Source of the DNA: Hydrococcus rivularis NIES-593
GTDB lineage: Bacteria; Cyanobacteriota; Cyanobacteriia; Cyanobacteriales; Microcystaceae
NCBI RefSeq assembly: GCF_001904635.1
Contig: NZ_MRCB01000002.1
Span: forward strand, 1-64,000
Reading direction: 5' to 3'
Length of the DNA: 64,000 nucleotides
The stretch's first letter is position 1, and each line of letters starts with the position of its first letter. The position numbers and the translations under genes were made by a program. The notes below the pieces were generated by a model. That model was given only the letters and a program-made list of their open reading frames with translations, was not told where the DNA came from and made no database searches. Below are positions 1 to 64,000 of the stretch, piece by piece.

Positions 1-264
1 TTAACTCCGTTCAAAACCAGGCTTAGAGCGTGTTGCCAATTTTCGGACGAGTCTATTGTCTCCAGTTAAAAGAACCAATGAAACAGGATTGACTTGTTGG
101 TAGCAGTTCATCGCATTAGCTACTGCATATTGTTCTTTTTCTCCCGTTCCTGTATCGCCTAACGCCAGAAAATTTAATAAAGACTGTTGCGATCGCCCTT
201 GGTGCTTACCTTTGGGCAATCGCGTAGCAGTGAGGCAAATTGCTAAAAAGATGGTCTTTAGCAA
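1..264 (-). pseudogene. Truncated calcineurin-like phosphoesterase, N-terminal part
   Basis: The 87-residue frame contains the first two metal-binding blocks of a purple-acid-phosphatase-like metallophosphoesterase: GDTGTGEKEQYAVA near residue 36 and VLLTGDN near residue 64. Family members normally continue for about 200 residues through a GNHD block. Here the frame turns into an unrelated basic tail (RLVRKLATRS) directly after GDN and stops at the window edge. In the next frame the DNA stays open to the edge, so a frameshift or small deletion with the rest outside the window is possible. The start is a TTG; an ATG nearby is out of frame. I infer a broken gene. The missing flank limits confidence. 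Confidence 0.55.
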
Positions 265-286
265 TTCCCATCGAGTTTAGAAAGCG

Positions 287-772
287 TTACCTTCCAGGAT
301 CGTCATTAGTTTTGCGATCGGTATCGGGAACCTGAATGCTACTGCGGGGACGATTGGTTTCATCTTCCTCGTTTTCTTGATTTGCTTGCTCGGTATAAAG
401 GACTTTGCCATTGCCTGCATCGACCATAACTTCTGTTTGATCGATGACTACCTGATAAACTAGATTGCCATCTTCATCTTCTAGTTCGACTTTACTAGCC
501 GTACCGCCTTGAGCAGTTTCTGCCGCCTGTTTAGCTTGCTGGGCAGTAATTTTAGCTAAAGATTGGAGTCGAGCAGCTTCCTGCTTTTCTTCTGCATCGT
601 CTTCTTGGGATTCTTCCTGTTCGTTCTGCTCACCTTCCTCTCTAGCTTGTGAAGTTTGAACGTTATTAGTATCTTGAGATTCTGAGGCGATCGCCAGTCC
701 ACTCAATCCTAAAGTACCTAAAGTACTTACTAAAGTCGCCGTCAAAGCTATTTTTACTAGAGTTTTCATCAC
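287..772 (-). CDS. Secreted PepSY-domain protein with acidic linker
   Basis: The 161-residue protein begins with a signal peptide (basic MMKTLVKIALTA, hydrophobic core, likely cut near AIASES), so it should be periplasmic. A Glu/Gln/Asp-rich low-complexity stretch follows (about residues 35-65). Then comes one PepSY-like unit (about 72-145) with the usual layout: KITAQQAKQAA helix, then VELEDEDGNLVYQVVI and GKVLYTEQA strands. PepSY domains are small extracytoplasmic modules thought to bind or inhibit peptidases. No catalytic residues are expected or seen. The polar C-terminal tail has no recognisable motif. It reads in the same direction as the phosphoesterase fragment downstream. Confidence 0.75.
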   Translation of the reverse strand: MMKTLVKIALTATLVSTLGTLGLSGLAIASESQDTNNVQTSQAREEGEQNEQEESQEDDAEEKQEAARLQSLAKITAQQAKQAAETAQGGTASKVELEDEDGNLVYQVVIDQTEVMVDAGNGKVLYTEQANQENEEDETNRPRSSIQVPDTDRKTNDDPGR

Positions 773-1165
773 TATTAAGATCTTCTATCTGGGTTTGCGT
801 TTCCAATTTAGAAAGCAAAGGTCAAGAACTTTACAAGATTTTGAAAAAAACATTCAAATTAGCCCAGCCATAATATTGATACTCAGTGCGAGAATAATTG
901 TATTGAAAAAAAGGTTAACACTTCATGTCTTCCTTGTTTATTTGCGATCGCTGCGGAATCTCCTATTTGTTTTTCTCTTTTTAACCATAAATCCCAAGGA
1001 TTGCGTAACCATAATGCGTAGTGCTATAGACGACTAATCGAGCCAACTTAGCTTGACAGAGGCAAGATCTGAGTTAGACGAATCGCGATCGCTAAAATTT
1101 TTACTGTTAATTCAAAAGTTGCTGTAAATTAGTAATCCGAGGCACTCCTATGAGGACTTGGCATA
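773..1165. other. Gene-poor intergenic stretch
   Basis: This 393-bp spacer separates divergently transcribed genes, so promoters for both should lie here. An 80-codon frame at 795-1037 has no ribosome-binding site and no protein-like composition and is rejected. A TTGACA hexamer at 1053-1058 could be a -35 box for the downstream gene, but no good -10 box follows. Two HIP1 octamers are present. Nothing else is recognised. Confidence 0.4.
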
Positions 1166-1534
1166 GTGACCCTAAAAGAATTTGCTCTATTACTGGTTTC
1201 TATTCTGACTAGCGTCGCCGGACAATTTTTCTTAAAAGCAGGAGCGTTAAAGTTAGGAAAAGTGAATGCTGGCAATGCCGTTAGTCATATTCTCAGCATT
1301 GTATTTACGCCAGAGTTAATCGTTGGTTTATTCTGCTACGGATTGGGCGCGATCGCATATATTCTCTTGCTAACTCGCGTTAATCTCAGCGTTGCCGGCC
1401 CCTCGGTCGCCCTAATTTACGTTTTCTCAGTCGTACTCGGCTACTTTATTTACAAAGAAGCCATTCCGATTAGTCGGATCGTCGGGTTGGGATTTATTAC
1501 CTGCGGCGTTATTCTGGTCGTTTGGCAACGCTAG
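1166..1534 (+). CDS. Four-helix EamA/SMR-like membrane protein
   Basis: The 122-residue protein has four predicted membrane helices (about residues 5-25, 42-70, 75-95, 100-120). It matches half of a ten-helix EamA transporter, or a small-multidrug-resistance/ArnE-type subunit. Typical features are GQFFLKAGA in helix 1, the N-x-S-x-A-x-P block NLSVAGPSVALIYVF in helix 3, and GLGFITCGVILV in helix 4. Such proteins work as dimers and move small hydrophobic or cationic molecules or lipid-linked sugars; the substrate cannot be read from the sequence. The start is GTG at 1166, because the ATG 16 bases upstream is out of frame. It converges on the large membrane protein downstream. Confidence 0.7.
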   Translation: MTLKEFALLLVSILTSVAGQFFLKAGALKLGKVNAGNAVSHILSIVFTPELIVGLFCYGLGAIAYILLLTRVNLSVAGPSVALIYVFSVVLGYFIYKEAIPISRIVGLGFITCGVILVVWQR

Positions 1535-1543
1535 GCGATTTCC

Positions 1544-3301
1544 CTACCCCGTTTGTCGTTTGTTTAAATTCAATACCTTAAAGGCTTGATTTTCAAACGC
1601 AGTGGGGAATTGAGAAGCTTTTTCATTGGAGATGACCCAATAATCTAGCTTATAGCGAGATTTGAGTTTTGCGACATCTTCATCGCGGAGGTTTTTGTAT
1701 AAGTCATCGAGCTTTTTCATCGACTTGTTTAAATTTAGCCCCTTTTCGGTAATATCAAAACCCACTGCTTTAAGGCGTTCTACCCAAGGCGTAACAAAGG
1801 TTCTATCCCAAAGTATTGCCGAACCGTCTTTCCAATTCATATAAACGGGACGTTTTGACTGCCCTCGGAATTGCTGCCAACCCAATCCAAACTCCACTAG
1901 GAATACAGAATCAGTAGAGGTATTCTTTTGCGCCCAATTAGCAATTTCCTCAATAGTTGCGGAAGGGCGGTAGATAATTGCTGATGCTAAACTTTGACCC
2001 TTGCCCCATCTCTCCTGTAAGCTCGTTATGCCGACAAAGACAACCCAAAGGGATAGCAGTAGGGCGATGCGGCTAGAACTTCCTCGACCGAGAATATAGT
2101 ACCAAACGGGATGAATTGCGATCGCGATTAGTGCTACAGCTAAGATAAACGGTCCGACAATTGGATACCAAATGAGAAAGCTTGCGCTCAGCATAATTAT
2201 CCAAAAGGCTCGTCGCGTCGTTCCTTTTGTGGTTTCCAGTTTGACGGCAAAAGCGCTAACCAAGGCAATGGCAGCGATTCCGTACCACAACGTTATCGCC
2301 CTCCCAGGATGCATGACGAGCATCGAAGGCGATTTAGTGACGTAGGCAGCGATAAAAGCATAAATCAGCCACAAAAAGCTAACGCCTGCCCAAATATTAC
2401 AGAGTTTCGATAATTGTCTCAAGCGATCGCGTTTTTGATAAAGGAAGGCAAGTACTAAAGCTGCGATCGCGCCATACTTCCCAAATTCAATCTTATTCCA
2501 GGTCAATGGAAAAAGATGGTGGGGAAAACGAACCTTACTAACTAAATACCACAAATCTTTATCTGCCGCTTCTCGACCGAAGGCAGAGAGGGTAAGAAGA
2601 ATTCCCGGAGATGCTAATAAAAGAAAGAGCAAAAAGCCCAATAGCCATTTTTTCCAGTTCCGCAGATAATTAAAATCCAATAAAAAGGCAGCTCCTAGAT
2701 AAGATAGGGCATAGGCTCCATACATACTATTGCAATTAAAGCCAAGTGCCGTCCATAAAGCGACCAGCCAGGGATTTTGTTGATAAAAAGCGGCAAAAGC
2801 TAATAAGAAAAAAGGAATCGACAAACCCGTTTGCTCGAAGTAATTAATGACTAGCGCATTGCCACCTAAAGTCGGTCCTTCTAACCCTAACGCCATCAAT
2901 GCCATCGCCCCAACAACTGCTATTTTGGACTGAGGAGCAAAGGTTTTAGCTGCGTAGCCTGCTGCAAAGATTACCAGCAATCTCTCTAAGACAAAAAGAC
3001 TCAAAAGTAAGGGTTCTAGAGGAAAAATTCGATTGCCTAACGCGACGAGATACCAAACCGCCGAAGCGTAATAAGGTAAAGTTTGTCCAAAAGGATCGTT
3101 TGGATAGAGAGAGGGATCGTTAATATAATGAACTAGCGGAATTTGAAGGGCTTGGTTTTCGGTATAAACGCTGTAACCCGTAACTAGAATCGAGACGAGC
3201 GAGAAGATTAATCCATAAATAGATACATCGAAAGCGAATGGAAATTCATATTTAAATTTCAAGAAGCGATCGCTTTTTGCCCAATTCTGTAGATTACTCA
3301 T
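1544..3301 (-). CDS. Polytopic membrane protein of unknown function, GT-C-like
   Basis: The 585-residue protein has about ten or more hydrophobic helices over residues 25-430, then a soluble C-terminal region of about 150 residues. The first loop after helix 1 carries HYINDPSLYPNDPF, which resembles the acidic first periplasmic loop of GT-C polyprenyl-phosphate glycosyltransferases. The C-terminal part (WAQKNTSTDSVFLVEFG, then a RPVYMNW block) resembles the extracytoplasmic portion of DUF6798/GT-C-like proteins. That is recollection, not a database match. No clear catalytic motif can be assigned. It lies 60 bp downstream of, and in the same direction as, the epimerase gene. ATG start at 3301. 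Confidence 0.6.
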   Translation of the reverse strand: MSNLQNWAKSDRFLKFKYEFPFAFDVSIYGLIFSLVSILVTGYSVYTENQALQIPLVHYINDPSLYPNDPFGQTLPYYASAVWYLVALGNRIFPLEPLLLSLFVLERLLVIFAAGYAAKTFAPQSKIAVVGAMALMALGLEGPTLGGNALVINYFEQTGLSIPFFLLAFAAFYQQNPWLVALWTALGFNCNSMYGAYALSYLGAAFLLDFNYLRNWKKWLLGFLLFLLLASPGILLTLSAFGREAADKDLWYLVSKVRFPHHLFPLTWNKIEFGKYGAIAALVLAFLYQKRDRLRQLSKLCNIWAGVSFLWLIYAFIAAYVTKSPSMLVMHPGRAITLWYGIAAIALVSAFAVKLETTKGTTRRAFWIIMLSASFLIWYPIVGPFILAVALIAIAIHPVWYYILGRGSSSRIALLLSLWVVFVGITSLQERWGKGQSLASAIIYRPSATIEEIANWAQKNTSTDSVFLVEFGLGWQQFRGQSKRPVYMNWKDGSAILWDRTFVTPWVERLKAVGFDITEKGLNLNKSMKKLDDLYKNLRDEDVAKLKSRYKLDYWVISNEKASQFPTAFENQAFKVLNLNKRQTG

Positions 3302-3361
3302 CTTTAAACATTTAAAGATTTTCTAGCTTTATTTTGGTTGATTTAAGTCGCGATCGCTACT

Positions 3362-4285
3362 CTACATCTGGGAAATAATATCTACTAAAGCGGATTTTAG
3401 GGTTGGATATCGGTACTGAAAACCAATTGCCTCAGTTGCTTTGGGCAAAACTTGTTGACCTTCTAAAACGACTTTTGACCCTTCTCCGAGTAAAAGTTCT
3501 AGGGCAAAATCGGGCACGGGCAACCAAGAAGGACGATGAATCACTTCTCCTAAAGTCTGACTCAACTGACTCATGCGAACGGGATTGGGGGCGGTTGCAT
3601 TAAATGTCCCTTCTATTTCCGGGCGTTTGAGAGCTTCTGAAATTAAATTAACCAGATCGTCTCGATGAATCCAAGAAAACCACTGACGACCGCTTCCTAT
3701 TGGACCTCCCGCAAACAGTTTAAAGGGAGGAATCATTCTGGCTAAAGCTCCCCCATTGCCCAATACGATCCCAAACCGCAAAATAACCAAGCGAACACCT
3801 GCTTCTTTAACCTTGCTAGCTTCTGCCTCCCACGCTTGACAGACTTGAGCAAGAAAATCATTTCCCGGCGGGCTATGTTCATCAAAGGTTGCGGTTTCGC
3901 TCGTGCCATAATAGCCAATGGCGGAAGCATTTACCAGTACCTTTGGTTTTGGCTCGGCTTGAGCGATTGCCTCGACAATTTTTCGAGTTCCCAGTTGACG
4001 GCTTTCGAGAATTGCTTTTTTGTGTTCTGGAGACCAACGTTCTGAAATCGGTTCTCCTGCTAGATTGACGACGGCATCGCAGCCAGCTACTTTTTGTTGC
4101 CAATCTCCCGATTGTATGGGAGTATAAGCGGCAATTTCTAGATTAGGGAAAGCTGACGCGGGAAAAACTCGTCGAGCACGTTCTGGATTGCGAGTAAAGA
4201 CTAGGATTTGATGACCTTCTGCGTTCAGTTTTTCAACTAAGCGAGTGCCGACAAATCCGGTTGCTCCTGTAATTACTATTTTCAT
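3362..4285 (-). CDS. TIGR01777-family NAD(P)-dependent epimerase
   Basis: The 307-residue protein is an atypical short-chain dehydrogenase/epimerase. It starts with the nucleotide-binding turn [12 protein letters not shown] (residues 6-17), then [12 protein letters not shown] and the NASAIGYYG segment. [16 protein letters not shown] and [11 protein letters not shown] follow, and the C-terminal block [13 protein letters not shown] matches the DUF1731 end of the family. Homologues include bacterial YfcH and plant/cyanobacterial proteins linked to plastid or thylakoid biology. The substrate is unknown. Length and order are complete. Its upstream flank (4300-4480) is a patch of dispersed repeats. 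Confidence 0.85.
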
Positions 4286-4316
4286 AGTTATTAGTCATTG
4301 GATGAAAGGATTTTCG

Positions 4317-4377
4317 ATTTTGGCGAAGCCGCCGCACGCTCCCGGAAACGCTTCAAAGAGAACGGCGGATTTTGGAT
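4317..4377. repeat. Dispersed hairpin repeat, degraded copy
   Basis: This copy shares its left arm (GGCGAAGCCGCCGCACGCTC) and right arm (AACGGCGGATTTTGGATT) with a second copy at 54313-54375. The outer arms CCGCC (4329-4333) and GGCGG (4364-4368) pair. The inner stem, perfect in the other copy, is eroded here. It is flanked by GATTTTGG-type sequence on both sides. No coding capacity. It looks like a small non-autonomous palindromic element. Confidence 0.7.
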
Positions 4378-4380
4378 TGA

Positions 4381-4485
4381 TGACAGTTAATTGATGACAG
4401 TTAGTAGTTAGTGGTTAGTAGTGATTGGTTTCTAATTCCGAGTTCTGAGTTCCGACTTTTCCCTGTCTTCCTGTCTCCTTGTCAC
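4381..4485. repeat. Short intergenic repeats of GTTAGTA and CCTGTC type
   Basis: The tract holds a run of heptamer-like units (GTTAGTAGTTAGTGGTTAGT), then two GAGTTC repeats, then pyrimidine-rich CCTGTCTTCCTGTCTCC sequence. Similar TTAGT-type tracts recur near 15200, 30590 and 42970. They match the short tandem repeats common between cyanobacterial genes. The pyrimidine-rich end runs straight into the last codons of the next gene. Confidence 0.6.
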
Positions 4486-4878
4486 CTAATCCTCTGTCCC
4501 CTGTCCTGTGCCTTTCTCTTGATATCCCATTCCGTTGGCTTCGGCATAGCGGTGTAGGAAGCGCATAAGTCTTTCCCAATGATCTTCTCGATAAATTTCC
4601 AGCTTGCATTCTACTCGGATCAAATCGTCACCATCATCGCCGCCATAGATAATTTTCAGCGAAGCAGGCTCGATACTGATTTCTCCTTCCGAGTCAATTA
4701 ACCGTAAATCTCCATAGGTTTTTTGGGTAAAACTTTGGAATTTCTCTAGTGCTTTTAGTGTCTTAAAAGTCATCAAAACGCTTCGCACGCCCGTATCTTT
4801 GTTTTGACGCAAACTAACGTTTTCTAACTCTTCAGAAAGACCGACGAAAAATTCTATAGACGGATTAGAAGAAGACAT
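4486..4878 (-). CDS. psb28-2: Photosystem II assembly protein Psb28-2-like
   Basis: The 130-residue protein has the Psb28 layout: IEFFVGLSEE near the start, VSLRQNKDTGVRSVLMTF, a central KFQSFT block and the signature LIDSEGEI (about residues 80-87; Psb28 has a similar DEEGEI). A SLKIIYGGDDGDDLIRVECKLEI strand region follows. Psb28 proteins bind PSII assembly intermediates on the cytoplasmic face of the thylakoid. The ending IYREDHWERLMRFLHRYAE is longer than in classical Psb28, which points to the Psb28-2 subtype. The last ten residues (EKGTGQGTED) are encoded by low-complexity repeat DNA and may be a recent replacement of the natural end. It lies downstream of petM, beyond a hairpin. Confidence 0.8.
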   Translation of the reverse strand: MSSSNPSIEFFVGLSEELENVSLRQNKDTGVRSVLMTFKTLKALEKFQSFTQKTYGDLRLIDSEGEISIEPASLKIIYGGDDGDDLIRVECKLEIYREDHWERLMRFLHRYAEANGMGYQEKGTGQGTED

Positions 4879-4917
4879 TGATATTTATAAAGGAATTTTC
4901 TCAAAAAAATTGCTATT

Positions 4918-4963
4918 AAAAATTTTGCGCTTGAAGCTTGCGAACGAATGTTCTTCAAGCTTC
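4918..4963 (-). terminator. Rho-independent-like terminator of petM
   Basis: On the minus strand GAAGCTTG (63-56 of block 49xx) pairs with CAAGCTTC (40-33). GAAC and GTTC pair inside, with loop ATTC. The stem ends at 4933. A run of T residues on the minus strand at 4919-4928 follows after five bases. It lies between petM and psb28-2 and probably ends or attenuates the petM transcript. Confidence 0.65.
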
Positions 4964-4976
4964 ATCTTGGCTAGGG

Positions 4977-5090
4977 TTATTCTGGCTCGCCGCCTTGGAT
5001 TTTCAGGAGAAGAAAGCCCCAGGCTACCCCGACTAGCGTTAGAACAATTAATAGTATTGCTCCGTTAAAAAGCATACTTTCAGCACTCAT
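4977..5090 (-). CDS. petM: Cytochrome b6f complex subunit PetM (subunit VII)
   Basis: This is a 37-residue ORF that gene callers often miss. It starts [14 protein letters not shown], passes through one hydrophobic helix (about residues 8-29) and ends [11 protein letters not shown]. That is nearly the canonical cyanobacterial PetM sequence. PetM is a single-helix peripheral subunit of the cytochrome b6f complex in the thylakoid membrane and contributes to its stability and regulation. The length equals the family norm. It is transcribed away from pdxA with a 150-bp spacer that must hold both promoters. A terminator-like hairpin follows the stop. Confidence 0.95.
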
Positions 5091-5241
5091 GTTTATCTCT
5101 CCTTTTTATTTAGCTAAAGTTGCTTCTAAGAAGATAGTTATCTTGAAGCTAAACGGACTTTAAGCCGACTTTAAGTCATTATAGGTATTGTAAGGCATCG
5201 CTCTTCTTCCGACTAACTAGAAATTAACCGATTCTTAAAAG

Positions 5242-6327
5242 ATGTCCGCCAAAGCGAATAGAAATATACACCTACTTCCCCATTTAGCCATTACGATAGG
5301 CGATCCAGCAGGGATTGGACCAGAAGTTGTCTTGAAAGCCTTAGCCGATTCATCAATTCGGGAAACTTGCCGGATTACCGTCGTTGGCAGCCGATCGCTC
5401 CTGCAACAAACTTATCAGAAATTGCAACAAATCTTTACATCAAAAGAAAAAACTTTAGCCAATCCTGACGAATTCCCCATTCTAGATATACCGATCGATC
5501 GCGCGATCGCAACGCAAATTACTGTGGGAACAGGTAATGCAGCTAGCGGAGCAATGAGTTTCGCCTACCTCGAAGAAGCGATCGCCCGTACTAGAAAAGG
5601 AGAATTTCAAGGGATCGTCACTGCCCCGATTGCCAAATCTTGCTGGAAAGCGGCAGGACATCATTACCCCGGACAGACGGAAGTTTTAGCGCAAAAAGCC
5701 GGGGTGGAGAAATTTGGGATGTTATTCGTCGCGCGATCGCCTCATACAAGTTGGATATTGCGAACCCTGCTCGCAACCACCCACATTCCCTTAAATCAAG
5801 TTTCAACTGCCCTAACTCCCGAACTAATGTCTTTAAAACTCGATTTATTAATCGATTCTCTCAAAAAAGATTTTGGCATCGATGCGCCCCAAATTGTTAT
5901 TGCCGGGTTAAATCCTCATAGCGGCGAACAAGGACAACTGGGAACCGAAGAACGAGACTGGTTAATTCCTTGGCTGGAAAAAGAACGAGAAAATCGCCCT
6001 CAAGTCGAGTTAATTGGACCTATTCCTCCCGATACGATGTGGGTTAAACCCGGTCAAGCTTGGTACGGCAACGATCCTAATGTAGATGCCGCCGATGCCT
6101 ATCTTGCTCTGTATCACGATCAAGGTTTGATTCCAGTCAAATTAATGGCATTCGACAGGGCGATTAATACCACGATTGGATTGCCTTTCATTCGCACTTC
6201 TCCCGACCACGGCACGGCGTTTGATATTGCCGGAAAGGGAATCGCTAACGCAAGTAGCATGAAAGAGGCGATTAAGTTGGCGGCGCAGTTGACAAAAATT
6301 AAATTTTCTCGAAACGCGATCGCGTAA
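5242..6327 (+). CDS. pdxA: 4-hydroxythreonine-4-phosphate dehydrogenase
   Basis: PdxA oxidises 4-phosphohydroxy-L-threonine with NAD(P) in the DXP-dependent route to pyridoxal phosphate. The 361-residue protein shows the full set of motifs: [13 protein letters not shown] near residue 18, [12 protein letters not shown] about 140, [11 protein letters not shown] about 225, [11 protein letters not shown] about 289, and [14 protein letters not shown] near 315. The metal-binding histidines lie within these blocks. The length is slightly above the usual 330, owing to a short N-terminal extension and an inserted segment around residues 55-75. Single gene, divergent from petM. Confidence 0.95.
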
Positions 6328-6642
6328 TTTTTCTAAGGAGAGATAATGGTTGACTAAATAATTAATTTGCTTTTGGATTAAAAAATCATTAACCAGAAAA
6401 GAGATCATCAATTTTTGTTCCAGCTCGATAAGATTGCTAAGTTGACCGTACCGGGCATTTCAGCAATAACCCATTAAATTTATTCCAGAAAAAAATTGTG
6501 ATAGAATATGATTATTGATTGAGAATTAGCATTCGGTAGAAGAGTTTGTTGTTTGTGTTAACAGGGTTTTCCGGTTTAGTCTCGGCAGGATTCTCTCCGA
6601 AATCTCAATACTTACACGCTATTTAAGTCTAGGAGACAATCC
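6328..6642 (+). promoter_or_regulatory. Leader and probable promoter of the RRM gene
   Basis: The 315-bp spacer contains no credible ORF. A plausible -10 hexamer TAGAAT follows TTGTGA around 6497-6510, which would give an untranslated leader of about 130 bases. Long leaders are usual for cold-regulated cyanobacterial RNA-binding protein genes. A good ribosome-binding site (AGGAG in CTAGGAGACAATCC) precedes the ATG. The promoter assignment is inference from position and composition. Confidence 0.4.
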
Positions 6643-6954
6643 ATGTCGATTTATGTAGGTAACTTGTCCTATGAAGTTACAGAAGCCGAACTGAATTCTG
6701 TATTTGCAGAATACGGTTCTGTCAAACGAGTTCATCTCCCCACCGATCGCGAAACGGGTCGGATGCGCGGCTTTGCTTTCGTAGAAATGGAAACCACAGC
6801 CCAAGAAGCAGCAGCTATTGAAGCTCTCGACGGAGCTGAGTGGTACGGTCGCGAACTCAAAGTCAATCAAGCCAAACCTCGCGAAAACCGCGATACCAGA
6901 GGCTCATTTGGCGGTGGCGGTCGGAGAAATAGTAATTACTCAAAGCGATTTTAA
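6643..6954 (+). CDS. RRM-type RNA-binding protein (Rbp family)
   Basis: The 103-residue protein has one RNA recognition motif (residues 1-80) with RNP2 as IYVGNL (3-8) and RNP1 as RGFAFVEM (about 42-49). A short Gly/Arg-rich tail (SFGGGGRRNSNYSKRF) follows. This is the cyanobacterial Rbp design: a single RRM with a variable glycine-rich end, usually cold-induced, with roles in mRNA binding and, for some members, thylakoid-linked mRNA localisation. A long leader upstream and a strong terminator downstream make it a monocistronic unit. Confidence 0.93.
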   Translation: MSIYVGNLSYEVTEAELNSVFAEYGSVKRVHLPTDRETGRMRGFAFVEMETTAQEAAAIEALDGAEWYGRELKVNQAKPRENRDTRGSFGGGGRRNSNYSKRF

Positions 6955-7005
6955 GCTGAAAAGCTGAACCTTCTGTAGACATCGCTGACTGTTTAATAAA
7001 CATAG

Positions 7006-7036
7006 GGGTGGAGATATTTGTTATCTTCACCCTTTT
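7006..7036 (+). terminator. Rho-independent terminator of the RRM gene
   Basis: An 11-bp stem (7006-7016 with 7022-7032, one G-T pair) closes a TTTGT loop and is followed directly by TTTT at 7033-7036. It begins about 50 bases after the stop codon. The arms are GGGTGGAGATA and TATCTTCACCC. Confidence 0.85.
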
Positions 7037-7120
7037 AACGTTGAGACAATTTACAGCAATTTTCAAGTGGTATCAAACCCGCGTTCGAGCAGGAATGAAA
7101 AGCAAGCAAAGCGATCGACC

Positions 7121-7627
7121 CTAACTTTTCTTGCCCCTTTTCTGGGCAAACCAAGATTGCAGCTGCTCTCGACAAGCTGATTCCATGATTCCCGCCAGGA
7201 CGGGCAATCGATGATTGGAGGCAGGGCTATCGGGAAGATTGGCAACGGTACGAATGCAACCCGTTTTTGGATCGTCTGCTCCATAAACTAGCAAACCAAT
7301 CCGCGCTTGAATAATCGCCCCCGCACACATGGGACAGGGTTCTAGGGTGACGTAGAGAGTACAATCATTGAGATGCCAGGTTTGTAAGGCTTGACTAGCA
7401 GAGCGAAGGACGAGAATTTCTGCATGGGCGGTGGGATCTTTGTCTCTTTCTTTGCGATTGGAGGCTTCGGCAACGAGATTGCCAGCGCGATCGACAATGA
7501 CGGCGCCGACGGGAACATCTCCCGCCTTTCCCGCTTCCTGGGCTAATTCTATGGCACGACTCATCCAATGCCTATGAGTTAGATAAGCAATTGGATCGAT
7601 TTGCGTTAGAAATGGCTCAATTGTCAA
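7121..7627 (-). CDS. tadA: tRNA-specific adenosine deaminase TadA
   Basis: TadA deaminates A34 to inosine in tRNA-Arg(ACG). The zinc deaminase motifs are intact: HAEILVLR (catalytic HAE, about residue 67) and EPCPMCAGAI (PCxxC, about 95). VPVGAVIVD and the RIGLLVYGADDPKTG block follow in family order. The 168-residue frame uses a TTG start five bases after the glutaredoxin stop. An internal ATG at MSRAIELA is possible, but the preceding YLTHRHW segment is conserved among cyanobacterial homologues as I recall, so I favour the long form. Probably co-transcribed with grxC. Confidence 0.9.
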   Translation of the reverse strand: MTIEPFLTQIDPIAYLTHRHWMSRAIELAQEAGKAGDVPVGAVIVDRAGNLVAEASNRKERDKDPTAHAEILVLRSASQALQTWHLNDCTLYVTLEPCPMCAGAIIQARIGLLVYGADDPKTGCIRTVANLPDSPASNHRLPVLAGIMESACREQLQSWFAQKRGKKS

Positions 7628-7631
7628 GGAT

Positions 7632-7946
7632 TTAACTGACAGGTTGGGCTAAGAGAGAATCTAATTGACCTTGCCCATCGAGACTATAGAGATCGTCGCA
7701 CCCACCAATATGGCGATCGTTGATAAAAATCTGGGGAACGGTTCGCCTTCCGTTAGCGCGTTGCGCCATCGCGTTTCTGGCTGCTTCGTCGCCGTCGATT
7801 TTATATTCAATGAAATTAACGCCTTTCCACCACAGGAGTAACTTGGCACGAATGCAGTAAGGACAGGTTTGCCAGGTGTAAATCTCGACGTTAGCTTTAA
7901 CCCGTTCTGGATGGCGACCTAAAAGGGAATTGAGAAGATCGAGCAT
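7632..7946 (-). CDS. grxC: Glutaredoxin 3
   Basis: The 104-residue thioredoxin-fold protein has the dithiol active site TCPYCIRAK (residues 27-35), the TVPQIFIND cis-proline segment (about 69-77) and the GGCDDL glutathione-binding turn (about 81-86). It reduces disulfides and glutathione-mixed disulfides in the cytoplasm. Its N-terminus (LDLLNSLLGRHPERVKA) is about 15 residues longer than minimal Grx3. The stop codon lies just before the start of tadA, so the two probably form an operon. Confidence 0.92.
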   Translation of the reverse strand: MLDLLNSLLGRHPERVKANVEIYTWQTCPYCIRAKLLLWWKGVNFIEYKIDGDEAARNAMAQRANGRRTVPQIFINDRHIGGCDDLYSLDGQGQLDSLLAQPVS

Positions 7947-8024
7947 TTTTCTCGCTGTATGATTTTAGTTTCATGATTAGAGAAACTACTCTCATTTTAA
8001 ATATTGTCGGCGCAGCCCGTCCCC

Positions 8025-10037
8025 CTACTCACGAATAACCGATTCCGTTGCCAGCCAAGCCCTTAATACTTCTGCAACCGACCACGCTTGAGCTATACAA
8101 CCTTTAGGCGCAAAGGGTGCATTGCCGTCAAAAATTTCGCTAATACTGCCTACGCCTGCCTCTAGAATATGATTTGCCATCGGTTCTAAAATTCTACGTG
8201 CTGCTAGGGGATCGTTAAAAACGCGCAGATGAGCCATAACATAAGCACCCAACAACCATCCCCAAACCGTTCCCTGATGGTAAGCACCGTCTCGTTGTAT
8301 GCGATCGCCCTTATAGTAACCTTGATACTGAGGGTTGTCAGGTGTAAGGCTGCGCAAGCCGTAGGGCGTTAGCAAAAGGCGATCGCAGATTTCGACTATT
8401 TTTCGCTGTTGAATGGGGGTTAACGGACTTTCTGGCAGCGATACGGCGAAAATTTGATTGGGACGCAGGGAGGCATCGTTGCCTTCTGGCGTATCGAGAA
8501 CGTCGAAACAATAGCCTAAATCCTCATTCCAAAACCGTTGGAAGCCAATCAGCGTTGCCTGCGCCATGTTGTCGTATTCCTGGTAAGGCTGTCCTAGTTG
8601 CTGGGCAAATTTAGACAGGGTTCTCAAGGCATTGTACCAAAGCGCGTTAATTTCTACGGGTTTGCCAATGCGAGGGGTAACTACCCAATCTTCCACTTTC
8701 GCATCCATCCAAGTCAGTTGTACTCCCGGCGTGCCTGCATAGAGAAGTCCGTCATGAGCATCTAAGTGAATGTTGTATCGCGTTCCTCGACGATGCCAAT
8801 CGATAATTTCTGCTAATTTGGGAAAGATTTCTTGTAGTAATCCTTCATCTCCCTTCGCTTCATAGTAGCTGCGAATAGCTTCAAAATACCAAAGAGTAGC
8901 ATCAACCGTATTGTAATCCCCATCGCTCAGGGGTTTGTTATCGTCTGGAAAGTGATTGGGTAGCATTCCCTGACTGATATATTGGGCGAAGGTGCGAATT
9001 ATGGAACGGGCAATTTCCGATCGCCCTGTGGAGAGGGTAAGTCCTGGTAAGCTAATCATGGTATCCCTTCCCCAGTCGGTAAACCAATGATAACCTGCAA
9101 TAATCGTCTTCCCATCGGGATTATCGGGTAAGGGGCGATTGACGATAAATCGATCTGCATCCAGTACCAGTTGCTTCACCCACTCAGGTGCATGTTTAGC
9201 TGCCGTCGGGTGACTCACTTGCCAAGTTTCTAACAATCTTTGCTCGTAGGCGCGACGAACTTCTAATTGAGCGATTCCATCCAAATCTGGGTTACTTTCT
9301 GTAGTGGCGACAACGGTTAAAGATTGGCCCGGTTCGAGGGCAGTGTCATAGGTGGCTATTTTAACTGCATAGAGGTTATCGTCGAAGTGGTCTAATCCGC
9401 GATCGCGTTCTCTCTCTAATTCAAATCCGTAGTACCATTCATTGACTGGGGAAACAGTAACGCGATCGGCAAGTATATAGTAAGGAACGGCATTGGGAAA
9501 TGCATTTACTCGTACCCCCCGCGCGATCGATTCCAAGTGCATGCGCCAGTTTCCCGCCCTAGTTCTGCTGTGATAGTCGCGATAATTCACCAAGACTTTG
9601 AGCGAAAGGCTGAGGGGTTGCGCGGCTTCATACACCCTATAGTAAATATAAGTTGTATTCGAGCCGGGTTGCATCCAAATTCGTTTTTCTAATAACACAT
9701 CTTCTATCCGATAGCGCCATAGCGGAATAGTTCCTTCTAAAGAGAAGCTGTCAAGATAGCGATACCCCTGCGGATCGACTGTTTCGTTAATCCAATTATT
9801 CGTAAACAGGGGATAAATCAAGCCATTATAGTAAGCCGTGTCGTCAATTTTCGACACTAATAAAGTGCGTTCCAAGGGAGGTTTTAAGGCAGCGACGAGT
9901 ATGCCATGATAGCCTCTGGTAAGCCAATTGGCGAGAGTTCCCGACGCATAACCGCCAATTCCATTGGTCACTAACCATTCTCGCGTCTGTAGGGCGTTTA
10001 GATCGCTACAGATTTCTCGTCCAAAATCAATCCTCAT
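8025..10037 (-). CDS. Amylo-alpha-1,6-glucosidase (GH133-type debranching enzyme)
   Basis: The 670-residue protein has the N-terminal beta-sandwich of bacterial/archaeal glycogen debranching enzymes (EWLVTNGIGGYASGTLA near residue 20) and a C-terminal (alpha/alpha)6 catalytic domain. The latter has GYHWFTDWGRDTMISLPGL (about residue 315), DATLWYFEAI and the RDGAYHQGTVWGWLLGAY block near the end. The acidic residues expected for catalysis are present. It should cleave alpha-1,6 branches in glycogen. It is complete and transcribed alone on the minus strand. Confidence 0.9.
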   Translation of the reverse strand: MRIDFGREICSDLNALQTREWLVTNGIGGYASGTLANWLTRGYHGILVAALKPPLERTLLVSKIDDTAYYNGLIYPLFTNNWINETVDPQGYRYLDSFSLEGTIPLWRYRIEDVLLEKRIWMQPGSNTTYIYYRVYEAAQPLSLSLKVLVNYRDYHSRTRAGNWRMHLESIARGVRVNAFPNAVPYYILADRVTVSPVNEWYYGFELERERDRGLDHFDDNLYAVKIATYDTALEPGQSLTVVATTESNPDLDGIAQLEVRRAYEQRLLETWQVSHPTAAKHAPEWVKQLVLDADRFIVNRPLPDNPDGKTIIAGYHWFTDWGRDTMISLPGLTLSTGRSEIARSIIRTFAQYISQGMLPNHFPDDNKPLSDGDYNTVDATLWYFEAIRSYYEAKGDEGLLQEIFPKLAEIIDWHRRGTRYNIHLDAHDGLLYAGTPGVQLTWMDAKVEDWVVTPRIGKPVEINALWYNALRTLSKFAQQLGQPYQEYDNMAQATLIGFQRFWNEDLGYCFDVLDTPEGNDASLRPNQIFAVSLPESPLTPIQQRKIVEICDRLLLTPYGLRSLTPDNPQYQGYYKGDRIQRDGAYHQGTVWGWLLGAYVMAHLRVFNDPLAARRILEPMANHILEAGVGSISEIFDGNAPFAPKGCIAQAWSVAEVLRAWLATESVIRE

Positions 10038-10586
10038 AGCTTTTTTTGAATGCTTCTTTGAGCGTTCGATCCGACTGGCAAGCGCTTACCTATGCGATTG
10101 TTCTGGAGTATTAGGAACAGTAGCGATCGCAGTCGGAATATTCGCTATTTGTCGCGATCGCACTGCCAGGATTTGTTGTTCGATGGCAGACTAATCGCGA
10201 TCGCTTTGAGCGTTTAAATCAATTCCACGTAATTATAGAACAAGGCAGACTTTCACCAGAAGCCCTTAATAACAAAGGTTATATCAATTCTGTCAATAAT
10301 CAATTGCAGTTTTTGCTAAACAGTAATACAGTAATTAGGTTAGAAAACCAATAACTATTTAAGGTTTTTGTGAATCTGGATTGGCGGTTATAGAATTTAT
10401 AGCCGTCATTTTTCTATGATAAATAGCTGTAGTAGCGCGTCTACTTTAAAATAGTGCCAATATGAAGAGTGTCTCGCGTGCCAACCAGATGCTCGCGCTA
10501 ACGCACAAATTTAATATTGACAATGCTTACGGGAGTCAATTCGGCAGATAACACCAACATTAAGCAAGCGATCGCTTGACAAAATC
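10038..10586. other. 549-bp gene-poor region with a possible decayed small ORF
   Basis: Apart from the ORF remnant annotated separately, the stretch holds HIP1 octamers and AT-rich sequence. A divergent promoter region for the debranching enzyme and the CRTISO-like gene must lie here. I see no tRNA, riboswitch or insertion sequence. Confidence 0.4.
10105..10354 (+). pseudogene. Possible remnant of a small membrane protein gene
   Basis: From about 10123 to the stop at 10354 one frame reads as plausible protein: GFVVRWQTNRDRFERLNQF, then EQGRLSPEALNNKGYINS and NTVIRLENQ. It has no usable start codon and a TAG just upstream at about 10120. In a neighbouring frame the preceding bases read as a hydrophobic helix (GVLGTVAIAVGIFAI). 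A membrane segment joined to a polar tail by a frameshift near a HIP1 octamer (about 10150) would explain both. No family is recognised. It may also be chance. Confidence 0.3.
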
Positions 10587-12059
10587 ATGAGTTTAGATGT
10601 CATTGTTATCGGGAGTGGAATTGGCGGATTAACAGCTGGCGCATTGTTAGCAAGATATGGCAAAAAAGTATTAATTTGTGAAAGTCATACCATTGCTGGC
10701 GGTGCCGCGCATAGTTTTTCTCGTCGTGGTTTTCATTTCGATTCAGGACCTTCTTTTTATTGTGGTTTGGGCAATAAATTTCCGAGTCTCAATCCTCTCA
10801 AACAAGTCTTAGACGTATTAGGAGAATCTTTAGAAGTCATTCCCTACGATCCCCTCGGACATTATCATTTTCCTGAAGGAACTTTTCCAGTTTATAGCAA
10901 TCTGCAAAAATATCGCCAAGAGGTCGCTCAAGTTACCCCTCAAGGCGCACAAGAATTAGAAAGATTTGAGCAACGTCTATTATCTCTTTACGATTGTCTA
11001 AAAGATATTCCCACGATTGCTTTGCGAGCCGATTGGCAATTAATTCCTATTTTAATCTCGCGTTGTTTTCCTGCTTTATTAAAGTTATTACCTCAAATAA
11101 ATATCATTAATTCTTCTGTGGGAGACGTTATGGATCGAGAAGTTAGCGATCCTTGGGTACGCAGATTAATTGACTTGGAATGTTTTCTGCTATCGGGATT
11201 AAAAGCGCATGGTACGATCGCGCCCGAAGTGGCTTTTATGTTAGGCGAAAGGACTCGCGTTGGCGTTGAATATCCGGTTGGCGGCAGCGGAGCAATTGTT
11301 GATGCCCTAATCAGAGGTTTTCAGCGGTGGGGAGGAGAGTTATGGGTAGGAACTCATGTCGAACAAATTTTAGTAAAATCTGGCAAAGTTATTGGAGTTA
11401 AATTACGTAAAGGAGAAATTATTAAAGCGCCAATCGTGATTTCTAATGCGACGATTTGGGATACTTATGGAAAACTATTAAAGCCAGAAGATTTACCCAG
11501 AACGTATCGAGAAGAAGCTCTAAAAACTCCAGCGATCGAGAGTTTTATGCACCTTCATTTAGGAATTAAAGCTGATGGTTTGGAAGAATTGACGGGACAT
11601 CATGTCGTCGTTCATGACAGCAAACAAGATATTGCAAAACCAGGAAATACTTGTATGATTTCCATTCCTTCAGTATGGGATTGCAATCTTGCTCCAGAGG
11701 GATATCATGTCGTTCATGCTTATACCTTAGAAGCTTATGAAGGGTGGCAAAAAGATGAAAAATATGAAGATAAAAAACGAGAAAAAGCACAATTTTTATA
11801 TTGTGCTTTAGAAAAAGTAATTCCAGATATTCGTCAACGAATTACTTTAGAATTGATTGGAACTCCCTTAACGCATTCTCATTTTCTTCGTCGTTTTCAA
11901 GGAACTTATGGTGCTGCGATCGCAGCAGGAAAAGGCATGTTTCCTGGCTGCCATACGCCGATTTCTGGTTTATATCGCGTCGGGGACAGCACTATGCCAG
12001 GAATTGGCGTTCCTGCCGTCGCTGCATCGGGGATTTTATGTGCAAATACCTTAAAATAA
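10587..12059 (+). CDS. CRTISO/phytoene-desaturase-like FAD oxidoreductase
   Basis: The 490-residue flavoprotein starts with a dinucleotide-binding fold, VIVIGSGIGGLTAGALLARYG (Gly-x-Gly-x-x-Gly, about residues 5-25), followed by the CESHTIAGGAAHSF block. The C-terminal FAD segment GLYRVGDSTMPGIGVPAVAASG is intact. This is the carotenoid isomerase (CrtH)/phytoene desaturase superfamily. Cyanobacteria often have several paralogues, so I do not assign the prolycopene isomerase function outright. It ends only six bases before the convergent kinase gene. Confidence 0.8.
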   Translation: MSLDVIVIGSGIGGLTAGALLARYGKKVLICESHTIAGGAAHSFSRRGFHFDSGPSFYCGLGNKFPSLNPLKQVLDVLGESLEVIPYDPLGHYHFPEGTFPVYSNLQKYRQEVAQVTPQGAQELERFEQRLLSLYDCLKDIPTIALRADWQLIPILISRCFPALLKLLPQINIINSSVGDVMDREVSDPWVRRLIDLECFLLSGLKAHGTIAPEVAFMLGERTRVGVEYPVGGSGAIVDALIRGFQRWGGELWVGTHVEQILVKSGKVIGVKLRKGEIIKAPIVISNATIWDTYGKLLKPEDLPRTYREEALKTPAIESFMHLHLGIKADGLEELTGHHVVVHDSKQDIAKPGNTCMISIPSVWDCNLAPEGYHVVHAYTLEAYEGWQKDEKYEDKKREKAQFLYCALEKVIPDIRQRITLELIGTPLTHSHFLRRFQGTYGAAIAAGKGMFPGCHTPISGLYRVGDSTMPGIGVPAVAASGILCANTLK

Positions 12060-12065
12060 GTTCGT

Positions 12066-13943
12066 TTACCAAAGGTTTTTTTTGGACGATGATGGCGATC
12101 GCGATGAAGACGATGGCGATCGCTTCGGACTTCCTCCCCATAAAGATCTTCTTGAGGATGCACGGCGCACAGACGATTGCACCCGTCGCGAAGAAGGTCG
12201 GTTAGATTTCAAGGTTCTGGATGGTTTGGCCCTGCCGTAGGAGGAAACCTGTCGATTGAGGCTATTCTGTGTTGTTTTTCGAGGTAAGGTTGACGAGCGA
12301 GACGAATTTTTCCTGGCTTTAGGCTGTGCTTGTTGTTGTGCTTCCCGAACTTGTTGCTCGATTTTGGTTTGAATTTCTGCTATCTTGACATTAGCATGGG
12401 ATAATTGCGTCTTTACCTTGCCAGCAACGACAGGATCGAAAGGAATAGCCTTTAGATGCTCTCGTACTCTATCCCATTGAGCTTTTGCTTGTCGGTACTG
12501 GGCAAGCGTTTTAGCAGCTTCTGTAGTTTTTGTAGCTTCAGTTATGAGCGTTTCTGCTTGCTGAAGTTTTTGTTGGGCTTTCCGTCCCCTTACGACTCTG
12601 ACATTGATTTGCTCGAAGCGAGTTTGATAGTCTTTTAAAGTCTGTCGAGCTTGTAAAGAGACTTCGGCATCGTTGGGAATAGTTTTTAATTGGGTCAGGG
12701 TTTGCTTGAAGCGATCGCGTGCATTTTGCAATTCTTCCACGCTTTGCGCTCGACTGGCTTGAGAAATTGCCTCTTGTCCTCGTTCGACTTGTTCTTGATA
12801 AACCGTCTGATATCGTGCATCTGCCGAACAATTATCTAACTTCTTACATAAACCTGGGATGAAAGGAGAGCCAAAACCGATCGCTATGCTGCCCAGAAGC
12901 ATACTAGCAGCCACTACTCCACCTGCTTTGATGAGTTTGCCACTTTTACTGGGGGTCTTATCTTCGCGAAAGATTTTATCTTGAGGCGGCGGACTGAGGT
13001 CTTGTTTTGGTGCTGCTCCAGAAACGAAAAGCGCACTCGGTCGAACAAACGACGACATAATAATGGGCGTGGATTTGCTCTCAGGTGCGGAGGCGGACAA
13101 AGCGGCGAGAACTTCTTTTGCTGATTGATAGCGCTCTTTAGGCTTTTCTGCCAGCATACGGCTGAAAATTTGCCTTAAACCGTCGCTAATTTCTACATAA
13201 TTCTGCCACTGCCATTCCATTGTATGACTGTCAAATAGCTCGGTTGGCGCTCTTCCGGTCAATAAAACTAGAGCCGTGACAGCTAGCGAATAAAGATCGC
13301 TACTGGGATAGCACTGCCCCATCCGAATCTGTTCTGGAGGCGAGTAACCCCGTTTTCCTACTAAAGAAACTGCGCCTAACGGGGCATTGTGGCTAATCTG
13401 GCTGTAGTACCCATGAGTGACCGCTTCTTTGACAATGCCGAGATCGATGAGGATTGGCTTGCCACGCTGTCTGGAAAACATGATATTATCCGGTGCAACA
13501 TCCCGATGAATGACATGGCAGCCATGAAGATAATCCAGCACCGGCAGCAGATCTTTGAGTAATCGAAGGACTTCAGCTTCACCAAAAACTTGACCTCGCT
13601 CTAAGCGTTGGTTGAGAAGTTCCCAGTAGGTTTTTCCATCAATATATTCCTGAATGATGCAGAATCGTTCTCGATCTTCAAACCAGTTGAGAAATTGAGG
13701 AATCTGGGGATGATCCAGTTTTTGTAAGACTCTTGCTTCTCTTTTAAAGAGTTCGAGAGCTTTTCGGAACGTCTTTTCTTGCTGTGTAATTGGAAAAAAT
13801 TCTTTTAGGACGCACAAAGCGCCCAAACACCGTCGGTCGGAGACGAGATAAGTTCGACCGAATCCACCTCGTCCCAGGAGGGTTTCTATGCGGTAGCGAT
13901 CGCCTATAAAAGTACCAGGAGATATCTCTAATAAGGCTGTCAT
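12066..13943 (-). CDS. Membrane-anchored Ser/Thr protein kinase
   Basis: A Hanks-type kinase domain fills residues 15-275: P-loop GRGGFGRTYLV, catalytic Lys in VLKEFF, HRDVAPDNIMF catalytic loop and DLG in place of DFG. One transmembrane helix follows near residue 345 (GGVVAASMLLGSIAIGFG). After it comes a Gln/Ala-rich coiled-coil-like region (about 375-530) and a strongly basic Arg/Ser-rich tail of about 90 residues. The catalytic loop lacks the usual Lys after HRD, a variation seen in other cyanobacterial kinases. ATG at 13943 is chosen over the TTG two codons upstream. The targets are unknown. Confidence 0.88.
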   Translation of the reverse strand: MTALLEISPGTFIGDRYRIETLLGRGGFGRTYLVSDRRCLGALCVLKEFFPITQQEKTFRKALELFKREARVLQKLDHPQIPQFLNWFEDRERFCIIQEYIDGKTYWELLNQRLERGQVFGEAEVLRLLKDLLPVLDYLHGCHVIHRDVAPDNIMFSRQRGKPILIDLGIVKEAVTHGYYSQISHNAPLGAVSLVGKRGYSPPEQIRMGQCYPSSDLYSLAVTALVLLTGRAPTELFDSHTMEWQWQNYVEISDGLRQIFSRMLAEKPKERYQSAKEVLAALSASAPESKSTPIIMSSFVRPSALFVSGAAPKQDLSPPPQDKIFREDKTPSKSGKLIKAGGVVAASMLLGSIAIGFGSPFIPGLCKKLDNCSADARYQTVYQEQVERGQEAISQASRAQSVEELQNARDRFKQTLTQLKTIPNDAEVSLQARQTLKDYQTRFEQINVRVVRGRKAQQKLQQAETLITEATKTTEAAKTLAQYRQAKAQWDRVREHLKAIPFDPVVAGKVKTQLSHANVKIAEIQTKIEQQVREAQQQAQPKARKNSSRSSTLPRKTTQNSLNRQVSSYGRAKPSRTLKSNRPSSRRVQSSVRRASSRRSLWGGSPKRSPSSSSRSPSSSKKNLW

Positions 13944-14057
13944 ATTCAATCGATCGATGATGGCTACAGATGGATTGGTGAATGGGAGACGGGAAACTAG
14001 GAGACTTCTGAGACAAGGAAAAGATTTACTTCCGAGTTCCGACTTCTAATAACTGAT

Positions 14058-15185
14058 TTATAGCGTTCGTGCTATTGAAATGCAAGCCATGAGATCGGCA
14101 TTGGTTTTAATCGCTTGGGCGTTAATATGAGTTATAGTTGCGCGATACCCTCTCTCTTGCAGTGCTTGAATCAGATGCGATCGCTTGGGAAGATCTAATT
14201 TTCCCCTTCGTCCGATCTCTGTGAGGGTATAAAAATAAGGAGGAAAATCTGTTTCTGCTTCCATCGTTGCCAGCAATTCTAAGCGTTTCGACCATTCTAA
14301 CCGTTGGGCAAGAGATTGCATTCGCCTCAACTGTTCTCGGTGATGGAGTTGTCCTAACCACATGGGACCGCTGAGGATTAAAAGGGAGCCATCTCTTTGA
14401 CAACAGGTTTTCCCTAACTTTCGCCAAGAAACCACTTGATAATCGCCGCATTGGTGGCAGTAGCCAAGAAAGCCATAGTTTTCAGGAGTTAAACAAGGTT
14501 TAGCGAGCAAACGCAGCATAACTCGATAGGTTTGACCCGTAAAAAGCGAAAAAATCGGCTCAATTCCCAGTTTTATACTGGCTGCTGCCTGTTGTGCGCT
14601 GCCGATGAGTAGCCTGAGGACTTGTTCTTGAGAGGCAGGATGACAGCGAGTGTATGCACCATAGATGCTGAGGCTATTTTCTGGCTGGTGTCCCGTCGCC
14701 GTGCGTCCGTCGGTACTGGTGAGATAAAGCAGTCCGCCGATTTTGGTTGCCCATAAAGCGGTATGAAGATAGGGAGCAGCCGAACCAAAACAGTCTACAT
14801 CGACCAAATCGTAATAATCTCGTCGATTGTAGCAATCGAAAAAGATGCGATTGGCATCGGTGTGGGTTATTTGACATTGACCCGACGCGATCGCATCTTT
14901 TAAATTATTCTCTAATACCGGTCTTATTTCTGGATTGCTGTCATTTGCCCAAATCCAATCCGCACCGCTTTCTAACCAGTAGCGCAAAGTCCGCACCCCG
15001 CATCCGGTCATTGCATCTATCACTCGCAGGATTCCCCGATCGGATTTATAGATTGCCGCCGCTAAAACGCCTAAATCCCGCACGACTTGACTAGCAGAAC
15101 GATAAAATGCATTGCCAACTTGAAATTTAGCTTTACCTTCGGTATAGAAAGTGGCACTGACAGAATCAGGAGTCGAATCTGACAT
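14058..15185 (-). CDS. trm1: Trm1-type tRNA (guanine26-N2)-dimethyltransferase
   Basis: The 375-residue protein follows the Trm1 pattern. The N-terminus KAKFQVGNAFYRSASQVVRD matches the family entry segment. SAM motifs follow as DAMTGCGVRTLRYW and WANDSNPE, and VDVDCFGSAAPYLHTAL replaces the usual DPFGS. A C-terminal domain has CHQCG and a later Cys pair (KTCCQR) fitting a zinc site. Trm1 makes m2,2G26 in archaea and eukaryotes. In bacteria it is restricted, to my knowledge, to Aquifex and some cyanobacteria. Complete and single-gene, upstream of the kinase in the same direction. Confidence 0.85.
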   Translation of the reverse strand: MSDSTPDSVSATFYTEGKAKFQVGNAFYRSASQVVRDLGVLAAAIYKSDRGILRVIDAMTGCGVRTLRYWLESGADWIWANDSNPEIRPVLENNLKDAIASGQCQITHTDANRIFFDCYNRRDYYDLVDVDCFGSAAPYLHTALWATKIGGLLYLTSTDGRTATGHQPENSLSIYGAYTRCHPASQEQVLRLLIGSAQQAAASIKLGIEPIFSLFTGQTYRVMLRLLAKPCLTPENYGFLGYCHQCGDYQVVSWRKLGKTCCQRDGSLLILSGPMWLGQLHHREQLRRMQSLAQRLEWSKRLELLATMEAETDFPPYFYTLTEIGRRGKLDLPKRSHLIQALQERGYRATITHINAQAIKTNADLMACISIARTL

Positions 15186-15322
15186 TGAAGGTATTGGTTA
15201 TTAGTTAGCGGTTAGTCGTTAGTCTTTAGGAAAAAATTGCTACTAGCTAGTAGATAGAAAATAAGTTCTCCGTCTAAGATGCTAAAATCCGTTTTAAACG
15301 GCAAGATAAGCATTAAATCGAT

Positions 15323-17167
15323 TTAGAAATTAGCGCGATCGCGAATGGCTGCCATTAACTTGTCAATAACGGTCGCGACTGCTAGTTCCCCTAATTCTCC
15401 AGAGGCGCGAGTGCGAATATTCAAGGTATTGGATTCTACCTCTTTTGCCCCTACCACTGCCATAACAGGAATTTTTTGCTTCTCGGCATTGCGAATCATT
15501 TTTGCCAAGCGTTCGCCGCTGGTATCGGCTTCGGCGCGAATGCCTTGCGATCGCATTTGTGCTGCCACTTGTTTGGCATAATCCAATTGCAGGTCGCTGA
15601 CGGGTAAAATTCGCACTTGTTCGGGAGCAAGCCACAAAGGAAAATCTCCCGCATATTGTTCGATCAAAATACCGATCAAACGCTCTAGCGAACCAAAGGG
15701 AGCGCGGTGAATCATCACAGGACGCTTGCGAGTTCCATCTTCAGCCACGTACTCTAACTCGAATCGTTCTGGCAGGTTGTAATCCACCTGTACCGTTCCC
15801 AGTTGCCACTCGCGCTCTAGGGCATCGCGAACGATAAAATCGAGTTTGGGACCATAAAAAGCCGCTTCCCCGATGCCTTCAAAGTGCTCCATCCCCAGAG
15901 TTTCGACGGCGTGACGGATCGCCTTTTCTGCTTTATTCCAAGCTTCGTCGGAACCGATATACTTATCGCTATCAGGATCGCGAAAACTCAGTCGCGCTTT
16001 AAAGTTCTTGTCGAGTTTGAGCGTTTTAATAACTGACAAGATCAAATCCACTACGTTGAGGAATTCACTCTCTAGTTGCTCTGGAGTGACAAATAGGTGG
16101 GCATCATCTTGAGTAAAGCCGCGTACCCGCGTCAGTCCTCCCAATTCTCCCGATTGCTCGTAGCGATAAACAGTACCGAATTCTGCCAAGCGCATCGGCA
16201 ATTCTCGATAGGAACGCAACTCGCTCTTGTAAATCTGGATATGGAAAGGACAGTTCATCGCTTTGAGTACAAAACCTTGTTCGTGCGCCGCGGCTTCCTC
16301 GTTCTCTGCCATCATGGGAAACAGGTCTTCTTTGTATTTCTGCCAGTGTCCGGAGGTTTTGAATAATTCCACTCTGCCAATATGGGGGGTGACTACAGGC
16401 AAATAACCGCGTTTAATCTGTTCTTGCTTGAGGAAATCTTCCAGAAGGCTCCTCAATACGGTGCCTTTGGGAGTCCACAAGGGCAACCCCGGTCCTACGA
16501 GGTCGGAAAAGACAAATAAGCCTAATTCTTTACCCAGTTTGCGGTGATCGCGCTTAAGGGCTTCTTCTTTGCGTCGTTTGTATTCTTCGAGTTGTTCTGG
16601 GGTTTCCCATGCCGTTCCATAGATGCGCTGCAATTGCGCTTTGGTAGCATCTCCGCGCCAATAAGCCCCAGCGACATGTTCGAGTTCGATCGCTTTGGGG
16701 TTAATTTGTCCCGTACTTTCGAGATGGGGCCCCGCACAAAGATCCCACCATTGGTCGCCGAGATGGTAAATAGTAATCGGTTCTTGAATGCTTTCGAGAA
16801 TTTCTAACTTGTAAGGTTCGTTAATTTCTTTGATGCGGCGTTCCGCTTCCTCGCGAGTCACTTCTTCTCGAATGACTGGTAGGTTACGATTGACGATTTT
16901 AATCATTTCCTTCTCGATCGCTTTGAGATCCTTTTCAGAAAAAGGTTCTGCGAGATCGAAGTCGTAATAAAATCCTGTTTCCGTCCAAGGTCCGATAGTC
17001 ACCTGTGCTTTGGGAAATAGCTTCTGCACCGCCATTGCCATGATGTGAGAAGTGGTGTGCCGAATTTTTTTGAGATGTTCCGATTCGCTGGTGCGAGGAA
17101 GCCGAATGGGTTTTTGCTGTTCCTCTGAAGCAGCCGATTCGGCGATAGGCTTCGGACCGTTAACCAT
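15323..17167 (-). CDS. thrS: Threonyl-tRNA synthetase lacking the TGS domain
   Basis: This class II synthetase charges tRNA-Thr. At 614 residues it starts almost directly in the editing domain (HTTSHIMAMAVQKLFP, about residues 37-52). It therefore lacks the roughly 60-residue TGS domain of E. coli ThrS, as is usual in many cyanobacteria. The SAD region, the catalytic core (NCPFHIQIY, the RYEQSGELGGLTRVRGFTQDD motif 2 block, MIHRAPFGSLERL motif 3) and the C-terminal anticodon-binding domain (WLAPEQVRILPVSD) are complete. No T-box-like leader is visible upstream, as expected for this phylum. Confidence 0.95.
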   Translation of the reverse strand: MVNGPKPIAESAASEEQQKPIRLPRTSESEHLKKIRHTTSHIMAMAVQKLFPKAQVTIGPWTETGFYYDFDLAEPFSEKDLKAIEKEMIKIVNRNLPVIREEVTREEAERRIKEINEPYKLEILESIQEPITIYHLGDQWWDLCAGPHLESTGQINPKAIELEHVAGAYWRGDATKAQLQRIYGTAWETPEQLEEYKRRKEEALKRDHRKLGKELGLFVFSDLVGPGLPLWTPKGTVLRSLLEDFLKQEQIKRGYLPVVTPHIGRVELFKTSGHWQKYKEDLFPMMAENEEAAAHEQGFVLKAMNCPFHIQIYKSELRSYRELPMRLAEFGTVYRYEQSGELGGLTRVRGFTQDDAHLFVTPEQLESEFLNVVDLILSVIKTLKLDKNFKARLSFRDPDSDKYIGSDEAWNKAEKAIRHAVETLGMEHFEGIGEAAFYGPKLDFIVRDALEREWQLGTVQVDYNLPERFELEYVAEDGTRKRPVMIHRAPFGSLERLIGILIEQYAGDFPLWLAPEQVRILPVSDLQLDYAKQVAAQMRSQGIRAEADTSGERLAKMIRNAEKQKIPVMAVVGAKEVESNTLNIRTRASGELGELAVATVIDKLMAAIRDRANF

Positions 17168-17260
17168 ACCAGTAACTCTTTTTATCCTTTACATTTATTG
17201 ACTTGCACGTACTATTACCATGATACTTGCAAAGACAAAGTGATTCTATCTCGAACAAGG

Positions 17261-20200
17261 TCAATTTACGCTTGGGGTAGATAAATCCAAACTCAATTGA
17301 ATACATTGACGCGATCGCAATTCTTCACAACGATGATTATGGTAGGCTGCCACCAAGTTATTATCTAACCAAAATTCAGAACTCCCAGGATATTTTTGGT
17401 CTTTCAATAACCATTGTCTAAACACTTCTTCGCGACCGTCTTTAGACGCAACTATTTGATAGACTCTCACTCGTTTTTGACGATTTCCCTCACAACAGAT
17501 ATTAGTCAATCCATAGCCAATTTCTTCGAGAAATCGCCTAATTATGACTATTGGGCTAGCATTTTTAGCAATTCCCATGCCCATTACTGTTTTAATTTCT
17601 GTGCGGTTATTCTTAGCAATTTGAGCAATCTTTTGCAGATCGTCATCTGTATTGCGCAATTCTCTAGATGGATTGGCTAATAATCCTGGGATACCTAAGA
17701 CTTCCATTGTGCCAATAATAGCTCCTAATTGGGAGCCATTAAAATCAGGGGAAAATAAACTTCCCTGACCTTTTTCGATTAGTTTTCTAGCAACTATTGC
17801 ATCTCTATCTGCTAGATAAAAACGCCCGATAGTTAAAAAATAATGGAGGCGAATTTTTCGATACCAATTATCATCATCCAGAGCAACGATTTGAGGAGTA
17901 ATAGGTATGCAATAGCGTTTTTTCAGAGTATATTTTCTTAAAGATCTCCGTTCTGTAATCGTTTTAACCAATCGTTTTTTTAGCTCATGATATTGTTCTT
18001 CAGTTAGGTCGTCAGCTAGCGCGATCGCTTCGCATTCTGCTTGATAGTTTTGCTCTCTAACTGCATTAATAGCTTCAGTTAATTGATTTTGACTTTTGAC
18101 TCTTTCCCAAGCTTCAGCCAGTGAATATCGATCGGGAAAATGGGAAGAAGAAATTTTTCCTCCGTCCTTTATTTGATGTCCTTCTTCCCCTAGCAAGGCA
18201 AGCACGGAATCTCGATAATTAATCATTAAAGCATTGACGCGAACTGCCATTTTTGCCCAACAAAATAGCGATTCTGCTTGAAATCCCGTATCGATATCGT
18301 CGAGTGCCTCGAAATCGGATTGTTGTAGCAAGCGAATATTCAGTTCGGTTAAACGATGACCGGACGTGAGTAATGCAGGAATAGACGTAGAACCATTTCC
18401 GATTTGATTGAACCCATAGGAGGCAACCCAAATATAGCGGGGAATATTCTCTCGAATTCTTGCCAATGCTTGACAGATAGATGTTGCCGGTTGCACGCCT
18501 TGAGCAATACTCCAAACGGAAGTAAAGTGTCCTTTCAAATCGATACTGACACCGGTTTCAATGGACGGACTTGCTAGGACGATATCGTACTCAGATAAGA
18601 CGCGATCGAGATTAGTAATACAGTTATAAGCAGGATGACTCGGTTCTGCTAGAGATTCAGAATCGATGCGAAGAATTTTGGTTCCTGGAAATTGTTTTTT
18701 AAAATAGGATTCAAGGGTACGAGTCCCCCATTGACTGGTTAATTTCTGTGCCGAGAGACAAACAAAAGGTTTGCCACCTTCTTTGATATGTTTGACTAAA
18801 TCTCTTACCAGTCTTTTTGGGTCGCTTTCTGAATAGTTATAGACTTTCCAAGCTTCTTTTTCGGTAGGTTTCCAGTCATTTTGAATGATAAAAGGTTCTA
18901 GGGAAATTCCAGCCAGAGAAATTAAATAATCTAGGGAAATATCGCTTAAATCTGCATCGGCAACAAATACTTGTCCGCCACCGCCTAAAACATTTTGCAT
19001 CAAAGTTTTGAGTGACTTGAGTATGGCAACGCGATTGCTTCTACAAGTATCAGAATTTAAGCCGTGCCAAAGTACTTGTTCGACTTCATCGATAATTACG
19101 ATTCCATCCGACCAATGAGTAGCATTAAATTGTGCCTGGGAATTGGGGTGCAAAGAGTCGATACATAACCCATATCCCAATACTTGCTCTTGCGGACGAT
19201 CTCGCACTTCAGTAATGTATTTCAGTCCAAAGCGCTGACAAAGTTCTTCAACCAGTCGAATTCGATGTCCGATAACTAACACCCATTGTTGGCGCTCCCT
19301 AGCTCGTGCGACGATCTTTTCTAGAAACTGAGTCTTTCCCGTGCCTTTGGGGGATTTAATGCCGACTAGCTTAGCCGTTGCGGGAATCTCTAAATCGGGA
19401 AGATAGCGATCGTTGACCTGAAGGTTGGGAGTATAAGTCAGACGCGCCCATCCCTGTGCTTTCCAGGTATCTAGGGGAATTGCTCTTTGATAAGCTTCAT
19501 CAAGGGCAGGTTGACCCGCTTTAGCAATGAAGTCGTCAATGCCTTTTCCGAGTTCGGGTTTCCAGGTAATAATTTTGACACAACAGCCTATTTTAGTCAG
19601 CAGATACCCCATTTTTCCGATCGCTGCGTTGACCGCTTTGATGGTGTTGGGTTTCCTATCTTGGTCGAAAGCAATGTAAATTTCTCGTCCCGACGCGACT
19701 AATTTTTCTAATTGAGGAGTGAGATGGGATTTGCCGATGCGATTTCCTCGTTCGTCTCTGGGAGTGCGATAGCCGTTGTTAATTCCTGGAAGTCCAATCG
19801 CTGCATAACCTGCCGTGAGTAACGCGCCAGCTTTTTTCGCGCCTTCGGTAATGCACAATGGGATTGAAGGATGGTTCGCCAGCCATTGCCAAAAACCGAG
19901 ATCGGGTTGCTTTTTGTCGATCTCTTGTGGTAGGATTTCCATCCCGCAGCGAGCGGCGATGCGCTGCCATACATGCAAAGGAACTCGTAAAGCGAAGATA
20001 CCAGTGGGCGCGTAGGGCGGATGCTCGTATTTAATGGGTTTGTTGCGATCGCTACTCAGACGAGGGCGTTGTGGTTTAAAACATCCCCAGAGATCGTCGT
20101 CTCCGGTTAGTAGATCGATCCCAGAACACCACCATCCTCCTTCTTCCGTGTGTTCGTAGCGTTTGAGAACGCGATCGCTAACTCGCCCATCGTTGCGTCT

Positions 20201-20320
20201 GGGGATCTCGTCAGAGTAAAGTAGATACTCTGAGGGTGCAGAACCGTCTAATGCAGTTACGTTGAGGCGAATTAGCTGTTCGTCAACACAGCTTTTTTGC
20301 CACTCAAGTAGATGGTTCAT
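17261..20320 (-). CDS. CyRepA1-type plasmid replication protein (DUF3854 plus helicase)
   Basis: The 1019-residue protein has an N-terminal region with RRNDGRVSD, GGWWCSGID and WGCFKPQRPR. A TOPRIM-like DUF3854 domain follows (TEGAKKAGALL near 159, IAFDQDRKPNTIKAVN near 217, GKGIDDF near 259), then a P-loop helicase region with Walker A SPKGTGKTQ (about 323) and a VIIDEVEQVLW Walker B. This combination is the primase-helicase-like CyRepA1 family of cyanobacterial plasmid replication proteins. No partition genes or iterons are visible around it, so it looks like a chromosomal homologue or a plasmid relic. I chose the ATG at 20320 because a perfect AGGAGG precedes it. The frame also opens further upstream with a TTG. 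Confidence 0.75.
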   Translation of the reverse strand: MNHLLEWQKSCVDEQLIRLNVTALDGSAPSEYLLYSDEIPRRNDGRVSDRVLKRYEHTEEGGWWCSGIDLLTGDDDLWGCFKPQRPRLSSDRNKPIKYEHPPYAPTGIFALRVPLHVWQRIAARCGMEILPQEIDKKQPDLGFWQWLANHPSIPLCITEGAKKAGALLTAGYAAIGLPGINNGYRTPRDERGNRIGKSHLTPQLEKLVASGREIYIAFDQDRKPNTIKAVNAAIGKMGYLLTKIGCCVKIITWKPELGKGIDDFIAKAGQPALDEAYQRAIPLDTWKAQGWARLTYTPNLQVNDRYLPDLEIPATAKLVGIKSPKGTGKTQFLEKIVARARERQQWVLVIGHRIRLVEELCQRFGLKYITEVRDRPQEQVLGYGLCIDSLHPNSQAQFNATHWSDGIVIIDEVEQVLWHGLNSDTCRSNRVAILKSLKTLMQNVLGGGGQVFVADADLSDISLDYLISLAGISLEPFIIQNDWKPTEKEAWKVYNYSESDPKRLVRDLVKHIKEGGKPFVCLSAQKLTSQWGTRTLESYFKKQFPGTKILRIDSESLAEPSHPAYNCITNLDRVLSEYDIVLASPSIETGVSIDLKGHFTSVWSIAQGVQPATSICQALARIRENIPRYIWVASYGFNQIGNGSTSIPALLTSGHRLTELNIRLLQQSDFEALDDIDTGFQAESLFCWAKMAVRVNALMINYRDSVLALLGEEGHQIKDGGKISSSHFPDRYSLAEAWERVKSQNQLTEAINAVREQNYQAECEAIALADDLTEEQYHELKKRLVKTITERRSLRKYTLKKRYCIPITPQIVALDDDNWYRKIRLHYFLTIGRFYLADRDAIVARKLIEKGQGSLFSPDFNGSQLGAIIGTMEVLGIPGLLANPSRELRNTDDDLQKIAQIAKNNRTEIKTVMGMGIAKNASPIVIIRRFLEEIGYGLTNICCEGNRQKRVRVYQIVASKDGREEVFRQWLLKDQKYPGSSEFWLDNNLVAAYHNHRCEELRSRQCIQLSLDLSTPSVN

Positions 20321-20327
20321 CCCTTTT

Positions 20328-20333
20328 CCTCCT
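20328..20333 (-). promoter_or_regulatory. Strong ribosome-binding site deciding the CyRepA1 start
   Basis: AGGAGG on the minus strand lies seven bases upstream of the ATG at 20320. It falls inside the upstream extension opened by a TTG, so the ATG is the better start. Confidence 0.75.
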
Positions 20334-20484
20334 AAAACACCCAAGGCAAAACACTACCTATAGCGCTTTGTTTCATAATTTTAGAGCAAAAACACTATAT
20401 GTGGAAAAAAAATCTCAAGTGCGAGGAGGAATATTATCTACAGTTAGTAGTGATGAATTGCGACTTTTACCTTCTGACTTTTTG

Positions 20485-21828
20485 TCAAGACTTGATTTCC
20501 TTAAACCGTTCTTTAGCTGCCCCAAACGCCTCTTGCATTGCAGATTGAATTTTCTTCGGATCGGGTTTCTTCCCGCCCATAAGATCGCCGAAATACACGC
20601 AAGCGCCTTCTCCTAGCGCCCAGGTGTAGGCAGCAGCCCAGGAAGCCGCGATCGCGCTGCCCAACCCTGGGATAAATTTAATCAACTCCCGTCCAATCGC
20701 TTTTGCTAGCAATCCCCCTGCGATCGTGCTAACTATGCCTCCTGCCTGGGATGGGGTCAGCGTCTGCCCGTACAATTTCCCCAACAGACCTACCATTGAG
20801 ACTTGTAGGGCAGTTAATACTGGCATGGTAGCGAATGGTAGGGGTACGGCCGCTACCGTTGCTGCGATAACGGCAAATGCCAAAATATAACGCCGTCCCA
20901 CATCTCGATAGAGATTGCCAATTTGCTCGCCAACATCTCCATCTAATAGCTGATGAATCGCACGGGCTTCCGCCTCTGGAAGTAAGTCTGACAGCGCATC
21001 TCTAAACGCTTCTAAGCCATAAAACACTGGATTGTAGCCATCTTCTTCTAAGGTAAAGTCGATGAGAACGGCGCGATCGCACAGTCCGGCAAAAGCTTGC
21101 TGCAATGCGGCAAACGCTCGGTTGACCTCCTCAAAGTCGGGGGGATAAGGAGGATGATCGGCAGTACTGGAAGGATAAACCTCATGCAAGCAAGTTACCG
21201 CCAGCAAACAGGGAATATCTGGATATTTCTGACGCAACTGCCGAGCAATTTGTCGCAGCGCCTCTGTTGCGAAATCATTGATTTTTACAGTTAAAATTAG
21301 GACTCTCGCCCCGCGACTTTCTTGGTTTAAATCGCCAATCAGTTCTCGAACAATTGTCTGAGTGTCCTGGTTCACGTCTCCCAATCCTACCGTATCGGTA
21401 AAAATGAGCAACGGCAGGTCACTCGATGGATAAATATAACGCTCGGTGTGTTGCGTGTGAGGACGAAATCCTTGACCGACAATCTCGGCGCAAACACCTG
21501 TCAGTCCCCGCACGATCGAACTTTTTCCAGCTTGAGGCTTACCGATTAGAAGGGCTTCCGTGGTCGGCAGTTGCGATCGAACCGTCTCCAAAATCTCAGC
21601 AACCCGATCTTCGCTAACGCTAAACCACTTCACGACTGTTTGTGCGACTTGCTCTAGGGGGAGGAATTGCATCAATTGCGTTGTTGCCTGGTTCCAGACT
21701 TCAGTCGCGTGGTTTGTCCAGGAATCTTTTCCCGACCCGGACATTTCATCGTTAGTCGGCACTTCGTTAGGTTGCTCAGAGCTTGCCGATCGCGAGTCAG
21801 CATCGCGTTGCTCAATCATTCGTTCCAA
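20485..21828 (-). CDS. DUF697 (YcjF-like) membrane GTPase
   Basis: The 447-residue protein has an Era/Septin-like G domain at about residues 85-270: G1 GKPQAGKSSI, G3 DTVGLGD. A clear NKxD G4 box is not seen; TCLHEVYP occupies its place. The C-terminal DUF697 region has two or three hydrophobic segments (YILAFAVIAATVAAVPLPFATMPV and the glycine-rich AGGIVSTIAGGLLAKAIG) and probably associates with membrane. The N-terminal 50 residues are polar and disordered-looking. Such GTPases are common in cyanobacteria but their role is poorly defined. It lies upstream of the CyRepA1-like gene in the same direction, separated by 164 bp. Confidence 0.78.
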   Translation of the reverse strand: MERMIEQRDADSRSASSEQPNEVPTNDEMSGSGKDSWTNHATEVWNQATTQLMQFLPLEQVAQTVVKWFSVSEDRVAEILETVRSQLPTTEALLIGKPQAGKSSIVRGLTGVCAEIVGQGFRPHTQHTERYIYPSSDLPLLIFTDTVGLGDVNQDTQTIVRELIGDLNQESRGARVLILTVKINDFATEALRQIARQLRQKYPDIPCLLAVTCLHEVYPSSTADHPPYPPDFEEVNRAFAALQQAFAGLCDRAVLIDFTLEEDGYNPVFYGLEAFRDALSDLLPEAEARAIHQLLDGDVGEQIGNLYRDVGRRYILAFAVIAATVAAVPLPFATMPVLTALQVSMVGLLGKLYGQTLTPSQAGGIVSTIAGGLLAKAIGRELIKFIPGLGSAIAASWAAAYTWALGEGACVYFGDLMGGKKPDPKKIQSAMQEAFGAAKERFKEIKS

Positions 21829-21969
21829 ACGGCAAATAGGGTCAGACCAACTCTAGTCTAGCATTCAGAATTTTTCGCGGAGCTGGTCAAGCGGCTTTGC
21901 GGCAATTCGTAATTAGGGAGGACTCTGCGCGTCCAAACCGGATAACTATTGAAATCTTACTGCAACCAA

Positions 21970-23031
21970 TTATTTAGTCATACCACTACTCAATTTTTCG
22001 TAGGCAGCCAGAATAATTTGCTCTGTCTCTTCCCAACCGATACATTTATCCGTCACAGAAACACCATATTTTAGATGCTCTAGTTGGTTGGGAATCGATT
22101 GGTTGCCTTCATAGAGGTTGGATTCCAACATCATGCCAACGATTGACGTATTCCCCGACGCTATTTGTCGAACGACATTTTCAAAAACAGAAGCTTGTAA
22201 TCTGTGATCTTTATTAGAATTTCCATGGCTGCAATCGATAACGATTCGCGGGGGCAAATTTGCCTCTTTTAATTTTTCTTCTACCAGTTTTACGTTGGCT
22301 GGGTCGTAGTTGGGCTTGCCGTTACCGCCCCTTAAAATTACGTGACCGTAAGCATTTCCTTTCGTTTTAAAAACGCTTACCTGCCCTTTTTGATTGATTC
22401 CCAGAAAATGATGGGGGCTTCTGGCAGACTGTATAGCATTTAAAGCCACTTCAATATTGCCATCGGTGCCGTTTTTAAACCCTACAGGCATCGAAAGTCC
22501 GCTTGCCATTTCGCGATGAGTTTGCGATTCGGTCGTGCGCGCTCCGATGGCAGACCAGGAAATCAGTTCGCTCATGTACTGAGGGACGATGGGATCGAGG
22601 GCTTCTGTGGCGGCGGGCAATCCCAATTCAGCAATTTTTAAAAGCAGGCTGCGTGCCATTAATAAACCTTTTTCGATATGAAAAGAATCGTCCATATCGG
22701 GATCGTTAATTAATCCTTTCCACCCTACTGTCGTCCTCGGTTTTTCAAAGTAAACTCTCATAACGAGCAGCAGCTTATCTTTGACGCGATCGCTCAGAAT
22801 TTTCAGTCTTTGTGAATATTCAATCGCTGCTTTTGGATCGTGGATGGAACACGGTCCGACTACGATAAATTTTCTACTATCTTTAAAATCTAAGATATTT
22901 TTTATTTCTTTTCTATATTTTAGAATAGTTTTTTCTGTCGAAGGCGTTAACGGCAATTTTGATTTTACTTCATGGGGAGTTAATAGTACATGAGAGTTTT
23001 GAATATGAGTGTTAAATAATTGATTTTTCAT
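21970..23031 (-). CDS. aroF: 3-deoxy-7-phosphoheptulonate (DAHP) synthase, class I
   Basis: The enzyme condenses phosphoenolpyruvate and erythrose-4-phosphate in the first step of the shikimate pathway. The 353-residue protein is the AroFGH type with an N-terminal regulatory extension. VVGPCSIHDPKAAIEYS, MRVYFEKPRTTVGWKGL, GARTTESQTHREMASG, ILRGGNGKPNYD and IVIDCSHGNSNKDH carry the metal and substrate residues. Which aromatic amino acid inhibits it cannot be read reliably, so the aroF symbol is a family label. ATG start, monocistronic. Confidence 0.92.
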   Translation of the reverse strand: MKNQLFNTHIQNSHVLLTPHEVKSKLPLTPSTEKTILKYRKEIKNILDFKDSRKFIVVGPCSIHDPKAAIEYSQRLKILSDRVKDKLLLVMRVYFEKPRTTVGWKGLINDPDMDDSFHIEKGLLMARSLLLKIAELGLPAATEALDPIVPQYMSELISWSAIGARTTESQTHREMASGLSMPVGFKNGTDGNIEVALNAIQSARSPHHFLGINQKGQVSVFKTKGNAYGHVILRGGNGKPNYDPANVKLVEEKLKEANLPPRIVIDCSHGNSNKDHRLQASVFENVVRQIASGNTSIVGMMLESNLYEGNQSIPNQLEHLKYGVSVTDKCIGWEETEQIILAAYEKLSSGMTK

Positions 23032-23095
23032 TAATTCTGCCGAATTTTTTTATACTAGCTTAATATGATATTGCAGTCCTAATTAAATTGCGAAT

Positions 23096-23112
23096 GCGAG
23101 CATCCTGCTCGC
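23096..23112. repeat. Short palindrome GCGAGCA-tcc-TGCTCGC
   Basis: A perfect 7-bp inverted repeat with a 3-base loop lies between aroF and the glycosyltransferase gene. It is related in style to the hairpin at 35371-35393. Such GC-rich palindromes are scattered in cyanobacterial spacers. Function unknown. Confidence 0.5.
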
Positions 23113-23246
23113 GTGTAAGCCTGACTTGCGAACGGGATGTACCCGCTACGCAAAGGCAATACCTAAACGTACTCATAACTTATTTTTTAGATCGAGGCTA
23201 CAAATTTCTCCTACTCCTCCCACATTCCGACAGCAACTGGGGCTAA

Positions 23247-23972
23247 TTATCTAGCCAGTAAAGCTCGCCAGAAAAACTCAGGCAAAGCTAGCATGCGCTT
23301 CCAACGCCAGGGTTCTTGATAGAGTCGATAGAGCCACTCTAAATTATTTTCCCGCAACAAAACGGGCGCTCTTTCTTTGGTTCCAGACCAGATATCAAAA
23401 CTCCCGCCTACGCCAATCCAAATGGCTTCGGGACAAAGAGAGCGGTTTTGGCGAATCCAAAATTCCTGACGCGGAACCCCCAATCCGACCAAAATGAGTT
23501 TTGGTTGGGTTACCTTGAGCGTTTCTTTCCAATTGTCTTCTTCTGCTGGCGAGAGATAGCCGTGATTGCTAATAATTGAGATTCCGGGCACTTTCTGCCG
23601 CCAAGTTTGGGCTGCTTTCTGCACAATTTCGGGTTTACCGCCATAGAAGGCAATGGGATAGGATTTGCCCAATCGTCCGACTTGTCGGAGTAACGACTCT
23701 GCTAGTTCGATTCCCGGACAGCGTTGCTGCCGCTGCCCTCGCAGGCGCAGATAGAGAACGATTCCAGCCCCATCGGGAATGACGAGATCGGCTTCTCGAA
23801 TGATGCTGGCTACGTCGGGATTTTTTTCTGCAAGAATCGCCATTTCTGCGTTTAGCGTTACTACGTGAGTTCCTACTTTCTGGTGTAAGCGTTGTAGGAG
23901 CCAACTCGTATAGTCATTGAAGAGATGGACGGGCAACTTTAAGACAGAAAAGGTTTTAGGAGTCTTTAACAT
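23247..23972 (-). CDS. WecG/TagA/CpsF-family glycosyltransferase
   Basis: The 241-residue GT26-family enzyme carries TLNAEMAILAEKNP, VIPDGAGIVLYLRL (the DG of the active site), PGIELAESLL, the PIAFYGG turn and VGLGVPRQEFWI. FDIWSGTKERAP and PWRWKRM follow near the end. Family members transfer N-acetylhexosamines to lipid-linked intermediates in wall teichoic acid, enterobacterial common antigen or capsule synthesis. In cyanobacteria they probably serve extracellular polysaccharide assembly. A distant paralogue sits at 31826-32581. No polysaccharide genes adjoin this copy. Confidence 0.85.
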   Translation of the reverse strand: MLKTPKTFSVLKLPVHLFNDYTSWLLQRLHQKVGTHVVTLNAEMAILAEKNPDVASIIREADLVIPDGAGIVLYLRLRGQRQQRCPGIELAESLLRQVGRLGKSYPIAFYGGKPEIVQKAAQTWRQKVPGISIISNHGYLSPAEEDNWKETLKVTQPKLILVGLGVPRQEFWIRQNRSLCPEAIWIGVGGSFDIWSGTKERAPVLLRENNLEWLYRLYQEPWRWKRMLALPEFFWRALLAR

Positions 23973-24242
23973 ATCCAGATTTTTACGCGCTCTAAAATCT
24001 CCTCACATTAATTTACTGTACTTTACAAAGCGAGAACTAGAAAACCCACATTTTGCAGTACCCTCTTGGAATGAGAAGACAAAATTAGTTTTATTGATAT
24101 AAAGACGAATTTTGCGATCGCAAAGTGGCAATCTCTACTGGATCGCCCTTTTGTGTAAAGTTTTGTAAATTCTTGAATAAATTCTCCTCTCAAACTCTAA
24201 CAAACTGACAAAACAACACAAAATCTAAGCTTGAGAGGGGCG

Positions 24243-24633
24243 ATGAGAAAAATAACGCTTAAAAAGTTTCTGTACTGGTTCATCGGCGAAAGGACTCGAC
24301 GAAGCTTATACCATTTTTCATTCATTAATGACACAGATGGTCGATCGCCCTCACCCCAACTCCTCTCCCAAATTGGGAGAAGGGAGAAGGATGTCGATCG
24401 CGAAAACCTGAAAATTAGTATTAGTAGGAATTTGGAAATGGTTATGGGATTTACCTGGCGAACCTGGCGCAAAAGTTGCCCAAGAGGTAGCGAAAGAATC
24501 GCTTAAGTCAATTTCTTTTATGGGTGCAAACGGAGAAATGAAGTTTTTACCGACAGGCGATCGCGTGGGTAAAGCCATTTTAATTCAGGTACGACCTAGC
24601 GCGTCGGGATACGATTTTATACCAATTCAATAG
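24243..24633 (+). pseudogene. Decayed gene with binding-protein-like C-terminus
   Basis: An ATG after a good ribosome-binding site (GAGGGGCG) opens a frame reading LKKFLYWFIGERTRRS. It then runs into a GC-rich intergenic repeat (CTCTCCCAAATTGGGAGAAG). After a frame change, 24412-24633 reads GIWKWLWDLPGEPGAKVA and ends GEMKFLPTGDR ... SGYDFIPIQ. The ending parallels the last residues of the CHAT/binding-protein fusion at 27176-29167 (GTIKFLPSGDR ... SGYKFVLLPR). I infer a second, mostly deleted gene of this type, interrupted by a repeat and frameshifted. No intact domain remains. Confidence 0.55.
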
Positions 24634-24701
24634 AAAATTGTACCCGAATAACTAAGGCAAAAGCTATTCGAGATTACTTAAACTCGAACTAGATTATTAT
24701 T

Positions 24702-25391
24702 ATGGCGAATCCTTGGAACAATAACTTAGATGATTTCGATTGTCAAATCGGCAAACTTATTCAAGAAGCCCGTAGCTATCCAAGAGGCAGTTTAGAACGA
24801 AATAAAAGACTGAATCAAATCGTTAGCCTGATGCAAAAATCGGGAAAAATTATGAAAAGTTATGGAAATATTAATTTTCATGACTATCAAGAAGCACTTC
24901 AGAAAAGCTGGAAGTATTTCTGTGGCAACTTATGCGAAGCCACTACAGCAAAAGAAGCTTATAATCCAGATAAAGGAAGTGTATTTACCTGGTTTAATAG
25001 TTATCTCAAATTTGCCATCATAGAGATTCTGAAAAAAAATCAGCAAGAATACGACAATCGAATTTCCCCAGTCATTTCTCCAGAAACAGGAGAAATCATA
25101 TATCCTTGGGAAAATTTAGCAGCCCCTTCAGAAAACTCTCATTCTTTGCTAAAAGAAATTAAAGAATGGCTAGAAGAAAATAGAGAGCGATTAAGCCAAA
25201 TTCATGTAGACAAGCACCCCGACATTAATTGTTATGTTTTAATCCTCCGTCGCTTGCCTCCAGAAACAGCTTGGAAAATTCTTGCCAATGAATTTGGAGT
25301 TTCTATTCCTACCTTAAGTAGCTTTTATCAGCGCAAATGTTTGCCCAAACTCCAAGACTTTGGCAAAAGTCATTTTGCTGAAATTTTTTGA
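24702..25391 (+). CDS. ECF-like sigma-70 factor
   Basis: The 229-residue protein has a sigma-70 region 2-like segment at about residues 60-115 (DYQEALQKSWKYFC, then GSVFTWFNSYLKFAIIEIL). A C-terminal helix-turn-helix region fits region 4 (ETAWKILANEFGVSIPTLSSFYQRKCLPKL). This pattern is typical of a cyanobacterial ECF-like group. It overlaps the long form of the next gene by four bases and lies 30 bases before that gene's ATG, so it is co-transcribed with DUF1822 and the CHAT gene. A 6-bp inverted repeat (CGAATA/TATTCG, 24645-24670) upstream could be an operator. No anti-sigma factor is evident; a neighbour may play that role. Confidence 0.75.
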   Translation: MANPWNNNLDDFDCQIGKLIQEARSYPRGSLERNKRLNQIVSLMQKSGKIMKSYGNINFHDYQEALQKSWKYFCGNLCEATTAKEAYNPDKGSVFTWFNSYLKFAIIEILKKNQQEYDNRISPVISPETGEIIYPWENLAAPSENSHSLLKEIKEWLEENRERLSQIHVDKHPDINCYVLILRRLPPETAWKILANEFGVSIPTLSSFYQRKCLPKLQDFGKSHFAEIF

Positions 25392-25420
25392 ATCGATCGC
25401 ACTTTAACTCCAGGCAAAAA

Positions 25421-26551
25421 ATGATTGAATCAATCCTCTCTCAACCCCTGACAATTCCTCTGACTCAAGGCGATAGTAAGCTCGCCATTAAATTTGCTCA
25501 ACAGCAACCGACAAAAGAAAAACAAAAGCAAGTTTATTTCAATACCTTAGCCGTACTGGCAGTCAATCGCTACTTAGAAATGCTAGGGATTTCAACCGAT
25601 CTCCAATCCAGCTACAGTTGGAATCCAATTACTCGCCTGTGTGCTGATGTAGCCGACTTAAAAGTAACAGATTTAAAACTCAAAAAATTAGGACATTTAG
25701 AATGTCGCCCCGTTCGAGCAGGTCAAGAATTTGCTTGGATTCCACCGGATGTCTGGGACGAACGAATCGGCTATATTTTTGTTCGATTAGATATAGAATG
25801 CTATCAAGGAACTCTATTAGGATTTCTCCCCACAGTCTCGAAAGAAAAAATTCCAATTTCTTGTCTGCAATCTCTTGACGACTTCCTTGAATTTTTGTAT
25901 AAACCTACCCTTAATTTTGTCTGTTTAAGTGACTGGTTTGATAATATATTTGCAACTGGTTGGGAGGCAATTGAAGAAGTTATCGTCAACAATCAACAAG
26001 CCAATCCTGCCCTAGCCTTTCGCCTTGGCAGAGTTCGTTTTGACAAAATGGAATGGTTGCGACAACAAATTAAACAGTTGTTTCCAACAGGAAAGCCATC
26101 CTCACCAATCCTTCCCCCTCCCGATCGAGATCCGATTCCTGCTCTAGTTCAAATCCTACAAGCAACTCAGGATGAGGAAACGCGCTGGAAAGCAGCCGAA
26201 ATGCTGTGGGAGATCGAGCCAACCCATCCAGCAGCAGGAGTAAGACGAATTATCGATCTGGGAATGCAATTAGGAGGTCATCGAGTTGCCTTGATGGTAG
26301 CTCTTTTAGAAAAGCCCGACCAAAAAGTAGCCGTCCTCCTGCGAGTTTACCCAATGGGAAATCGGGATACTTTACCTCCTCTTTTGCAACTGAGTGTCTA
26401 TGAATCGGACAATCCTGTTGCTCAAGTACAAGCCAGATCTCAGCCTTTAGATAACTATATTCAGCTAAAGTTAATTGCAGAAAATGGAGAAAAATTTAGT
26501 GTCAAGGTAGCGTTAGAGGAGACGAGTTTTATAGAATATTTTATCATTTAA
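25421..26551 (+). CDS. DUF1822 family protein
   Basis: This 376-residue soluble protein belongs to a family known only as DUF1822 in cyanobacteria. The N-terminal block shows the family pattern: LTIPLTQGDSKLAIKFA, VYFNTLAVLAVNRYLEMLGI, then WNPITRLCADVADL. The middle has FAWIPPDVWDERIGYIFV and a LLGFLPTV segment. The C-terminal region (RVALMVALLEKPDQKVAVLLRVYP) is beta-rich. Function unknown. I chose the ATG at 25421, where family-like sequence begins; an upstream TTG adds 11 residues. In my recollection, members recur next to ECF-like sigma and CHAT genes. Confidence 0.78.
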   Translation: MIESILSQPLTIPLTQGDSKLAIKFAQQQPTKEKQKQVYFNTLAVLAVNRYLEMLGISTDLQSSYSWNPITRLCADVADLKVTDLKLKKLGHLECRPVRAGQEFAWIPPDVWDERIGYIFVRLDIECYQGTLLGFLPTVSKEKIPISCLQSLDDFLEFLYKPTLNFVCLSDWFDNIFATGWEAIEEVIVNNQQANPALAFRLGRVRFDKMEWLRQQIKQLFPTGKPSSPILPPPDRDPIPALVQILQATQDEETRWKAAEMLWEIEPTHPAAGVRRIIDLGMQLGGHRVALMVALLEKPDQKVAVLLRVYPMGNRDTLPPLLQLSVYESDNPVAQVQARSQPLDNYIQLKLIAENGEKFSVKVALEETSFIEYFII

Positions 26552-26569
26552 AAAATAAGGACGATCGCT

Positions 26570-27070
26570 ATGGGTAAGCTAGTTGTCCTCCAAATTGGCG
26601 ATGGCAATTTGGAGCAGGGATTTCCTGTCATTGTGCAAATTGGCGAAGAGGGAAAACAGAGCGATCGCAACTTTCATGGAAAACTCCCGCGTCATCCCGA
26701 ACTTCTCCAGTGCTATCGGGACTGGCAAGATGCCTATTACAACACTCCCACAATTCGCAATGCAGGGATTCGTCATCCTCGCCTTGAGATCCCCCCACAG
26801 ATAACTAACCATAGCGAGCAAGATTTTAAAAAAGCGGCGCAAATCATTGAAAACGAGATGAAAGCGTGGCTAGATACCCCAGAAATTCGGGAATTGCGAG
26901 ATTGCGTGCTAGATGCAATTAGACCAGAAGAGACGGCACGGATTATTATAGCAACCCAAAATCGGGATCTCTGGAAGCTACCTTGGCACTTGTGGGATTT
27001 ATTTAAGCGTCGTCCCAACAGCGAACCTACCTTCAGTACGGCTAGTTATGCGAACCCCAACCTTTCCTGA
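26570..27070 (+). CDS. N-terminal half of a split CHAT-protein gene
   Basis: The 166-residue ORF reads MGKLVVLQIGDGNLEQGFPV, a beta-sandwich-like start that usually precedes CHAT domains in cyanobacterial proteins (recollection). Its later part WKLPWHLWDLFKRRPNSEP is the linker normally followed by a segment ending in a (K/R)ILVIFG strand. That strand is found at the start of the next ORF (KILVIFGNS). Both ORFs are in the same frame, with a 105-bp interruption. I infer that this was one gene. It could still be expressed as a separate subunit. Eighteen bases separate it from DUF1822. Confidence 0.7.
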   Translation: MGKLVVLQIGDGNLEQGFPVIVQIGEEGKQSDRNFHGKLPRHPELLQCYRDWQDAYYNTPTIRNAGIRHPRLEIPPQITNHSEQDFKKAAQIIENEMKAWLDTPEIRELRDCVLDAIRPEETARIIIATQNRDLWKLPWHLWDLFKRRPNSEPTFSTASYANPNLS

Positions 27071-27106
27071 CCGAGCAATTTTAGATTTTAAATTAAAGAA
27101 GAAAGC

Positions 27107-27176
27107 TAAAATCTAAAATCGAGTAACTTCAGGCTCTTGTTAATCCAAAATCGTAAATCCAAAATCTAAAATCGAG
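27107..27176. repeat. Direct repeat in the gene-splitting insert
   Basis: The sequence AAAATCTAAAATCGAGT occurs at about 27108-27124 and again at about 27160-27176, followed by AAC and GAC. Related AAATCC/AAAATC units fill the space between. This TTTAGATTTTGGATT-type tract resembles the flank of the hairpin element at 54296-54320. It fills the gap that breaks the CHAT gene. Confidence 0.7.
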
Positions 27177-29167
27177 TGACGATCGTCTCCTTAGCCTTCA
27201 AAAAGCCAGTCAAAATAGCCTTGAGAAACCCAGTCAAAATCTTAGTGATTTTTGGCAACAGTGAAAATATCGATTTAAAACCAGATGAGGAGTTACTTGC
27301 TAAGTTAGAAAAACGAGGAGCAAGAATTACTCCCCTCACTCAACCCACCCGTAGAGAACTTAGGTATAGATTATCGGAGCAACGGTGGGATCTGCTCTTT
27401 TTTGCGGGGCATAGTTATTCGGAGAAAGAGGGAGAGAGTGGATTTATTCAGCTAAAAGAAGACGATAGTATCTCCCTAAAAGAGTTAGAGAGCGACTTGA
27501 GCCAAGCCGTTAGAAATGGCTTAAAACTGGCGATTTTTAACTCCTGTGACGGTTTAGAAATAGCCCGGAATCTAGCAAATTTTCGGATTCCTTATGTCAT
27601 TTTTATGCGAGAACCCGTCCCCGATCGCGTAGCACAGCGATTTTTAGAATATTTTCTCTTTCGCTTTTCTAGTGGGGAATCTCTCGATCTATCCGTGCGC
27701 TATGCCAGACAACGCTTGCAAGATGAAGAAAGGGAACACCAATTACCTTGTGCGAGTTGGCTGCCTGCCATCTATCAAAATCCAACCGCACCTACTTTAA
27801 AGTGGCTTCCCCCCACTCCTAGAATCGCAGTAGGAGTAGCGATCGCATTTCTTGTCAGCATAATTCCTCTAAGTCTAATAATCTACAAAAGAATCCATCC
27901 TTCTATCCCCCATCGCATCAGTATGGGAGAGGAAATTTTAGTCAAGGAGAATGTCACATCCGAGAAGAAAAAAGGCGTAAAAGCTTTTGAGGAAAAAGAT
28001 TTTGCCCGTGCTGCCTCCGAGTTTCAAGCATCCCTTCAAAAACAGCGCAACGATCCAGAAACGCTGATTTACCTCAACAATGCTCGAAATGGCGACAAAA
28101 GCAGCTACAAAATTATTGTCAGCGTTCCCATCGGTAGCAACCTCGACGTAGCGCAAGAGATTTTGCGAGGCGTGGCGCAAGCGCAAAACGAGATCGATCG
28201 CAAGGGAGGGATTAACGGGAAACCTTTACAAGTAGCGATCGCCAATGATGAAAATAACCCCGACCTTGCTATACAACTTGCTAACACCTTTATAGAAGAC
28301 CCTCAAACCTTAGCCGTTGTCGGACATAATTCCAGCGATGCCTCAGTTGCTGCCGCTCCGGTTTATAATCGGGGCGGTCTAGTCATGATTACCCCTACTA
28401 GCTTTTCTGACAAGTTATCCTCTAGCGGAGATTATATCTTCCGCATGGTTCCTACCATCCGCTTTTTAACCGATACCTTGTCCGATTACATTGTCCACAC
28501 CGCCCACAAAACTAAAATTGCCGTTTGTTCGTCTAGAGCTGCGGTTGATAATGAATCGTTTCGCAATCAATTTATTAACAGCTTCCAAGCAGAAGGCAAA
28601 CAGTATATTAATGTTAAATGCGATTTTGACGATCCCCAATACAATCCTGAAGAAAAAATCTTAGAAATCGTCAGTAGTGGTGCCGATAGCCTCCTGTTAG
28701 CCCCTCACGTCGATAGAATCGGCAAAGCAGTAGAGATGGCACAAGCCAATCAAGGACGCTTAACCCTTTTTGGCAGTCCCACTCTCTATACCTACAAAAC
28801 TTTAAAAGAAGGTCAGCAAGCCGTCAACGGCATAGCTTTAGTTGCTCCTTGGCATCCCGATACACTGCCTTATAACGCTCCTTTCCGCAAGCAAGCGCGA
28901 CAATTGTGGGGCGGAGAGGTGAATTGGCGCAGTGCGCAAGCTTACGACGCGACAATGGCAATTACTGCCGCCTTGCAACAAAGTCAAACCCGTGAAGGAC
29001 TGAAAAACACTCTCACAGACAGAACTTTTTCGGTTGAGGGAGTCACGGGAACAATTAAGTTTTTGCCATCGGGCGATCGCCAATTTATCCCAGGAAGTGG
29101 TTTAATTGCAAAGGTTAAACCAAATCCTAAAACTTCAGGCTACAAATTTGTTCTTCTACCTCGTTGA
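27176..29167 (+). CDS. CHAT peptidase fused to membrane helix and LivK-type binding domain
   Basis: Residues 20-200 form a CHAT (caspase-like) domain with both catalytic residues: His79 in LLFFAGHS and Cys124 in AIFNSCDG. One hydrophobic helix follows (about 217-237). A short helical stretch (KGVKAFEEKDFARAASEFQASL, TPR-like, about 265-295) comes next. Residues 307-663 form a type I periplasmic binding domain of the branched-chain amino-acid receptor kind (IIVSVPIGSNLDVAQEILRG, LAVVGHNSSDASVAAAPVY, GLVMITPTSF, AYDATMAITAAL). The design suggests ligand sensing outside and proteolysis inside. The GTG start falls in the repeat; the true N-terminus is probably the preceding ORF. Convergent with pabB. 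Confidence 0.8.
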   Translation: MTIVSLAFKKPVKIALRNPVKILVIFGNSENIDLKPDEELLAKLEKRGARITPLTQPTRRELRYRLSEQRWDLLFFAGHSYSEKEGESGFIQLKEDDSISLKELESDLSQAVRNGLKLAIFNSCDGLEIARNLANFRIPYVIFMREPVPDRVAQRFLEYFLFRFSSGESLDLSVRYARQRLQDEEREHQLPCASWLPAIYQNPTAPTLKWLPPTPRIAVGVAIAFLVSIIPLSLIIYKRIHPSIPHRISMGEEILVKENVTSEKKKGVKAFEEKDFARAASEFQASLQKQRNDPETLIYLNNARNGDKSSYKIIVSVPIGSNLDVAQEILRGVAQAQNEIDRKGGINGKPLQVAIANDENNPDLAIQLANTFIEDPQTLAVVGHNSSDASVAAAPVYNRGGLVMITPTSFSDKLSSSGDYIFRMVPTIRFLTDTLSDYIVHTAHKTKIAVCSSRAAVDNESFRNQFINSFQAEGKQYINVKCDFDDPQYNPEEKILEIVSSGADSLLLAPHVDRIGKAVEMAQANQGRLTLFGSPTLYTYKTLKEGQQAVNGIALVAPWHPDTLPYNAPFRKQARQLWGGEVNWRSAQAYDATMAITAALQQSQTREGLKNTLTDRTFSVEGVTGTIKFLPSGDRQFIPGSGLIAKVKPNPKTSGYKFVLLPR

Positions 29168-29173
29168 TAGGCT

Positions 29174-30577
29174 TCATGTTGGACAAGAACTAGCCAATTT
29201 CAGAGCAGCCAACTGAGCTTGTGCCTTGTTGAGCGATTCGTACCATTCCCTTTCTGGATCGCTGTCAGCCACGATACCCGCCCCAACTTGCCCCCAAACG
29301 GTTGCAGGAAGAGAAGGAGAGGATGAGCTATATAAAAGCGTGCGAATGAGGATATTTAAATCAAGATTGCCTCGTCGATCTAGATAGCCGCAAGATCCAT
29401 AAAATAAATTGCGGCGGACGGGTTCGAGTTCTTCAATAATTTCCATACAGCGAACCTTCGGACATCCAGTAATCGTACCGCCAGGAAATAAGGCACCAAT
29501 GAGATCGACGGTATCGCGATCGCGCTCTAAAATACCGCTCACATTACTAACGAGATGCATGACGTGGCTATAGCGTTCGACACTCAACAGTTCGTCAACG
29601 CGAACGGAACCCCATTGGCAAACTCGTCCGAGATCGTTACGCTCTAGATCGACGAGCATTACGTGTTCGGCTCTTTCTTTAACATTAGTCATTAATTCCC
29701 TAACTAACTGGCGATCGCGTTCGTCGTCAGTACCGCGAGGACGGGTTCCCGCGATCGGTCGCGTTTGCGCTTTGCGTCCTTGCAATTGAATCAATCGTTC
29801 GGGAGAGCAGCTAATAACTGCCCCCCAAGAAGTTTGCCAATAACTGGCAAAGGGAGATGGATTAATCGTTTGCAAGGTTCGATAAATCGTCCAACTATCA
29901 GCATTGGTAGACGTTTGAAACCGCAGAGAAAGATTCGCCTGAAAAATATCTCCTACTTGGATGTATTGCTTGGCTTTTCTAACGGCTTGCTCGTAATCTG
30001 TTTGGTCGGATAGGAATGAGAGAGGATAGGAAGACGAGGTGAGGAGGGGAGGGGGCAAGGGGGAGGGATTTGAGTCTAATTGATTTTGTAGGCGATCGAG
30101 GTCATCTAGATTGGTACTGGCTAGCCATAAGGTTTGTTCCCAATGGTCGAGAATGGCAAAGGAATCGGGTTCGTACCAATAGGCAACGGGAAAAGGCAGG
30201 GAATCGTCTTTGAGGTAGGGGAGTTTTTCGATTTCCCAGGCTAGATCGTATCCCAGCCAGCCCAACCAACCTCCTGTAAAAGGCAAATGTTCCGGTATTT
30301 CCCTTTCTCTTGTCTCTTTTTGCAGAAGACGGCGAAGAAAAGGCAGGATTTCACCAATGGGCGGCGTCCACAATTGTAGTTTACCCTCGACGAGACGGGG
30401 AGATCCCGCACAAATAGAATAGCGAGATAAAGGAGAGCGATCGCTAGAGGGTGTAGCTGGACTTTCTAAAAGCGTCGCAACTGCGCCCGGACGATAAAAC
30501 AACCGCTCAAAAACCTCCGAACCCGTTCGCTTCCCTAATGGTAGCCTTCTCCAATACCAAGGTAATAACTGCTTCAT
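29174..30577 (-). CDS. pabB: Chorismate-utilising synthase component I, PabB/TrpE family
   Basis: The 467-residue protein has the C-terminal chorismate-binding domain intact: VGDIFQANLSLRF, RPIAGTRPRGTDDERD, DLERNDLGRVC, GGTITGCPKVRCMEIIEELE and the GSCGYLD segment. The order matches aminodeoxychorismate synthase component I or anthranilate synthase component I. PabB normally has Lys in PIKGT where this protein has PIAGT, as in TrpE, so the product (aminodeoxychorismate or anthranilate) is not certain. As I recall, cyanobacteria usually carry a separate longer trpE and a shorter gene like this one. No glutaminase subunit lies nearby. Confidence 0.75.
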   Translation of the reverse strand: MKQLLPWYWRRLPLGKRTGSEVFERLFYRPGAVATLLESPATPSSDRSPLSRYSICAGSPRLVEGKLQLWTPPIGEILPFLRRLLQKETREREIPEHLPFTGGWLGWLGYDLAWEIEKLPYLKDDSLPFPVAYWYEPDSFAILDHWEQTLWLASTNLDDLDRLQNQLDSNPSPLPPPLLTSSSYPLSFLSDQTDYEQAVRKAKQYIQVGDIFQANLSLRFQTSTNADSWTIYRTLQTINPSPFASYWQTSWGAVISCSPERLIQLQGRKAQTRPIAGTRPRGTDDERDRQLVRELMTNVKERAEHVMLVDLERNDLGRVCQWGSVRVDELLSVERYSHVMHLVSNVSGILERDRDTVDLIGALFPGGTITGCPKVRCMEIIEELEPVRRNLFYGSCGYLDRRGNLDLNILIRTLLYSSSSPSLPATVWGQVGAGIVADSDPEREWYESLNKAQAQLAALKLASSCPT

Positions 30578-30651
30578 CTGTCATTGGTCATTAGTCATTA
30601 GTCCTTTGTTTTAGGATTCAGGAGTTGGAAGATAACTGGTCACTGGAACTG

Positions 30652-31527
30652 TTACATTCCTCCCCACATCAATCGCGCCCACCAAAAGGGAATTAAAGCA
30701 AACAAAACAAACCAGTCAATTCGCCCCAAACGGAGTTGATGCCACTGAACGCGATGTTGGTTCGGACTGGTAAAACCTCGCACTTCCATTGCCACTGAAA
30801 TTTGTTCGGCACGCAAGAGAAGATTTTCTAGCAGCCGTTCGACTACCACTAACCATACCTTTAAACTGCGCTTAACTCCCAGTTTTTTCCAATTAATTGC
30901 CCTAGTCCGAATCGATCGCGCCAAATTTTGCACTTCTTCCAATACCAGGGGAATAAATCGCAACGATAGCGTCAAGGTTAGCATTATCTCTGTTATGGGT
31001 AATTTGGTGCGGCGGGCGGGTTCTAGCAACTCTTCTAGTCCGGCTGTAATTTCTTCTGGTGCAGTAGTGAGTAGATAGAGATTGGTACTATATATCAGCG
31101 TAAAGATCAAGGTACTCGTCCGCACTGCTAATTCCAAAGAACGACGGGTAATAACAAACCGCCCTCTCTCAAACAAGACGTAGTGATAATCGGTAGGCTG
31201 AGGCAACTGGAGATTGCCATCGGGAAGTCGCGGCTGAGAGGTTACTCCCAATCCATCGGGCACAAAACAGGTAATGATAAATACCAAAATACATAGCGTC
31301 AGCAACCAGCCCATTTGCTGTCGCCAAACTCGCCGAGGAATCGCCGCTAAAAACGTTAATAACATCAGTAACCCTACGATTCCCAATCGCCACCAGGGAT
31401 TGGCTAATAAAGGCGCAGCTAGAAACGTCATCAACCAGCCAAGTTTTACCCTTGGATCGAGTCGATGCATCCAGGTTAGGGGGGTTTCTAAATAAAGTCC
31501 TATGGGAAGCGAACGGAGTAAGTCCAT
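30652..31527 (-). CDS. EcfT-like energy-coupling transporter membrane subunit
   Basis: The 291-residue CbiQ-family protein starts with HRLDPRVKLGWLMTFL, a strongly conserved EcfT/CbiQ entry. It has about five membrane helices and a cytoplasmic coupling stretch around residues 180-220 (LVLEEVQNLARSIRTRAIN), where Ala-Arg-Ser and Thr-Arg-Ala contact the ATPase subunits. EcfT links a substrate-binding S-component to two ATPases for uptake of vitamins or Ni/Co. No S-component or ATPase gene is adjacent, so the substrate is unknown. It is upstream of pabB in the same direction. Confidence 0.82.
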   Translation of the reverse strand: MDLLRSLPIGLYLETPLTWMHRLDPRVKLGWLMTFLAAPLLANPWWRLGIVGLLMLLTFLAAIPRRVWRQQMGWLLTLCILVFIITCFVPDGLGVTSQPRLPDGNLQLPQPTDYHYVLFERGRFVITRRSLELAVRTSTLIFTLIYSTNLYLLTTAPEEITAGLEELLEPARRTKLPITEIMLTLTLSLRFIPLVLEEVQNLARSIRTRAINWKKLGVKRSLKVWLVVVERLLENLLLRAEQISVAMEVRGFTSPNQHRVQWHQLRLGRIDWFVLFALIPFWWARLMWGGM

Positions 31528-31825
31528 TGGTTAAGTCGATCCGTTATTGTCGATCGCTCACTATTATCAAGTATCGAGAATCGCGATCGCACTGTGCGAA
31601 TATCTTTCTAGTTTGGGTGAATTCGATTAGAAATTTAGACTAATTGCCAACTATAGTGACTACAAAACCTTGCATCTATAAATTTTTGTTAATTTTTATC
31701 TATTTATCGGTGAGTCTTATGTAAGTTTAACGCTACCTAGACTCAATTCGCAAACCTCAACCGTCTGTTTATCTATTTACTATTATTTTTCAAAAGCGAT
31801 CGAAAACTAAACTTTTTCCCAAACA
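31528..31825. other. Divergent intergenic region before the polysaccharide operon
   Basis: The 298-bp spacer is AT-rich and separates divergent transcripts (EcfT and the TagA-type operon). It holds a few HIP1-like octamers and no credible ORF. The promoter for the 31.8-35.3 kb operon should lie here, but I cannot place it with confidence. Confidence 0.35.
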
Positions 31826-32581
31826 ATGAGTAAAGTTAATATTCTCAATATTTTTCTTGACAATATCTCAATGACCGAACTTCTTAAAAAACTTAGTCTA
31901 GAAGGAGGTATAGTCTTTACTCCCAATGTAGACCACCTGATGAAACTACAAATCGACCGAGAATTTTATGAGGCTTATAATCAAGCTGATTATCGAGTAT
32001 GTGACGGTCAAATTTTGAAGTGGTCTTTAGATTTTTTAGGAACCCCTATCCAAGAAAAAATTTCTGGTTCCGATCTTTTGCCTGCTTTTTATTTTTACAA
32101 TAAACAAAATCAAAATATCAAAATTTTTTTACTGGGCGGAGCTGAAGGAGTGGCTCAAAAAGCCCAAGAAAAAATCAATCAAAAAGTTGGCAGAGAAATT
32201 GTAGTTGCCGCTCATTCTCCGTCTTTTTGCTTTGGAAAAAATGAAGAAGAATGTCTTGAGATAGTCAATGCGATCGCTCGCTCTGAAGCAACAGTTTTGG
32301 TTGTAGGAGTCGGGGCACCAAAGCAAGAAAAATGGATTATTAAATATAAAAATCAGCTCGACAAAATTAAAATATTTTTAGCAGTTGGTGCGGCAATTGA
32401 TTTTGAAGCAGGTTACAAAAAAAGAGCGCCAAAGTGGATGAGTGAGGTAGGACTAGAAACTCCTTATAGATTATTCAGCGAACCTAAGAGACTTTGGAAA
32501 AGATATTTAGTAGAAGATCCTCCCTTTTTAGGTTTAGTTCTCAGACAAAAATTAAACCTTTATAAAAATCCTTTTACTTAG
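31826..32581 (+). CDS. WecG/TagA/CpsF-family glycosyltransferase
   Basis: The 251-residue GT26-type enzyme has the full set: FTPNVDHLMKLQID, YRVCDGQILKWSLDFLG, KISGSDLLPAFY, the FLLGGAEGVAQKA turn, VGVGAPKQEKWI, and FEAGYKKRAPKWM with the WKRYLV ending. It probably transfers a hexosamine-type sugar to a lipid-linked acceptor on the cytoplasmic side of the membrane. It is the first gene of a four-gene run with a deacetylase, a radical SAM enzyme and a methyltransferase, which suggests synthesis and decoration of a surface glycan. AT-rich codon use fits its neighbours. Confidence 0.88.
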   Translation: MSKVNILNIFLDNISMTELLKKLSLEGGIVFTPNVDHLMKLQIDREFYEAYNQADYRVCDGQILKWSLDFLGTPIQEKISGSDLLPAFYFYNKQNQNIKIFLLGGAEGVAQKAQEKINQKVGREIVVAAHSPSFCFGKNEEECLEIVNAIARSEATVLVVGVGAPKQEKWIIKYKNQLDKIKIFLAVGAAIDFEAGYKKRAPKWMSEVGLETPYRLFSEPKRLWKRYLVEDPPFLGLVLRQKLNLYKNPFT

Positions 32582-32634
32582 AGAAATTTTCAGATAGGAT
32601 TTAAAAAAAACAAATCATTTGAATTCTAAAAAAT

Positions 32635-33537
32635 ATGAAAACCCAAGATATAAAAATCAAGTATCAGATAAAAAATAACATCGATAATATCCTGACAATA
32701 GATGTTGAAGACTGGTTTCATATTTTAGATATTCCTTCACTTCCTCCACTTAAAACCTGGGTAAAACTCGAAAGTCGAGTTGTATCTAATACAATTTTTA
32801 TTTTAGATTTACTAGATAAATACAAAACCAAAGGAACATTTTTTGTTTTAGGATGGGTTGCCGAGCATTTTCCAGATTTAGTTCGGGAAATTGAAAAACG
32901 AGGTCATGAAATTGGCAGCCATGGTTATAGTCATGAACTGATTTATAATTTAACGCCCGATCGCTTTCGTCGCGATGTTAGCTTATCTTTAGAGCATCTT
33001 TCTCGAATTACTTCTCGACCAATTCTTGGCTATCGCGCTCCCGGTTTTTCTATCGTGCCTGAAACTCTATATGCTCTAGATATTTTAGTAGAATTGGGGT
33101 TTTATTACGATGCTTCAATTTTTCCAATGAAGAGAAATCATGGTGGTTTTCCAGGCTTTTCAGAAGCAGAAAATTGGATGACCACCCCTAGAGGAAATCG
33201 AATCCTAGAAATTCCAGTCACTCCTATCAATTGGTTAGGTAAAAAAATTTATCTTTTTGGGGGCGGATACTTTCGTCTAGCCCCCTATCTGCTGATCGAG
33301 CAAGCAATTACTTATCTCAACGCGCGAGGAAAACCCGCATTAGTCTATCTCCATCCGCGAGAATTTGATGTCAATCATCCTCGATTAACAATGAGTTTAG
33401 CTCGTTCTTTCACAACTTATGTCAATCTCAAACAAACTCGCTCGAAATTTGAGCATGCGATCGCGCAATTCCGATTCAGTAGTATTGAAACAATCTGGAA
33501 TTTATTTTCCAGCGATTCCTATTTAATAGCCAGTTAA
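32635..33537 (+). CDS. Polysaccharide deacetylase, DUF3473/XrtA-associated type
   Basis: The 300-residue NodB-fold enzyme has ILTIDVEDWFHI (metal-binding Asp pair), GTFFVLGWVAEHFP, IGSHGYSHEL (SHxxxH metal site), GYRAPGFSI and the late block LVYLHPREFDVNHPR. The DVEDW start and ILEIPVTPINWLGKKIYLFGGGYFR correspond to the family associated with exopolysaccharide export and PEP-CTERM systems. It should remove acetyl groups from hexosamine polymers. No exosortase is in the window. 53 bases separate it from the glycosyltransferase and 29 from the next gene. Confidence 0.88.
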   Translation: MKTQDIKIKYQIKNNIDNILTIDVEDWFHILDIPSLPPLKTWVKLESRVVSNTIFILDLLDKYKTKGTFFVLGWVAEHFPDLVREIEKRGHEIGSHGYSHELIYNLTPDRFRRDVSLSLEHLSRITSRPILGYRAPGFSIVPETLYALDILVELGFYYDASIFPMKRNHGGFPGFSEAENWMTTPRGNRILEIPVTPINWLGKKIYLFGGGYFRLAPYLLIEQAITYLNARGKPALVYLHPREFDVNHPRLTMSLARSFTTYVNLKQTRSKFEHAIAQFRFSSIETIWNLFSSDSYLIAS

Positions 33538-33566
33538 TTGAAAAGAATTTTATTGAAACTAAAAAA

Positions 33567-34685
33567 ATGCAATTAAAACATTTAATCAAGCTAGCAACAC
33601 GCCATATCACTCACACAATTCCCGAAACGCTATATCTAAAAACAGGTTACGATCTGACTAAACCCTTAGCAATTCAAGGTATAGTTAACGAGCGATGTAA
33701 CTATAAATGTCGCTACTGTAAATTCTGGCGTTTAGAGAATTACAAAGATGAAATGACCATCCCGGAATGGCAAACAGCGCTGTTGAGTCTAAAAAAATTT
33801 ATTGGCTCTTATGTCATTCAATTTGGTGGCGGCGAACCGTTTATTAAAAAAGGATTTGTAGACTTATTAGAATTTTGCTACTCCCATAAAATCGACTGGG
33901 GAGTTATTACCAACGGCTCGACTTTCGATCGCCAGACGGCTACAAGAGTAGTAGCAGCGCGTCCGGTAAATTTAGATATCTCGGTTGATAGCGCAGACTC
34001 AGAAATTCACGATTTTGTGCGAGGAGTGCCAGGTTCTCTCGGTAAAATCGAGCAAGGAATCGTTTTTTTGCGACAAGAACGAGATAGACTGGGATTGAAG
34101 TTTCCCATCCGCATCAAACCCACAGTCCATCGCTACAACTTTCGCTACCTGCCGGAACTGGTAGAGTGGGCGCAGCGCATAGGGGCAACGACAATTGACT
34201 TTGCTCCCGTCCGTCCAGCTTTCGGTCTTGCCGAAATAGAAACGGAACTGTGGATACGGGAAGAGAGCGATCGCGAAGTCTTAAAACAAGTCATCGAGAC
34301 TCTAATTGCCATGAAACAGCAAGGAGCCTTCATAGAAACCAACGATGCCAAACTTCGCTCCTTTATCGACCACTTTCAGGGCAACAAAGTCTATCATGGT
34401 GCTTCTCCTTGCCGCGTTAGCCTGCGAGACTATCACATCCGCACCAACGGCGACGTTATCTCGTGTTGGTTTTACCCACCGCTTGGCAACGTCAAAACCC
34501 ATAGCGCCCGCGAGATTTGGTATGGCGAACAAGCTCAACGCTTGCGCGCTCAGATGGTTGCCTGTACCAAATTTGGCGAGGTGGATTGTGCTAACTCGTG
34601 TCTTTCTCACAGAACTCTCGCTCAGAAACTCGAACTAGGCATGCTATTTCTTCGTCGGGCAACGACAGCCCTTAAAGGGTCATGA
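33567..34685 (+). CDS. Radical SAM protein with SPASM-like C-terminus
   Basis: The 372-residue enzyme has the radical SAM signature CNYKCRYC (Cys-x3-Cys-x2-Cys, about residue 43) after GIVNER. The GGGEP SAM-contact motif follows (about 87-91), then ITNG and LDISVDS strands. Its C-terminal region has five further cysteines (CRVSLRDY, VISCW, ACTKFGEVDCANSC), matching a SPASM/twitch domain that binds extra Fe-S clusters. Such enzymes modify peptides, sugars or lipids. The context points to a glycan or lipid-linked substrate, but the reaction cannot be assigned. It overlaps the methyltransferase by four bases. Confidence 0.82.
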   Translation: MQLKHLIKLATRHITHTIPETLYLKTGYDLTKPLAIQGIVNERCNYKCRYCKFWRLENYKDEMTIPEWQTALLSLKKFIGSYVIQFGGGEPFIKKGFVDLLEFCYSHKIDWGVITNGSTFDRQTATRVVAARPVNLDISVDSADSEIHDFVRGVPGSLGKIEQGIVFLRQERDRLGLKFPIRIKPTVHRYNFRYLPELVEWAQRIGATTIDFAPVRPAFGLAEIETELWIREESDREVLKQVIETLIAMKQQGAFIETNDAKLRSFIDHFQGNKVYHGASPCRVSLRDYHIRTNGDVISCWFYPPLGNVKTHSAREIWYGEQAQRLRAQMVACTKFGEVDCANSCLSHRTLAQKLELGMLFLRRATTALKGS

Positions 34686-35338
34686 TAAAAGCGATAAAAC
34701 CTCGAATGCAACGCCACTGGCGCAAACGTCGCATGGAGGCATTCATCGAGTTAATGTGCCTTAAACCAGGAAGCAGGATCGTCGATCTCGGCGGATTGCC
34801 GGAATTTTGGGAGACAATCGCGATCGATCTCGACATTACTGTGTTAAATTTACCGGGAGCATTTACAGGAAAGCGAGGATCGTTTACACGCCAATACCGA
34901 TTCGTTGAAGCCGATGCCTGTGAGCTTTTAGACTTGGCAGACAACAGTTTTGACATCGCATTCAGTAATGGAGTCATCGAACACGTCGGTTCCCTAGCGC
35001 GACAAGAAGCCTTCGCCAAGACAGTGCGCCGATTGGCTCCTAGTTATTGGATTCAAACCCCTTCGATGTGGTTCCCGATTGAGGCGCATTGTAACCTTCC
35101 TTTTTGGTGGTTTTATCCACCAAGTCTCAAAAATGCATGGATTCGTCACTGGCAAAGGCAGGGACGGGAATTCAAGTGGAAGCAGATGAGTGAAACGCGG
35201 GTGTTAAGCCTGGGGAGACTAAAGACTTTATTTCCCGAAGCAAAAGTTTATACTGAATGCGTGGCAGGATTTCCTAAGTCCTATTCAATGTATGTTCCAA
35301 TGTATGTTCCGATGCAAAAAGAGCAATCGCGCCAGTAG
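34682..35338 (+). CDS. Class I SAM-dependent methyltransferase
   Basis: The 218-residue protein has a Rossmann-like SAM fold: RIVDLGGLPEFWE (motif I, about residues 36-48), a VEADACELLDL segment and FDIAFSNGVIEHVG (motif IV). The middle region WFPIEAHCNLPFWWFYP resembles methyltransferase_11-type enzymes acting on lipids or sugars. The ATGA overlap with the radical SAM gene indicates translational coupling. It is the last gene of the run. It ends in a curious VPMYVPMQKEQS tail that includes a short duplication (YVPM twice). The substrate is unknown. Confidence 0.8.
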   Translation: MIKAIKPRMQRHWRKRRMEAFIELMCLKPGSRIVDLGGLPEFWETIAIDLDITVLNLPGAFTGKRGSFTRQYRFVEADACELLDLADNSFDIAFSNGVIEHVGSLARQEAFAKTVRRLAPSYWIQTPSMWFPIEAHCNLPFWWFYPPSLKNAWIRHWQRQGREFKWKQMSETRVLSLGRLKTLFPEAKVYTECVAGFPKSYSMYVPMYVPMQKEQSRQ

Positions 35339-35370
35339 TGCGATCGTCTCCCTCGCTTTGGGTTATACCC

Positions 35371-35393
35371 GTGCGCGGGCAGAATGCCCGCAC
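35371..35393. terminator. GC-rich hairpin between convergent genes
   Basis: GTG plus CGGGC pairs with GCCCG plus CAC around an AGAAT loop, with a two-base bulge. It lies between the methyltransferase stop and the hpnH stop. There is no T-run. It may end both transcripts or be another dispersed palindrome. Confidence 0.4.
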
Positions 35394-35400
35394 TACGGCT

Positions 35401-36417
35401 TTAACTTCCAAACACGCTACTAATCGCCCGTCCTATATTTTCTGGTTTCAGTGCATCCATGGCGGCGGTGGGTTCGTAACCGCAATGTACCATACAATCC
35501 GCACATTTAGGATTGCCGCTAGCGCGACCGTAATTTTCCCAGTTAGTTTCTTCTAAGAGTTCCTTAAACGTCTTATAGTGACCTTCATTAAGGAGATAGC
35601 AGGGTTTTTGCCACCCCAAAACGCTATAGCTAGGACTTCCCCAGGGGGTACACTCATAATCCTTCTCGCCCATAAGAAAATCCAAAAATAGGGGATTGTG
35701 ATTGAAGTTCCACTGCTTTTTGCCTGTCTTCCAAGGGGAAAGAATTTCTCGAAAGAGTGCCTTCGTCCGTTCCCGCACCAGAAAATGCCCTTGGTCGGGG
35801 GCCCATTCATAACTGTAGCCTGGAGATATCATCATTCCATCAGTCCCCAGCGTTTCGAGAAAATCAAAAAATTCTTGCATTTTTTGGGGATCGGCACCTT
35901 CAAACACTGTCGTGTTAGTCGTGACGCGAAATCCTTTTGCTTTAGCTGCACGAATGGCACGAATAGCGGTATCGAAAACCCCCTTGCGATCGACGCATTT
36001 ATCATGCTGTTCTTGCAAACCGTCTAAGTGAACGCTAAACGTGAGATAGGGAGAAGGCTGGAATTTATCGAGGCTTTTTTCTAGCAATAGGGCATTGGTA
36101 CAGAGATAGACAAACTTTTTGCGATCGCACAACCCCTTGACAATTTCGTCAATCTGTGAGTGCAGTAGCGGTTCTCCTCCAGGAATGGAAACCACAGGTG
36201 CACCGCATTCTTCCGCCGCCGCAAAACATTCTTCGGGGGTTAGATTTCGTTTGAGAATTTCTGGTGGATGCTGAATTTTCCCGCAACCCGAACAAGCTAG
36301 ATTGCATCGGAATAGAGGTTCCAACATTAAAACCAACGGAAAGCGCTTACGCCCTTTCAAACGCTGGGTAACGATATATTGCCCCACTGCTAAAGCTTGT
36401 TGCCATTGAACGGCCAT
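35401..36417 (-). CDS. hpnH: Adenosyl-hopene transferase HpnH (radical SAM)
   Basis: HpnH links adenosine to diploptene, the first step of extended (C35) hopanoid formation. The 338-residue protein has the radical SAM site [10 protein letters not shown] (about residue 38), the IPGGEP motif (about 77) and LTFSVHLDG. The later [20 protein letters not shown] block and the C-terminal cysteines [14 protein letters not shown] also match the family. The N-terminus ([27 protein letters not shown]) is typical. The start has an upstream GGAG. Squalene-hopene cyclase and HpnB are also in this window, but far away. Confidence 0.9.
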
Positions 36418-36547
36418 AAGTCTCCTCTCACCTCTATATGCCGAGTCATTATATACGGTGGAACGAGAAAGAGGAGAAGAACTTATATAGGTTTTACTGT
36501 TGCTTATTTATTGCTAAAAGCGATCGATCTTTCGTCCTTCTCTGCGC

Positions 36548-36859
36548 TTGTGCAAGATACTTAGATGGTATTTTGAAGTTGCGATCGCCGTTGATGGATT
36601 AGAAGGTTTCAACAAACTGCGAGCGGACAATTTCGATGCCGTGGTTTCCGATGTTGAAATGCCCAATCTGAGCGGGTTGCAACTGACGGCGAAGATTCGC
36701 CAGGATCGAGAATATAGCGAACTGCCGATTATTCTCGTGACTACTCTGGCATCGGCTGAAGATAAGCGTCGCGGTGCAGAGGCAGGTGCTAATCCTTATC
36801 TGACGAAGGGAGATTTCGATCGAAAAATCTTGATTGAAACGCTCAAGCGATTGATTTAA
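36548..36859 (+). pseudogene. C-terminal receiver-domain remnant of a hybrid CheA-type kinase
   Basis: The frame reads the later two thirds of a receiver domain: FEVAIAVDGLEGF, AVVSDVEMPNLSG with the phosphoacceptor Asp, PIILVTTLAS and AGANPYLTKGDF. The first strand and its Asp pair (usually VDDS) are missing. The GAxxYLTKGxF end is typical of hybrid CheA/PilL kinases. It opens with a TTG and has no ribosome-binding site. The upstream bases show no kinase sequence. I infer an isolated gene fragment. Confidence 0.65.
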
Positions 36860-36871
36860 CTGTCTAATTAA

Positions 36872-37264
36872 TCAAAGCGATCGCGGTTTTGAGTGTTTTT
36901 TCAGCCAAATCCCCAGATCGTCTTGAGTGAGAATGCTACTGGCAAGTTGTTCCATCGTCAAAACGACCTCTGTTTCTTGAGCATCAATAAAATAGCCATT
37001 TAAGCCCAAAAATACGTACATAACCATAAATGCTGTTCTTTTGTTGCCATCGATAAAAGGATGATTTTTGGTTAATCCGTATCCGTAAGCAGCAGCTAAT
37101 TCAAACAAATCGGGATGAGCGTATGTCCATAAATGACGAGGTCTGGCTAAAGAGGCATCTAGAAGGTTGGCATCCCTTAATCCGTCTAATCCTCCATGAG
37201 TAACTATCTGATCCCAATGAATAGCCACGACTAATTTTTCTGAGAGCCAGATAGGTTCGTTCAT
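36872..37264 (-). CDS. doc: Doc/Fic-family toxin
   Basis: The 130-residue Fic-fold protein has the catalytic loop NHPFIDGNKRTAFMVM (HxFxDGNKR, about residues 66-81). The family start follows the Doc pattern, with WLSEKLVVAIHWDQIV and GLRDANLLDASLARP. Doc-type proteins phosphorylate EF-Tu and stop translation; other Fic proteins transfer AMP. Doc has Asn where Gly precedes NKR here, so the exact chemistry is open. It starts four bases after the AbrB-like antitoxin stop, giving a typical toxin-antitoxin operon. Confidence 0.85.
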   Translation of the reverse strand: MNEPIWLSEKLVVAIHWDQIVTHGGLDGLRDANLLDASLARPRHLWTYAHPDLFELAAAYGYGLTKNHPFIDGNKRTAFMVMYVFLGLNGYFIDAQETEVVLTMEQLASSILTQDDLGIWLKKHSKPRSL

Positions 37265-37268
37265 TGAA

Positions 37269-37490
37269 TTATTTGGCTAATTCTCTGAGTGCATTCTTGT
37301 ATTTAATACTTCCTTCTCGATAAATTTCCATTGCTTTTTCAAATTCAGGATCGTAGGGAGTAAGCTGGATGCCTTCTCTAGTTTCAAATAAAGATAAACT
37401 GTCTCCTTCACCTAACTTGAATTTCTCTAAAACCTCTTTTGGTATCGTTATTCCTAGCGAATTGCCGATTTTACGAAGTTTTAATTTCAT
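37269..37490 (-). CDS. AbrB/MazE-type antitoxin partner of Doc
   Basis: The 73-residue protein has a SpoVT-AbrB swapped-hairpin DNA-binding domain (KLRKIGNSLGITIPKEVLEKF, about residues 3-24), then an acidic loop and a helical tail that should wrap the toxin. Such antitoxins neutralise the toxin and repress their own operon. The ATG at 37490 is chosen over a TTG four codons upstream. A perfect inverted repeat lies just upstream as a likely operator. Confidence 0.82.
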   Translation of the reverse strand: MKLKLRKIGNSLGITIPKEVLEKFKLGEGDSLSLFETREGIQLTPYDPEFEKAMEIYREGSIKYKNALRELAK

Positions 37491-37505
37491 TGTTTTTCTC
37501 AAAAA

Positions 37506-37525
37506 GTTATTACTACTGTAATAAC
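37506..37525. promoter_or_regulatory. Operator-like palindrome upstream of the AbrB-Doc operon
   Basis: GTTATTAC (37506-37513) and GTAATAAC (37518-37525) form a perfect 8-bp inverted repeat around TACT. It sits 15 bases upstream of the antitoxin ATG, where autorepression is expected. Confidence 0.65.
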
Positions 37526-37594
37526 TCTATTTTACTTCAGATAGCTTTGCGATCGCTGAGGAATTTTGTCATAGTCTAATATTTTAAGCAACGA

Positions 37595-37680
37595 CATGGG
37601 ATTTGAGATAGTCAGACGCGATCGCACTCCTCTCAATACGACAGCCCCAAAACTTGCTGCCAGCGAGCCTATTCGTTAGG
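37595..37680. repeat. Imperfect duplicate of the purM 3' end, outer copy
   Basis: This segment matches 38013-38111, which covers the last codons and downstream flank of purM. ATGGGATT, AGACGCGATCGCACTCC, AATACGACA and AACTT are shared, and CCTATTCGTTAGG resembles CCTATGCGATAAGC. It is shortened internally and no longer codes. The pair brackets the orphan antitoxin. Confidence 0.65.
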
Positions 37681-37746
37681 TTGATAGTAAGCTCATAGCT
37701 ACTACAAGTAGACAATAGTAATTGCAGTAGAGCGCAGGGATATCAA

Positions 37747-37998
37747 ATGTTGACTAGCGTTGAAGGAATTTATCGCCACGGTCGAATAGAGCTAACGGAA
37801 TTGCCAAATAACATTCCAGATGAAACACGGGTTATTGTTACCTTCCTGCAACCCGGTGAGATCGATCTGAAGTCTCACGATATCGACCAAGCGCAAGCTG
37901 AGGTACTGCGTGCAAATTTAGCCACCTTTGCAGACGACTGGAACAGTCCAGAGATGAGTATTTACGACAACTATGACGCAGCCAAAACTGACCGTTAA
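37747..37998 (+). CDS. Orphan antitoxin-like small protein
   Basis: The 83-residue protein begins with a DUF104-like hairpin (SVEGIYRHGRIELTELPNNI, then ETRVIVTFL) and ends in an acidic helical segment with NSPEMSIYDNYDAAK. In my recollection, that ending is typical of cyanobacterial antitoxins coded just before an overlapping PemK/MazF toxin. Here only a short toxin start remains (37973-38029). The protein may act as a solitary antitoxin or be decaying. It lies between the two purM-end repeats. Confidence 0.65.
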   Translation: MLTSVEGIYRHGRIELTELPNNIPDETRVIVTFLQPGEIDLKSHDIDQAQAEVLRANLATFADDWNSPEMSIYDNYDAAKTDR

Positions 37999-38029
37999 GC
38001 GGGGTAATGTCGTTATGGGATTAAGATAG
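37973..38029 (+). pseudogene. Truncated PemK/MazF-like toxin start
   Basis: An ATG inside the last codons of the antitoxin, in the overlapping frame, opens MTQPKLTVKRGNVVMGLR and then stops. MazF-type toxins begin with a KRGDVVLV-like strand, so the beginning is recognisable. The frame ends exactly where the repeat copy at 38013 begins. I infer that the rest of the gene was lost at this junction. Confidence 0.5.
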
Positions 38030-38111
38030 TAAGACGCGATCGCACTCCCCTTAATACGACAATCCCAGAACTTCTCCAGTTCCCTCAACAACCTCGCCTA
38101 TGCGATAAGCA
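38013..38111. repeat. Imperfect duplicate of the purM 3' end, native copy
   Basis: This copy includes the last 19 or so codons of purM (minus strand, ending GEVLGLSY) and the flanking HIP1 sequence. It matches the shortened copy at 37595-37680. Confidence 0.65.
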
Positions 38112-39118
38112 GCAATATCTTTTGACTCAAACCAGTTTAAAGTATCTTCAGCGCGATCGCGCGGCACGATAACGACAAAACCAATGCCCATATTAAACGT
38201 ATCAAACATCGACCGAGCATTGACTTCCCCCACTTGCGCCAACCACCGAAAGATGGGCAAAATTTCCCAACTGTTGGAATACACCTGCACCGATTGACCT
38301 CCCTTCAAGCAACGGGGTAAGTTTTCCGGCAATCCTCCCCCCGTAATATGTGCCATCCCGTGAATCTCGATTCCGGTACGAATGGCTTCCAAAACCGGTT
38401 TTACGTATATTCGTGTAGGAGTTAACAAAACCTCTCCTAAACTTTGCCCTCCTAGCAAATCTGGACGGAAATCCCAATCCAATCCTTGAGTCTCAATAAT
38501 TTTTCTCACTAAACTAAAACCATTGCTGTGAACCCCTTGACTTGCCAACGCGATCGCAACATCCCCGATGTTAACCTGAGAACCATCTAAAATCTGGCTT
38601 TTCTCTACAATTCCCACACAAAATCCGGCAAGATCGTATTCTCCTAGTTGATAAAAACCAGGCATTTCAGCCGTTTCTCCCCCCAAAAGGGCGCATCCAC
38701 TCAAACGACATCCTTCTACGATCCCAGCGACGACTTCAGCAAGTTGTTGGGGATTGAGCTTGCCCGTTGCCAAATAGTCAAGAAAAAATAGAGGTTCTGC
38801 GCCAGAGGTAAGAACGTCATTGACGCACATGGCGACTAAATCGATGCCAATGGTGTCGTGACGGTTCATCGCTTGAGCGATTTTTAGTTTAGTTCCAACG
38901 CCATCGGTTCCCGAAACCAAGACGGGTTCTTTGTACCCAGAGGGCAATTGAAAAAATCCCCCAAATCCCCCCAATCCCCCTAATACTTCAGGACGATAAG
39001 TACTTTCAACGCCTTGACGAATTTTTTCGACGAAAGAGCGTCCTGCTTCTATATCTACGCCAGCTTCTCGATAATCCATAGAAACAGAAATCCTTAATGA
39101 TAGATGATTCTCCATCAT
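38051..39118 (-). CDS. purM: Phosphoribosylformylglycinamidine cyclo-ligase
   Basis: PurM closes the imidazole ring to make AIR, the fifth step of purine synthesis, using ATP. The 355-residue protein has [65 protein letters not shown] and [13 protein letters not shown] in family order. The ending EVLGLSY is complete. A run of glycines and Phe ([11 protein letters not shown], about residues 45-55) sits where other PurM proteins have a shorter loop. Its 3' end is duplicated downstream. Confidence 0.95.
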
Positions 39119-39730
39119 TTATGCTAAGGAGATTAGGTGCATAGCACAAGTGCTACCGATTGATAGAGCTAAAATATAAAATTTTTATAAAAAATTAAGA
39201 GCAAGCGAAATAAAAATCTTTCGAACCTACTCTTTTTTGTCAAAAAAGTCAATCACCTATTTTGATTTTTTATCTTAAAAATCACTAATGATTAGAATTT
39301 TTGTTCTTTTTGACAAGATTTTTACCTCTTAACTCCATTTTACCCCCGTAATTACACGGGCGATCTAAAACTTTTTGCAGCGAAGGCTAAAACCGCGATC
39401 GTCTTATCCGGCAATAGTTTTAGTAATTTTTTTGGGCTGCTTATTCTTACTAATGTCAAGGTCTGTTAACGATTTAAGTAATACGAAATCGACAAAACCC
39501 TAAAACATACCGCTTCCAATTTTAGTTTGTCAAGCTTTATTTAAAGTTTCAATTTAAAACATAATAAATGATTTAAATGATGGCGATCCCTGCCGAGAAA
39601 TTCATGGTAATCTATATCAGCTTTAGATAATGCAAAGCAAATTTTGTGAGGAGCGATCGTTGGCAAATGAATAAATGTTCCCATGAATTTAATTTATTTA
39701 ATTCGCCAACTTACTGAACAAATGGAGCTT
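39119..39730. other. 612-bp AT-rich gene-free region upstream of rlpA
   Basis: The stretch separates divergent purM and the RlpA-like gene. It is T- and A-rich with several poly-T runs and a CCCCCGTAATTACACGGG segment (palindrome CCCGTAATTACACGGG, about 39344-39360). I looked for the GGGTGAA core of the ydaO riboswitch, which sometimes precedes rlpA-type genes, and did not find it. No ORF or tRNA is supported. Confidence 0.4.
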
Positions 39731-40336
39731 ATGAATCAGAAATTCTTGGGTAAGATTACCACGACGGCATTCGCAACAATCTTAGGAACAACTACGTTCC
39801 TAGGCAATTCGCAAATTGCGGCAGTAGCTTCAAATATAGATTCAACTGAGCGCGATCGAATTTCGGAAACAACTGAAAAGGCGGGCGCATCAAATGAGAT
39901 AGCCAAACCCTTGTCGCAAGCTGTCACCCTTGGCGATCGCGCCACCGCAGTAATAACCTTTCTCGATTTTCCCGTGAAAGAGAAAGACAGCACTCAAGTC
40001 AAATCCAAGTCGAGTAAGACCGCATCCGTGCAAGCGGGAGTCAAGCAGATGCGAGGCATGGCATCTTGGTACGGGCCAGGCTTTCACGGACGGCAAACAG
40101 CCAATGGCGAACGCTTCAATCAAAATGATTTAACCGCAGCTCACCGCAGCCTGCCATTTGGGACGAAAGTTAGAGTAACCAACATGAACAATGGTCGCTC
40201 CGTTATCGTTCGCATTAACGATCGCGGTCCTTTTGTGGGCGGACGGGCAATCGACTTATCTGCTGCTGCCGCCAGGGCAATCGGACTCCACCGTAGCGGC
40301 GTAGGCCCAGTCAACCTCGAAATTCTCGGACAGTAA
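39731..40336 (+). CDS. rlpA: RlpA-like septal ring/lytic transglycosylase protein
   Basis: The 201-residue protein has an N-terminal signal peptide and a C-terminal double-psi beta-barrel (about residues 115-200) with [48 protein letters not shown] and the [15 protein letters not shown] helix. RlpA proteins cleave peptide-free glycan strands at the septum; the key Asp and His positions of the barrel (ND in INDRGP, AHR) are present. A SPOR domain is absent. The frame is open from 39683, but the signal peptide with a nearby GGAG favours ATG 39731; 39722 is also possible. Confidence 0.85.
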
Positions 40337-40353
40337 TTGGGCGAGATCCAAAT

Positions 40354-40412
40354 GAGTAGGGACTGGTAAGCTAAAAACTGGGGGTTCGTATCCCCAAGTT
40401 TGACCCCTACTC
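40354..40412 (+). other. Nested hairpin between rlpA and panC
   Basis: GAGTAGGG (40354-40361) pairs with CCCTACTC (40405-40412). Inside, AAACT (40375-40379) pairs with AGTTT (40397-40401) and GGGG (40381-40384) with CCCC (40392-40395) around a TTCGTAT loop. The inner arm resembles a tRNA T-arm, but the size (59 bases) and missing anticodon arm exclude a tRNA. It could be a terminator without a T-run, a small structured RNA or a dispersed palindrome. Confidence 0.5.
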
Positions 40413-40430
40413 GCATGAGGAGAAAAGGCG

Positions 40431-41978
40431 GTGCATCTATATAAAACGGTGGCTGGATTGCGCTCTGCCCTGGCAAGTCGGCGAGACCGTCGCGCGATTG
40501 GCTTAGTTCCAACAATGGGGGCGCTGCACCTCGGTCATGCAAGTTTGATCCAGCGCGCAGTTGCCGAAAACGATATCGTCGTCGTCAGTATCTTTGTCAA
40601 TCCGCTGCAATTTGGACCTAGCGAAGATTTACAAGAATATCCCCGTCAGCTAGAAAAAGATTGTCGGGTTTGCGAACAGTATGGAGTAGATATTGTTTTT
40701 GCTCCAACTGTTGAGGAGATGGGAACTCCGCCATCTCAAGAATCGCCTTCGTCAACCGTGACGGCAGTAGTGCCACCACCAGAGATGACATCGGTGCTGT
40801 GCGGACAGTTTAGACCGGGGCATTTTCAGGGAGTGGCAACGATAGTGACCAAGTTGTTCAACATTATCGCGCCCAACAATGCCTATTTTGGGGAAAAAGA
40901 CGCGCAACAGCTAGCGATTCTGCGGCGGGTGGTTAAGGATTTAAATATCCCTGTCGAAGTCAAAGCTTGTCCGACAGTTAGAGAAGCGTCGGGACTAGCG
41001 CTCAGTTCTCGCAATCAGTATTTGAGCGAAACCGAACGAGAACAAGCCAAAGCTATTTATCGCAGCCTGCAAGCAGCCCGCAAAGCTTTCTGCACCGGAG
41101 AGCGGGAGGCATTTAAGCTAATCAATATCGTCAAGCAAGAATTGGCGCTGACTCCAGAAGTCAAGGTTCAGTATGTCGAGTTGGTGCATCCGCAAACCCT
41201 AACTCGTTTGGAGAAAATAGAGGAAGCCGGATTACTTGCGATCGCGGCATATGTTGGTTCGACGCGCTTAATCGATAATGTCATTTTGCGACACCGCCGA
41301 CCAATTATCGCTATCGACGGTCCCGCTGGGGCTGGAAAATCTACCGTCACTCGTCGCGTTGCCCAGTCCTTGAATTTGCTGCATCTGGATACGGGAGCCA
41401 TGTATCGGGCAGTTGCTTGGTTGGTCATGCGATCGGGAATTTCTCTGGACGATGAAGGCGCGATCGCAGAATTAGTGACTCAAGCGAACCTAGAACTAAT
41501 TCCTGCCGAGCCGCCCAATCCAACCCGCGTCAAAATTAATGGAGAAGACGTAACCGAAACCATTCGGACTCCAGAAGTCACGGCGATCGTATCCCAAATT
41601 GCTGCCAAAGCTTCAGTTCGCCAGGCATTAGTCCAACAGCAGCAACGCTATGGCAAAACAGGGGGAATCGTTGCTGAGGGAAGAGACATTGGGACTGCCG
41701 TTTTTCCAGATGCCGAATTGAAAATTTTTCTCACGGCTTCGGTGGAGGAGAGAGCCAAGCGGCGCTGGCAAGATTTTAAGGAACAAGGACGAGAAGAAAT
41801 CAGTCTGGAGCAATTAGAGCAAGATATCCAGGCGCGAGATTACTTCGACAGCCATCGGGAAATTGCTCCCCTGCAACAGGCGATCGATGCCATTAAGATC
41901 GACACGGATAAGTTGAGCATTGAAGAAGTGACCGAGCAAATTATTAATCTGTACGAGCAACTCGATTCTAAGGCTTGA
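40431..41978 (+). CDS. panC/cmk: Bifunctional pantoate-beta-alanine ligase / cytidylate kinase
   Basis: The 515-residue protein fuses two enzymes. Residues 1-275 are PanC, which makes pantothenate: PTMGALHLGHASLI (HxGH adenylation site), FVNPLQFGPSEDL, YFGEKDAQQLAI and GLALSSRNQYLS. Residues 285-515 are Cmk, which phosphorylates CMP/dCMP: IDGPAGAGKSTVTR Walker A, LDTGAMYRAVAWL and EGRDIGTAVFPDA. This fusion is characteristic of cyanobacteria. The start is GTG at 40431, matching the family opening LYKTVAGLRSAL. A TPR gene follows after 82 bases. Confidence 0.95.
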   Translation: MHLYKTVAGLRSALASRRDRRAIGLVPTMGALHLGHASLIQRAVAENDIVVVSIFVNPLQFGPSEDLQEYPRQLEKDCRVCEQYGVDIVFAPTVEEMGTPPSQESPSSTVTAVVPPPEMTSVLCGQFRPGHFQGVATIVTKLFNIIAPNNAYFGEKDAQQLAILRRVVKDLNIPVEVKACPTVREASGLALSSRNQYLSETEREQAKAIYRSLQAARKAFCTGEREAFKLINIVKQELALTPEVKVQYVELVHPQTLTRLEKIEEAGLLAIAAYVGSTRLIDNVILRHRRPIIAIDGPAGAGKSTVTRRVAQSLNLLHLDTGAMYRAVAWLVMRSGISLDDEGAIAELVTQANLELIPAEPPNPTRVKINGEDVTETIRTPEVTAIVSQIAAKASVRQALVQQQQRYGKTGGIVAEGRDIGTAVFPDAELKIFLTASVEERAKRRWQDFKEQGREEISLEQLEQDIQARDYFDSHREIAPLQQAIDAIKIDTDKLSIEEVTEQIINLYEQLDSKA

Positions 41979-42060
41979 TAAATGTCTTCTCTTTGTTTGT
42001 TCCTCTTTTCGATAAGATGGATCGGGTAAGAACGAGTGAAAAATTCTTCGAGACAATATT

Positions 42061-42954
42061 GTGCCTAAGCTGAATTGGTTAATTTCTGTTCTCGCTTGTG
42101 CGGGCGTGTGGAGCGCTACCTTGCCCGCGATGGGACAAGCCTTGGTGCCCTATACGCCAGAACTCAACGCCGAACAATTAGAACAGCAAGGATTGGCGCT
42201 GGCGGAAGAGGCTATACAATTAGTACGCTTTCAACAGTACGAGCTGGCTTTACCCAGAGCCAAACTAGCGACTCAACTAGCGTCAGAACGCTATGAAACC
42301 TGGTTTATTTTGGGAAGCTTATACGTTCAACAGCAAGAGTTAGACGAAGGGATTAAAGTTCTCCAAAAAGCTCTTTCCCTCGCCCCAGAAGAAGCAGGAA
42401 TTAAGTTTACGCTGGGCAATGCCTATTTCCAAAAAGGCGATTATGCGGCAGCCGCGACCGAGATCGAGCAAGGCTTAAAGATGAAGCCGGACGTTCCCGC
42501 CGCCTTATTCGATCTGGGCAATGCTTATCTGAAATTAGGAAAGTCATCCGAGGCGATTGAGTCCTATGAAAAAGCGATCGCGCAAGAAAAAACGTTTTGG
42601 CCCGCCCTCAATAATATCGGACTGATCGAATACGAACAGGGCAATGTAGATGGGGCGATTCAAAGATGGCAAGCCGCGATCGCAATTGACGATAAACAAG
42701 CCGAACCCAAGTTGGCAGTTGCCGTTGCTCTCTACGCTCAAGGCAAACAAGAGGAAGGCTTAAAGCTAGCAGAAGAAGCGCTCTCACTCGACGGTCGCTA
42801 TGCCGATTTGGAGTTTCTCAAAGAAAATCTTTGGGGCGAGCGTCTAATTGCCGATACTAAAACCTTTTTAGCCACCCCCAAAATGCAAGCCGTCCTTGCC
42901 AACATCCAAACTCAACCCGCACAAACCGAAGGACAACAAGCACCAGCACCGTGA
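42061..42954 (+). CDS. TPR-repeat protein with signal peptide
   Basis: The 297-residue protein starts (GTG) with a likely signal peptide (WLISVLACAGVWSATLPAMGQA) and contains about five to six consecutive tetratricopeptide units from residue 35 to 245. Examples are ETWFILGSLYVQQQELDEGI, ALFDLGNAYLKLGKSSEAIE and ALNNIGLIEYEQGNVDGAIQ. TPR arrays are protein-binding scaffolds. The location suggests a periplasmic or lumenal role, for instance in photosystem or envelope assembly, but no partner can be named. The C-terminal tail is Gln/Pro/Ala-rich. Confidence 0.8.
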   Translation: MPKLNWLISVLACAGVWSATLPAMGQALVPYTPELNAEQLEQQGLALAEEAIQLVRFQQYELALPRAKLATQLASERYETWFILGSLYVQQQELDEGIKVLQKALSLAPEEAGIKFTLGNAYFQKGDYAAAATEIEQGLKMKPDVPAALFDLGNAYLKLGKSSEAIESYEKAIAQEKTFWPALNNIGLIEYEQGNVDGAIQRWQAAIAIDDKQAEPKLAVAVALYAQGKQEEGLKLAEEALSLDGRYADLEFLKENLWGERLIADTKTFLATPKMQAVLANIQTQPAQTEGQQAPAP

Positions 42955-42965
42955 TAAAAGATCGG

Positions 42966-43035
42966 GGTTAGTAGTTAGTAGTTAGTAGGATTATATCCAC
43001 CAACAACTAACCACTATTCATTAACCACTAACCCA
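42966..43035. repeat. TTAGTA-type short tandem repeats with inverted units
   Basis: Three GTTAGTA units (42968-42990) are followed by ACAACTAACCACT and TTAACCACTAACC in inverted orientation. They can fold back on each other between the convergent TPR and response-regulator genes. Confidence 0.6.
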
Positions 43036-43039
43036 ACTC

Positions 43040-43444
43040 CTAATTTTGATTTTTATTTGCCACTTCTAGAATCTGAGCGATAAACTGTTGATGATCCACA
43101 ACGGGCTTGGAGATGTATCCATCAGCACCACTTTGTTTGAGAAAATTCTCTCGATCCCCTTCCATGGCGTGAGCCGTTACCAGAATGACGGGCAAAGAAG
43201 CAGTTTGAGGATTGGATTTCAACATCTGGGTAATTGCGATCCCATCTACCGCTTTACCTTGATAAACGCTATGAGCTAGAGAAACATCCATCAAAATCAC
43301 GTCTGCTTCTCTGGAGCGAGCGATTCTCATCACTTCTTCTACATCTTCGGTTCCTTTTACCTCTAAGCCGCCGCGCTTTGTAAGAATTTTGGCAAAAACG
43401 CGGAAATTTATGGGATCGTCTTCTACAATCAAAACGGTTGTCAT
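43040..43444 (-). CDS. Single-domain response regulator
   Basis: The 134-residue protein is one receiver domain: VLIVEDDPINFRVF (acidic Asp pair), VILMDVSLAHS with the phosphoacceptor Asp, PVILVTAHAM with the Thr switch, and GYISKPV with the conserved Lys. After the phosphorylation site there is a short insert (HSVYQGKAVDG) common in cyanobacterial CpdR/Rre-type single receivers. There is no output domain, so it should act by protein contact or phosphorelay. Convergent with the TPR gene, divergent from the topoisomerase gene. Confidence 0.88.
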   Translation of the reverse strand: MTTVLIVEDDPINFRVFAKILTKRGGLEVKGTEDVEEVMRIARSREADVILMDVSLAHSVYQGKAVDGIAITQMLKSNPQTASLPVILVTAHAMEGDRENFLKQSGADGYISKPVVDHQQFIAQILEVANKNQN

Positions 43445-43530
43445 AGCGCTTACTTAAGGAAGTTATGGTAGGAGAAGGAAGCTATTAACCCCTTCGGTTG
43501 GCGTTTGTTGAACTCAGGAAAGAAAAACTC

Positions 43531-46014
43531 ATGGCAAAACAGCTAAATCTATTAGCGACTGGTCAAATTATACCCACGGCTCTTCATGTGGAAATGGAAC
43601 GGTCATATCTCGAATATGCCATGAGCGTGATTGTGGGGCGAGCGTTACCAGACGCGCGCGATGGGTTAAAACCCGTGCATCGGCGGATTCTATACGCCAT
43701 GTACGAACTCGGACTAACCCCAGATCGACCTTACCGGAAATGTGCCCGCGTGGTTGGGGACGTGCTAGGAAAATATCACCCTCACGGAGATCAAGCGGTG
43801 TACGATGCTCTCGTGCGAATGGTGCAGGACTTTTCCAGTCGCTATCCCCTACTGGCAGGTCACGGGAACTTTGGCTCGGTGGACGACGATCCGCCAGCAG
43901 CCATGCGCTATACCGAAACCCGATTGGCTTCTATCGCTCACCAGGCAATGTTGAGCGAGATTAGCGAGGCGATCGTTGACTTTACGAGCAACTTTGATAA
44001 CTCTCAACAAGAACCAGTCGTTTTACCCGCCCAACTCCCTCTATTATTACTCAACGGTTGTGCTGGGATCGCAGTCGGGATGGCAACGAATATTCCTCCC
44101 CACAATCTAGGGGAAATTGTCGATGGGTTAATTGCGCTGATTGACAATCCTCAGCTGAGCGATGAGAAACTTTGGCAAATGATTCCCGGTCCCGACTTTC
44201 CGACTGGGGGAGAAATTGTAGACAGGGCAGGAATTATTGAAGCGTATCGCACCGGACGAGGAATTATCCCAATTCGAGGCGTAGCCAAGGTAGAAACCGT
44301 CTACATCGGCAAACGGAGATACAGGGAAGGAAAAGCGATCGTCGTGACCGAATTGCCCTATCAGGTCAATAAGTCGGCTTGGATCGAAAAAGTCGCCGAA
44401 TTGGTCAATCAGGGACGTTTAGAAGGCATTTCCGACCTGCGAGACGAAAGCGATCGCTCTGGCATGCGCGTTGTCATCGAACTGAAACGGGAAACCAACC
44501 CCAATACCGTTCTCGCAGAACTTTACCAGCACACCGCCCTCCAAACTAACTTTGGGGCGATTATGCTTGCCTTGGTGAATAACCAACCCCGTCAGCTATC
44601 TTTGCGCGAGCTATTAGAGGAGTTTTTGAAGTTCCGCGAGCAAACCCTGACGCGGCAATACTCCCACGAGTTGGAACAATCTCAAAAACGCCTGCACCTG
44701 CTGGCAGGTCTGTTGGTAGCCCTCAATAACCTGGATGCAGTTGTTGAAATTCTCAGAAATGCGCCCGATGGAACAACGGCTAAATTAAGCTTGCACGAAC
44801 AACTCGACATTAGTGACGCTCAAGCGGATTCTATTTTAGCGATGCCCATGCGCCGCCTGACGGGATTGGAGCGACAAAAATTGCAAACGGAATATGACGA
44901 ATTGCAGGCGCAGATCGAGCGATTACAAATCCTTCTGGGCGATCGCAACGAACTGATGAAAGCATTAAAAAAAGAATTGCGATCGCTCAAACGTCAATTC
45001 GGCGACGAACGCCGCACTCGTATCTTAGCTCATCCGTCAGTCCTTAATCCTCAACCTACCCCAAGTAACGATCCCCGGAGACTAGAAGAGAAGAACACTC
45101 CGTCATCCCCTCTCCCACTCTTCTCCCAAACGCCCACAGAAGATGCGGTTCTAGAAATTACCCAGCAAGGATATATCTATTGGCATCCTCAATCTTTAAT
45201 CCAAAAAGGCAACGATTTGGTCATCTCGACTCAGACAATCGGGAAACAAGAACAATTACTGGTCATTACCGATAGCGGCAAAGCTTATCCGGTGGAGATA
45301 AAAGACATTCCTCCCGCACTAGGGCGAGAAAAAACTTTAATCAGTCTCTTGCCTAAAAGCGCTCAGAGGAATGCAGAAAAAACTGTCGCTCACTTTTTTC
45401 TTCCCCAACAGAAGAATATCGACTTAATTCTTCTCACCCAGAAAGGAAAGATTAAGCGATTGCCCGTTTCAGAATTAGATAACCTGGGCAATCGAGGACT
45501 GTCGCCGATTAAATTAAAAGAAGACGATCGCCTCAGATGCGTTTGTTTTGCTCGAGAAGGACAAGATTTAGCGATCGCGACGACAGGCGGGCGATTATTG
45601 CGCTTTGCGATCGATGACGAGCAAATTCCCGTTCTGGGACGTAGCGCTCAAGGAAACCAAATTCTTCGACTTCGTTTTGGAGAGAATATAGCAGGTTGCG
45701 TCGCGCTCAATGCAGACGAAAATTTATTATTGGTTTCCCAGCTAGGCTATGGCAAGCGCCTACCCATCAGTCTCTTGCGACTGGCTAAACTTGGCGATAT
45801 CGGCACTCAGGCAATGCAGTTTACCAGCAAAACGGATAATTTAGCGGGAATAGTATTGGCTAAAGAGAAGACAAAGGTAGTTTTGGTAACCAGTAAAGAT
45901 CGCGGCATTTCTTTGTCGGTAGATTCTGTTGCTGTATGGGGCAAAGATGGCATTGGCGATCGCGTTGCTAAACTTAAAGCGGATGAGGCGATCGTCTCGG
46001 TTATTGGTTGTTGA
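43531..46014 (+). CDS. parC: Type II topoisomerase A subunit, ParC/second GyrA type
   Basis: The 827-residue protein has the breakage-reunion domain ([27 protein letters not shown], catalytic Tyr in [26 protein letters not shown]) and a beta-pinwheel C-terminal domain. The GyrA box (QRRGGRG) that lets gyrase wrap DNA is not seen, so it fits the second cyanobacterial A subunit, often annotated as topoisomerase IV or gyrA2. ATG 43531 with AGGAAAG upstream is preferred over a TTG at 43498. A polar linker around residues 505-545 ([13 protein letters not shown]) joins the domains. A GyrB-type partner is not in the window. Confidence 0.85.
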
Positions 46015-46051
46015 AACGCGATCGCCAATGGCGCGATCTTCTGGCTAAATT

Positions 46052-48709
46052 TTAAGGATGGACGACTTCGGGTTCTACTACCCGCATTGGCTCTTTTTTG
46101 CTAAAAATCAAGGCATTATTGACGCAGTCAATAACAATCGTGTCCCCTTCGCCAAAAGTCGTTTCTAGAATTTTAGTAGCGATTGGATTTTCGATTTCTC
46201 GTTGAATGGCTCGTTTGAGAGGACGCGCTCCATAAACCGGATCGTAACCGGTATTGACGATATAATCTAGCGCCCTTTCCGTCAGTTCCAAGCTAATTTT
46301 TTGTTCTGCCAATAACCGCTCGATTCGCTTAATTTGAATGACGACAATTTGACGCAATTCCTCGCGTTTGAGGGTGTGGAAAATAATCAAATCGTCAACG
46401 CGGTTGAGAAATTCGGGGCGAAAATGTTTTCTGAGGGCATCCGTCACCCGCTTGTGCATTTTATCGTAGTTGGCATCGTCTCCCGCAACATTGAGAATAT
46501 GCTCGCTGCCGACGTTACTGGTCATGACGATAATGGCGTTGCGGAAGTCGACAACTCTTCCTTGAGAGTCAGTAATGCGTCCGTCGTCAAGTACTTGCAA
46601 CAAAATGTTAAAAACGTCGGGGTGAGCTTTTTCGACCTCATCTAGCAAGACGACGGAATAGGGACGGCGGCGAACCGCTTCCGATAGCTGCCCTCCCTCC
46701 TCGTAACCGATATATCCTGGAGGTGCGCCAACCAAGCGCGAGACGGCATGTTTTTCCATATATTCGGACATATCGATCCGTACCATGGCATCTTCGCTAT
46801 CGAAGAGGAATGCTGCTAGCGCCCTTGCCAGTTCGGTTTTTCCAACCCCCGTCGGTCCCATAAACAGGAACGAACCAATCGGTCGTCCGGGGTCTTTCAT
46901 GCCTGCCCTAGCGCGACGAATGGCAGCGGCGACGGCAGCTACCGCTTCCTGTTGTCCGATGACTCTTTGATGCAAATGCCCTTCGAGTTGGAGCAATTTT
47001 TGGCGTTCTGACTCTAGCAAACGATTGATCGGTATCCCCGTCCAACGGGCGACAATTTCTGCAATATCGCCTTCGGTAACTTGTTCGCGCAGTAGGGCAG
47101 TGCCTTCGGATTGAATTTCTATGAGTTTGGTTTCTTTGGCTTCCAGTTCGCGCTGCAAGACTTCTAACTTACCATACTTCAGTTGAGCAGCTTTGTTGAG
47201 ATCGTAAGCCCGTTCTGCTTGTTCGACTTGCAGGCGCAATTGTTCTTCCTCTTCCTTGAGGGCATTAATTTCTTCAAGCATTTGCTTTTCAGATTGCCAC
47301 TGGGAAGAGAGTTCCTTTTGCTTGACTTCTAATTCTTCAATTTCCTGTTGGATGCGTTCTAGACGGTCTTTGGAAGCGCGATCGACTAATAACATACCCG
47401 GACGCTTTTCCTCGCCTTCTAGGGATAATTTTTCCATTTGCAGTTGCATCAAGCGGCGATCGATCGCTTCTAGTTCTACAGGTTTAGACGTAATCTCCAT
47501 TTTTAGCGTAGCGGCAGCTTCGTCTACGAGGTCGATCGCTTTATCGGGCAAAAACCTGTCGCTGATGTAACGATGGGACAGCGTAGCCGCAGCGACTAAG
47601 GCAGAATCGGTAATTTTTACGCCGTGATGAACTTCATAGCGTTCTTTGAGTCCTCGCAGAATGGAGATTGTATCTTCAACGCTGGGTTGCTTGACATAAA
47701 CCTGTTGAAAGCGACGTTCTAGGGCAGGATCTTTCTCGATATGCTTGCGATATTCATCTAGCGTCGTCGCGCCGATACAGCGCAATTCTCCCCGCGCTAG
47801 CATGGGTTTGAGCAAGTTGCCCGCATCCATCGAACCTTCCCGCGAACCCGCGCCGACGACAGTATGAACTTCGTCGATAAATAAAATAATGCGTCCGTCA
47901 GAGTTAGTGACTTCTCTCAATACCGTTCGCAAGCGTTCTTCAAATTCTCCTCGATATTTCGCCCCCGCAATCAAACTCCCCATATCGAGGGAAATTAGTT
48001 GACGGTTTTTGAGAGATTCGGGAACGTCGCCATTGACGATGCGCTGTGCCAATCCTTCCGCGATCGCGGTTTTTCCAACGCCTGGTTCTCCAATTAGGAC
48101 GGGATTATTCTTCGATCGCCGGGATAAAACTTGAATAACGCGGCGAATCTCTTCATCTCTTCCTATTACTGGGTCTAACTTACCTGCTCTTGCTTGTTCG
48201 GTGAGATCGCGCCCGTACTTAACTAGCGCTTCGTATTTATCTTCTTGATTGGGTTCGGTGACTTTTTGCGTTCCGCGAACCGCTTTGATGTTGGCTTCTA
48301 GGTCTTGCGGATCTAGATTAAAAATACGCAAGCATCGCCGTCCGATTCGTTCGTCCTCCGCAAAACCCATCAACACGTGTTCGACAGAAATATATTTATC
48401 CTGCCAACTTTCTCTAGAAGCCTCGGCGCGATCTAACATGACATCAAGTCCTCGACCGAGGTAGAGTTGATCGACAACGCTAACTTTTGCCTGTCGGTTG
48501 GCAAAAGCTTCTAGCTGTTGCTGCAAGCGGGGGATATCGATGTTAGCACGCCCAAAAATGCGCGTAGCTAGCCCTTCTTTTTCTAAAAGCGCTAAAACAA
48601 CATGTTCTACTTCTAGGGTCTGATTTCTAAAACGGCGAGCAATATCTTGAGATTTAACGATCGCGTCCCAGGCTTGTTCGGTAAATTTATTGGGGTCGGT
48701 TGGCTGCAT
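46052..48709 (-). CDS. clpB: ATP-dependent disaggregase ClpB
   Basis: ClpB threads proteins out of aggregates together with DnaK. The 885-residue protein has the N-terminal Clp repeat domain, AAA1 with [13 protein letters not shown] and [13 protein letters not shown], a long coiled-coil middle domain (about residues 410-530; [18 protein letters not shown]) and AAA2 with [13 protein letters not shown] and the C-terminal D2-small domain. The pore loops [10 protein letters not shown] and GYIGYEEGG are present. The ending differs from E. coli ClpB by a short acidic tail. No CIRCE element is obvious upstream. Confidence 0.95.
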
Positions 48710-48902
48710 TATTGGCTAAAAACGAATCCCTCTGAGATCGGTGGTTTCAGTGCTTAGTATAGCAAGGAGAGCGGGAACAATGACCTTTATGGCATACGGA
48801 AGGCAAGCGATCGTCCCGTCAACTCCAATAAATCTTGCTTCTATTTTATTTTCCAAAAATAATTATTGCTAATTTAAATGCAACCCGATAGATGAAAAAC
48901 CT

Positions 48903-48992
48903 ATGGCGATCGAAATCTCTAGCTTCTGGGTTCCTTGGGCGCTACTGGGATTGATTATCCTAGCAGCGATTTTCTTTAGTCGCATCAAATAA
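48903..48992 (+). CDS. Candidate 29-residue single-helix membrane peptide
   Basis: An ATG opens a 29-codon frame reading MAIEISSFWVPWALLGL, then a hydrophobic helix, and ends FFSRIK. The shape (short N-terminus, one helix of about 20 residues, basic end) is that of small photosynthetic or NDH-1 subunits. It does not match PetG, PetL, PetN, PsbT, PsbX, PsaM or Psb30 as I know them. No strong ribosome-binding site is visible. It sits alone between clpB and the antiporter. Confidence 0.4.
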   Translation: MAIEISSFWVPWALLGLIILAAIFFSRIK

Positions 48993-49086
48993 ATAATCTC
49001 TTTCAAAGAAAGTCAGATTTTTTTGAGATGCTTGTACAGTAGATAAAGCAATCTCTGGCGAACCCATAGTCGATACAACTATTTGG

Positions 49087-50508
49087 ATGAACTTACTACC
49101 TTCAACCTTGTCTTTTTCTTCTGTGCGGACTCATCTGCCCATCCTAGCAGCAGCGACAGATGCAGGAACAGCAGATGATGCCCTAGTTCTCGCTGGCGTG
49201 TTACTCAGTTTAGCGGTCATCTACTTTACAAGCAAACTGGGGGGCGAAATTTGCTTGCGCCTAAACTTACCCCCCGTTTTAGGAGAATTGATAGGCGGCG
49301 TAGCGATTGGAGTTTCTGCCTTGAAGTTACTGGTGTTTCCCGAAGGCAGTGCCGATGCTGGCGACTCGCTATTGATGCAGTTTTTGCAAGCGACCTCTGC
49401 TCTAACTCCCGAAGGATCCCAGTCCGTTTTTGCCGTGCAAAGCGAGGTAATTTCTCTGTTATCGGAACTTGGGGTAGTCATCCTCTTATTTGAGATTGGT
49501 TTGGAATCCGACCTCAAAGAGTTAATTCGCGTTGGTCCCCAAGCTGCATTGGTAGCAGTCGTTGGCGTCGTGACTCCCTTTGCCTTGGGAACAGCAGGAT
49601 TAGTTTATCTATTCCACGTTCCCGTTATTCCCTCTGTCTTTGCTGGGGCAGCCCTCACGGCAACGAGTATCGGCATTACCGCTAAAGTCCTCTCGGAAAT
49701 CGATCGCCTCAATTCAACCGAAGGTCAAATTATTATCGGTGCGGCGGTTCTCGACGACGTTTTAGGCATTATCGTACTTGCCGTGGTTGCCAGTTTGGTA
49801 AAAACGGGTGAAATCGAAATCAGCAACGTCATTTACTTGATTATCAGTGCCGGAGTTTTTCTCATCGGTGCTATTTTGCTGGGGCGTTTTTTGATTCCCT
49901 TTTTTATCCGACTGGTCGATACCATGAAAACTCGCGGTCAGTTGTTGCTGGCTTCGCTTGTCTTTGCCTATATTCTGTCTTACACCGCTCAAGTCATTCA
50001 ACTAGAAGCGATTTTAGGAGCTTTTGCAGCTGGTTTGGTTCTTGCCGAAACAGAAAAGCGAGAAGAACTCGCCGAACAAATTATTCCAGTGGCAGACATT
50101 CTCGTCCCCATTTTCTTCGTTTGCGTGGGGGCAAAAACCGACCTCAGCGTTCTCAATCCGACCGTTCCCAGCAATCGCGAGGGCTTAATCCTTGCTGTAT
50201 TTTTGATGGTTGTGGCGATTATCGGCAAAGTGGTGACTGGCTGGTCGGTATTCGGTCAACCCGGAATAAATCGCTTGGCGATTGGCATCGGCATGATTCC
50301 CAGAGGCGAAGTTGGCTTGGTGTTCCTCGGTGTCGGTTCGGCTAGCGGCGCTCTCTCCAAACCGACAGAAGCAGCCATTATTATGATGGTCATCTTGACG
50401 ACTTTTCTCGCGCCGCCTTTGTTACGGATAGTATTTGGCACCGCAGAAACAGTCCCAACCGTTGAGGAAGCAGCGACAGAAGCTGTAGAAGCAACTCGAA
50501 AACAATAA
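49087..50508 (+). CDS. Cation/proton antiporter, CPA2 (Kef/NapA-like)
   Basis: The 473-residue membrane protein has about 12 to 13 helices. The core shows LPPVLGELIGGVAIG, EIGLESDLKEL, TATSIGITAKVL, GAAVLDDVLGIIVLAVV (the Asp-Asp ion-binding pair) and the RGEVGLVFLGVGSASG segment near the end. It should exchange Na+ or K+ for protons across the plasma or thylakoid membrane. The first 30 residues form a weak signal-like helix; the C-terminus ends in a short acidic stretch without a TrkA-N domain. Confidence 0.9.
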   Translation: MNLLPSTLSFSSVRTHLPILAAATDAGTADDALVLAGVLLSLAVIYFTSKLGGEICLRLNLPPVLGELIGGVAIGVSALKLLVFPEGSADAGDSLLMQFLQATSALTPEGSQSVFAVQSEVISLLSELGVVILLFEIGLESDLKELIRVGPQAALVAVVGVVTPFALGTAGLVYLFHVPVIPSVFAGAALTATSIGITAKVLSEIDRLNSTEGQIIIGAAVLDDVLGIIVLAVVASLVKTGEIEISNVIYLIISAGVFLIGAILLGRFLIPFFIRLVDTMKTRGQLLLASLVFAYILSYTAQVIQLEAILGAFAAGLVLAETEKREELAEQIIPVADILVPIFFVCVGAKTDLSVLNPTVPSNREGLILAVFLMVVAIIGKVVTGWSVFGQPGINRLAIGIGMIPRGEVGLVFLGVGSASGALSKPTEAAIIMMVILTTFLAPPLLRIVFGTAETVPTVEEAATEAVEATRKQ

Positions 50509-50677
50509 CCAAAAGAGATGAGAATTGGCGATTGGGAAAATTTTTCCCGGTCGCCAGTTCCCTTAAATTTGAAACCTAAGCATTTCTGGATACGTCCCTT
50601 CTTGTTAATGCGTTTGGGAGTTAGGACAAAGATTCAATCTAGATAGAGTCGCAGCCGTTTCAGGAGGAGTAACAATC

Positions 50678-52489
50678 GTGAAAGTTTACTGGCTACTGCC
50701 GAGTTTTATAAGCCTTTTTCTATTTGCCTCTCCAGCAGAAGCAGGCAGACTCTTATCTTGGCGATTTGAGACGAATCAAAGCCGATTAATTTTTACCACA
50801 GATAGCGGAGTCCAACCCAAAGCGCAACTGATCTCCGATCCCACTCGCGTACTTATCGACTTGCCAGGAATTATTTTAGGTCGTCCTAGCGTCAGACAAG
50901 CCTATGGCGGAACTGTCAGCAGCGTGCGAGTCGGTCAGTTTGACGAGCAAACGACTCGCTTAGTTATTGAATTGGCACCAGGATACACGCTCGACCCTCA
51001 ACAAGTCAGAATTCGAGGTTTATCCCCAACTCAGTGGACGTTAGACTTACCGACGCCTTCAAATTCCCCAGATACGATCCCTTCTCGGTCTATTAGTACT
51101 CCAGTTTTGGTAGCTTCTCGAAAACCAACTGATACTACAGATTTTCAAGTGACGCGCAACGGCTTCTTTATTCGTCTCGATCGCGACGGCGACAACAGCA
51201 AGATTAGAATTAAACGCAGCCGCGATCGCTCCTCGATTGAAATCAGTCTAGATGGCGCTACTCTACCTGCTACTTTGGCATCGCGAACCCTACCCGTTAA
51301 CAGCTACGGGGTAAAAGACATTCAGTTTTCCCAGACCTCTACCGCTCCTCCTTCCGCTAAAATTACCCTGAACGTAGACAAAGAGAGCCAGGATTGGCAA
51401 GCTATCTACAGCCGATTTGGGGGATTGGTTCTGATGCCGAGAGGCGGAGTGAGTGCTTGGGAGCGCGACCGAGTTTCTCAAATCCAGATGGAGGAAGCAA
51501 ACGATGATTCTGACTCCGATATCGCCATCATCAAGTCACTGGAACTAGATAGCGATATGAATCGTTTACTCATTCGCTCTGATGGACAAATTAACGGAAC
51601 GGCTAACTGGAATCGTCTAGAGGATCGCTATGAAATCCACATTCCCAATGCTCGACTCTCCGACTCCTTTCCGGAACTTGTGCTGGATAGAAATAGTCCG
51701 ATCTACGAGGTAACGCTTCGGCAAGAAGATGACCGAACGGTAGTCATTTTCATTAAGCCAGCGATCGGCGTTCGAGTCGGACAACTTCAACCCCTCGAAG
51801 ATGAACTGCTGGGGTTAGAATTGCGATCGCTTAAAGCTTCTAACCCTCCGCCGACAACGACTAACTCTGACTCCGAACCTATCCCCATCCCAGTTCCCCC
51901 ACCAGCAGAAACCTCTCCCTCAACTTCCCTACCCAACACGCCTCAAACGGATATTTTAGTTTTCATCGATCCGGGACATGGAGGGCAAGATCCGGGCGCG
52001 ATCGGTCTTGGCGGCTTGCGCGAGAAAGATGTTATTCTTTCTATTTCTCAAGAAGTCGCTCGCTTGTTAGAGCAGCAAGGGGTACGCGTGATGATGGCTC
52101 GAAACAGCGACTATTTCGTTAGTCTTCAAGGACGAACGGATATGGCAAATCGCGCTGGGGCTGACTTATTTGTTAGCATTCACGCCAATTCAATGGGCGA
52201 AGGTCGTCCCGATGTAAGCGGGTTAGAGGTCTATTACTTCGGCAATCGCACGCTAGCTGACACGATTCACAGAAGCATTCTCAGGACTGTCAACGTAAGC
52301 GATCGCGGTGTGAGGAAAGCCAGATTTTATGTGCTGAGAAAATCTAGCATGCCAGCGACGTTGGTCGAAGTTGGTTTCGTTACCGGATATCGGGATGCCG
52401 CTAATTTGAAAAACCCAACTTATCGCCGTCAAATGGCTCTTGCGATCGCTCGCGGTGTTATCGAGTATATTCAGCAAAATAAACAATAA
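50678..52489 (+). CDS. amiC: N-acetylmuramoyl-L-alanine amidase with AMIN domain
   Basis: The 603-residue exported protein has a signal peptide (residues 1-22), an AMIN-type domain region (about 25-130, with RLLSWRFETNQSRLIFTTDS) followed by a second similar region, and a Pro-rich linker at about 395-420. The Amidase_3 domain at about 425-600 has zinc ligands in FIDPGHGGQDPG, LREKDVIL and FVSIHANS, and catalytic Glu in LVEVGFV. AmiC-type enzymes cleave septal peptidoglycan and help form septal junctions in filamentous cyanobacteria. GTG start with GGAGG upstream. Confidence 0.9.
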   Translation: MKVYWLLPSFISLFLFASPAEAGRLLSWRFETNQSRLIFTTDSGVQPKAQLISDPTRVLIDLPGIILGRPSVRQAYGGTVSSVRVGQFDEQTTRLVIELAPGYTLDPQQVRIRGLSPTQWTLDLPTPSNSPDTIPSRSISTPVLVASRKPTDTTDFQVTRNGFFIRLDRDGDNSKIRIKRSRDRSSIEISLDGATLPATLASRTLPVNSYGVKDIQFSQTSTAPPSAKITLNVDKESQDWQAIYSRFGGLVLMPRGGVSAWERDRVSQIQMEEANDDSDSDIAIIKSLELDSDMNRLLIRSDGQINGTANWNRLEDRYEIHIPNARLSDSFPELVLDRNSPIYEVTLRQEDDRTVVIFIKPAIGVRVGQLQPLEDELLGLELRSLKASNPPPTTTNSDSEPIPIPVPPPAETSPSTSLPNTPQTDILVFIDPGHGGQDPGAIGLGGLREKDVILSISQEVARLLEQQGVRVMMARNSDYFVSLQGRTDMANRAGADLFVSIHANSMGEGRPDVSGLEVYYFGNRTLADTIHRSILRTVNVSDRGVRKARFYVLRKSSMPATLVEVGFVTGYRDAANLKNPTYRRQMALAIARGVIEYIQQNKQ

Positions 52490-52548
52490 TTACTTTTTGA
52501 TTGAAACCTGTCTGTCTATACTTGTTTTAACTTCCCAATGTCGCTCAA

Positions 52549-52830
52549 GTGCGCTGGCAATTTGTTTTTCCTGCTAATAATCGTTCCAAAGACCTACGTT
52601 CGGGTATAGTTCGTCGATATCATATCTACCCAGATTCGCTACAGAGGGTAGTAAAGACAGCTATTCGCCAAGCAGGAATTACCAAACACGCCAGTTGTCA
52701 TACCTTTGGCCACAGCTTTGCTACACATTTACTTGAGGATGGATATGATATCCGCACGGTACAGGAATTATTAGGACATAAAGATGTTCGCACGACGCGG
52801 TTCTAGAGCTAATATTTATCGAGTTCGAGC
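52549..52830 (+). pseudogene. intI: C-terminal fragment of an integron-type tyrosine integrase
   Basis: The frame matches the end of integron integrases: [36 protein letters not shown], then [25 protein letters not shown]. The catalytic HxxR has become HTFGH, with Arg replaced by Gly, and the segment that carries the nucleophilic Tyr is missing: after RTT the frame ends in RF and a stop. In the next frame RGSRA follows, which fits an internal deletion. No N-terminal half is present upstream, where amiC ends 60 bases away. Clearly inactive. Confidence 0.7.
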
Positions 52831-52893
52831 TGTTGGGTCGATCCCGATTGCATTCTCTAAATCGGCTCCTTGTAAGTTGGCTTCATTAACGTC
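52816..52893 (-). pseudogene. Pentapeptide-repeat remnant
   Basis: On the minus strand the frame reads DVNEANLQGADLENAIGI before a stop at 52816. The A(N/D)LxxA spacing is that of pentapeptide repeats. Upstream (to about 52925) the frame is broken by stops, with CTACAGAAC-type sequence that would fit earlier repeats. It is a short relic without a start. Confidence 0.4.
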
Positions 52894-53026
52894 TCAGTTC
52901 TGTAGATGCCTCTGGTGCCGTCGATTGAGCGATCGCCTTGGGTATCGCGATCGCCATACTTTCCCGGTGAGATAGGATTTTTAAAAAATTCGGTCTATTC
53001 ATGATTTTTTCTGCTTATTTAGGGAA

Positions 53027-53836
53027 TCAAGCCGACCAAGCTTCTCGAAAATCCGCATATAGCGTCAATCCGCCATCGATAAACAAGGTTTGTCCGGTGA
53101 TATATGTCGCTTCGGAAGAAGCCAAAAAAGCAACGGCGGTAGCCATTTCTTCAGGAGTCCCCGCACGACCCATTGGGATGTGACTTTCTACAACCGCTTT
53201 CTTTTCGGGGTCTTTTGTCCAGTCTTCGTTAATCGGTGTGATAGTCGCACCTGGCGCGATCGCATTAACCCGAATTCCTCGATTAGCATACTCTAGTGCT
53301 AGAGTTTTGGTCATGTTTTCCATGCCGCCTTTGCTGATGGAGTAGCTGACATACATCGGCCTGGGAATAATTTCGTGAACGCTAGAAATGTTGATAATTG
53401 TCCCAGGATGGTTTCGTGTCAGGAAATGTTTAATCGCTTCGCGAGCGCATAGATAAGCACCCCGAAGATTTACACCAAGAACGCGATCGAACGCTTCTGT
53501 TTTGACTTCGTGAGAGGGACATTCGATTTGAATTCCGGCATTGTTGACGAGGATATCGAGACTGCCAAATTTCTCTACCACAGTAGAGACTATCTCCACA
53601 ATGTCTTGCTCGGAAGAGAGATCGCCTTGCACTAGCAGGGATTGAACGCCGCAGTTTTCAATATTGCCGCAGGCTTTCTGCAATGCCATTTCTTCGGTAT
53701 CTTCTGCCGCTTCTGGACTTTTACGGTAGTTAATGGCGATATTGCAACCCTCTTGAGCGAGACGAATCGCGATCGCTTGCCCTATCCCCGAAGTTGCCCC
53801 TGTAATTAGAGCATTTTTGTCTTTTAATCCTTTCAT
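53027..53836 (-). CDS. SDR-family glucose-1-dehydrogenase-like oxidoreductase
   Basis: The 269-residue classical short-chain dehydrogenase has the cofactor turn TGATSGIGQAIAIRL (about residues 13-27), NNAGIQIE, the catalytic Ser in INISSVHE and YSISKGG (Tyr-x3-Lys). INYRKSPEA after the second strand suggests NADP preference. The closest resemblance is to glucose 1-dehydrogenases of the Gdh/FabG type, and it ends in an AWSA-like tail. Twelve extra residues around 55-65 distinguish it from the short forms. Neighbours give no pathway. Complete. Confidence 0.85.
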   Translation of the reverse strand: MKGLKDKNALITGATSGIGQAIAIRLAQEGCNIAINYRKSPEAAEDTEEMALQKACGNIENCGVQSLLVQGDLSSEQDIVEIVSTVVEKFGSLDILVNNAGIQIECPSHEVKTEAFDRVLGVNLRGAYLCAREAIKHFLTRNHPGTIINISSVHEIIPRPMYVSYSISKGGMENMTKTLALEYANRGIRVNAIAPGATITPINEDWTKDPEKKAVVESHIPMGRAGTPEEMATAVAFLASSEATYITGQTLFIDGGLTLYADFREAWSA

Positions 53837-53991
53837 CGTCTTTTCCCTTTCTCAACAAATACCAGAGCGATCGCGTCCCTTATCTATAGGTTTCACAATA
53901 AAAATGACCAGAAAATGACAATAGCGATCGCTTCTCTTCATCTGTAGCTAGAAAAAGTTTATCTAAACTGCGATCGCAGATCGCACCCCCA

Positions 53992-54288
53992 TTAACTCCA
54001 ATCTTGTTGCTCTTCGCTTTGGCGACGCTGATAAATTCGCTCCGTCAGATGAAGTTGGCGCGTTTTCTCAAAAAGTTGTTCTTCGGTTATTTGCCACCGT
54101 CTCAGGATTACATCCAAGTCTCGTTGAATATCCCTCGCCCCCGGAAAATTTCGGTAACGAATCCGCAGTCGGGCAAGTTCTGCCAAGTTTAAGGGATCGG
54201 GATTTCCTTGCAAAAGACGATTGACAATTTCCCGATCCTGCTTTTCTAGAGGATGTTGTTGATCTCGAGAATTTCCTGCCGAAGCCAT
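53992..54288 (-). CDS. DUF3288 family protein
   Basis: The 98-residue soluble protein matches the cyanobacterial DUF3288 pattern: QQHPLEKQDREIVNRLL, NLAELARLRIRYRNFPGARDIQ, DLDVILRRWQITEEQLFEKTR. Its role is unknown. It is complete, starts with an ATG and is flanked upstream by the intact copy of the hairpin repeat. Confidence 0.82.
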   Translation of the reverse strand: MASAGNSRDQQHPLEKQDREIVNRLLQGNPDPLNLAELARLRIRYRNFPGARDIQRDLDVILRRWQITEEQLFEKTRQLHLTERIYQRRQSEEQQDWS

Positions 54289-54295
54289 TTCAATT

Positions 54296-54375
54296 TTGGA
54301 TTTTAGATTTTGGATTTTGGCGAAGCCGCCGCACGCTCCCGGAAGCGGTTCCGGGAGAACGGCGGATTTTGGATT
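54296..54375. repeat. Dispersed hairpin repeat, intact copy
   Basis: A TTTAGATTTTGGATTTTGG flank leads into a palindrome: CTCCCGGAA (54336-54344) pairs perfectly with TTCCGGGAG (54349-54357) around GCGG, and outside it CCGCC (54326-54330) pairs with GGCGG (54361-54365). The ATTTTGGATT right flank mirrors the left. It is related to the copy at 4317-4377. Confidence 0.75.
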
Positions 54376-54417
54376 ATTGAGGACTTATGATTATTTTTAG
54401 ATTTTGGTCATCTTAAG

Positions 54418-56358
54418 TTAACCAATATAAGATTGCAATCGTTGGTAGCGGCTTAGAGCAATCAGTGGAAAATATTGCTGATAAAGATGATATTTGAGAT
54501 AGAAATGACCGGGAAAACCCGTTCCCGTAAACTCAGATTCGTCCCAAGTGCCGTCGGAACGTTGAGTGGCTAAGAGATAGTTAACGCCGCTTTCGATCGC
54601 CTTTTGCTCAAATTTACCCGTTGCTTGACCTGCTGCTAGCAAACCTATCAACGCCCAAGCCGTTTGCGAGGCAGTACTGACCCCTTTTCCTTTTAGGGTG
54701 GGATCGTCGTAGCTGCGGCAGGTTTCCCCCCAGCCGCCATCGGGATTTTGACAGCCGACTAGCCAAGCGGCACCGCCTTGGATCTGGCGTTGGTGAGTCC
54801 GAGGTGCAATAACGGCTAGGGCAGAGATCGCCCCACTCGTTCCGTATATATAATTCACGCCCCAACGACCAAACCAACTGCCATCTGCTTCTTGTTGCTT
54901 TTCTAGAAACGCGATCGCCCATTCTATGCGATCGCCATCCATCCTTAAATTCCCAGAACCGAGCATCTCTAGTACTCTAGCCGTCACATCTGCCGTATTG
55001 GGGTCTATCATGGCTTTGAGATCGGCGTAGGGCAAATAATTGAGCCAGTTTTGGTCGTTATCGACATCGAAAGCCGCCCACCCCCCCGATCGACACTGCA
55101 TCGTTGCCATCCAAACAACACATCGCTTGATGGCAGCTTGTTTGAGTGATTCGTTGGGCAGTTTTAGCCCGTTTAATGCCATAACGACGACGGCAGAATC
55201 GTCTAAATCGGGATAGAAGCGGTTTTCAAACTCAAATGCCCACCCTCCAGGCTTGCCTTGTTTATTTTTGACTGTCCAGTCTCCATAACTCAAAATTTGC
55301 TTGCCTAGCAGCCATTCTCCACCGCGAACGAGAGCGGGATTATCGGGCGCGATCCCCGATTCTACCAAAGCGCGTAGCGTCCAAGCCGTATCCCAAACCG
55401 GAGAAACGCACGGCTGTACTCGATAAGTTTCTTCTGTTGCGATCGCAAAGTTATCGATCGCTTTCAGCCCCCGTTCTACAACGGGATCGGCTGCGTCGTA
55501 GCCCAGAACTCGCAATGCTAGCAGGGAATTCAGCATTGCCGGGATAATTCCGCCCCAATCTCCGGTGACTTCTTGTCTTTCCAATATCCATTTTTCAGCC
55601 GCATTGAGACTTGCTTGTCGCAAGGGAACTAAATGCAAATCTTCTGCTAATTTAAAGGCTTTATCCAGCCAGACAAAGGCATCCGTCCAGTCGCCCCGAA
55701 GGGGTAATTCATATCGCACATTCTCAATGCCTTCGGCATACAATTCGTCTAGGGTAATGGCGGGTTCGGTTACAAAAACGGGTTTCCTGTCGAAAACAAT
55801 CAGGAGGGGAACGGTGCTACTCCTTGCCCAACTCGACATTTCGTAAATCGTGAAGGGGAAGTTTTCGGGAAATAGCATAATCCAGGGCGGAATCGAAGGA
55901 ACGCCCCGCCAGTCATAACAACCAATCAAAGCCAGATGAATCTTAGTGAAAATGCGGGTTTTACCGATCCCGCCTCGCTTAAGGATAAAATCTTTAGCGC
56001 GAAGCAATGCAGGATCGCTTTGGGGAACTCCCAACAACCTCAGTGCCATATAAGCTTCTACCGAGGTACTGAGATCGCCGTCATCGCCGTAAAAGAGTTC
56101 CCAACCGCCATGTTCTCGTTGCTCGGCGCGTAGATAAGCTTCTACTTTGTATAAGGGTCGATCGCGATCGGTTCCCCAAATTTTATGCAGTAGGATGACT
56201 TCTGAGGTTATCGTTACGTTAGATTCTAGTTCCGCCCACCAGTACCCTTGTGGATCTTGAATTGAAAGTAGATAATTTTGGCTGGCTGCAATGGCTTCGC
56301 TGACCTTAGAAAAGGCTTTTGAATCCCCGTCGCGAGTCACTCTGTCTTGCGTCTGCAT
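54418..56358 (-). CDS. shc: Squalene-hopene cyclase
   Basis: The enzyme cyclises squalene to hopene and diplopterol, membrane lipids that stiffen bacterial membranes. The 646-residue protein has the catalytic acid motif DLDDSAVVVMALNGL (about residue 380), several QW-type repeats (PQGYWWAELE, GGWELFYGDDGDLSTSVEAY, DGSWFGRWGVNYIYGTSG, DGGWGETCRSYDDP) and WAAFDVDNDQNWLN. It is a membrane-associated alpha/alpha barrel protein. Complete length. It is divergent from a GT39-like gene, with hpnB two genes further along. Confidence 0.95.
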   Translation of the reverse strand: MQTQDRVTRDGDSKAFSKVSEAIAASQNYLLSIQDPQGYWWAELESNVTITSEVILLHKIWGTDRDRPLYKVEAYLRAEQREHGGWELFYGDDGDLSTSVEAYMALRLLGVPQSDPALLRAKDFILKRGGIGKTRIFTKIHLALIGCYDWRGVPSIPPWIMLFPENFPFTIYEMSSWARSSTVPLLIVFDRKPVFVTEPAITLDELYAEGIENVRYELPLRGDWTDAFVWLDKAFKLAEDLHLVPLRQASLNAAEKWILERQEVTGDWGGIIPAMLNSLLALRVLGYDAADPVVERGLKAIDNFAIATEETYRVQPCVSPVWDTAWTLRALVESGIAPDNPALVRGGEWLLGKQILSYGDWTVKNKQGKPGGWAFEFENRFYPDLDDSAVVVMALNGLKLPNESLKQAAIKRCVVWMATMQCRSGGWAAFDVDNDQNWLNYLPYADLKAMIDPNTADVTARVLEMLGSGNLRMDGDRIEWAIAFLEKQQEADGSWFGRWGVNYIYGTSGAISALAVIAPRTHQRQIQGGAAWLVGCQNPDGGWGETCRSYDDPTLKGKGVSTASQTAWALIGLLAAGQATGKFEQKAIESGVNYLLATQRSDGTWDESEFTGTGFPGHFYLKYHLYQQYFPLIALSRYQRLQSYIG

Positions 56359-56492
56359 ATATTCCCAATCGACATGACTTACTTGCTATAAGGTAGCAGG
56401 TTGTCTGGTTTTGTTCCTGCCTTCTAGGAAAGCTTTACTAAATCTTCACCGAGTCTGCTTATAGAATTTAGTAAGTCGCGAGCGAGTAAATT

Positions 56493-58073
56493 ATGCAGAC
56501 AACGAGCGTCAAGCGATCGCGCTTAGAAAAACCGGGGCGAATTGGGGTCTCTAATTGGCGTTGGCTATACGCGCTTTTGGCTATCGTGCTAGCGATCGGG
56601 ATTTTTTTTCGCTTTGCTAACTTAGACAGAAAAGTTTACTGGAATGACGAAGCTATAACCTCTCTAAGAATAAGCGGCTATACCGAAGCCGAGATAATCC
56701 AGCAGGTCTATGATGGCAGAACGATCGATGTCTCTGAAATAATGAAGTATCAACGCCCCAATCCCGAAAAAGGATTAGATGGCGTTATTAACTCTCTGGC
56801 AACCGAAGACGCTCATCTTTCGCTTCTCTATCACGTCCTGGCTAGAGTTTGGGTAGATTGGTTTGGCAGTTCGATCGCTGCTATTAGAAGTTTATCTGCT
56901 CTCTTGAGTTTGCTAGCTTTACCTTGTCTCTATTGGCTGTGCCGAGAATTGTTTAATTTGCCTCTAACTGGCTGGATTGCTATGGTTTTGATAGCTGTTT
57001 CGCCATTTCACATCCTCTACGCGCAAGAGGCAAGACAGTATAGCCTGTGGACGGTTACCATATTACTGTCGAGCGCCGCACTGCTGAGGGCATTGCGAGT
57101 CCAGACCAAGATAAGTTGGGTCGTATATGCGGCAACAGTAGCCTTGGCACTTTATTCTCATACCCTATCTATCCTGGTTGTCGCCGGACATGGTATTTAT
57201 GTTTTGTTCGTCGAACGCTTTCGACTGAGTAAACGTTTTTTGGTCTATCTTTTGTCGATCATAGGAGGATTTCTTGCTTTTGTTCCCTGGTTAATCGTTG
57301 CGATCGCTCAATCATCTAAAATTAGTAGCAATGTCTCTAGAACTAATATCAACATAGGTTTGCCAGCTTTAATCAAAAGCTGGTGTCAAAGTCTTTACCG
57401 AATTTTTGTAGATATTCCTAATCTCGGCGATTATTTTTTTCCGATTATTTTCTTGCTAACAATCTATGCTCTTTATCACCTTGTTCGTAAGCGTTCAAAA
57501 GAGACTTATTTATTTATTATAATTTTAATCGGAACAGCCCTAGCCTTAGCGATCCCCGATATTCTTTTAGGAGGAAAACGGTCTAGTGACAGTCGTTATT
57601 TAATTCCTAGCTATATTGGTATTGAGCTAGCTATAGCCTATCTATTTTCGACTCAACTCGTCGCCTTAAAATCCAGGTGGAAGTCATTCTGGAGCTTTTT
57701 TCTCGTCGCACTTATGTCAGTGGGAATTATTTCTTGTGCGATTAGTTCTCAAGCACAAGCGTGGTGGAATAAATCCAGCGGTTATTATAATCCTCAAATC
57801 GCCGAAATTATCAATCAAACCAACAATTCTCTTGTCATTAGCGATAATACGCCGGGAAGAATTTTATCTCTCAGTCATTTACTCAATAGGAGGGTTAAAC
57901 TCTTGTTAATATCTCAGCCCTATTCTCTAAAAATTCCTGGGAATTTTGACAATATTTTTGTCTATCAACCTTCTTCTAAATTAGAAAAGCAGCTCGAACG
58001 AGAAAAAAAATATCATCCAAAAGATATGTTAAAAAGTTGGCTGTTGAAGTTGGAGAAGATTGGAGAGCAATGA
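56493..58073 (+). CDS. GT39/ArnT-like membrane glycosyltransferase
   Basis: The 526-residue protein has about 11 membrane helices. The first periplasmic loop carries the WNDEAITSLRISGY motif of GT-C enzymes (acidic pair near residue 47), and HILYAQEARQYSLWTV is the second conserved block of the dolichyl-phosphate-mannose type (PMT_2) family. It should move a sugar from a polyprenyl-phosphate donor to an acceptor outside the membrane. A soluble C-terminal portion of about 100 residues follows. It opens a run of three glycosyltransferase genes next to shc, suggesting hopanoid or surface-lipid glycosylation. Confidence 0.82.
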   Translation: MQTTSVKRSRLEKPGRIGVSNWRWLYALLAIVLAIGIFFRFANLDRKVYWNDEAITSLRISGYTEAEIIQQVYDGRTIDVSEIMKYQRPNPEKGLDGVINSLATEDAHLSLLYHVLARVWVDWFGSSIAAIRSLSALLSLLALPCLYWLCRELFNLPLTGWIAMVLIAVSPFHILYAQEARQYSLWTVTILLSSAALLRALRVQTKISWVVYAATVALALYSHTLSILVVAGHGIYVLFVERFRLSKRFLVYLLSIIGGFLAFVPWLIVAIAQSSKISSNVSRTNINIGLPALIKSWCQSLYRIFVDIPNLGDYFFPIIFLLTIYALYHLVRKRSKETYLFIIILIGTALALAIPDILLGGKRSSDSRYLIPSYIGIELAIAYLFSTQLVALKSRWKSFWSFFLVALMSVGIISCAISSQAQAWWNKSSGYYNPQIAEIINQTNNSLVISDNTPGRILSLSHLLNRRVKLLLISQPYSLKIPGNFDNIFVYQPSSKLEKQLEREKKYHPKDMLKSWLLKLEKIGEQ

Positions 58074-58107
58074 TTGAAATATCTAATAACATAGCTCAAA
58101 AAAAGAA

Positions 58108-59295
58108 ATGAGCGATTGCATTTTTTTATCATTAATAATTATCTCCGCAATTATCTGGATATATTTATTGGGATTTCGCGGGCAATTTTGGCGATCGAAT
58201 CAACGCTTTAAATCACAGACAGTCGAACTAGAATCTTATCCTTCAGTCACGGCAATAATTCCTGCTCGTAACGAAGCTGACTTACTGCCAATTACATTGC
58301 AATCGGTTTTGAATCAAGACTACCCTGGCTCTTTTTCTGTCATTTTAGTAGACGATCGCAGTACGGATGGAACGGCAAACCTAGCTAAAGAAGTCGCCGA
58401 AAAATTAAACAAAACTCAGCAATTAAAACTCATTGAGTCCCAACCTTTACCGCCGGGTTGGACGGGGAAACTTTGGGCAATAGAACAAGGAATTAGTCAG
58501 GCTCAAAAAATAACGCTATTGCCCGATTATTTTTGGCTTACGGATGCCGATATCGAGCATGACCTTACCAATCTTCGTCAGCTAGTTATTAAGGCTCAAA
58601 GAGACAATCTAAACTTAGTTTCTTTAATGGTGTTGTTAAAATGTCAGACTTTTTGGGAAAAACTTCTGATTCCGGCATTGGTTTTTTTCTTTCAAAAACT
58701 TTATCCCTTTGCTTGGGTAAATGACCCTAAGAATCCTACTGCTGCCGCTGCTGGAGGATGCATTTTAATCCAGCGTCAGGCGTTAGAGTGTATTGGTGGC
58801 ATTCTAGCAGTCCGACAAGCTTTGATCGATGATTGTACTCTAGCCCAAGCAGTAAAATTTAGCAGTCAATCAGATCGAACAAAATCAATCTGGTTAGGAT
58901 TGACAACCACTACTCATAGCTTGCGAACCTATCCTTCCTTGTCTAGTATCTGGGATACGATCGCACGGACAGCTTTTACACAGCTTAACTATTCGGCTTG
59001 GTTGTTACTCGCTACATTGCTCGGTATGGTTTTAACCTATTTAGCTTCTCCGATAGGATTGGTAATAAGCATATTGACGAGAGATTGGATAGCCGCTATA
59101 ACTAGCTTATTTACTTGGTCGCTTATGACTGTTGCATATTTGCCAACTATTAAACTGTACAAAATCTCCCCCTTATGGGCATTTTATTTGCCGGCGATCG
59201 CTTTTCTTTATATACTGATGACAATTGATTCTGCCGTTCGTTATTGGCGAGGACAAGGCGGAGCCTGGAAAGGTCGAGTTTATCCTCAAATGTAG
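58108..59295 (+). CDS. hpnB: Hopene-associated glycosyltransferase HpnB
   Basis: The 395-residue GT2 enzyme has a membrane helix at the N-terminus, then VTAIIPARNEADLLP, VILVDDRSTDGTANLA (nucleotide-sugar Asp), the LPPGWTGKLWAIEQG block typical of HpnB, DADIEHD (DxD) and GGCILIQRQALECIGG. Three hydrophobic helices form the C-terminal part. HpnB is found in hopanoid gene sets, though its exact product is unsettled. It lies 34 bases after the GT39-like gene, so the two are probably co-transcribed. Confidence 0.88.
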   Translation: MSDCIFLSLIIISAIIWIYLLGFRGQFWRSNQRFKSQTVELESYPSVTAIIPARNEADLLPITLQSVLNQDYPGSFSVILVDDRSTDGTANLAKEVAEKLNKTQQLKLIESQPLPPGWTGKLWAIEQGISQAQKITLLPDYFWLTDADIEHDLTNLRQLVIKAQRDNLNLVSLMVLLKCQTFWEKLLIPALVFFFQKLYPFAWVNDPKNPTAAAAGGCILIQRQALECIGGILAVRQALIDDCTLAQAVKFSSQSDRTKSIWLGLTTTTHSLRTYPSLSSIWDTIARTAFTQLNYSAWLLLATLLGMVLTYLASPIGLVISILTRDWIAAITSLFTWSLMTVAYLPTIKLYKISPLWAFYLPAIAFLYILMTIDSAVRYWRGQGGAWKGRVYPQM

Positions 59296-59424
59296 TCGAG
59301 CCAGTGTATGTTAAACTTTGACTTTTTTCCAACTTTTTCCGCCACAATTTTCTTCGATTGTGCAAATTTGATTGATAATTAAAAAAAATTAAGACAGTCT
59401 CATTATCAGATTATCAGATTAATC

Positions 59425-60363
59425 GTGTTTTTCAGCATTGTTATCCCCACCTATAACCGGAAGCTTATTTTAGAAAAATGCTTAGCAGCTTTAGAAAATC
59501 AGCAATTGACCGATACTAAAGTTAGCAGCTATGAAGTTGTACTGGTCGATGACGGTTCTACCGATGGAACATTAGAATGGTTAGCAACTCGTGCAGATAA
59601 ATTTCCTCACGTTCGTTGTTTCTCTCAAGTTCGTCAAGGAGCTGCGGCAGCTCGAAATTTAGGCGTAGAAAAAGCCAAAGGAGATATAATTATCTTTATT
59701 GATAGCGACTTAATTGTCACCGAGCAATTTCTTCAGGCACACGCTGATGCCTTGGTGAAAGGAGAAAAACAACTAGGCAGCGATCGCCTTTTTACCTACG
59801 GCTGGGTCATCAATACCTGTAATTTCGACAATCCTACTGCCGAACCCTATAAACTAACTGACTTTTCAACCGCCTATTTTGCTACTGGCAATGTTGCGAT
59901 CGCCCGGAAATGGCTCGAACAAGCCGGACTTTTCGACACCCGCTTTCAACTTTACGGTTGGGAAGATTTAGAATTAGGCATTCGTCTCAAAAAACTAGGA
60001 CTCAAATTGATCAAATGTCCGGCTGCTGTAGGCTATCATTGGCATCCTCCCTTTAGCCTAGACCAAATTCCCAAACTGATCGAAAAAGAAATTCATCGCG
60101 GACGCATGGGAGTTCTTTTTTACCAAAAGCATCCTACTTGGGAAGTACGAATGATGATCCAGATGACTTGGCTTCATCGCCTTCTGTGGGGGATTCTCTC
60201 CCTCGGAGGTAGATTTAACGAGCATAGCATGGCTCCATTATTGCAATGGTTAATCGATCGCGGTAAATCTCAACTTGCTCTAGAAATTGCGCGAATTTTT
60301 TTAAATTGGCACAATGTTAGGGGCGTTTATGCCGCTTACGAAGAAATACAGCAGAGTTCTTAA
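59425..60363 (+). CDS. GT2-family glycosyltransferase
   Basis: The 312-residue soluble enzyme has a GT-A fold: SIVIPTYNRKLILEKCL, VVLVDDGSTDGTLEWL, GAAAARNLGVEKAKGDIIIFIDSDLIV (DxD) and GWEDLELGIRLKKLGLKL with the catalytic ED. A Glyco_tranf_2_C-type region fills the second half. The GTG start at 59425 puts FFSIVIPTYNR right at the beginning, as is normal. It lacks membrane helices. It follows hpnB after 129 bases on the same strand. The sugar and acceptor are unknown. Confidence 0.87.
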   Translation: MFFSIVIPTYNRKLILEKCLAALENQQLTDTKVSSYEVVLVDDGSTDGTLEWLATRADKFPHVRCFSQVRQGAAAARNLGVEKAKGDIIIFIDSDLIVTEQFLQAHADALVKGEKQLGSDRLFTYGWVINTCNFDNPTAEPYKLTDFSTAYFATGNVAIARKWLEQAGLFDTRFQLYGWEDLELGIRLKKLGLKLIKCPAAVGYHWHPPFSLDQIPKLIEKEIHRGRMGVLFYQKHPTWEVRMMIQMTWLHRLLWGILSLGGRFNEHSMAPLLQWLIDRGKSQLALEIARIFLNWHNVRGVYAAYEEIQQSS

Positions 60364-60568
60364 GTTATAAAATTTTGACGGTCAAATCTAAAGATTTTCT
60401 TTATATTTGTAAGCCTTATATCGACAATTGCATAGATATAGAAGTGACTTGTGACGTATTCAAATATCTTAGATAAGAAAACCGTCAATAGATAAAGTTC
60501 TGTAATTCGATCGAGAATATTGGGCATATTACCTAATAAAGAATAACTTACTCATTTTGGAGGCACTT

Positions 60569-62683
60569 ATGGAATTGGTATTTGTTGGTATTATTGGTTT
60601 TCTGTTAGGAGCAGGCTTATTATATTGGTTACAAAAGCGCCAGTTAGAAAATACGCAACATAGATTAGAGCAAGCCCGTGCAGCCCTAGAGCAAACTGAA
60701 GCTCAACTTCGGGAACTTCAGCAATCTCAAGGCAAACCGTCAGAAGAAATCGAAAAATCTTATCAAAATCGAATTCAAGCATTAGAGCAAGCCCATCAGT
60801 CTAAACTTGAGGAAATCGAAGCAGCTTATCAAGCTCGAATTGAAGAATTACGAGCTAATTATGAAACGCAAATTCAAGAACTGCAACAAGCTCGTCAGGC
60901 TGTTGTGCCAGAGAATTCTAATCTGGCAGTAGCCCAGGAAGAACATCCTCCTTCACCAACAGAATCGATAGCAGGAATGGCTGCCATTGCTGGAGCCGCC
61001 GCAGTAGCCGGAGCCGCTGCTGCTGCTTTTGGGTCATCAGCGTCCGAAGAGACAGAAGAACCTGTAGCAGAATCAGTTGCTGAAGTTGTACCGGAGTCCG
61101 AGCAAAGTGTTGCAGCCTTCGACAGCTTTGTCTCAGAACCCCAAGCACAAGAAGCCGAAACAGCTAGCTTCGAGAGCTTGGAACCCGAATCCCTAGACCC
61201 GTTTGCCCAATCAACAAGCGAAGTTCCTCAAGACACCTTCTCAGCCGAAGCCGCACCACAAACAGCGAGCTTCGAGAATTTGGAACCCGAATCCCTAAAT
61301 CCCTTTGCTACCGAATCAGCAGCCGAAACAGCTAACTTGGAGAGCTTTACTCCAGAAGCCCCACAACCAACCGATGAAGCCACCTCAGCAGACGACTCGG
61401 ATTGGGGAGATTTATTTTCCGACTCGACTGCTGAAGCCGCACCAGAAATGGCTAACTTCGAGAATTTTGAATCTGAATCCCTAGACTCCTTTACCGAACC
61501 AGTAGCTGAAGCCCCCCAAGACACCTTCTCAGCCGAAGCTGTCCCACAAACAGCTAGCTTCGAGAATTTGGAACCCGAATCCCCAGACCCCTTTGCTACC
61601 GAATCAGCAGGCGAAGCCGTCTCAGCAGACGACTCGGATTGGGGAGATTTATTCTCTGAGGCAAGCGTCGAAGCGCCGCAAGAAATAGCTAGCTTGGAGA
61701 ACTTTACCCCAGAAGCCCCACAACCAACCGATGAAGCCACCTCAGCAGACGACTCGGATTGGGGAGATTTATTTTCCGACTCGACTGCTGAAGCCGCACC
61801 AGAAATGGCTAACTTCGAGAATTTTGAATCTGAATCCCTAGACTCCTTTACCGAACCAGTAGCTGAAGCCCCCCAAGACACCTTCTCAGCCGAAGCTGTC
61901 CCACAAACAGCTAGCTTCGAGAATTTGGAACCCGAATCCCTAGACCCCTTTGCTACCGAATCAGCAGGCGAAGCCGTCTCAGCAGACGACTCGGATTGGG
62001 GAGATTTATTCTCTGAGGCAAGCGTCGAAGCGCCGCAAGAAATAGCTAGCTTGGAGAACTTTACCCCAGAAGCCCCACAACCAACCGATGAAGCCACCTC
62101 AGCAGACGACTCGGATTGGGGAGATTTATTCTCTGACGCAAGCGCCGAAGTTCTGCAAGAAACAGCTAACTTCGAGAATTTTGAATCCGAATCTCTAGAC
62201 CCTTTTACTGCCGAATCAGCAGCCGAAACAGCTAGCTTCGAGAACTTTACCCCAGAAGCCCCACAACCAACCGATGAAGCCACCTCAGCAGACGACTCGG
62301 ATTGGGGAGATTTATTCTCTGACTCGACCGCTGAAGCCGCACCAGAAATGGCTAGCTTTGAGAGCTTGGAAGCCGAATCCCTAGATCCCTTTGCTACCGA
62401 ATCAGCAGGCGAAGCCGCCTCAGCAGACGACTCGGATTGGGGCGACTTATTCTCTGACTCGCAAGTTGATTCGGGTCAGAATGAACAATTAGACCAATTG
62501 GATAACTTCTTCCAGGAAAATGCTGGTGGCTCCGAAAAGGAATTATTAGATATGTTCCAAACTGAAGAAACAGAGGCTCACTCTTCAGAGACTTCTTCAA
62601 ATGGACATCTCGATCTCGATGGATTTGACGAACTGTTTGGCGAAGAAATCTCGAATAAAAGTCACAAAGAAGAAAAAATATGA
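60569..62683 (+). CDS. Membrane-anchored acidic repeat protein
   Basis: The 704-residue protein starts with one membrane helix (FVGIIGFLLGAGLLYWL), then a coiled coil (about residues 20-110: QRLEQARAALEQ-type heptads). A hydrophobic Ala-rich stretch (IAGMAAIAGAAAVAGAAAAAFG) lies around 140-160. Residues 165-650 are an acidic repeat region with seven copies of DDSDWGDLFS and alternating NFENFESESLDPF-like and PEAPQPTDEATSA units, ending in GFDELFGEEIS. The low-complexity region should be disordered. No family is recognised. ATG 60569 has GGAGG upstream. It may be a scaffold whose WGDLF motifs bind a partner, but that is inference. Confidence 0.75.
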   Translation: MELVFVGIIGFLLGAGLLYWLQKRQLENTQHRLEQARAALEQTEAQLRELQQSQGKPSEEIEKSYQNRIQALEQAHQSKLEEIEAAYQARIEELRANYETQIQELQQARQAVVPENSNLAVAQEEHPPSPTESIAGMAAIAGAAAVAGAAAAAFGSSASEETEEPVAESVAEVVPESEQSVAAFDSFVSEPQAQEAETASFESLEPESLDPFAQSTSEVPQDTFSAEAAPQTASFENLEPESLNPFATESAAETANLESFTPEAPQPTDEATSADDSDWGDLFSDSTAEAAPEMANFENFESESLDSFTEPVAEAPQDTFSAEAVPQTASFENLEPESPDPFATESAGEAVSADDSDWGDLFSEASVEAPQEIASLENFTPEAPQPTDEATSADDSDWGDLFSDSTAEAAPEMANFENFESESLDSFTEPVAEAPQDTFSAEAVPQTASFENLEPESLDPFATESAGEAVSADDSDWGDLFSEASVEAPQEIASLENFTPEAPQPTDEATSADDSDWGDLFSDASAEVLQETANFENFESESLDPFTAESAAETASFENFTPEAPQPTDEATSADDSDWGDLFSDSTAEAAPEMASFESLEAESLDPFATESAGEAASADDSDWGDLFSDSQVDSGQNEQLDQLDNFFQENAGGSEKELLDMFQTEETEAHSSETSSNGHLDLDGFDELFGEEISNKSHKEEKI
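61352..62065 (+). repeat. Near-identical tandem repeat of 357 bp inside the acidic protein gene
   Basis: The block starting near 61352 recurs exactly 357 bases later (for example ACCAGAAATG at 61441 and 61798). By eye the two units differ by very few bases (CCAGACC versus CTAGACC around 61582/61939 is one). 357 bp equals 119 codons, so the frame is kept. A more diverged third unit follows from about 62100. Confidence 0.85.
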
Positions 62684-62771
62684 TGAAGTCTTGTTAAGAA
62701 ACCAACTTGTAAAACACCTTTTTAGGCGATCGCATTTGCGAACGAGCGATCGCCCGTTCGTTTGCCTAGAT

Positions 62772-63170
62772 TCATTCCGATTGAGTCTGAGAAAATAGTT
62801 GAGAAATAATTTGGGCTAGCTCGAAGTCTTTTTGGGTTAGTCCGCCTGCATCGTGGGTAGTCAGACTGACAGTAACTCGATTGTAAGAAATCGATAAGTC
62901 TGGATGGTGTCCTGCTGTCTCGGCAGGTGCTACCAAGCGATTGACAAAAGCGATCGCCTCGACAAAATTGCTGAAAGAATAGGTACGACGAAGCTGCCCA
63001 TCTTCAATCGTCCAGCCAGGTAAGTTTTTTATCCGTTGGGATATCTCTGCTTGGGTCAGTCTAGTTGAATTGTTAGGCGGTTCGTTGGCTAGAGTATAGC
63101 TAGCATGAACTAGGAGAAGACAGGCGATCGCTATACCTAATGTCAGATTTTTTTTCAGATTAGAAAGCAT
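62772..63170 (-). CDS. Exported pterin-4a-carbinolamine dehydratase-like protein
   Basis: The C-terminal domain (about residues 37-130) matches DCoH/PCD: LPGWTIEDGQLRRTYSF, FVNRLVAPAETAGHHPDLSISYNRV and the VSLTTHDAGGLTQKDFELA block, with the His-His-Pro and later His-Asp residues of the active site. The N-terminus of the ATG 63170 form is a signal-peptide-like stretch (NLKKNLTLGIAIACLLLVHASYTLA, cut before NEPP). PCD normally recycles pterin in the cytoplasm; an exported form is unexpected. A TTG six codons upstream also opens the frame. No phenylalanine hydroxylase lies nearby. Confidence 0.78.
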   Translation of the reverse strand: MLSNLKKNLTLGIAIACLLLVHASYTLANEPPNNSTRLTQAEISQRIKNLPGWTIEDGQLRRTYSFSNFVEAIAFVNRLVAPAETAGHHPDLSISYNRVTVSLTTHDAGGLTQKDFELAQIISQLFSQTQSE

Positions 63171-63415
63171 GGCGAATAGAACAAACAACTAAGTCAAACA
63201 TAAATTTATCCCGATCGAGATAAATTTTCAGATTTTTGTCTAGGGGCATTGGCAGGAGTACCAATGAGCGCTATTATGTATCAACTCTAGTTTGGTTAGA
63301 TTTAGTGTCGTATCTACTATAGTGGTAGTCTGAACTGGGCAAGCATGACTTATACGCCTAGTTTGCCTGACTGATAAATTTTTACTGTAAGCCTAATTAA
63401 TGCTTTCTAAGTGCA

Positions 63416-64000
63416 ATGACTGCTGTGCCTATTCCCCGCCAGCCCTCTTCAACCGATAAGAATGCAAACCCTAGTGGTGTCAGAACTGAAACTACGCCGG
63501 TATTGGCACTGAAGGAACTGGTAGCTAGTTTGTACCGAGAACAAAACAAAATTCAAAATTTGTTGAGTTCTCTAGGCTTTGCTTTGCGTAGCTTTAATAA
63601 CCTCAATCAATTTTTGGAGTTAACGCCATTAATGGCGGCACGAGTCACCGATGCTGATGGCAGCGCTCTGATTTTGTTGAAATCCAACGGGCAGGTATCC
63701 CTAGAACAGTTACATTGTCAGGAACATCAGGCGACTCAAGAACTTCGTCGTCTGCTCGATGGCGTGATTCGTCAGGCCAATACTTCAGAAAACCAAAGAA
63801 ACAAAAATTCAAACAATTCGCCTGTCTTGCTATTACCATCGTTGCTTGACGAGCAAATCAGGCAGGCTTTGGGTTCCCAAGTACGACTCTACAGCACGCC
63901 AGTTTTGGTCAAAAATGTCGAGAGAGGGCGTTTTTATATCTTTAGTAACGATCCAGACTACGTTTGGACTCAAACTCGGCGAAAGTTGCTTCAGCTAGTT
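63416..64000 (+). CDS. GAF-like signalling protein, 5' part only
   Basis: From ATG 63416 the frame is open for 195 codons to the window end. The beginning is polar (MTAVPIPRQPSSTDKNANPS). Then comes LALKELVASLYREQNKIQNLL and a region NLNQFLELTPLMAARVTDADGSALILL that resembles the start of a GAF sensor domain, followed by SPVLLLPSLLDEQIRQALGS and STPVLVKNVERGRFYIFS. This opening is like cyanobacterial GAF-PP2C/SpoIIE phosphatases of the IcfG type (recollection), but the catalytic part lies outside the window. Gene identity is therefore provisional. Confidence 0.65.
   Translation, partial: MTAVPIPRQPSSTDKNANPSGVRTETTPVLALKELVASLYREQNKIQNLLSSLGFALRSFNNLNQFLELTPLMAARVTDADGSALILLKSNGQVSLEQLHCQEHQATQELRRLLDGVIRQANTSENQRNKNSNNSPVLLLPSLLDEQIRQALGSQVRLYSTPVLVKNVERGRFYIFSNDPDYVWTQTRRKLLQLV

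Follow-up and report, generated by a model that had tools for sequence, protein, structure and literature searches.

The locus at positions 24702–29167 of the window (the whole 64,000-nucleotide stretch of Hydrococcus rivularis NIES-593 DNA analysed here) raises the question of whether a caspase-like protein anchored in the membrane could control a sigma factor encoded beside it, and what part the DUF1822 protein encoded between them might play. The locus is composed of four adjacent ORFs, all on the + strand (24702–25391, 25388–26551, 26570–27070 and 27176–29167), which encode in this order a sigma-70/ECF-like factor, a DUF1822 protein, a 166-aa protein and a CHAT-TM-TPR-LivK protein. The original prediction had named the sigma factor, DUF1822 and CHAT, all of which are present, and had left unnamed the third ORF, which encodes an EACC2-like domain. 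All four genes are under purifying selection (omega 0.17–0.21). A promoter and terminator scan was uninformative (14 promoters and 6 terminators, where 9.0 and 5.3 were expected). This kind of arrangement has been described before: in their section on EACC2 systems, Kaur et al. (2021; PMC8195603) predicted computationally a type of cluster in which ECF sigma and DUF1822 genes adjoin a gene for EACC2 and a caspase with variable C-termini.

The first gene (24702..25391, + strand) encodes the sigma-70/ECF-like factor, a protein of 229 aa belonging to a short type (omega 0.170). The sigma call is weak for this protein alone, as its match to TIGR02937 (E 0.0055 over residues 80–207) lies under the model cut-off and it has no Pfam match; the assignment therefore rests on the matches of its relatives to sigma models, through which the predicted identity is supported. 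TIGR02937 is matched by 11 of 29 aligned family members at E up to 0.01, and the best PDB matches of the family profile are the ECF sigma factors SigK (E 0.012) and RpoE (E 0.032). A long-type sigma, encoded next to a different DUF1822 gene in this genome, scores 1.5e-28. In profile comparisons the short type meets the long type in region 4 alone (E 0.004, probability 8.6%) and gives nothing useful against the contig-27 type; the long and contig-27 types are homologous to each other (E 1.4e-35), and the contig-27 protein itself has no match to any sigma model. Because the short type is barely comparable to the other two, the sigma genes counted below are treated as two sets, united by their own sigma-model matches and not by mutual similarity.

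The next gene (25388..26551, + strand), the start of which overlaps the sigma stop, encodes a DUF1822 protein of 387 aa (PF08852, E 7.2e-79; omega 0.176) that is proposed below as an anti-sigma factor and protease substrate. Its structural model (pLDDT 87.7) contains an alpha/beta N-terminal part, a helical hairpin and a C-terminal beta-sandwich. DUF1822 is labelled a TPR protein in the EACC2 section of PMC8195603, but the model is without a TPR solenoid and just a weak HEAT_2 match (E 0.016) was obtained, so this label was rejected. No known anti-sigma Pfam family was identified, the rows up to E 1 being DUF1822, HEAT_2 and PX only. Searches gave no match up to E 5 against PDB sequences and, for the model with Foldseek against the PDB, none at E 0.001 or better. 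VIA-align analysis of the model identified common Ig-like sandwiches over about residues 285–387 (Z up to 7.9). It also provided a single Hjc resolvase match for residues 48–168 (Z 8.6), on which nothing is built.

The third ORF (26570..27070, + strand) encodes the EACC2-like domain as a separate gene of 166 aa. Its homology is to the N-terminal ~165 aa of proteins in which EACC2 and CHAT are fused (profile E 2e-54), and the name EACC2 follows the position and description given in PMC8195603, not a match to that paper's EACC2 model. All 79 close loci examined have EACC2 and CHAT in one fused gene; in the window the two genes are separated by a spacer (27071..27175, + strand) that carries a dispersed repeat of ~35 to ~100 nt, previously overlooked. 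Elsewhere in the genome the repeat finds 40 further matches at E up to 1, and 38 of them fall within query positions 65–126. Because ORF3 and ORF4 share a frame and their relatives are fused, a single ORF broken by the repeat was considered first; this reading was dropped, as the two-gene form of the congener G311 has no repeat. The spacer measures 105 nt in the window and 5 nt in G311, between matched blocks. That the window copy is decaying, with EACC2 detached, the repeat placed before the CHAT start and the protease little or not made, would agree with the fusion in every close locus, with the distance that the repeat puts between the genes and with a GTG start that has no evident ribosome-binding site. 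It is nevertheless a very improbable reading: G311 is equally split, neither ORF is interrupted in either strain, the EACC2 and CHAT genes have omega values of 0.171 (p 7.6e-5 against neutrality) and 0.214 (p 1e-11), and the same split occurs in a further genome, G303 (L182). Since the congener shares the split and all four genes are under purifying selection, the EACC2/CHAT split is not decay. A more distant split was also kept in G087 (L242; EACC2 7e-15, CHAT 4e-36), and the candidates L170–L173 of G312 were not counted as fissions, since frameshifts mark their junctions and the assembly is fragmented. The repeat could still be a recent, harmful addition, to which omega is blind.

The final gene (27176..29167, + strand) begins with a GTG that aligns with the ATG of G311 and encodes a protein of 663 aa, described here from domain matches and a structural model. 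The CHAT (caspase-like) domain covers residues 43–195 (27302..27760, + strand; PF12770, E 2.9e-14). Its catalytic His79 (27410..27412, + strand) and Cys124 (27545..27547, + strand), predicted as an intact dyad, are both invariant in 80/80 aligned CHAT domains, the window's included. A CHAT-only profile searched against PDB sequences found the CHAT protein 8tl0 (E 0.75) with the His and Cys in register. It is scarcely credible that CHAT is a pseudo-enzyme acting as a signal-binding scaffold only, given the invariant dyad and an omega for the CHAT part (residues 1–212) of 0.109, the lowest of the parts tested; what favours it is that the portions of the literature examined report no proteolysis for an EACC2-CHAT protein. 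In the structural model one hydrophobic helix, residues 218–240 (27827..27895, + strand), separates CHAT from the binding domain as had been claimed, and this helix, which coincides with the hydrophobic maximum, is presumed to be a membrane anchor. A charge test of its orientation gave a K+R excess on the N-side in 10/23 and on the C-side in 9/23, the N-side often being shorter than 15 residues. TPR-like helices follow at about residues 257–305 (27944..28090, + strand), seen as helices in the model and matched by TPR_19 at just E 0.056. The LivK-type periplasmic binding domain occupies residues 325–637 (28148..29086, + strand) and has both a Peripla_BP_6 match (PF13458, E 6.9e-35) and the binding-protein fold, its best Foldseek match (E 7.2e-20, target TM-score 0.85) being a leucine-bound amino-acid binding protein. 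For the CHAT-LivK model the best 50 matches listed are binding proteins and bear on the LivK part of the model, not on the CHAT fold. The fusion of CHAT to a LivK-type domain is real and recurrent, with Peripla_BP_6 found in 23 of the 80 C-termini scanned, the window's among them.

The order sigma, DUF1822, CHAT, which the original prediction had expected to be conserved, is recurrent in cyanobacteria, and the neighbourhood counts are far from chance. DUF1822 pairs first with the sigma gene and second with CHAT. The 60 DUF1822-centred loci come from 42 genomes, and those that share a genome or clade do not count as independent; 53 of them have a sigma gene directly upstream, 30 have EACC2-CHAT downstream and 25 have both. 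The 665 ORFs searched with the sigma profiles contain 57 matches, 53 of them directly upstream of DUF1822. CHAT without sigma is found in 5/60 of these loci and sigma without EACC2-CHAT in 28/60, so the protease is not obligatory. In the CHAT-centred loci, DUF1822 is located within 900 bp upstream in 51/79 and is not in place in 28/79; a sigma gene precedes DUF1822 in 33 of the 51, and none was found before it in the other 18, 16 of which have room upstream. By eye, other protease-like proteins follow sigma and DUF1822 in the loci L191, L196 and L200. Distance matrices of 46 operons gave partial correlations of 0.56 for sigma-DUF1822, the tightest co-varying pair, 0.27 for DUF1822-CHAT and 0.15 for sigma-CHAT, with DUF1822-CHAT above sigma-CHAT in just 79% of bootstraps; this pattern is as expected if DUF1822 links sigma and CHAT. 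The DUF1822-centred locus counts and the finding of sigma-DUF1822 as the tightest pair are new in this analysis, and these genomic data suggest grouping DUF1822 with the sigma factor. The earlier proposal of DUF1822 as a regulator or a substrate can thus be narrowed, the regulator being the better half of the guess because DUF1822 accompanies the sigma gene even where CHAT is absent. The association data fit any sigma partner, including a DUF1822 that assists the sigma factor as positive cofactor or scaffold, or anchors it to the membrane complex, while CHAT acts elsewhere, and an Ig-like C-terminal sandwich and helical hairpin are frequent in binding proteins. Such a role is judged unlikely, as the middle protein is both inhibitor and substrate in two tested systems of like composition (sections consulted of PMC10028731 and PMC11417357).

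The favoured reading, because of the position of the sigma gene directly upstream of DUF1822 and the tightest co-variation of this pair, is that the operon encodes a caspase-gated sigma relay composed of a sigma factor, an anti-sigma factor (DUF1822) and a CHAT protease with an exchangeable sensor, and the chances of this being correct are about even. DUF1822 would keep the sigma factor inactive until a ligand of the LivK-type domain, presumed to lie outside the cytoplasmic membrane, alters the state of CHAT, the membrane-anchored protease; EACC2, a separate polypeptide here, would serve as its regulatory partner. Active CHAT would then cleave DUF1822, and the freed sigma factor would transcribe its own regulon. 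By analogy, DUF1822 may be a sigma inhibitor that is cut by the protease: relays of the same logic are established by experiment for Csx29-Csx30-sigma (PMC10028731) and CalpL-CalpT-CalpS (PMC11417357), in the parts of these papers used here. The operon is favoured to resemble Craspase/Csx30 or CalpL/T/S in logic and to be a member of neither. The Csx29-Csx30-CASP-sigma system of type III-E CRISPR shares a CHAT protease, an ECF-like sigma and a third protein between them, but its input is the RNA-guided Cas7-11, whereas the sensor here is predicted to be membrane-anchored (PMC10028731, as consulted). No match of DUF1822 to Csx30 was seen in the Pfam, NCBIfam (families listed) and PDB sequence searches; Csx30 is absent among the best 25 of 36 NCBIfam families for 45 DUF1822 proteins, in a collection that may hold no Csx30 model. 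Against NF041236, the sigma model of type III-E, the window sigma gives no match at E up to 1, though the sigma factors of L148 (6.3e-6) and contig 56 (3.6e-6) match it below its cut-off. CalpL/CalpT/CalpS likewise joins a protease, an anti-sigma factor and an ECF sigma in one relay, but uses a cA4-activated Lon protease with a SAVED domain and no CHAT (PMC11417357, same parts).

According to the EACC2 section of PMC8195603, the caspase-like domain follows an alpha+beta domain, small-molecule-binding domains occur in the variable C-terminus, and ECF sigma and DUF1822 genes are neighbours, all of which the window shares, its sigma assignment being weak on its own. EACC2 and the caspase form one polypeptide there and separate ORFs in the window and G311, which makes the window a variant and not a plain member of that system; the section mentions neither a separate EACC2 gene nor an anti-sigma role. 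Kaur et al. read this system type as an EACC2-caspase that responds to a sensed stimulus by autoproteolytic self-activation in immunity or cell death, with the sigma factor as transcriptional output. Although published, and in keeping with the other protease-like proteins noted after sigma and DUF1822, this account is considered distinctly unlikely: it leaves DUF1822, tied most closely to the sigma factor, as a mere neighbour, and because EACC2 is a separate gene in the window strain, the switch there cannot be a cut that frees it from CHAT.

Regulators outside these systems also invite comparison with the proposed relay. HetF of Anabaena is a single-TM CHAT protein that appears to limit PatU3, an inhibitor of the regulator HetZ, but its setting is cell division and the heterocyst (parts consulted of PMC12288457 and PMC8406250); the window CHAT ORF reaches 33 bits with the HetF model NF045509, the cut-off of which is 1200. 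ECF54 comprises ECF sigma factors with proposed proteolytic control, near which several protease domains including CHAT are encoded, but is proposed to act without an anti-sigma factor (PMC8999054, in part), and the window sigma is likened to it by description, not placed in it. Experimental work on a sigma-DUF1822-CHAT operon did not come up in the limited literature searched.

A wider and more tentative proposal is that cyanobacteria possess a widespread class of CRISPR-independent caspase-gated sigma switches, in which a core of sigma and anti-sigma (DUF1822) stands alone or is docked to CHAT with exchanged sensors (CHASE2, LivK-type and others). The window form would be a transmembrane receptor-controlled caspase that frees the sigma factor on binding an amino acid or a ligand like it, EACC2 being a separate subunit. 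If true, the circuit of protease, anti-sigma and sigma would be a broader bacterial one, with Craspase and CalpL/T/S as its CRISPR-linked cases, and a function would be assigned to DUF1822, for which 188 of the 292 genomes in a phylum-wide sample have a match (177 over the cut-off). Within family f31 of the sample, DUF1822 matches cover the N-terminal part only, in 5/5 genomes examined. Through the LivK form, the input to a bacterial caspase-like enzyme becomes one of a defined kind that can be tested, an amino acid or amide.

Four adjacent ORFs on the forward strand (24702–29167) make up the operon, and domain matches together with a structural model confirm the predicted content of a sigma-like protein, a DUF1822 protein and a CHAT-helix-LivK protein. 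The stop of the sigma-70/ECF-like gene (24702–25391, +) overlaps the start of the DUF1822 gene (25388–26551, +; E 7.2e-79). This is followed after 18 nt by ORF3 (26570–27070, +), encoding a 166 aa protein without a Pfam family. In the protein encoded by the CHAT ORF (27176–29167, +), a CHAT domain (E 2.9e-14) is followed by a single hydrophobic helix, a segment resembling TPR and, last, a LivK-type binding domain (E 6.9e-35). In the predicted models of the DUF1822 (pLDDT 87.7, pTM 0.64) and CHAT (pLDDT 88.3, pTM 0.66) proteins, the domains are good singly and the packing between them is uncertain. The charge test for membrane orientation of the CHAT protein is a draw. Two ORFs resembling WecG/TagA glycosyltransferases by eye lie on either side (23247–23972, −; 31826–32581, +).

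This type of system is already published as a prediction by Kaur et al. 2021 (PMC8195603), who named EACC2, predicted its fusion to a caspase domain, described variable C-termini with small-molecule-binding domains among them, and identified ECF sigma and DUF1822 as neighbours. The window operon is filed as a variant of this kind. Section 9 of that paper mentions neither a separate EACC2 gene nor a sigma-DUF1822 pair occurring without a protease, and the term anti-sigma is absent from its main text. DUF1822 is labelled a TPR protein there, a label that the present model does not bear out.

The domain homologous to ORF3 forms the N-terminal start of the CHAT protein in relatives. Among 79 loci obtained by a CHAT search of genome contigs, from the best 80 of at least 557 relatives, all 79 encode this domain and CHAT in one ORF. 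In the window and its congener (G311; 94.9–97.2% DNA identity in aligned blocks), the two are separate genes, each with its reading frame intact in the two strains. The gap between the matched ORF3 and CHAT blocks is 105 nt in the window versus 5 nt in the congener. The window spacer (27071–27175) holds a dispersed AT-rich repeat of approximately 35 nt (TCCAAAATC/TAAAATC type), present there in the window strain only; it has 40 matches elsewhere in the genome of that strain with E no higher than 1. Omega between the two strains is 0.170 for sigma, 0.176 for DUF1822, 0.171 for ORF3 and 0.214 for CHAT-LivK (flanking gene 0.205), with neutrality rejected for all four genes (binomial tests, p 7.6e-5 to 1e-11); within CHAT-LivK it is 0.109 for the CHAT part and 0.705, on ten changes, for the TM/linker part. 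G303 is split in the same way and has a CHAT-LivK-like ORF; G087 has another, more distant split. Because the congener shares the split, both ORFs are open, omega is low and splits occur in G303 and G087, the EACC2-like domain is, judging from sequence, kept as a separate subunit in the split lineages. Four apparent splits in G312 were set aside as frameshifts.

Of the same 79 loci, 51 have a same-strand DUF1822 gene no more than 900 bp upstream of CHAT and 28 have none in place; the upstream sequence is too short in 7 of the 79. The 51 DUF1822 genes are preceded by a short-type sigma as in the window (27), a long type (6) or none found (18, two at a contig end). A DUF1822-centred sample was drawn from the first 123 rows of a phylum-wide list by using alternate rows and leaving out the window genome's two (60 loci, 42 genomes). 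Here DUF1822 has a sigma gene immediately before it in 53 loci and EACC2-CHAT immediately after it in 30, with 25 loci showing both and 2 neither; in all these neighbourhood counts, loci that share a genome or a clade cannot be treated as independent. The sigma-DUF1822-CHAT order sought across cyanobacterial genomes recurs. Only 4 of the 57 sigma-profile matches among the 665 ORFs of this sample are not directly upstream of DUF1822. By eye, sigma-DUF1822 is followed by a TPR-CHAT-like protein in L191 (7346–9970) and L196 (7401–9986) and by a caspase-STAND-like protein in L200 (7156–10956; all on the reverse complement of the locus), and no protease was recognised in most remaining DUF1822 loci without EACC2-CHAT. 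The CHAT-LivK fusion is also recurrent, with Peripla_BP_6 at 23 of 80 CHAT protein C-termini scanned (the window's included), next to CHASE2 at 44 and rarer others. One clade (L205, L207, L208 and CHAT-centred L113, L122, L140) has a DUF1822 of 320–334 aa with EACC2-CHAT downstream; upstream there is no sigma gene, its place being taken, as judged by eye, by a TPR-type protein some 900 aa long.

The predicted ECF-like nature of the sigma rests on a profile of 29 relatives, whose top two PDB rows are the ECF sigma factors SigK (E 0.012) and RpoE (E 0.032), and is weak for the window protein alone (TIGR02937 E 0.0055, below cut-off). TIGR02937 is matched at E up to 0.01 by 11 of the 29. The long-type sigma on contig 56 of the window genome, directly upstream of another DUF1822 gene, exceeds the cut-off (1.5e-28), and the short and long profiles have at most region 4 in common (E 0.004, probability 8.6%). 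The type III-E CRISPR sigma model does not match the window sigma at E up to 1; it is the best row for the short-type sigma of L148 (6.3e-6, below cut-off) and scores 3.6e-6, below cut-off and behind five other sigma models, with the contig-56 sigma.

Protein distance matrices were compared across 46 operons that combine a short-type sigma with DUF1822 and CHAT, where shared descent of the whole operon also lifts the correlations: r was 0.74 for sigma-DUF1822, 0.65 for DUF1822-CHAT and 0.56 for sigma-CHAT (partial correlations 0.59, 0.42 and 0.17). With gap-trimmed alignments and corrected distances, r was 0.63, 0.43 and 0.37, and the partial correlations 0.56 (bootstrap 0.42–0.65), 0.27 (0.11–0.58) and 0.15 (0.01–0.27). 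The rank order of the three partial correlations holds under equal-length subsampling; sigma-DUF1822 exceeds sigma-CHAT in all bootstraps, and DUF1822-CHAT exceeds it in 79% only. This order would place DUF1822 in the middle of the chain from sigma to protease, the position expected of an inhibitor that the protease cleaves.

We give an even chance to a relay in which DUF1822, as the proposed inhibitor, would restrain the sigma factor, the CHAT protease would cut DUF1822 as its proposed substrate, and the LivK-type domain, with a putative ligand, would be the input to the protease. Similar relay logic is known experimentally from the CHAT protein Csx29, which cleaves Csx30 and relieves a sigma factor (PMC10028731), and from CalpL, which cleaves CalpT, the holder of CalpS (PMC11417357). 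In Anabaena, the CHAT protein HetF appears to keep PatU3, which inhibits HetZ, in check (PMC12288457). The window operon is filed as one that may work like the CRISPR relays, without belonging to them.

Further DUF1822 genes are found in the window genome. On contig 56 (L005, 2175–4616), the long-type sigma and DUF1822 occur without CHAT, a pair that tops the DUF1822 list in many genomes. The second operon, on contig 27 (L006, 2593–7828), encodes a 472 aa protein, DUF1822, EACC2-CHAT-CHASE2 and one more ORF; the 472 aa protein matches no sigma model, though it is related to the long sigma type. The 646 aa protein of contig 23 (L007, 2798–4738) has a P-loop, judged by eye, and its C-terminal region matches positions 178–370 of DUF1822. 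In genomes of family f31 (L245–L249), ORFs of 525–1117 aa match the N-terminal part of DUF1822 only.
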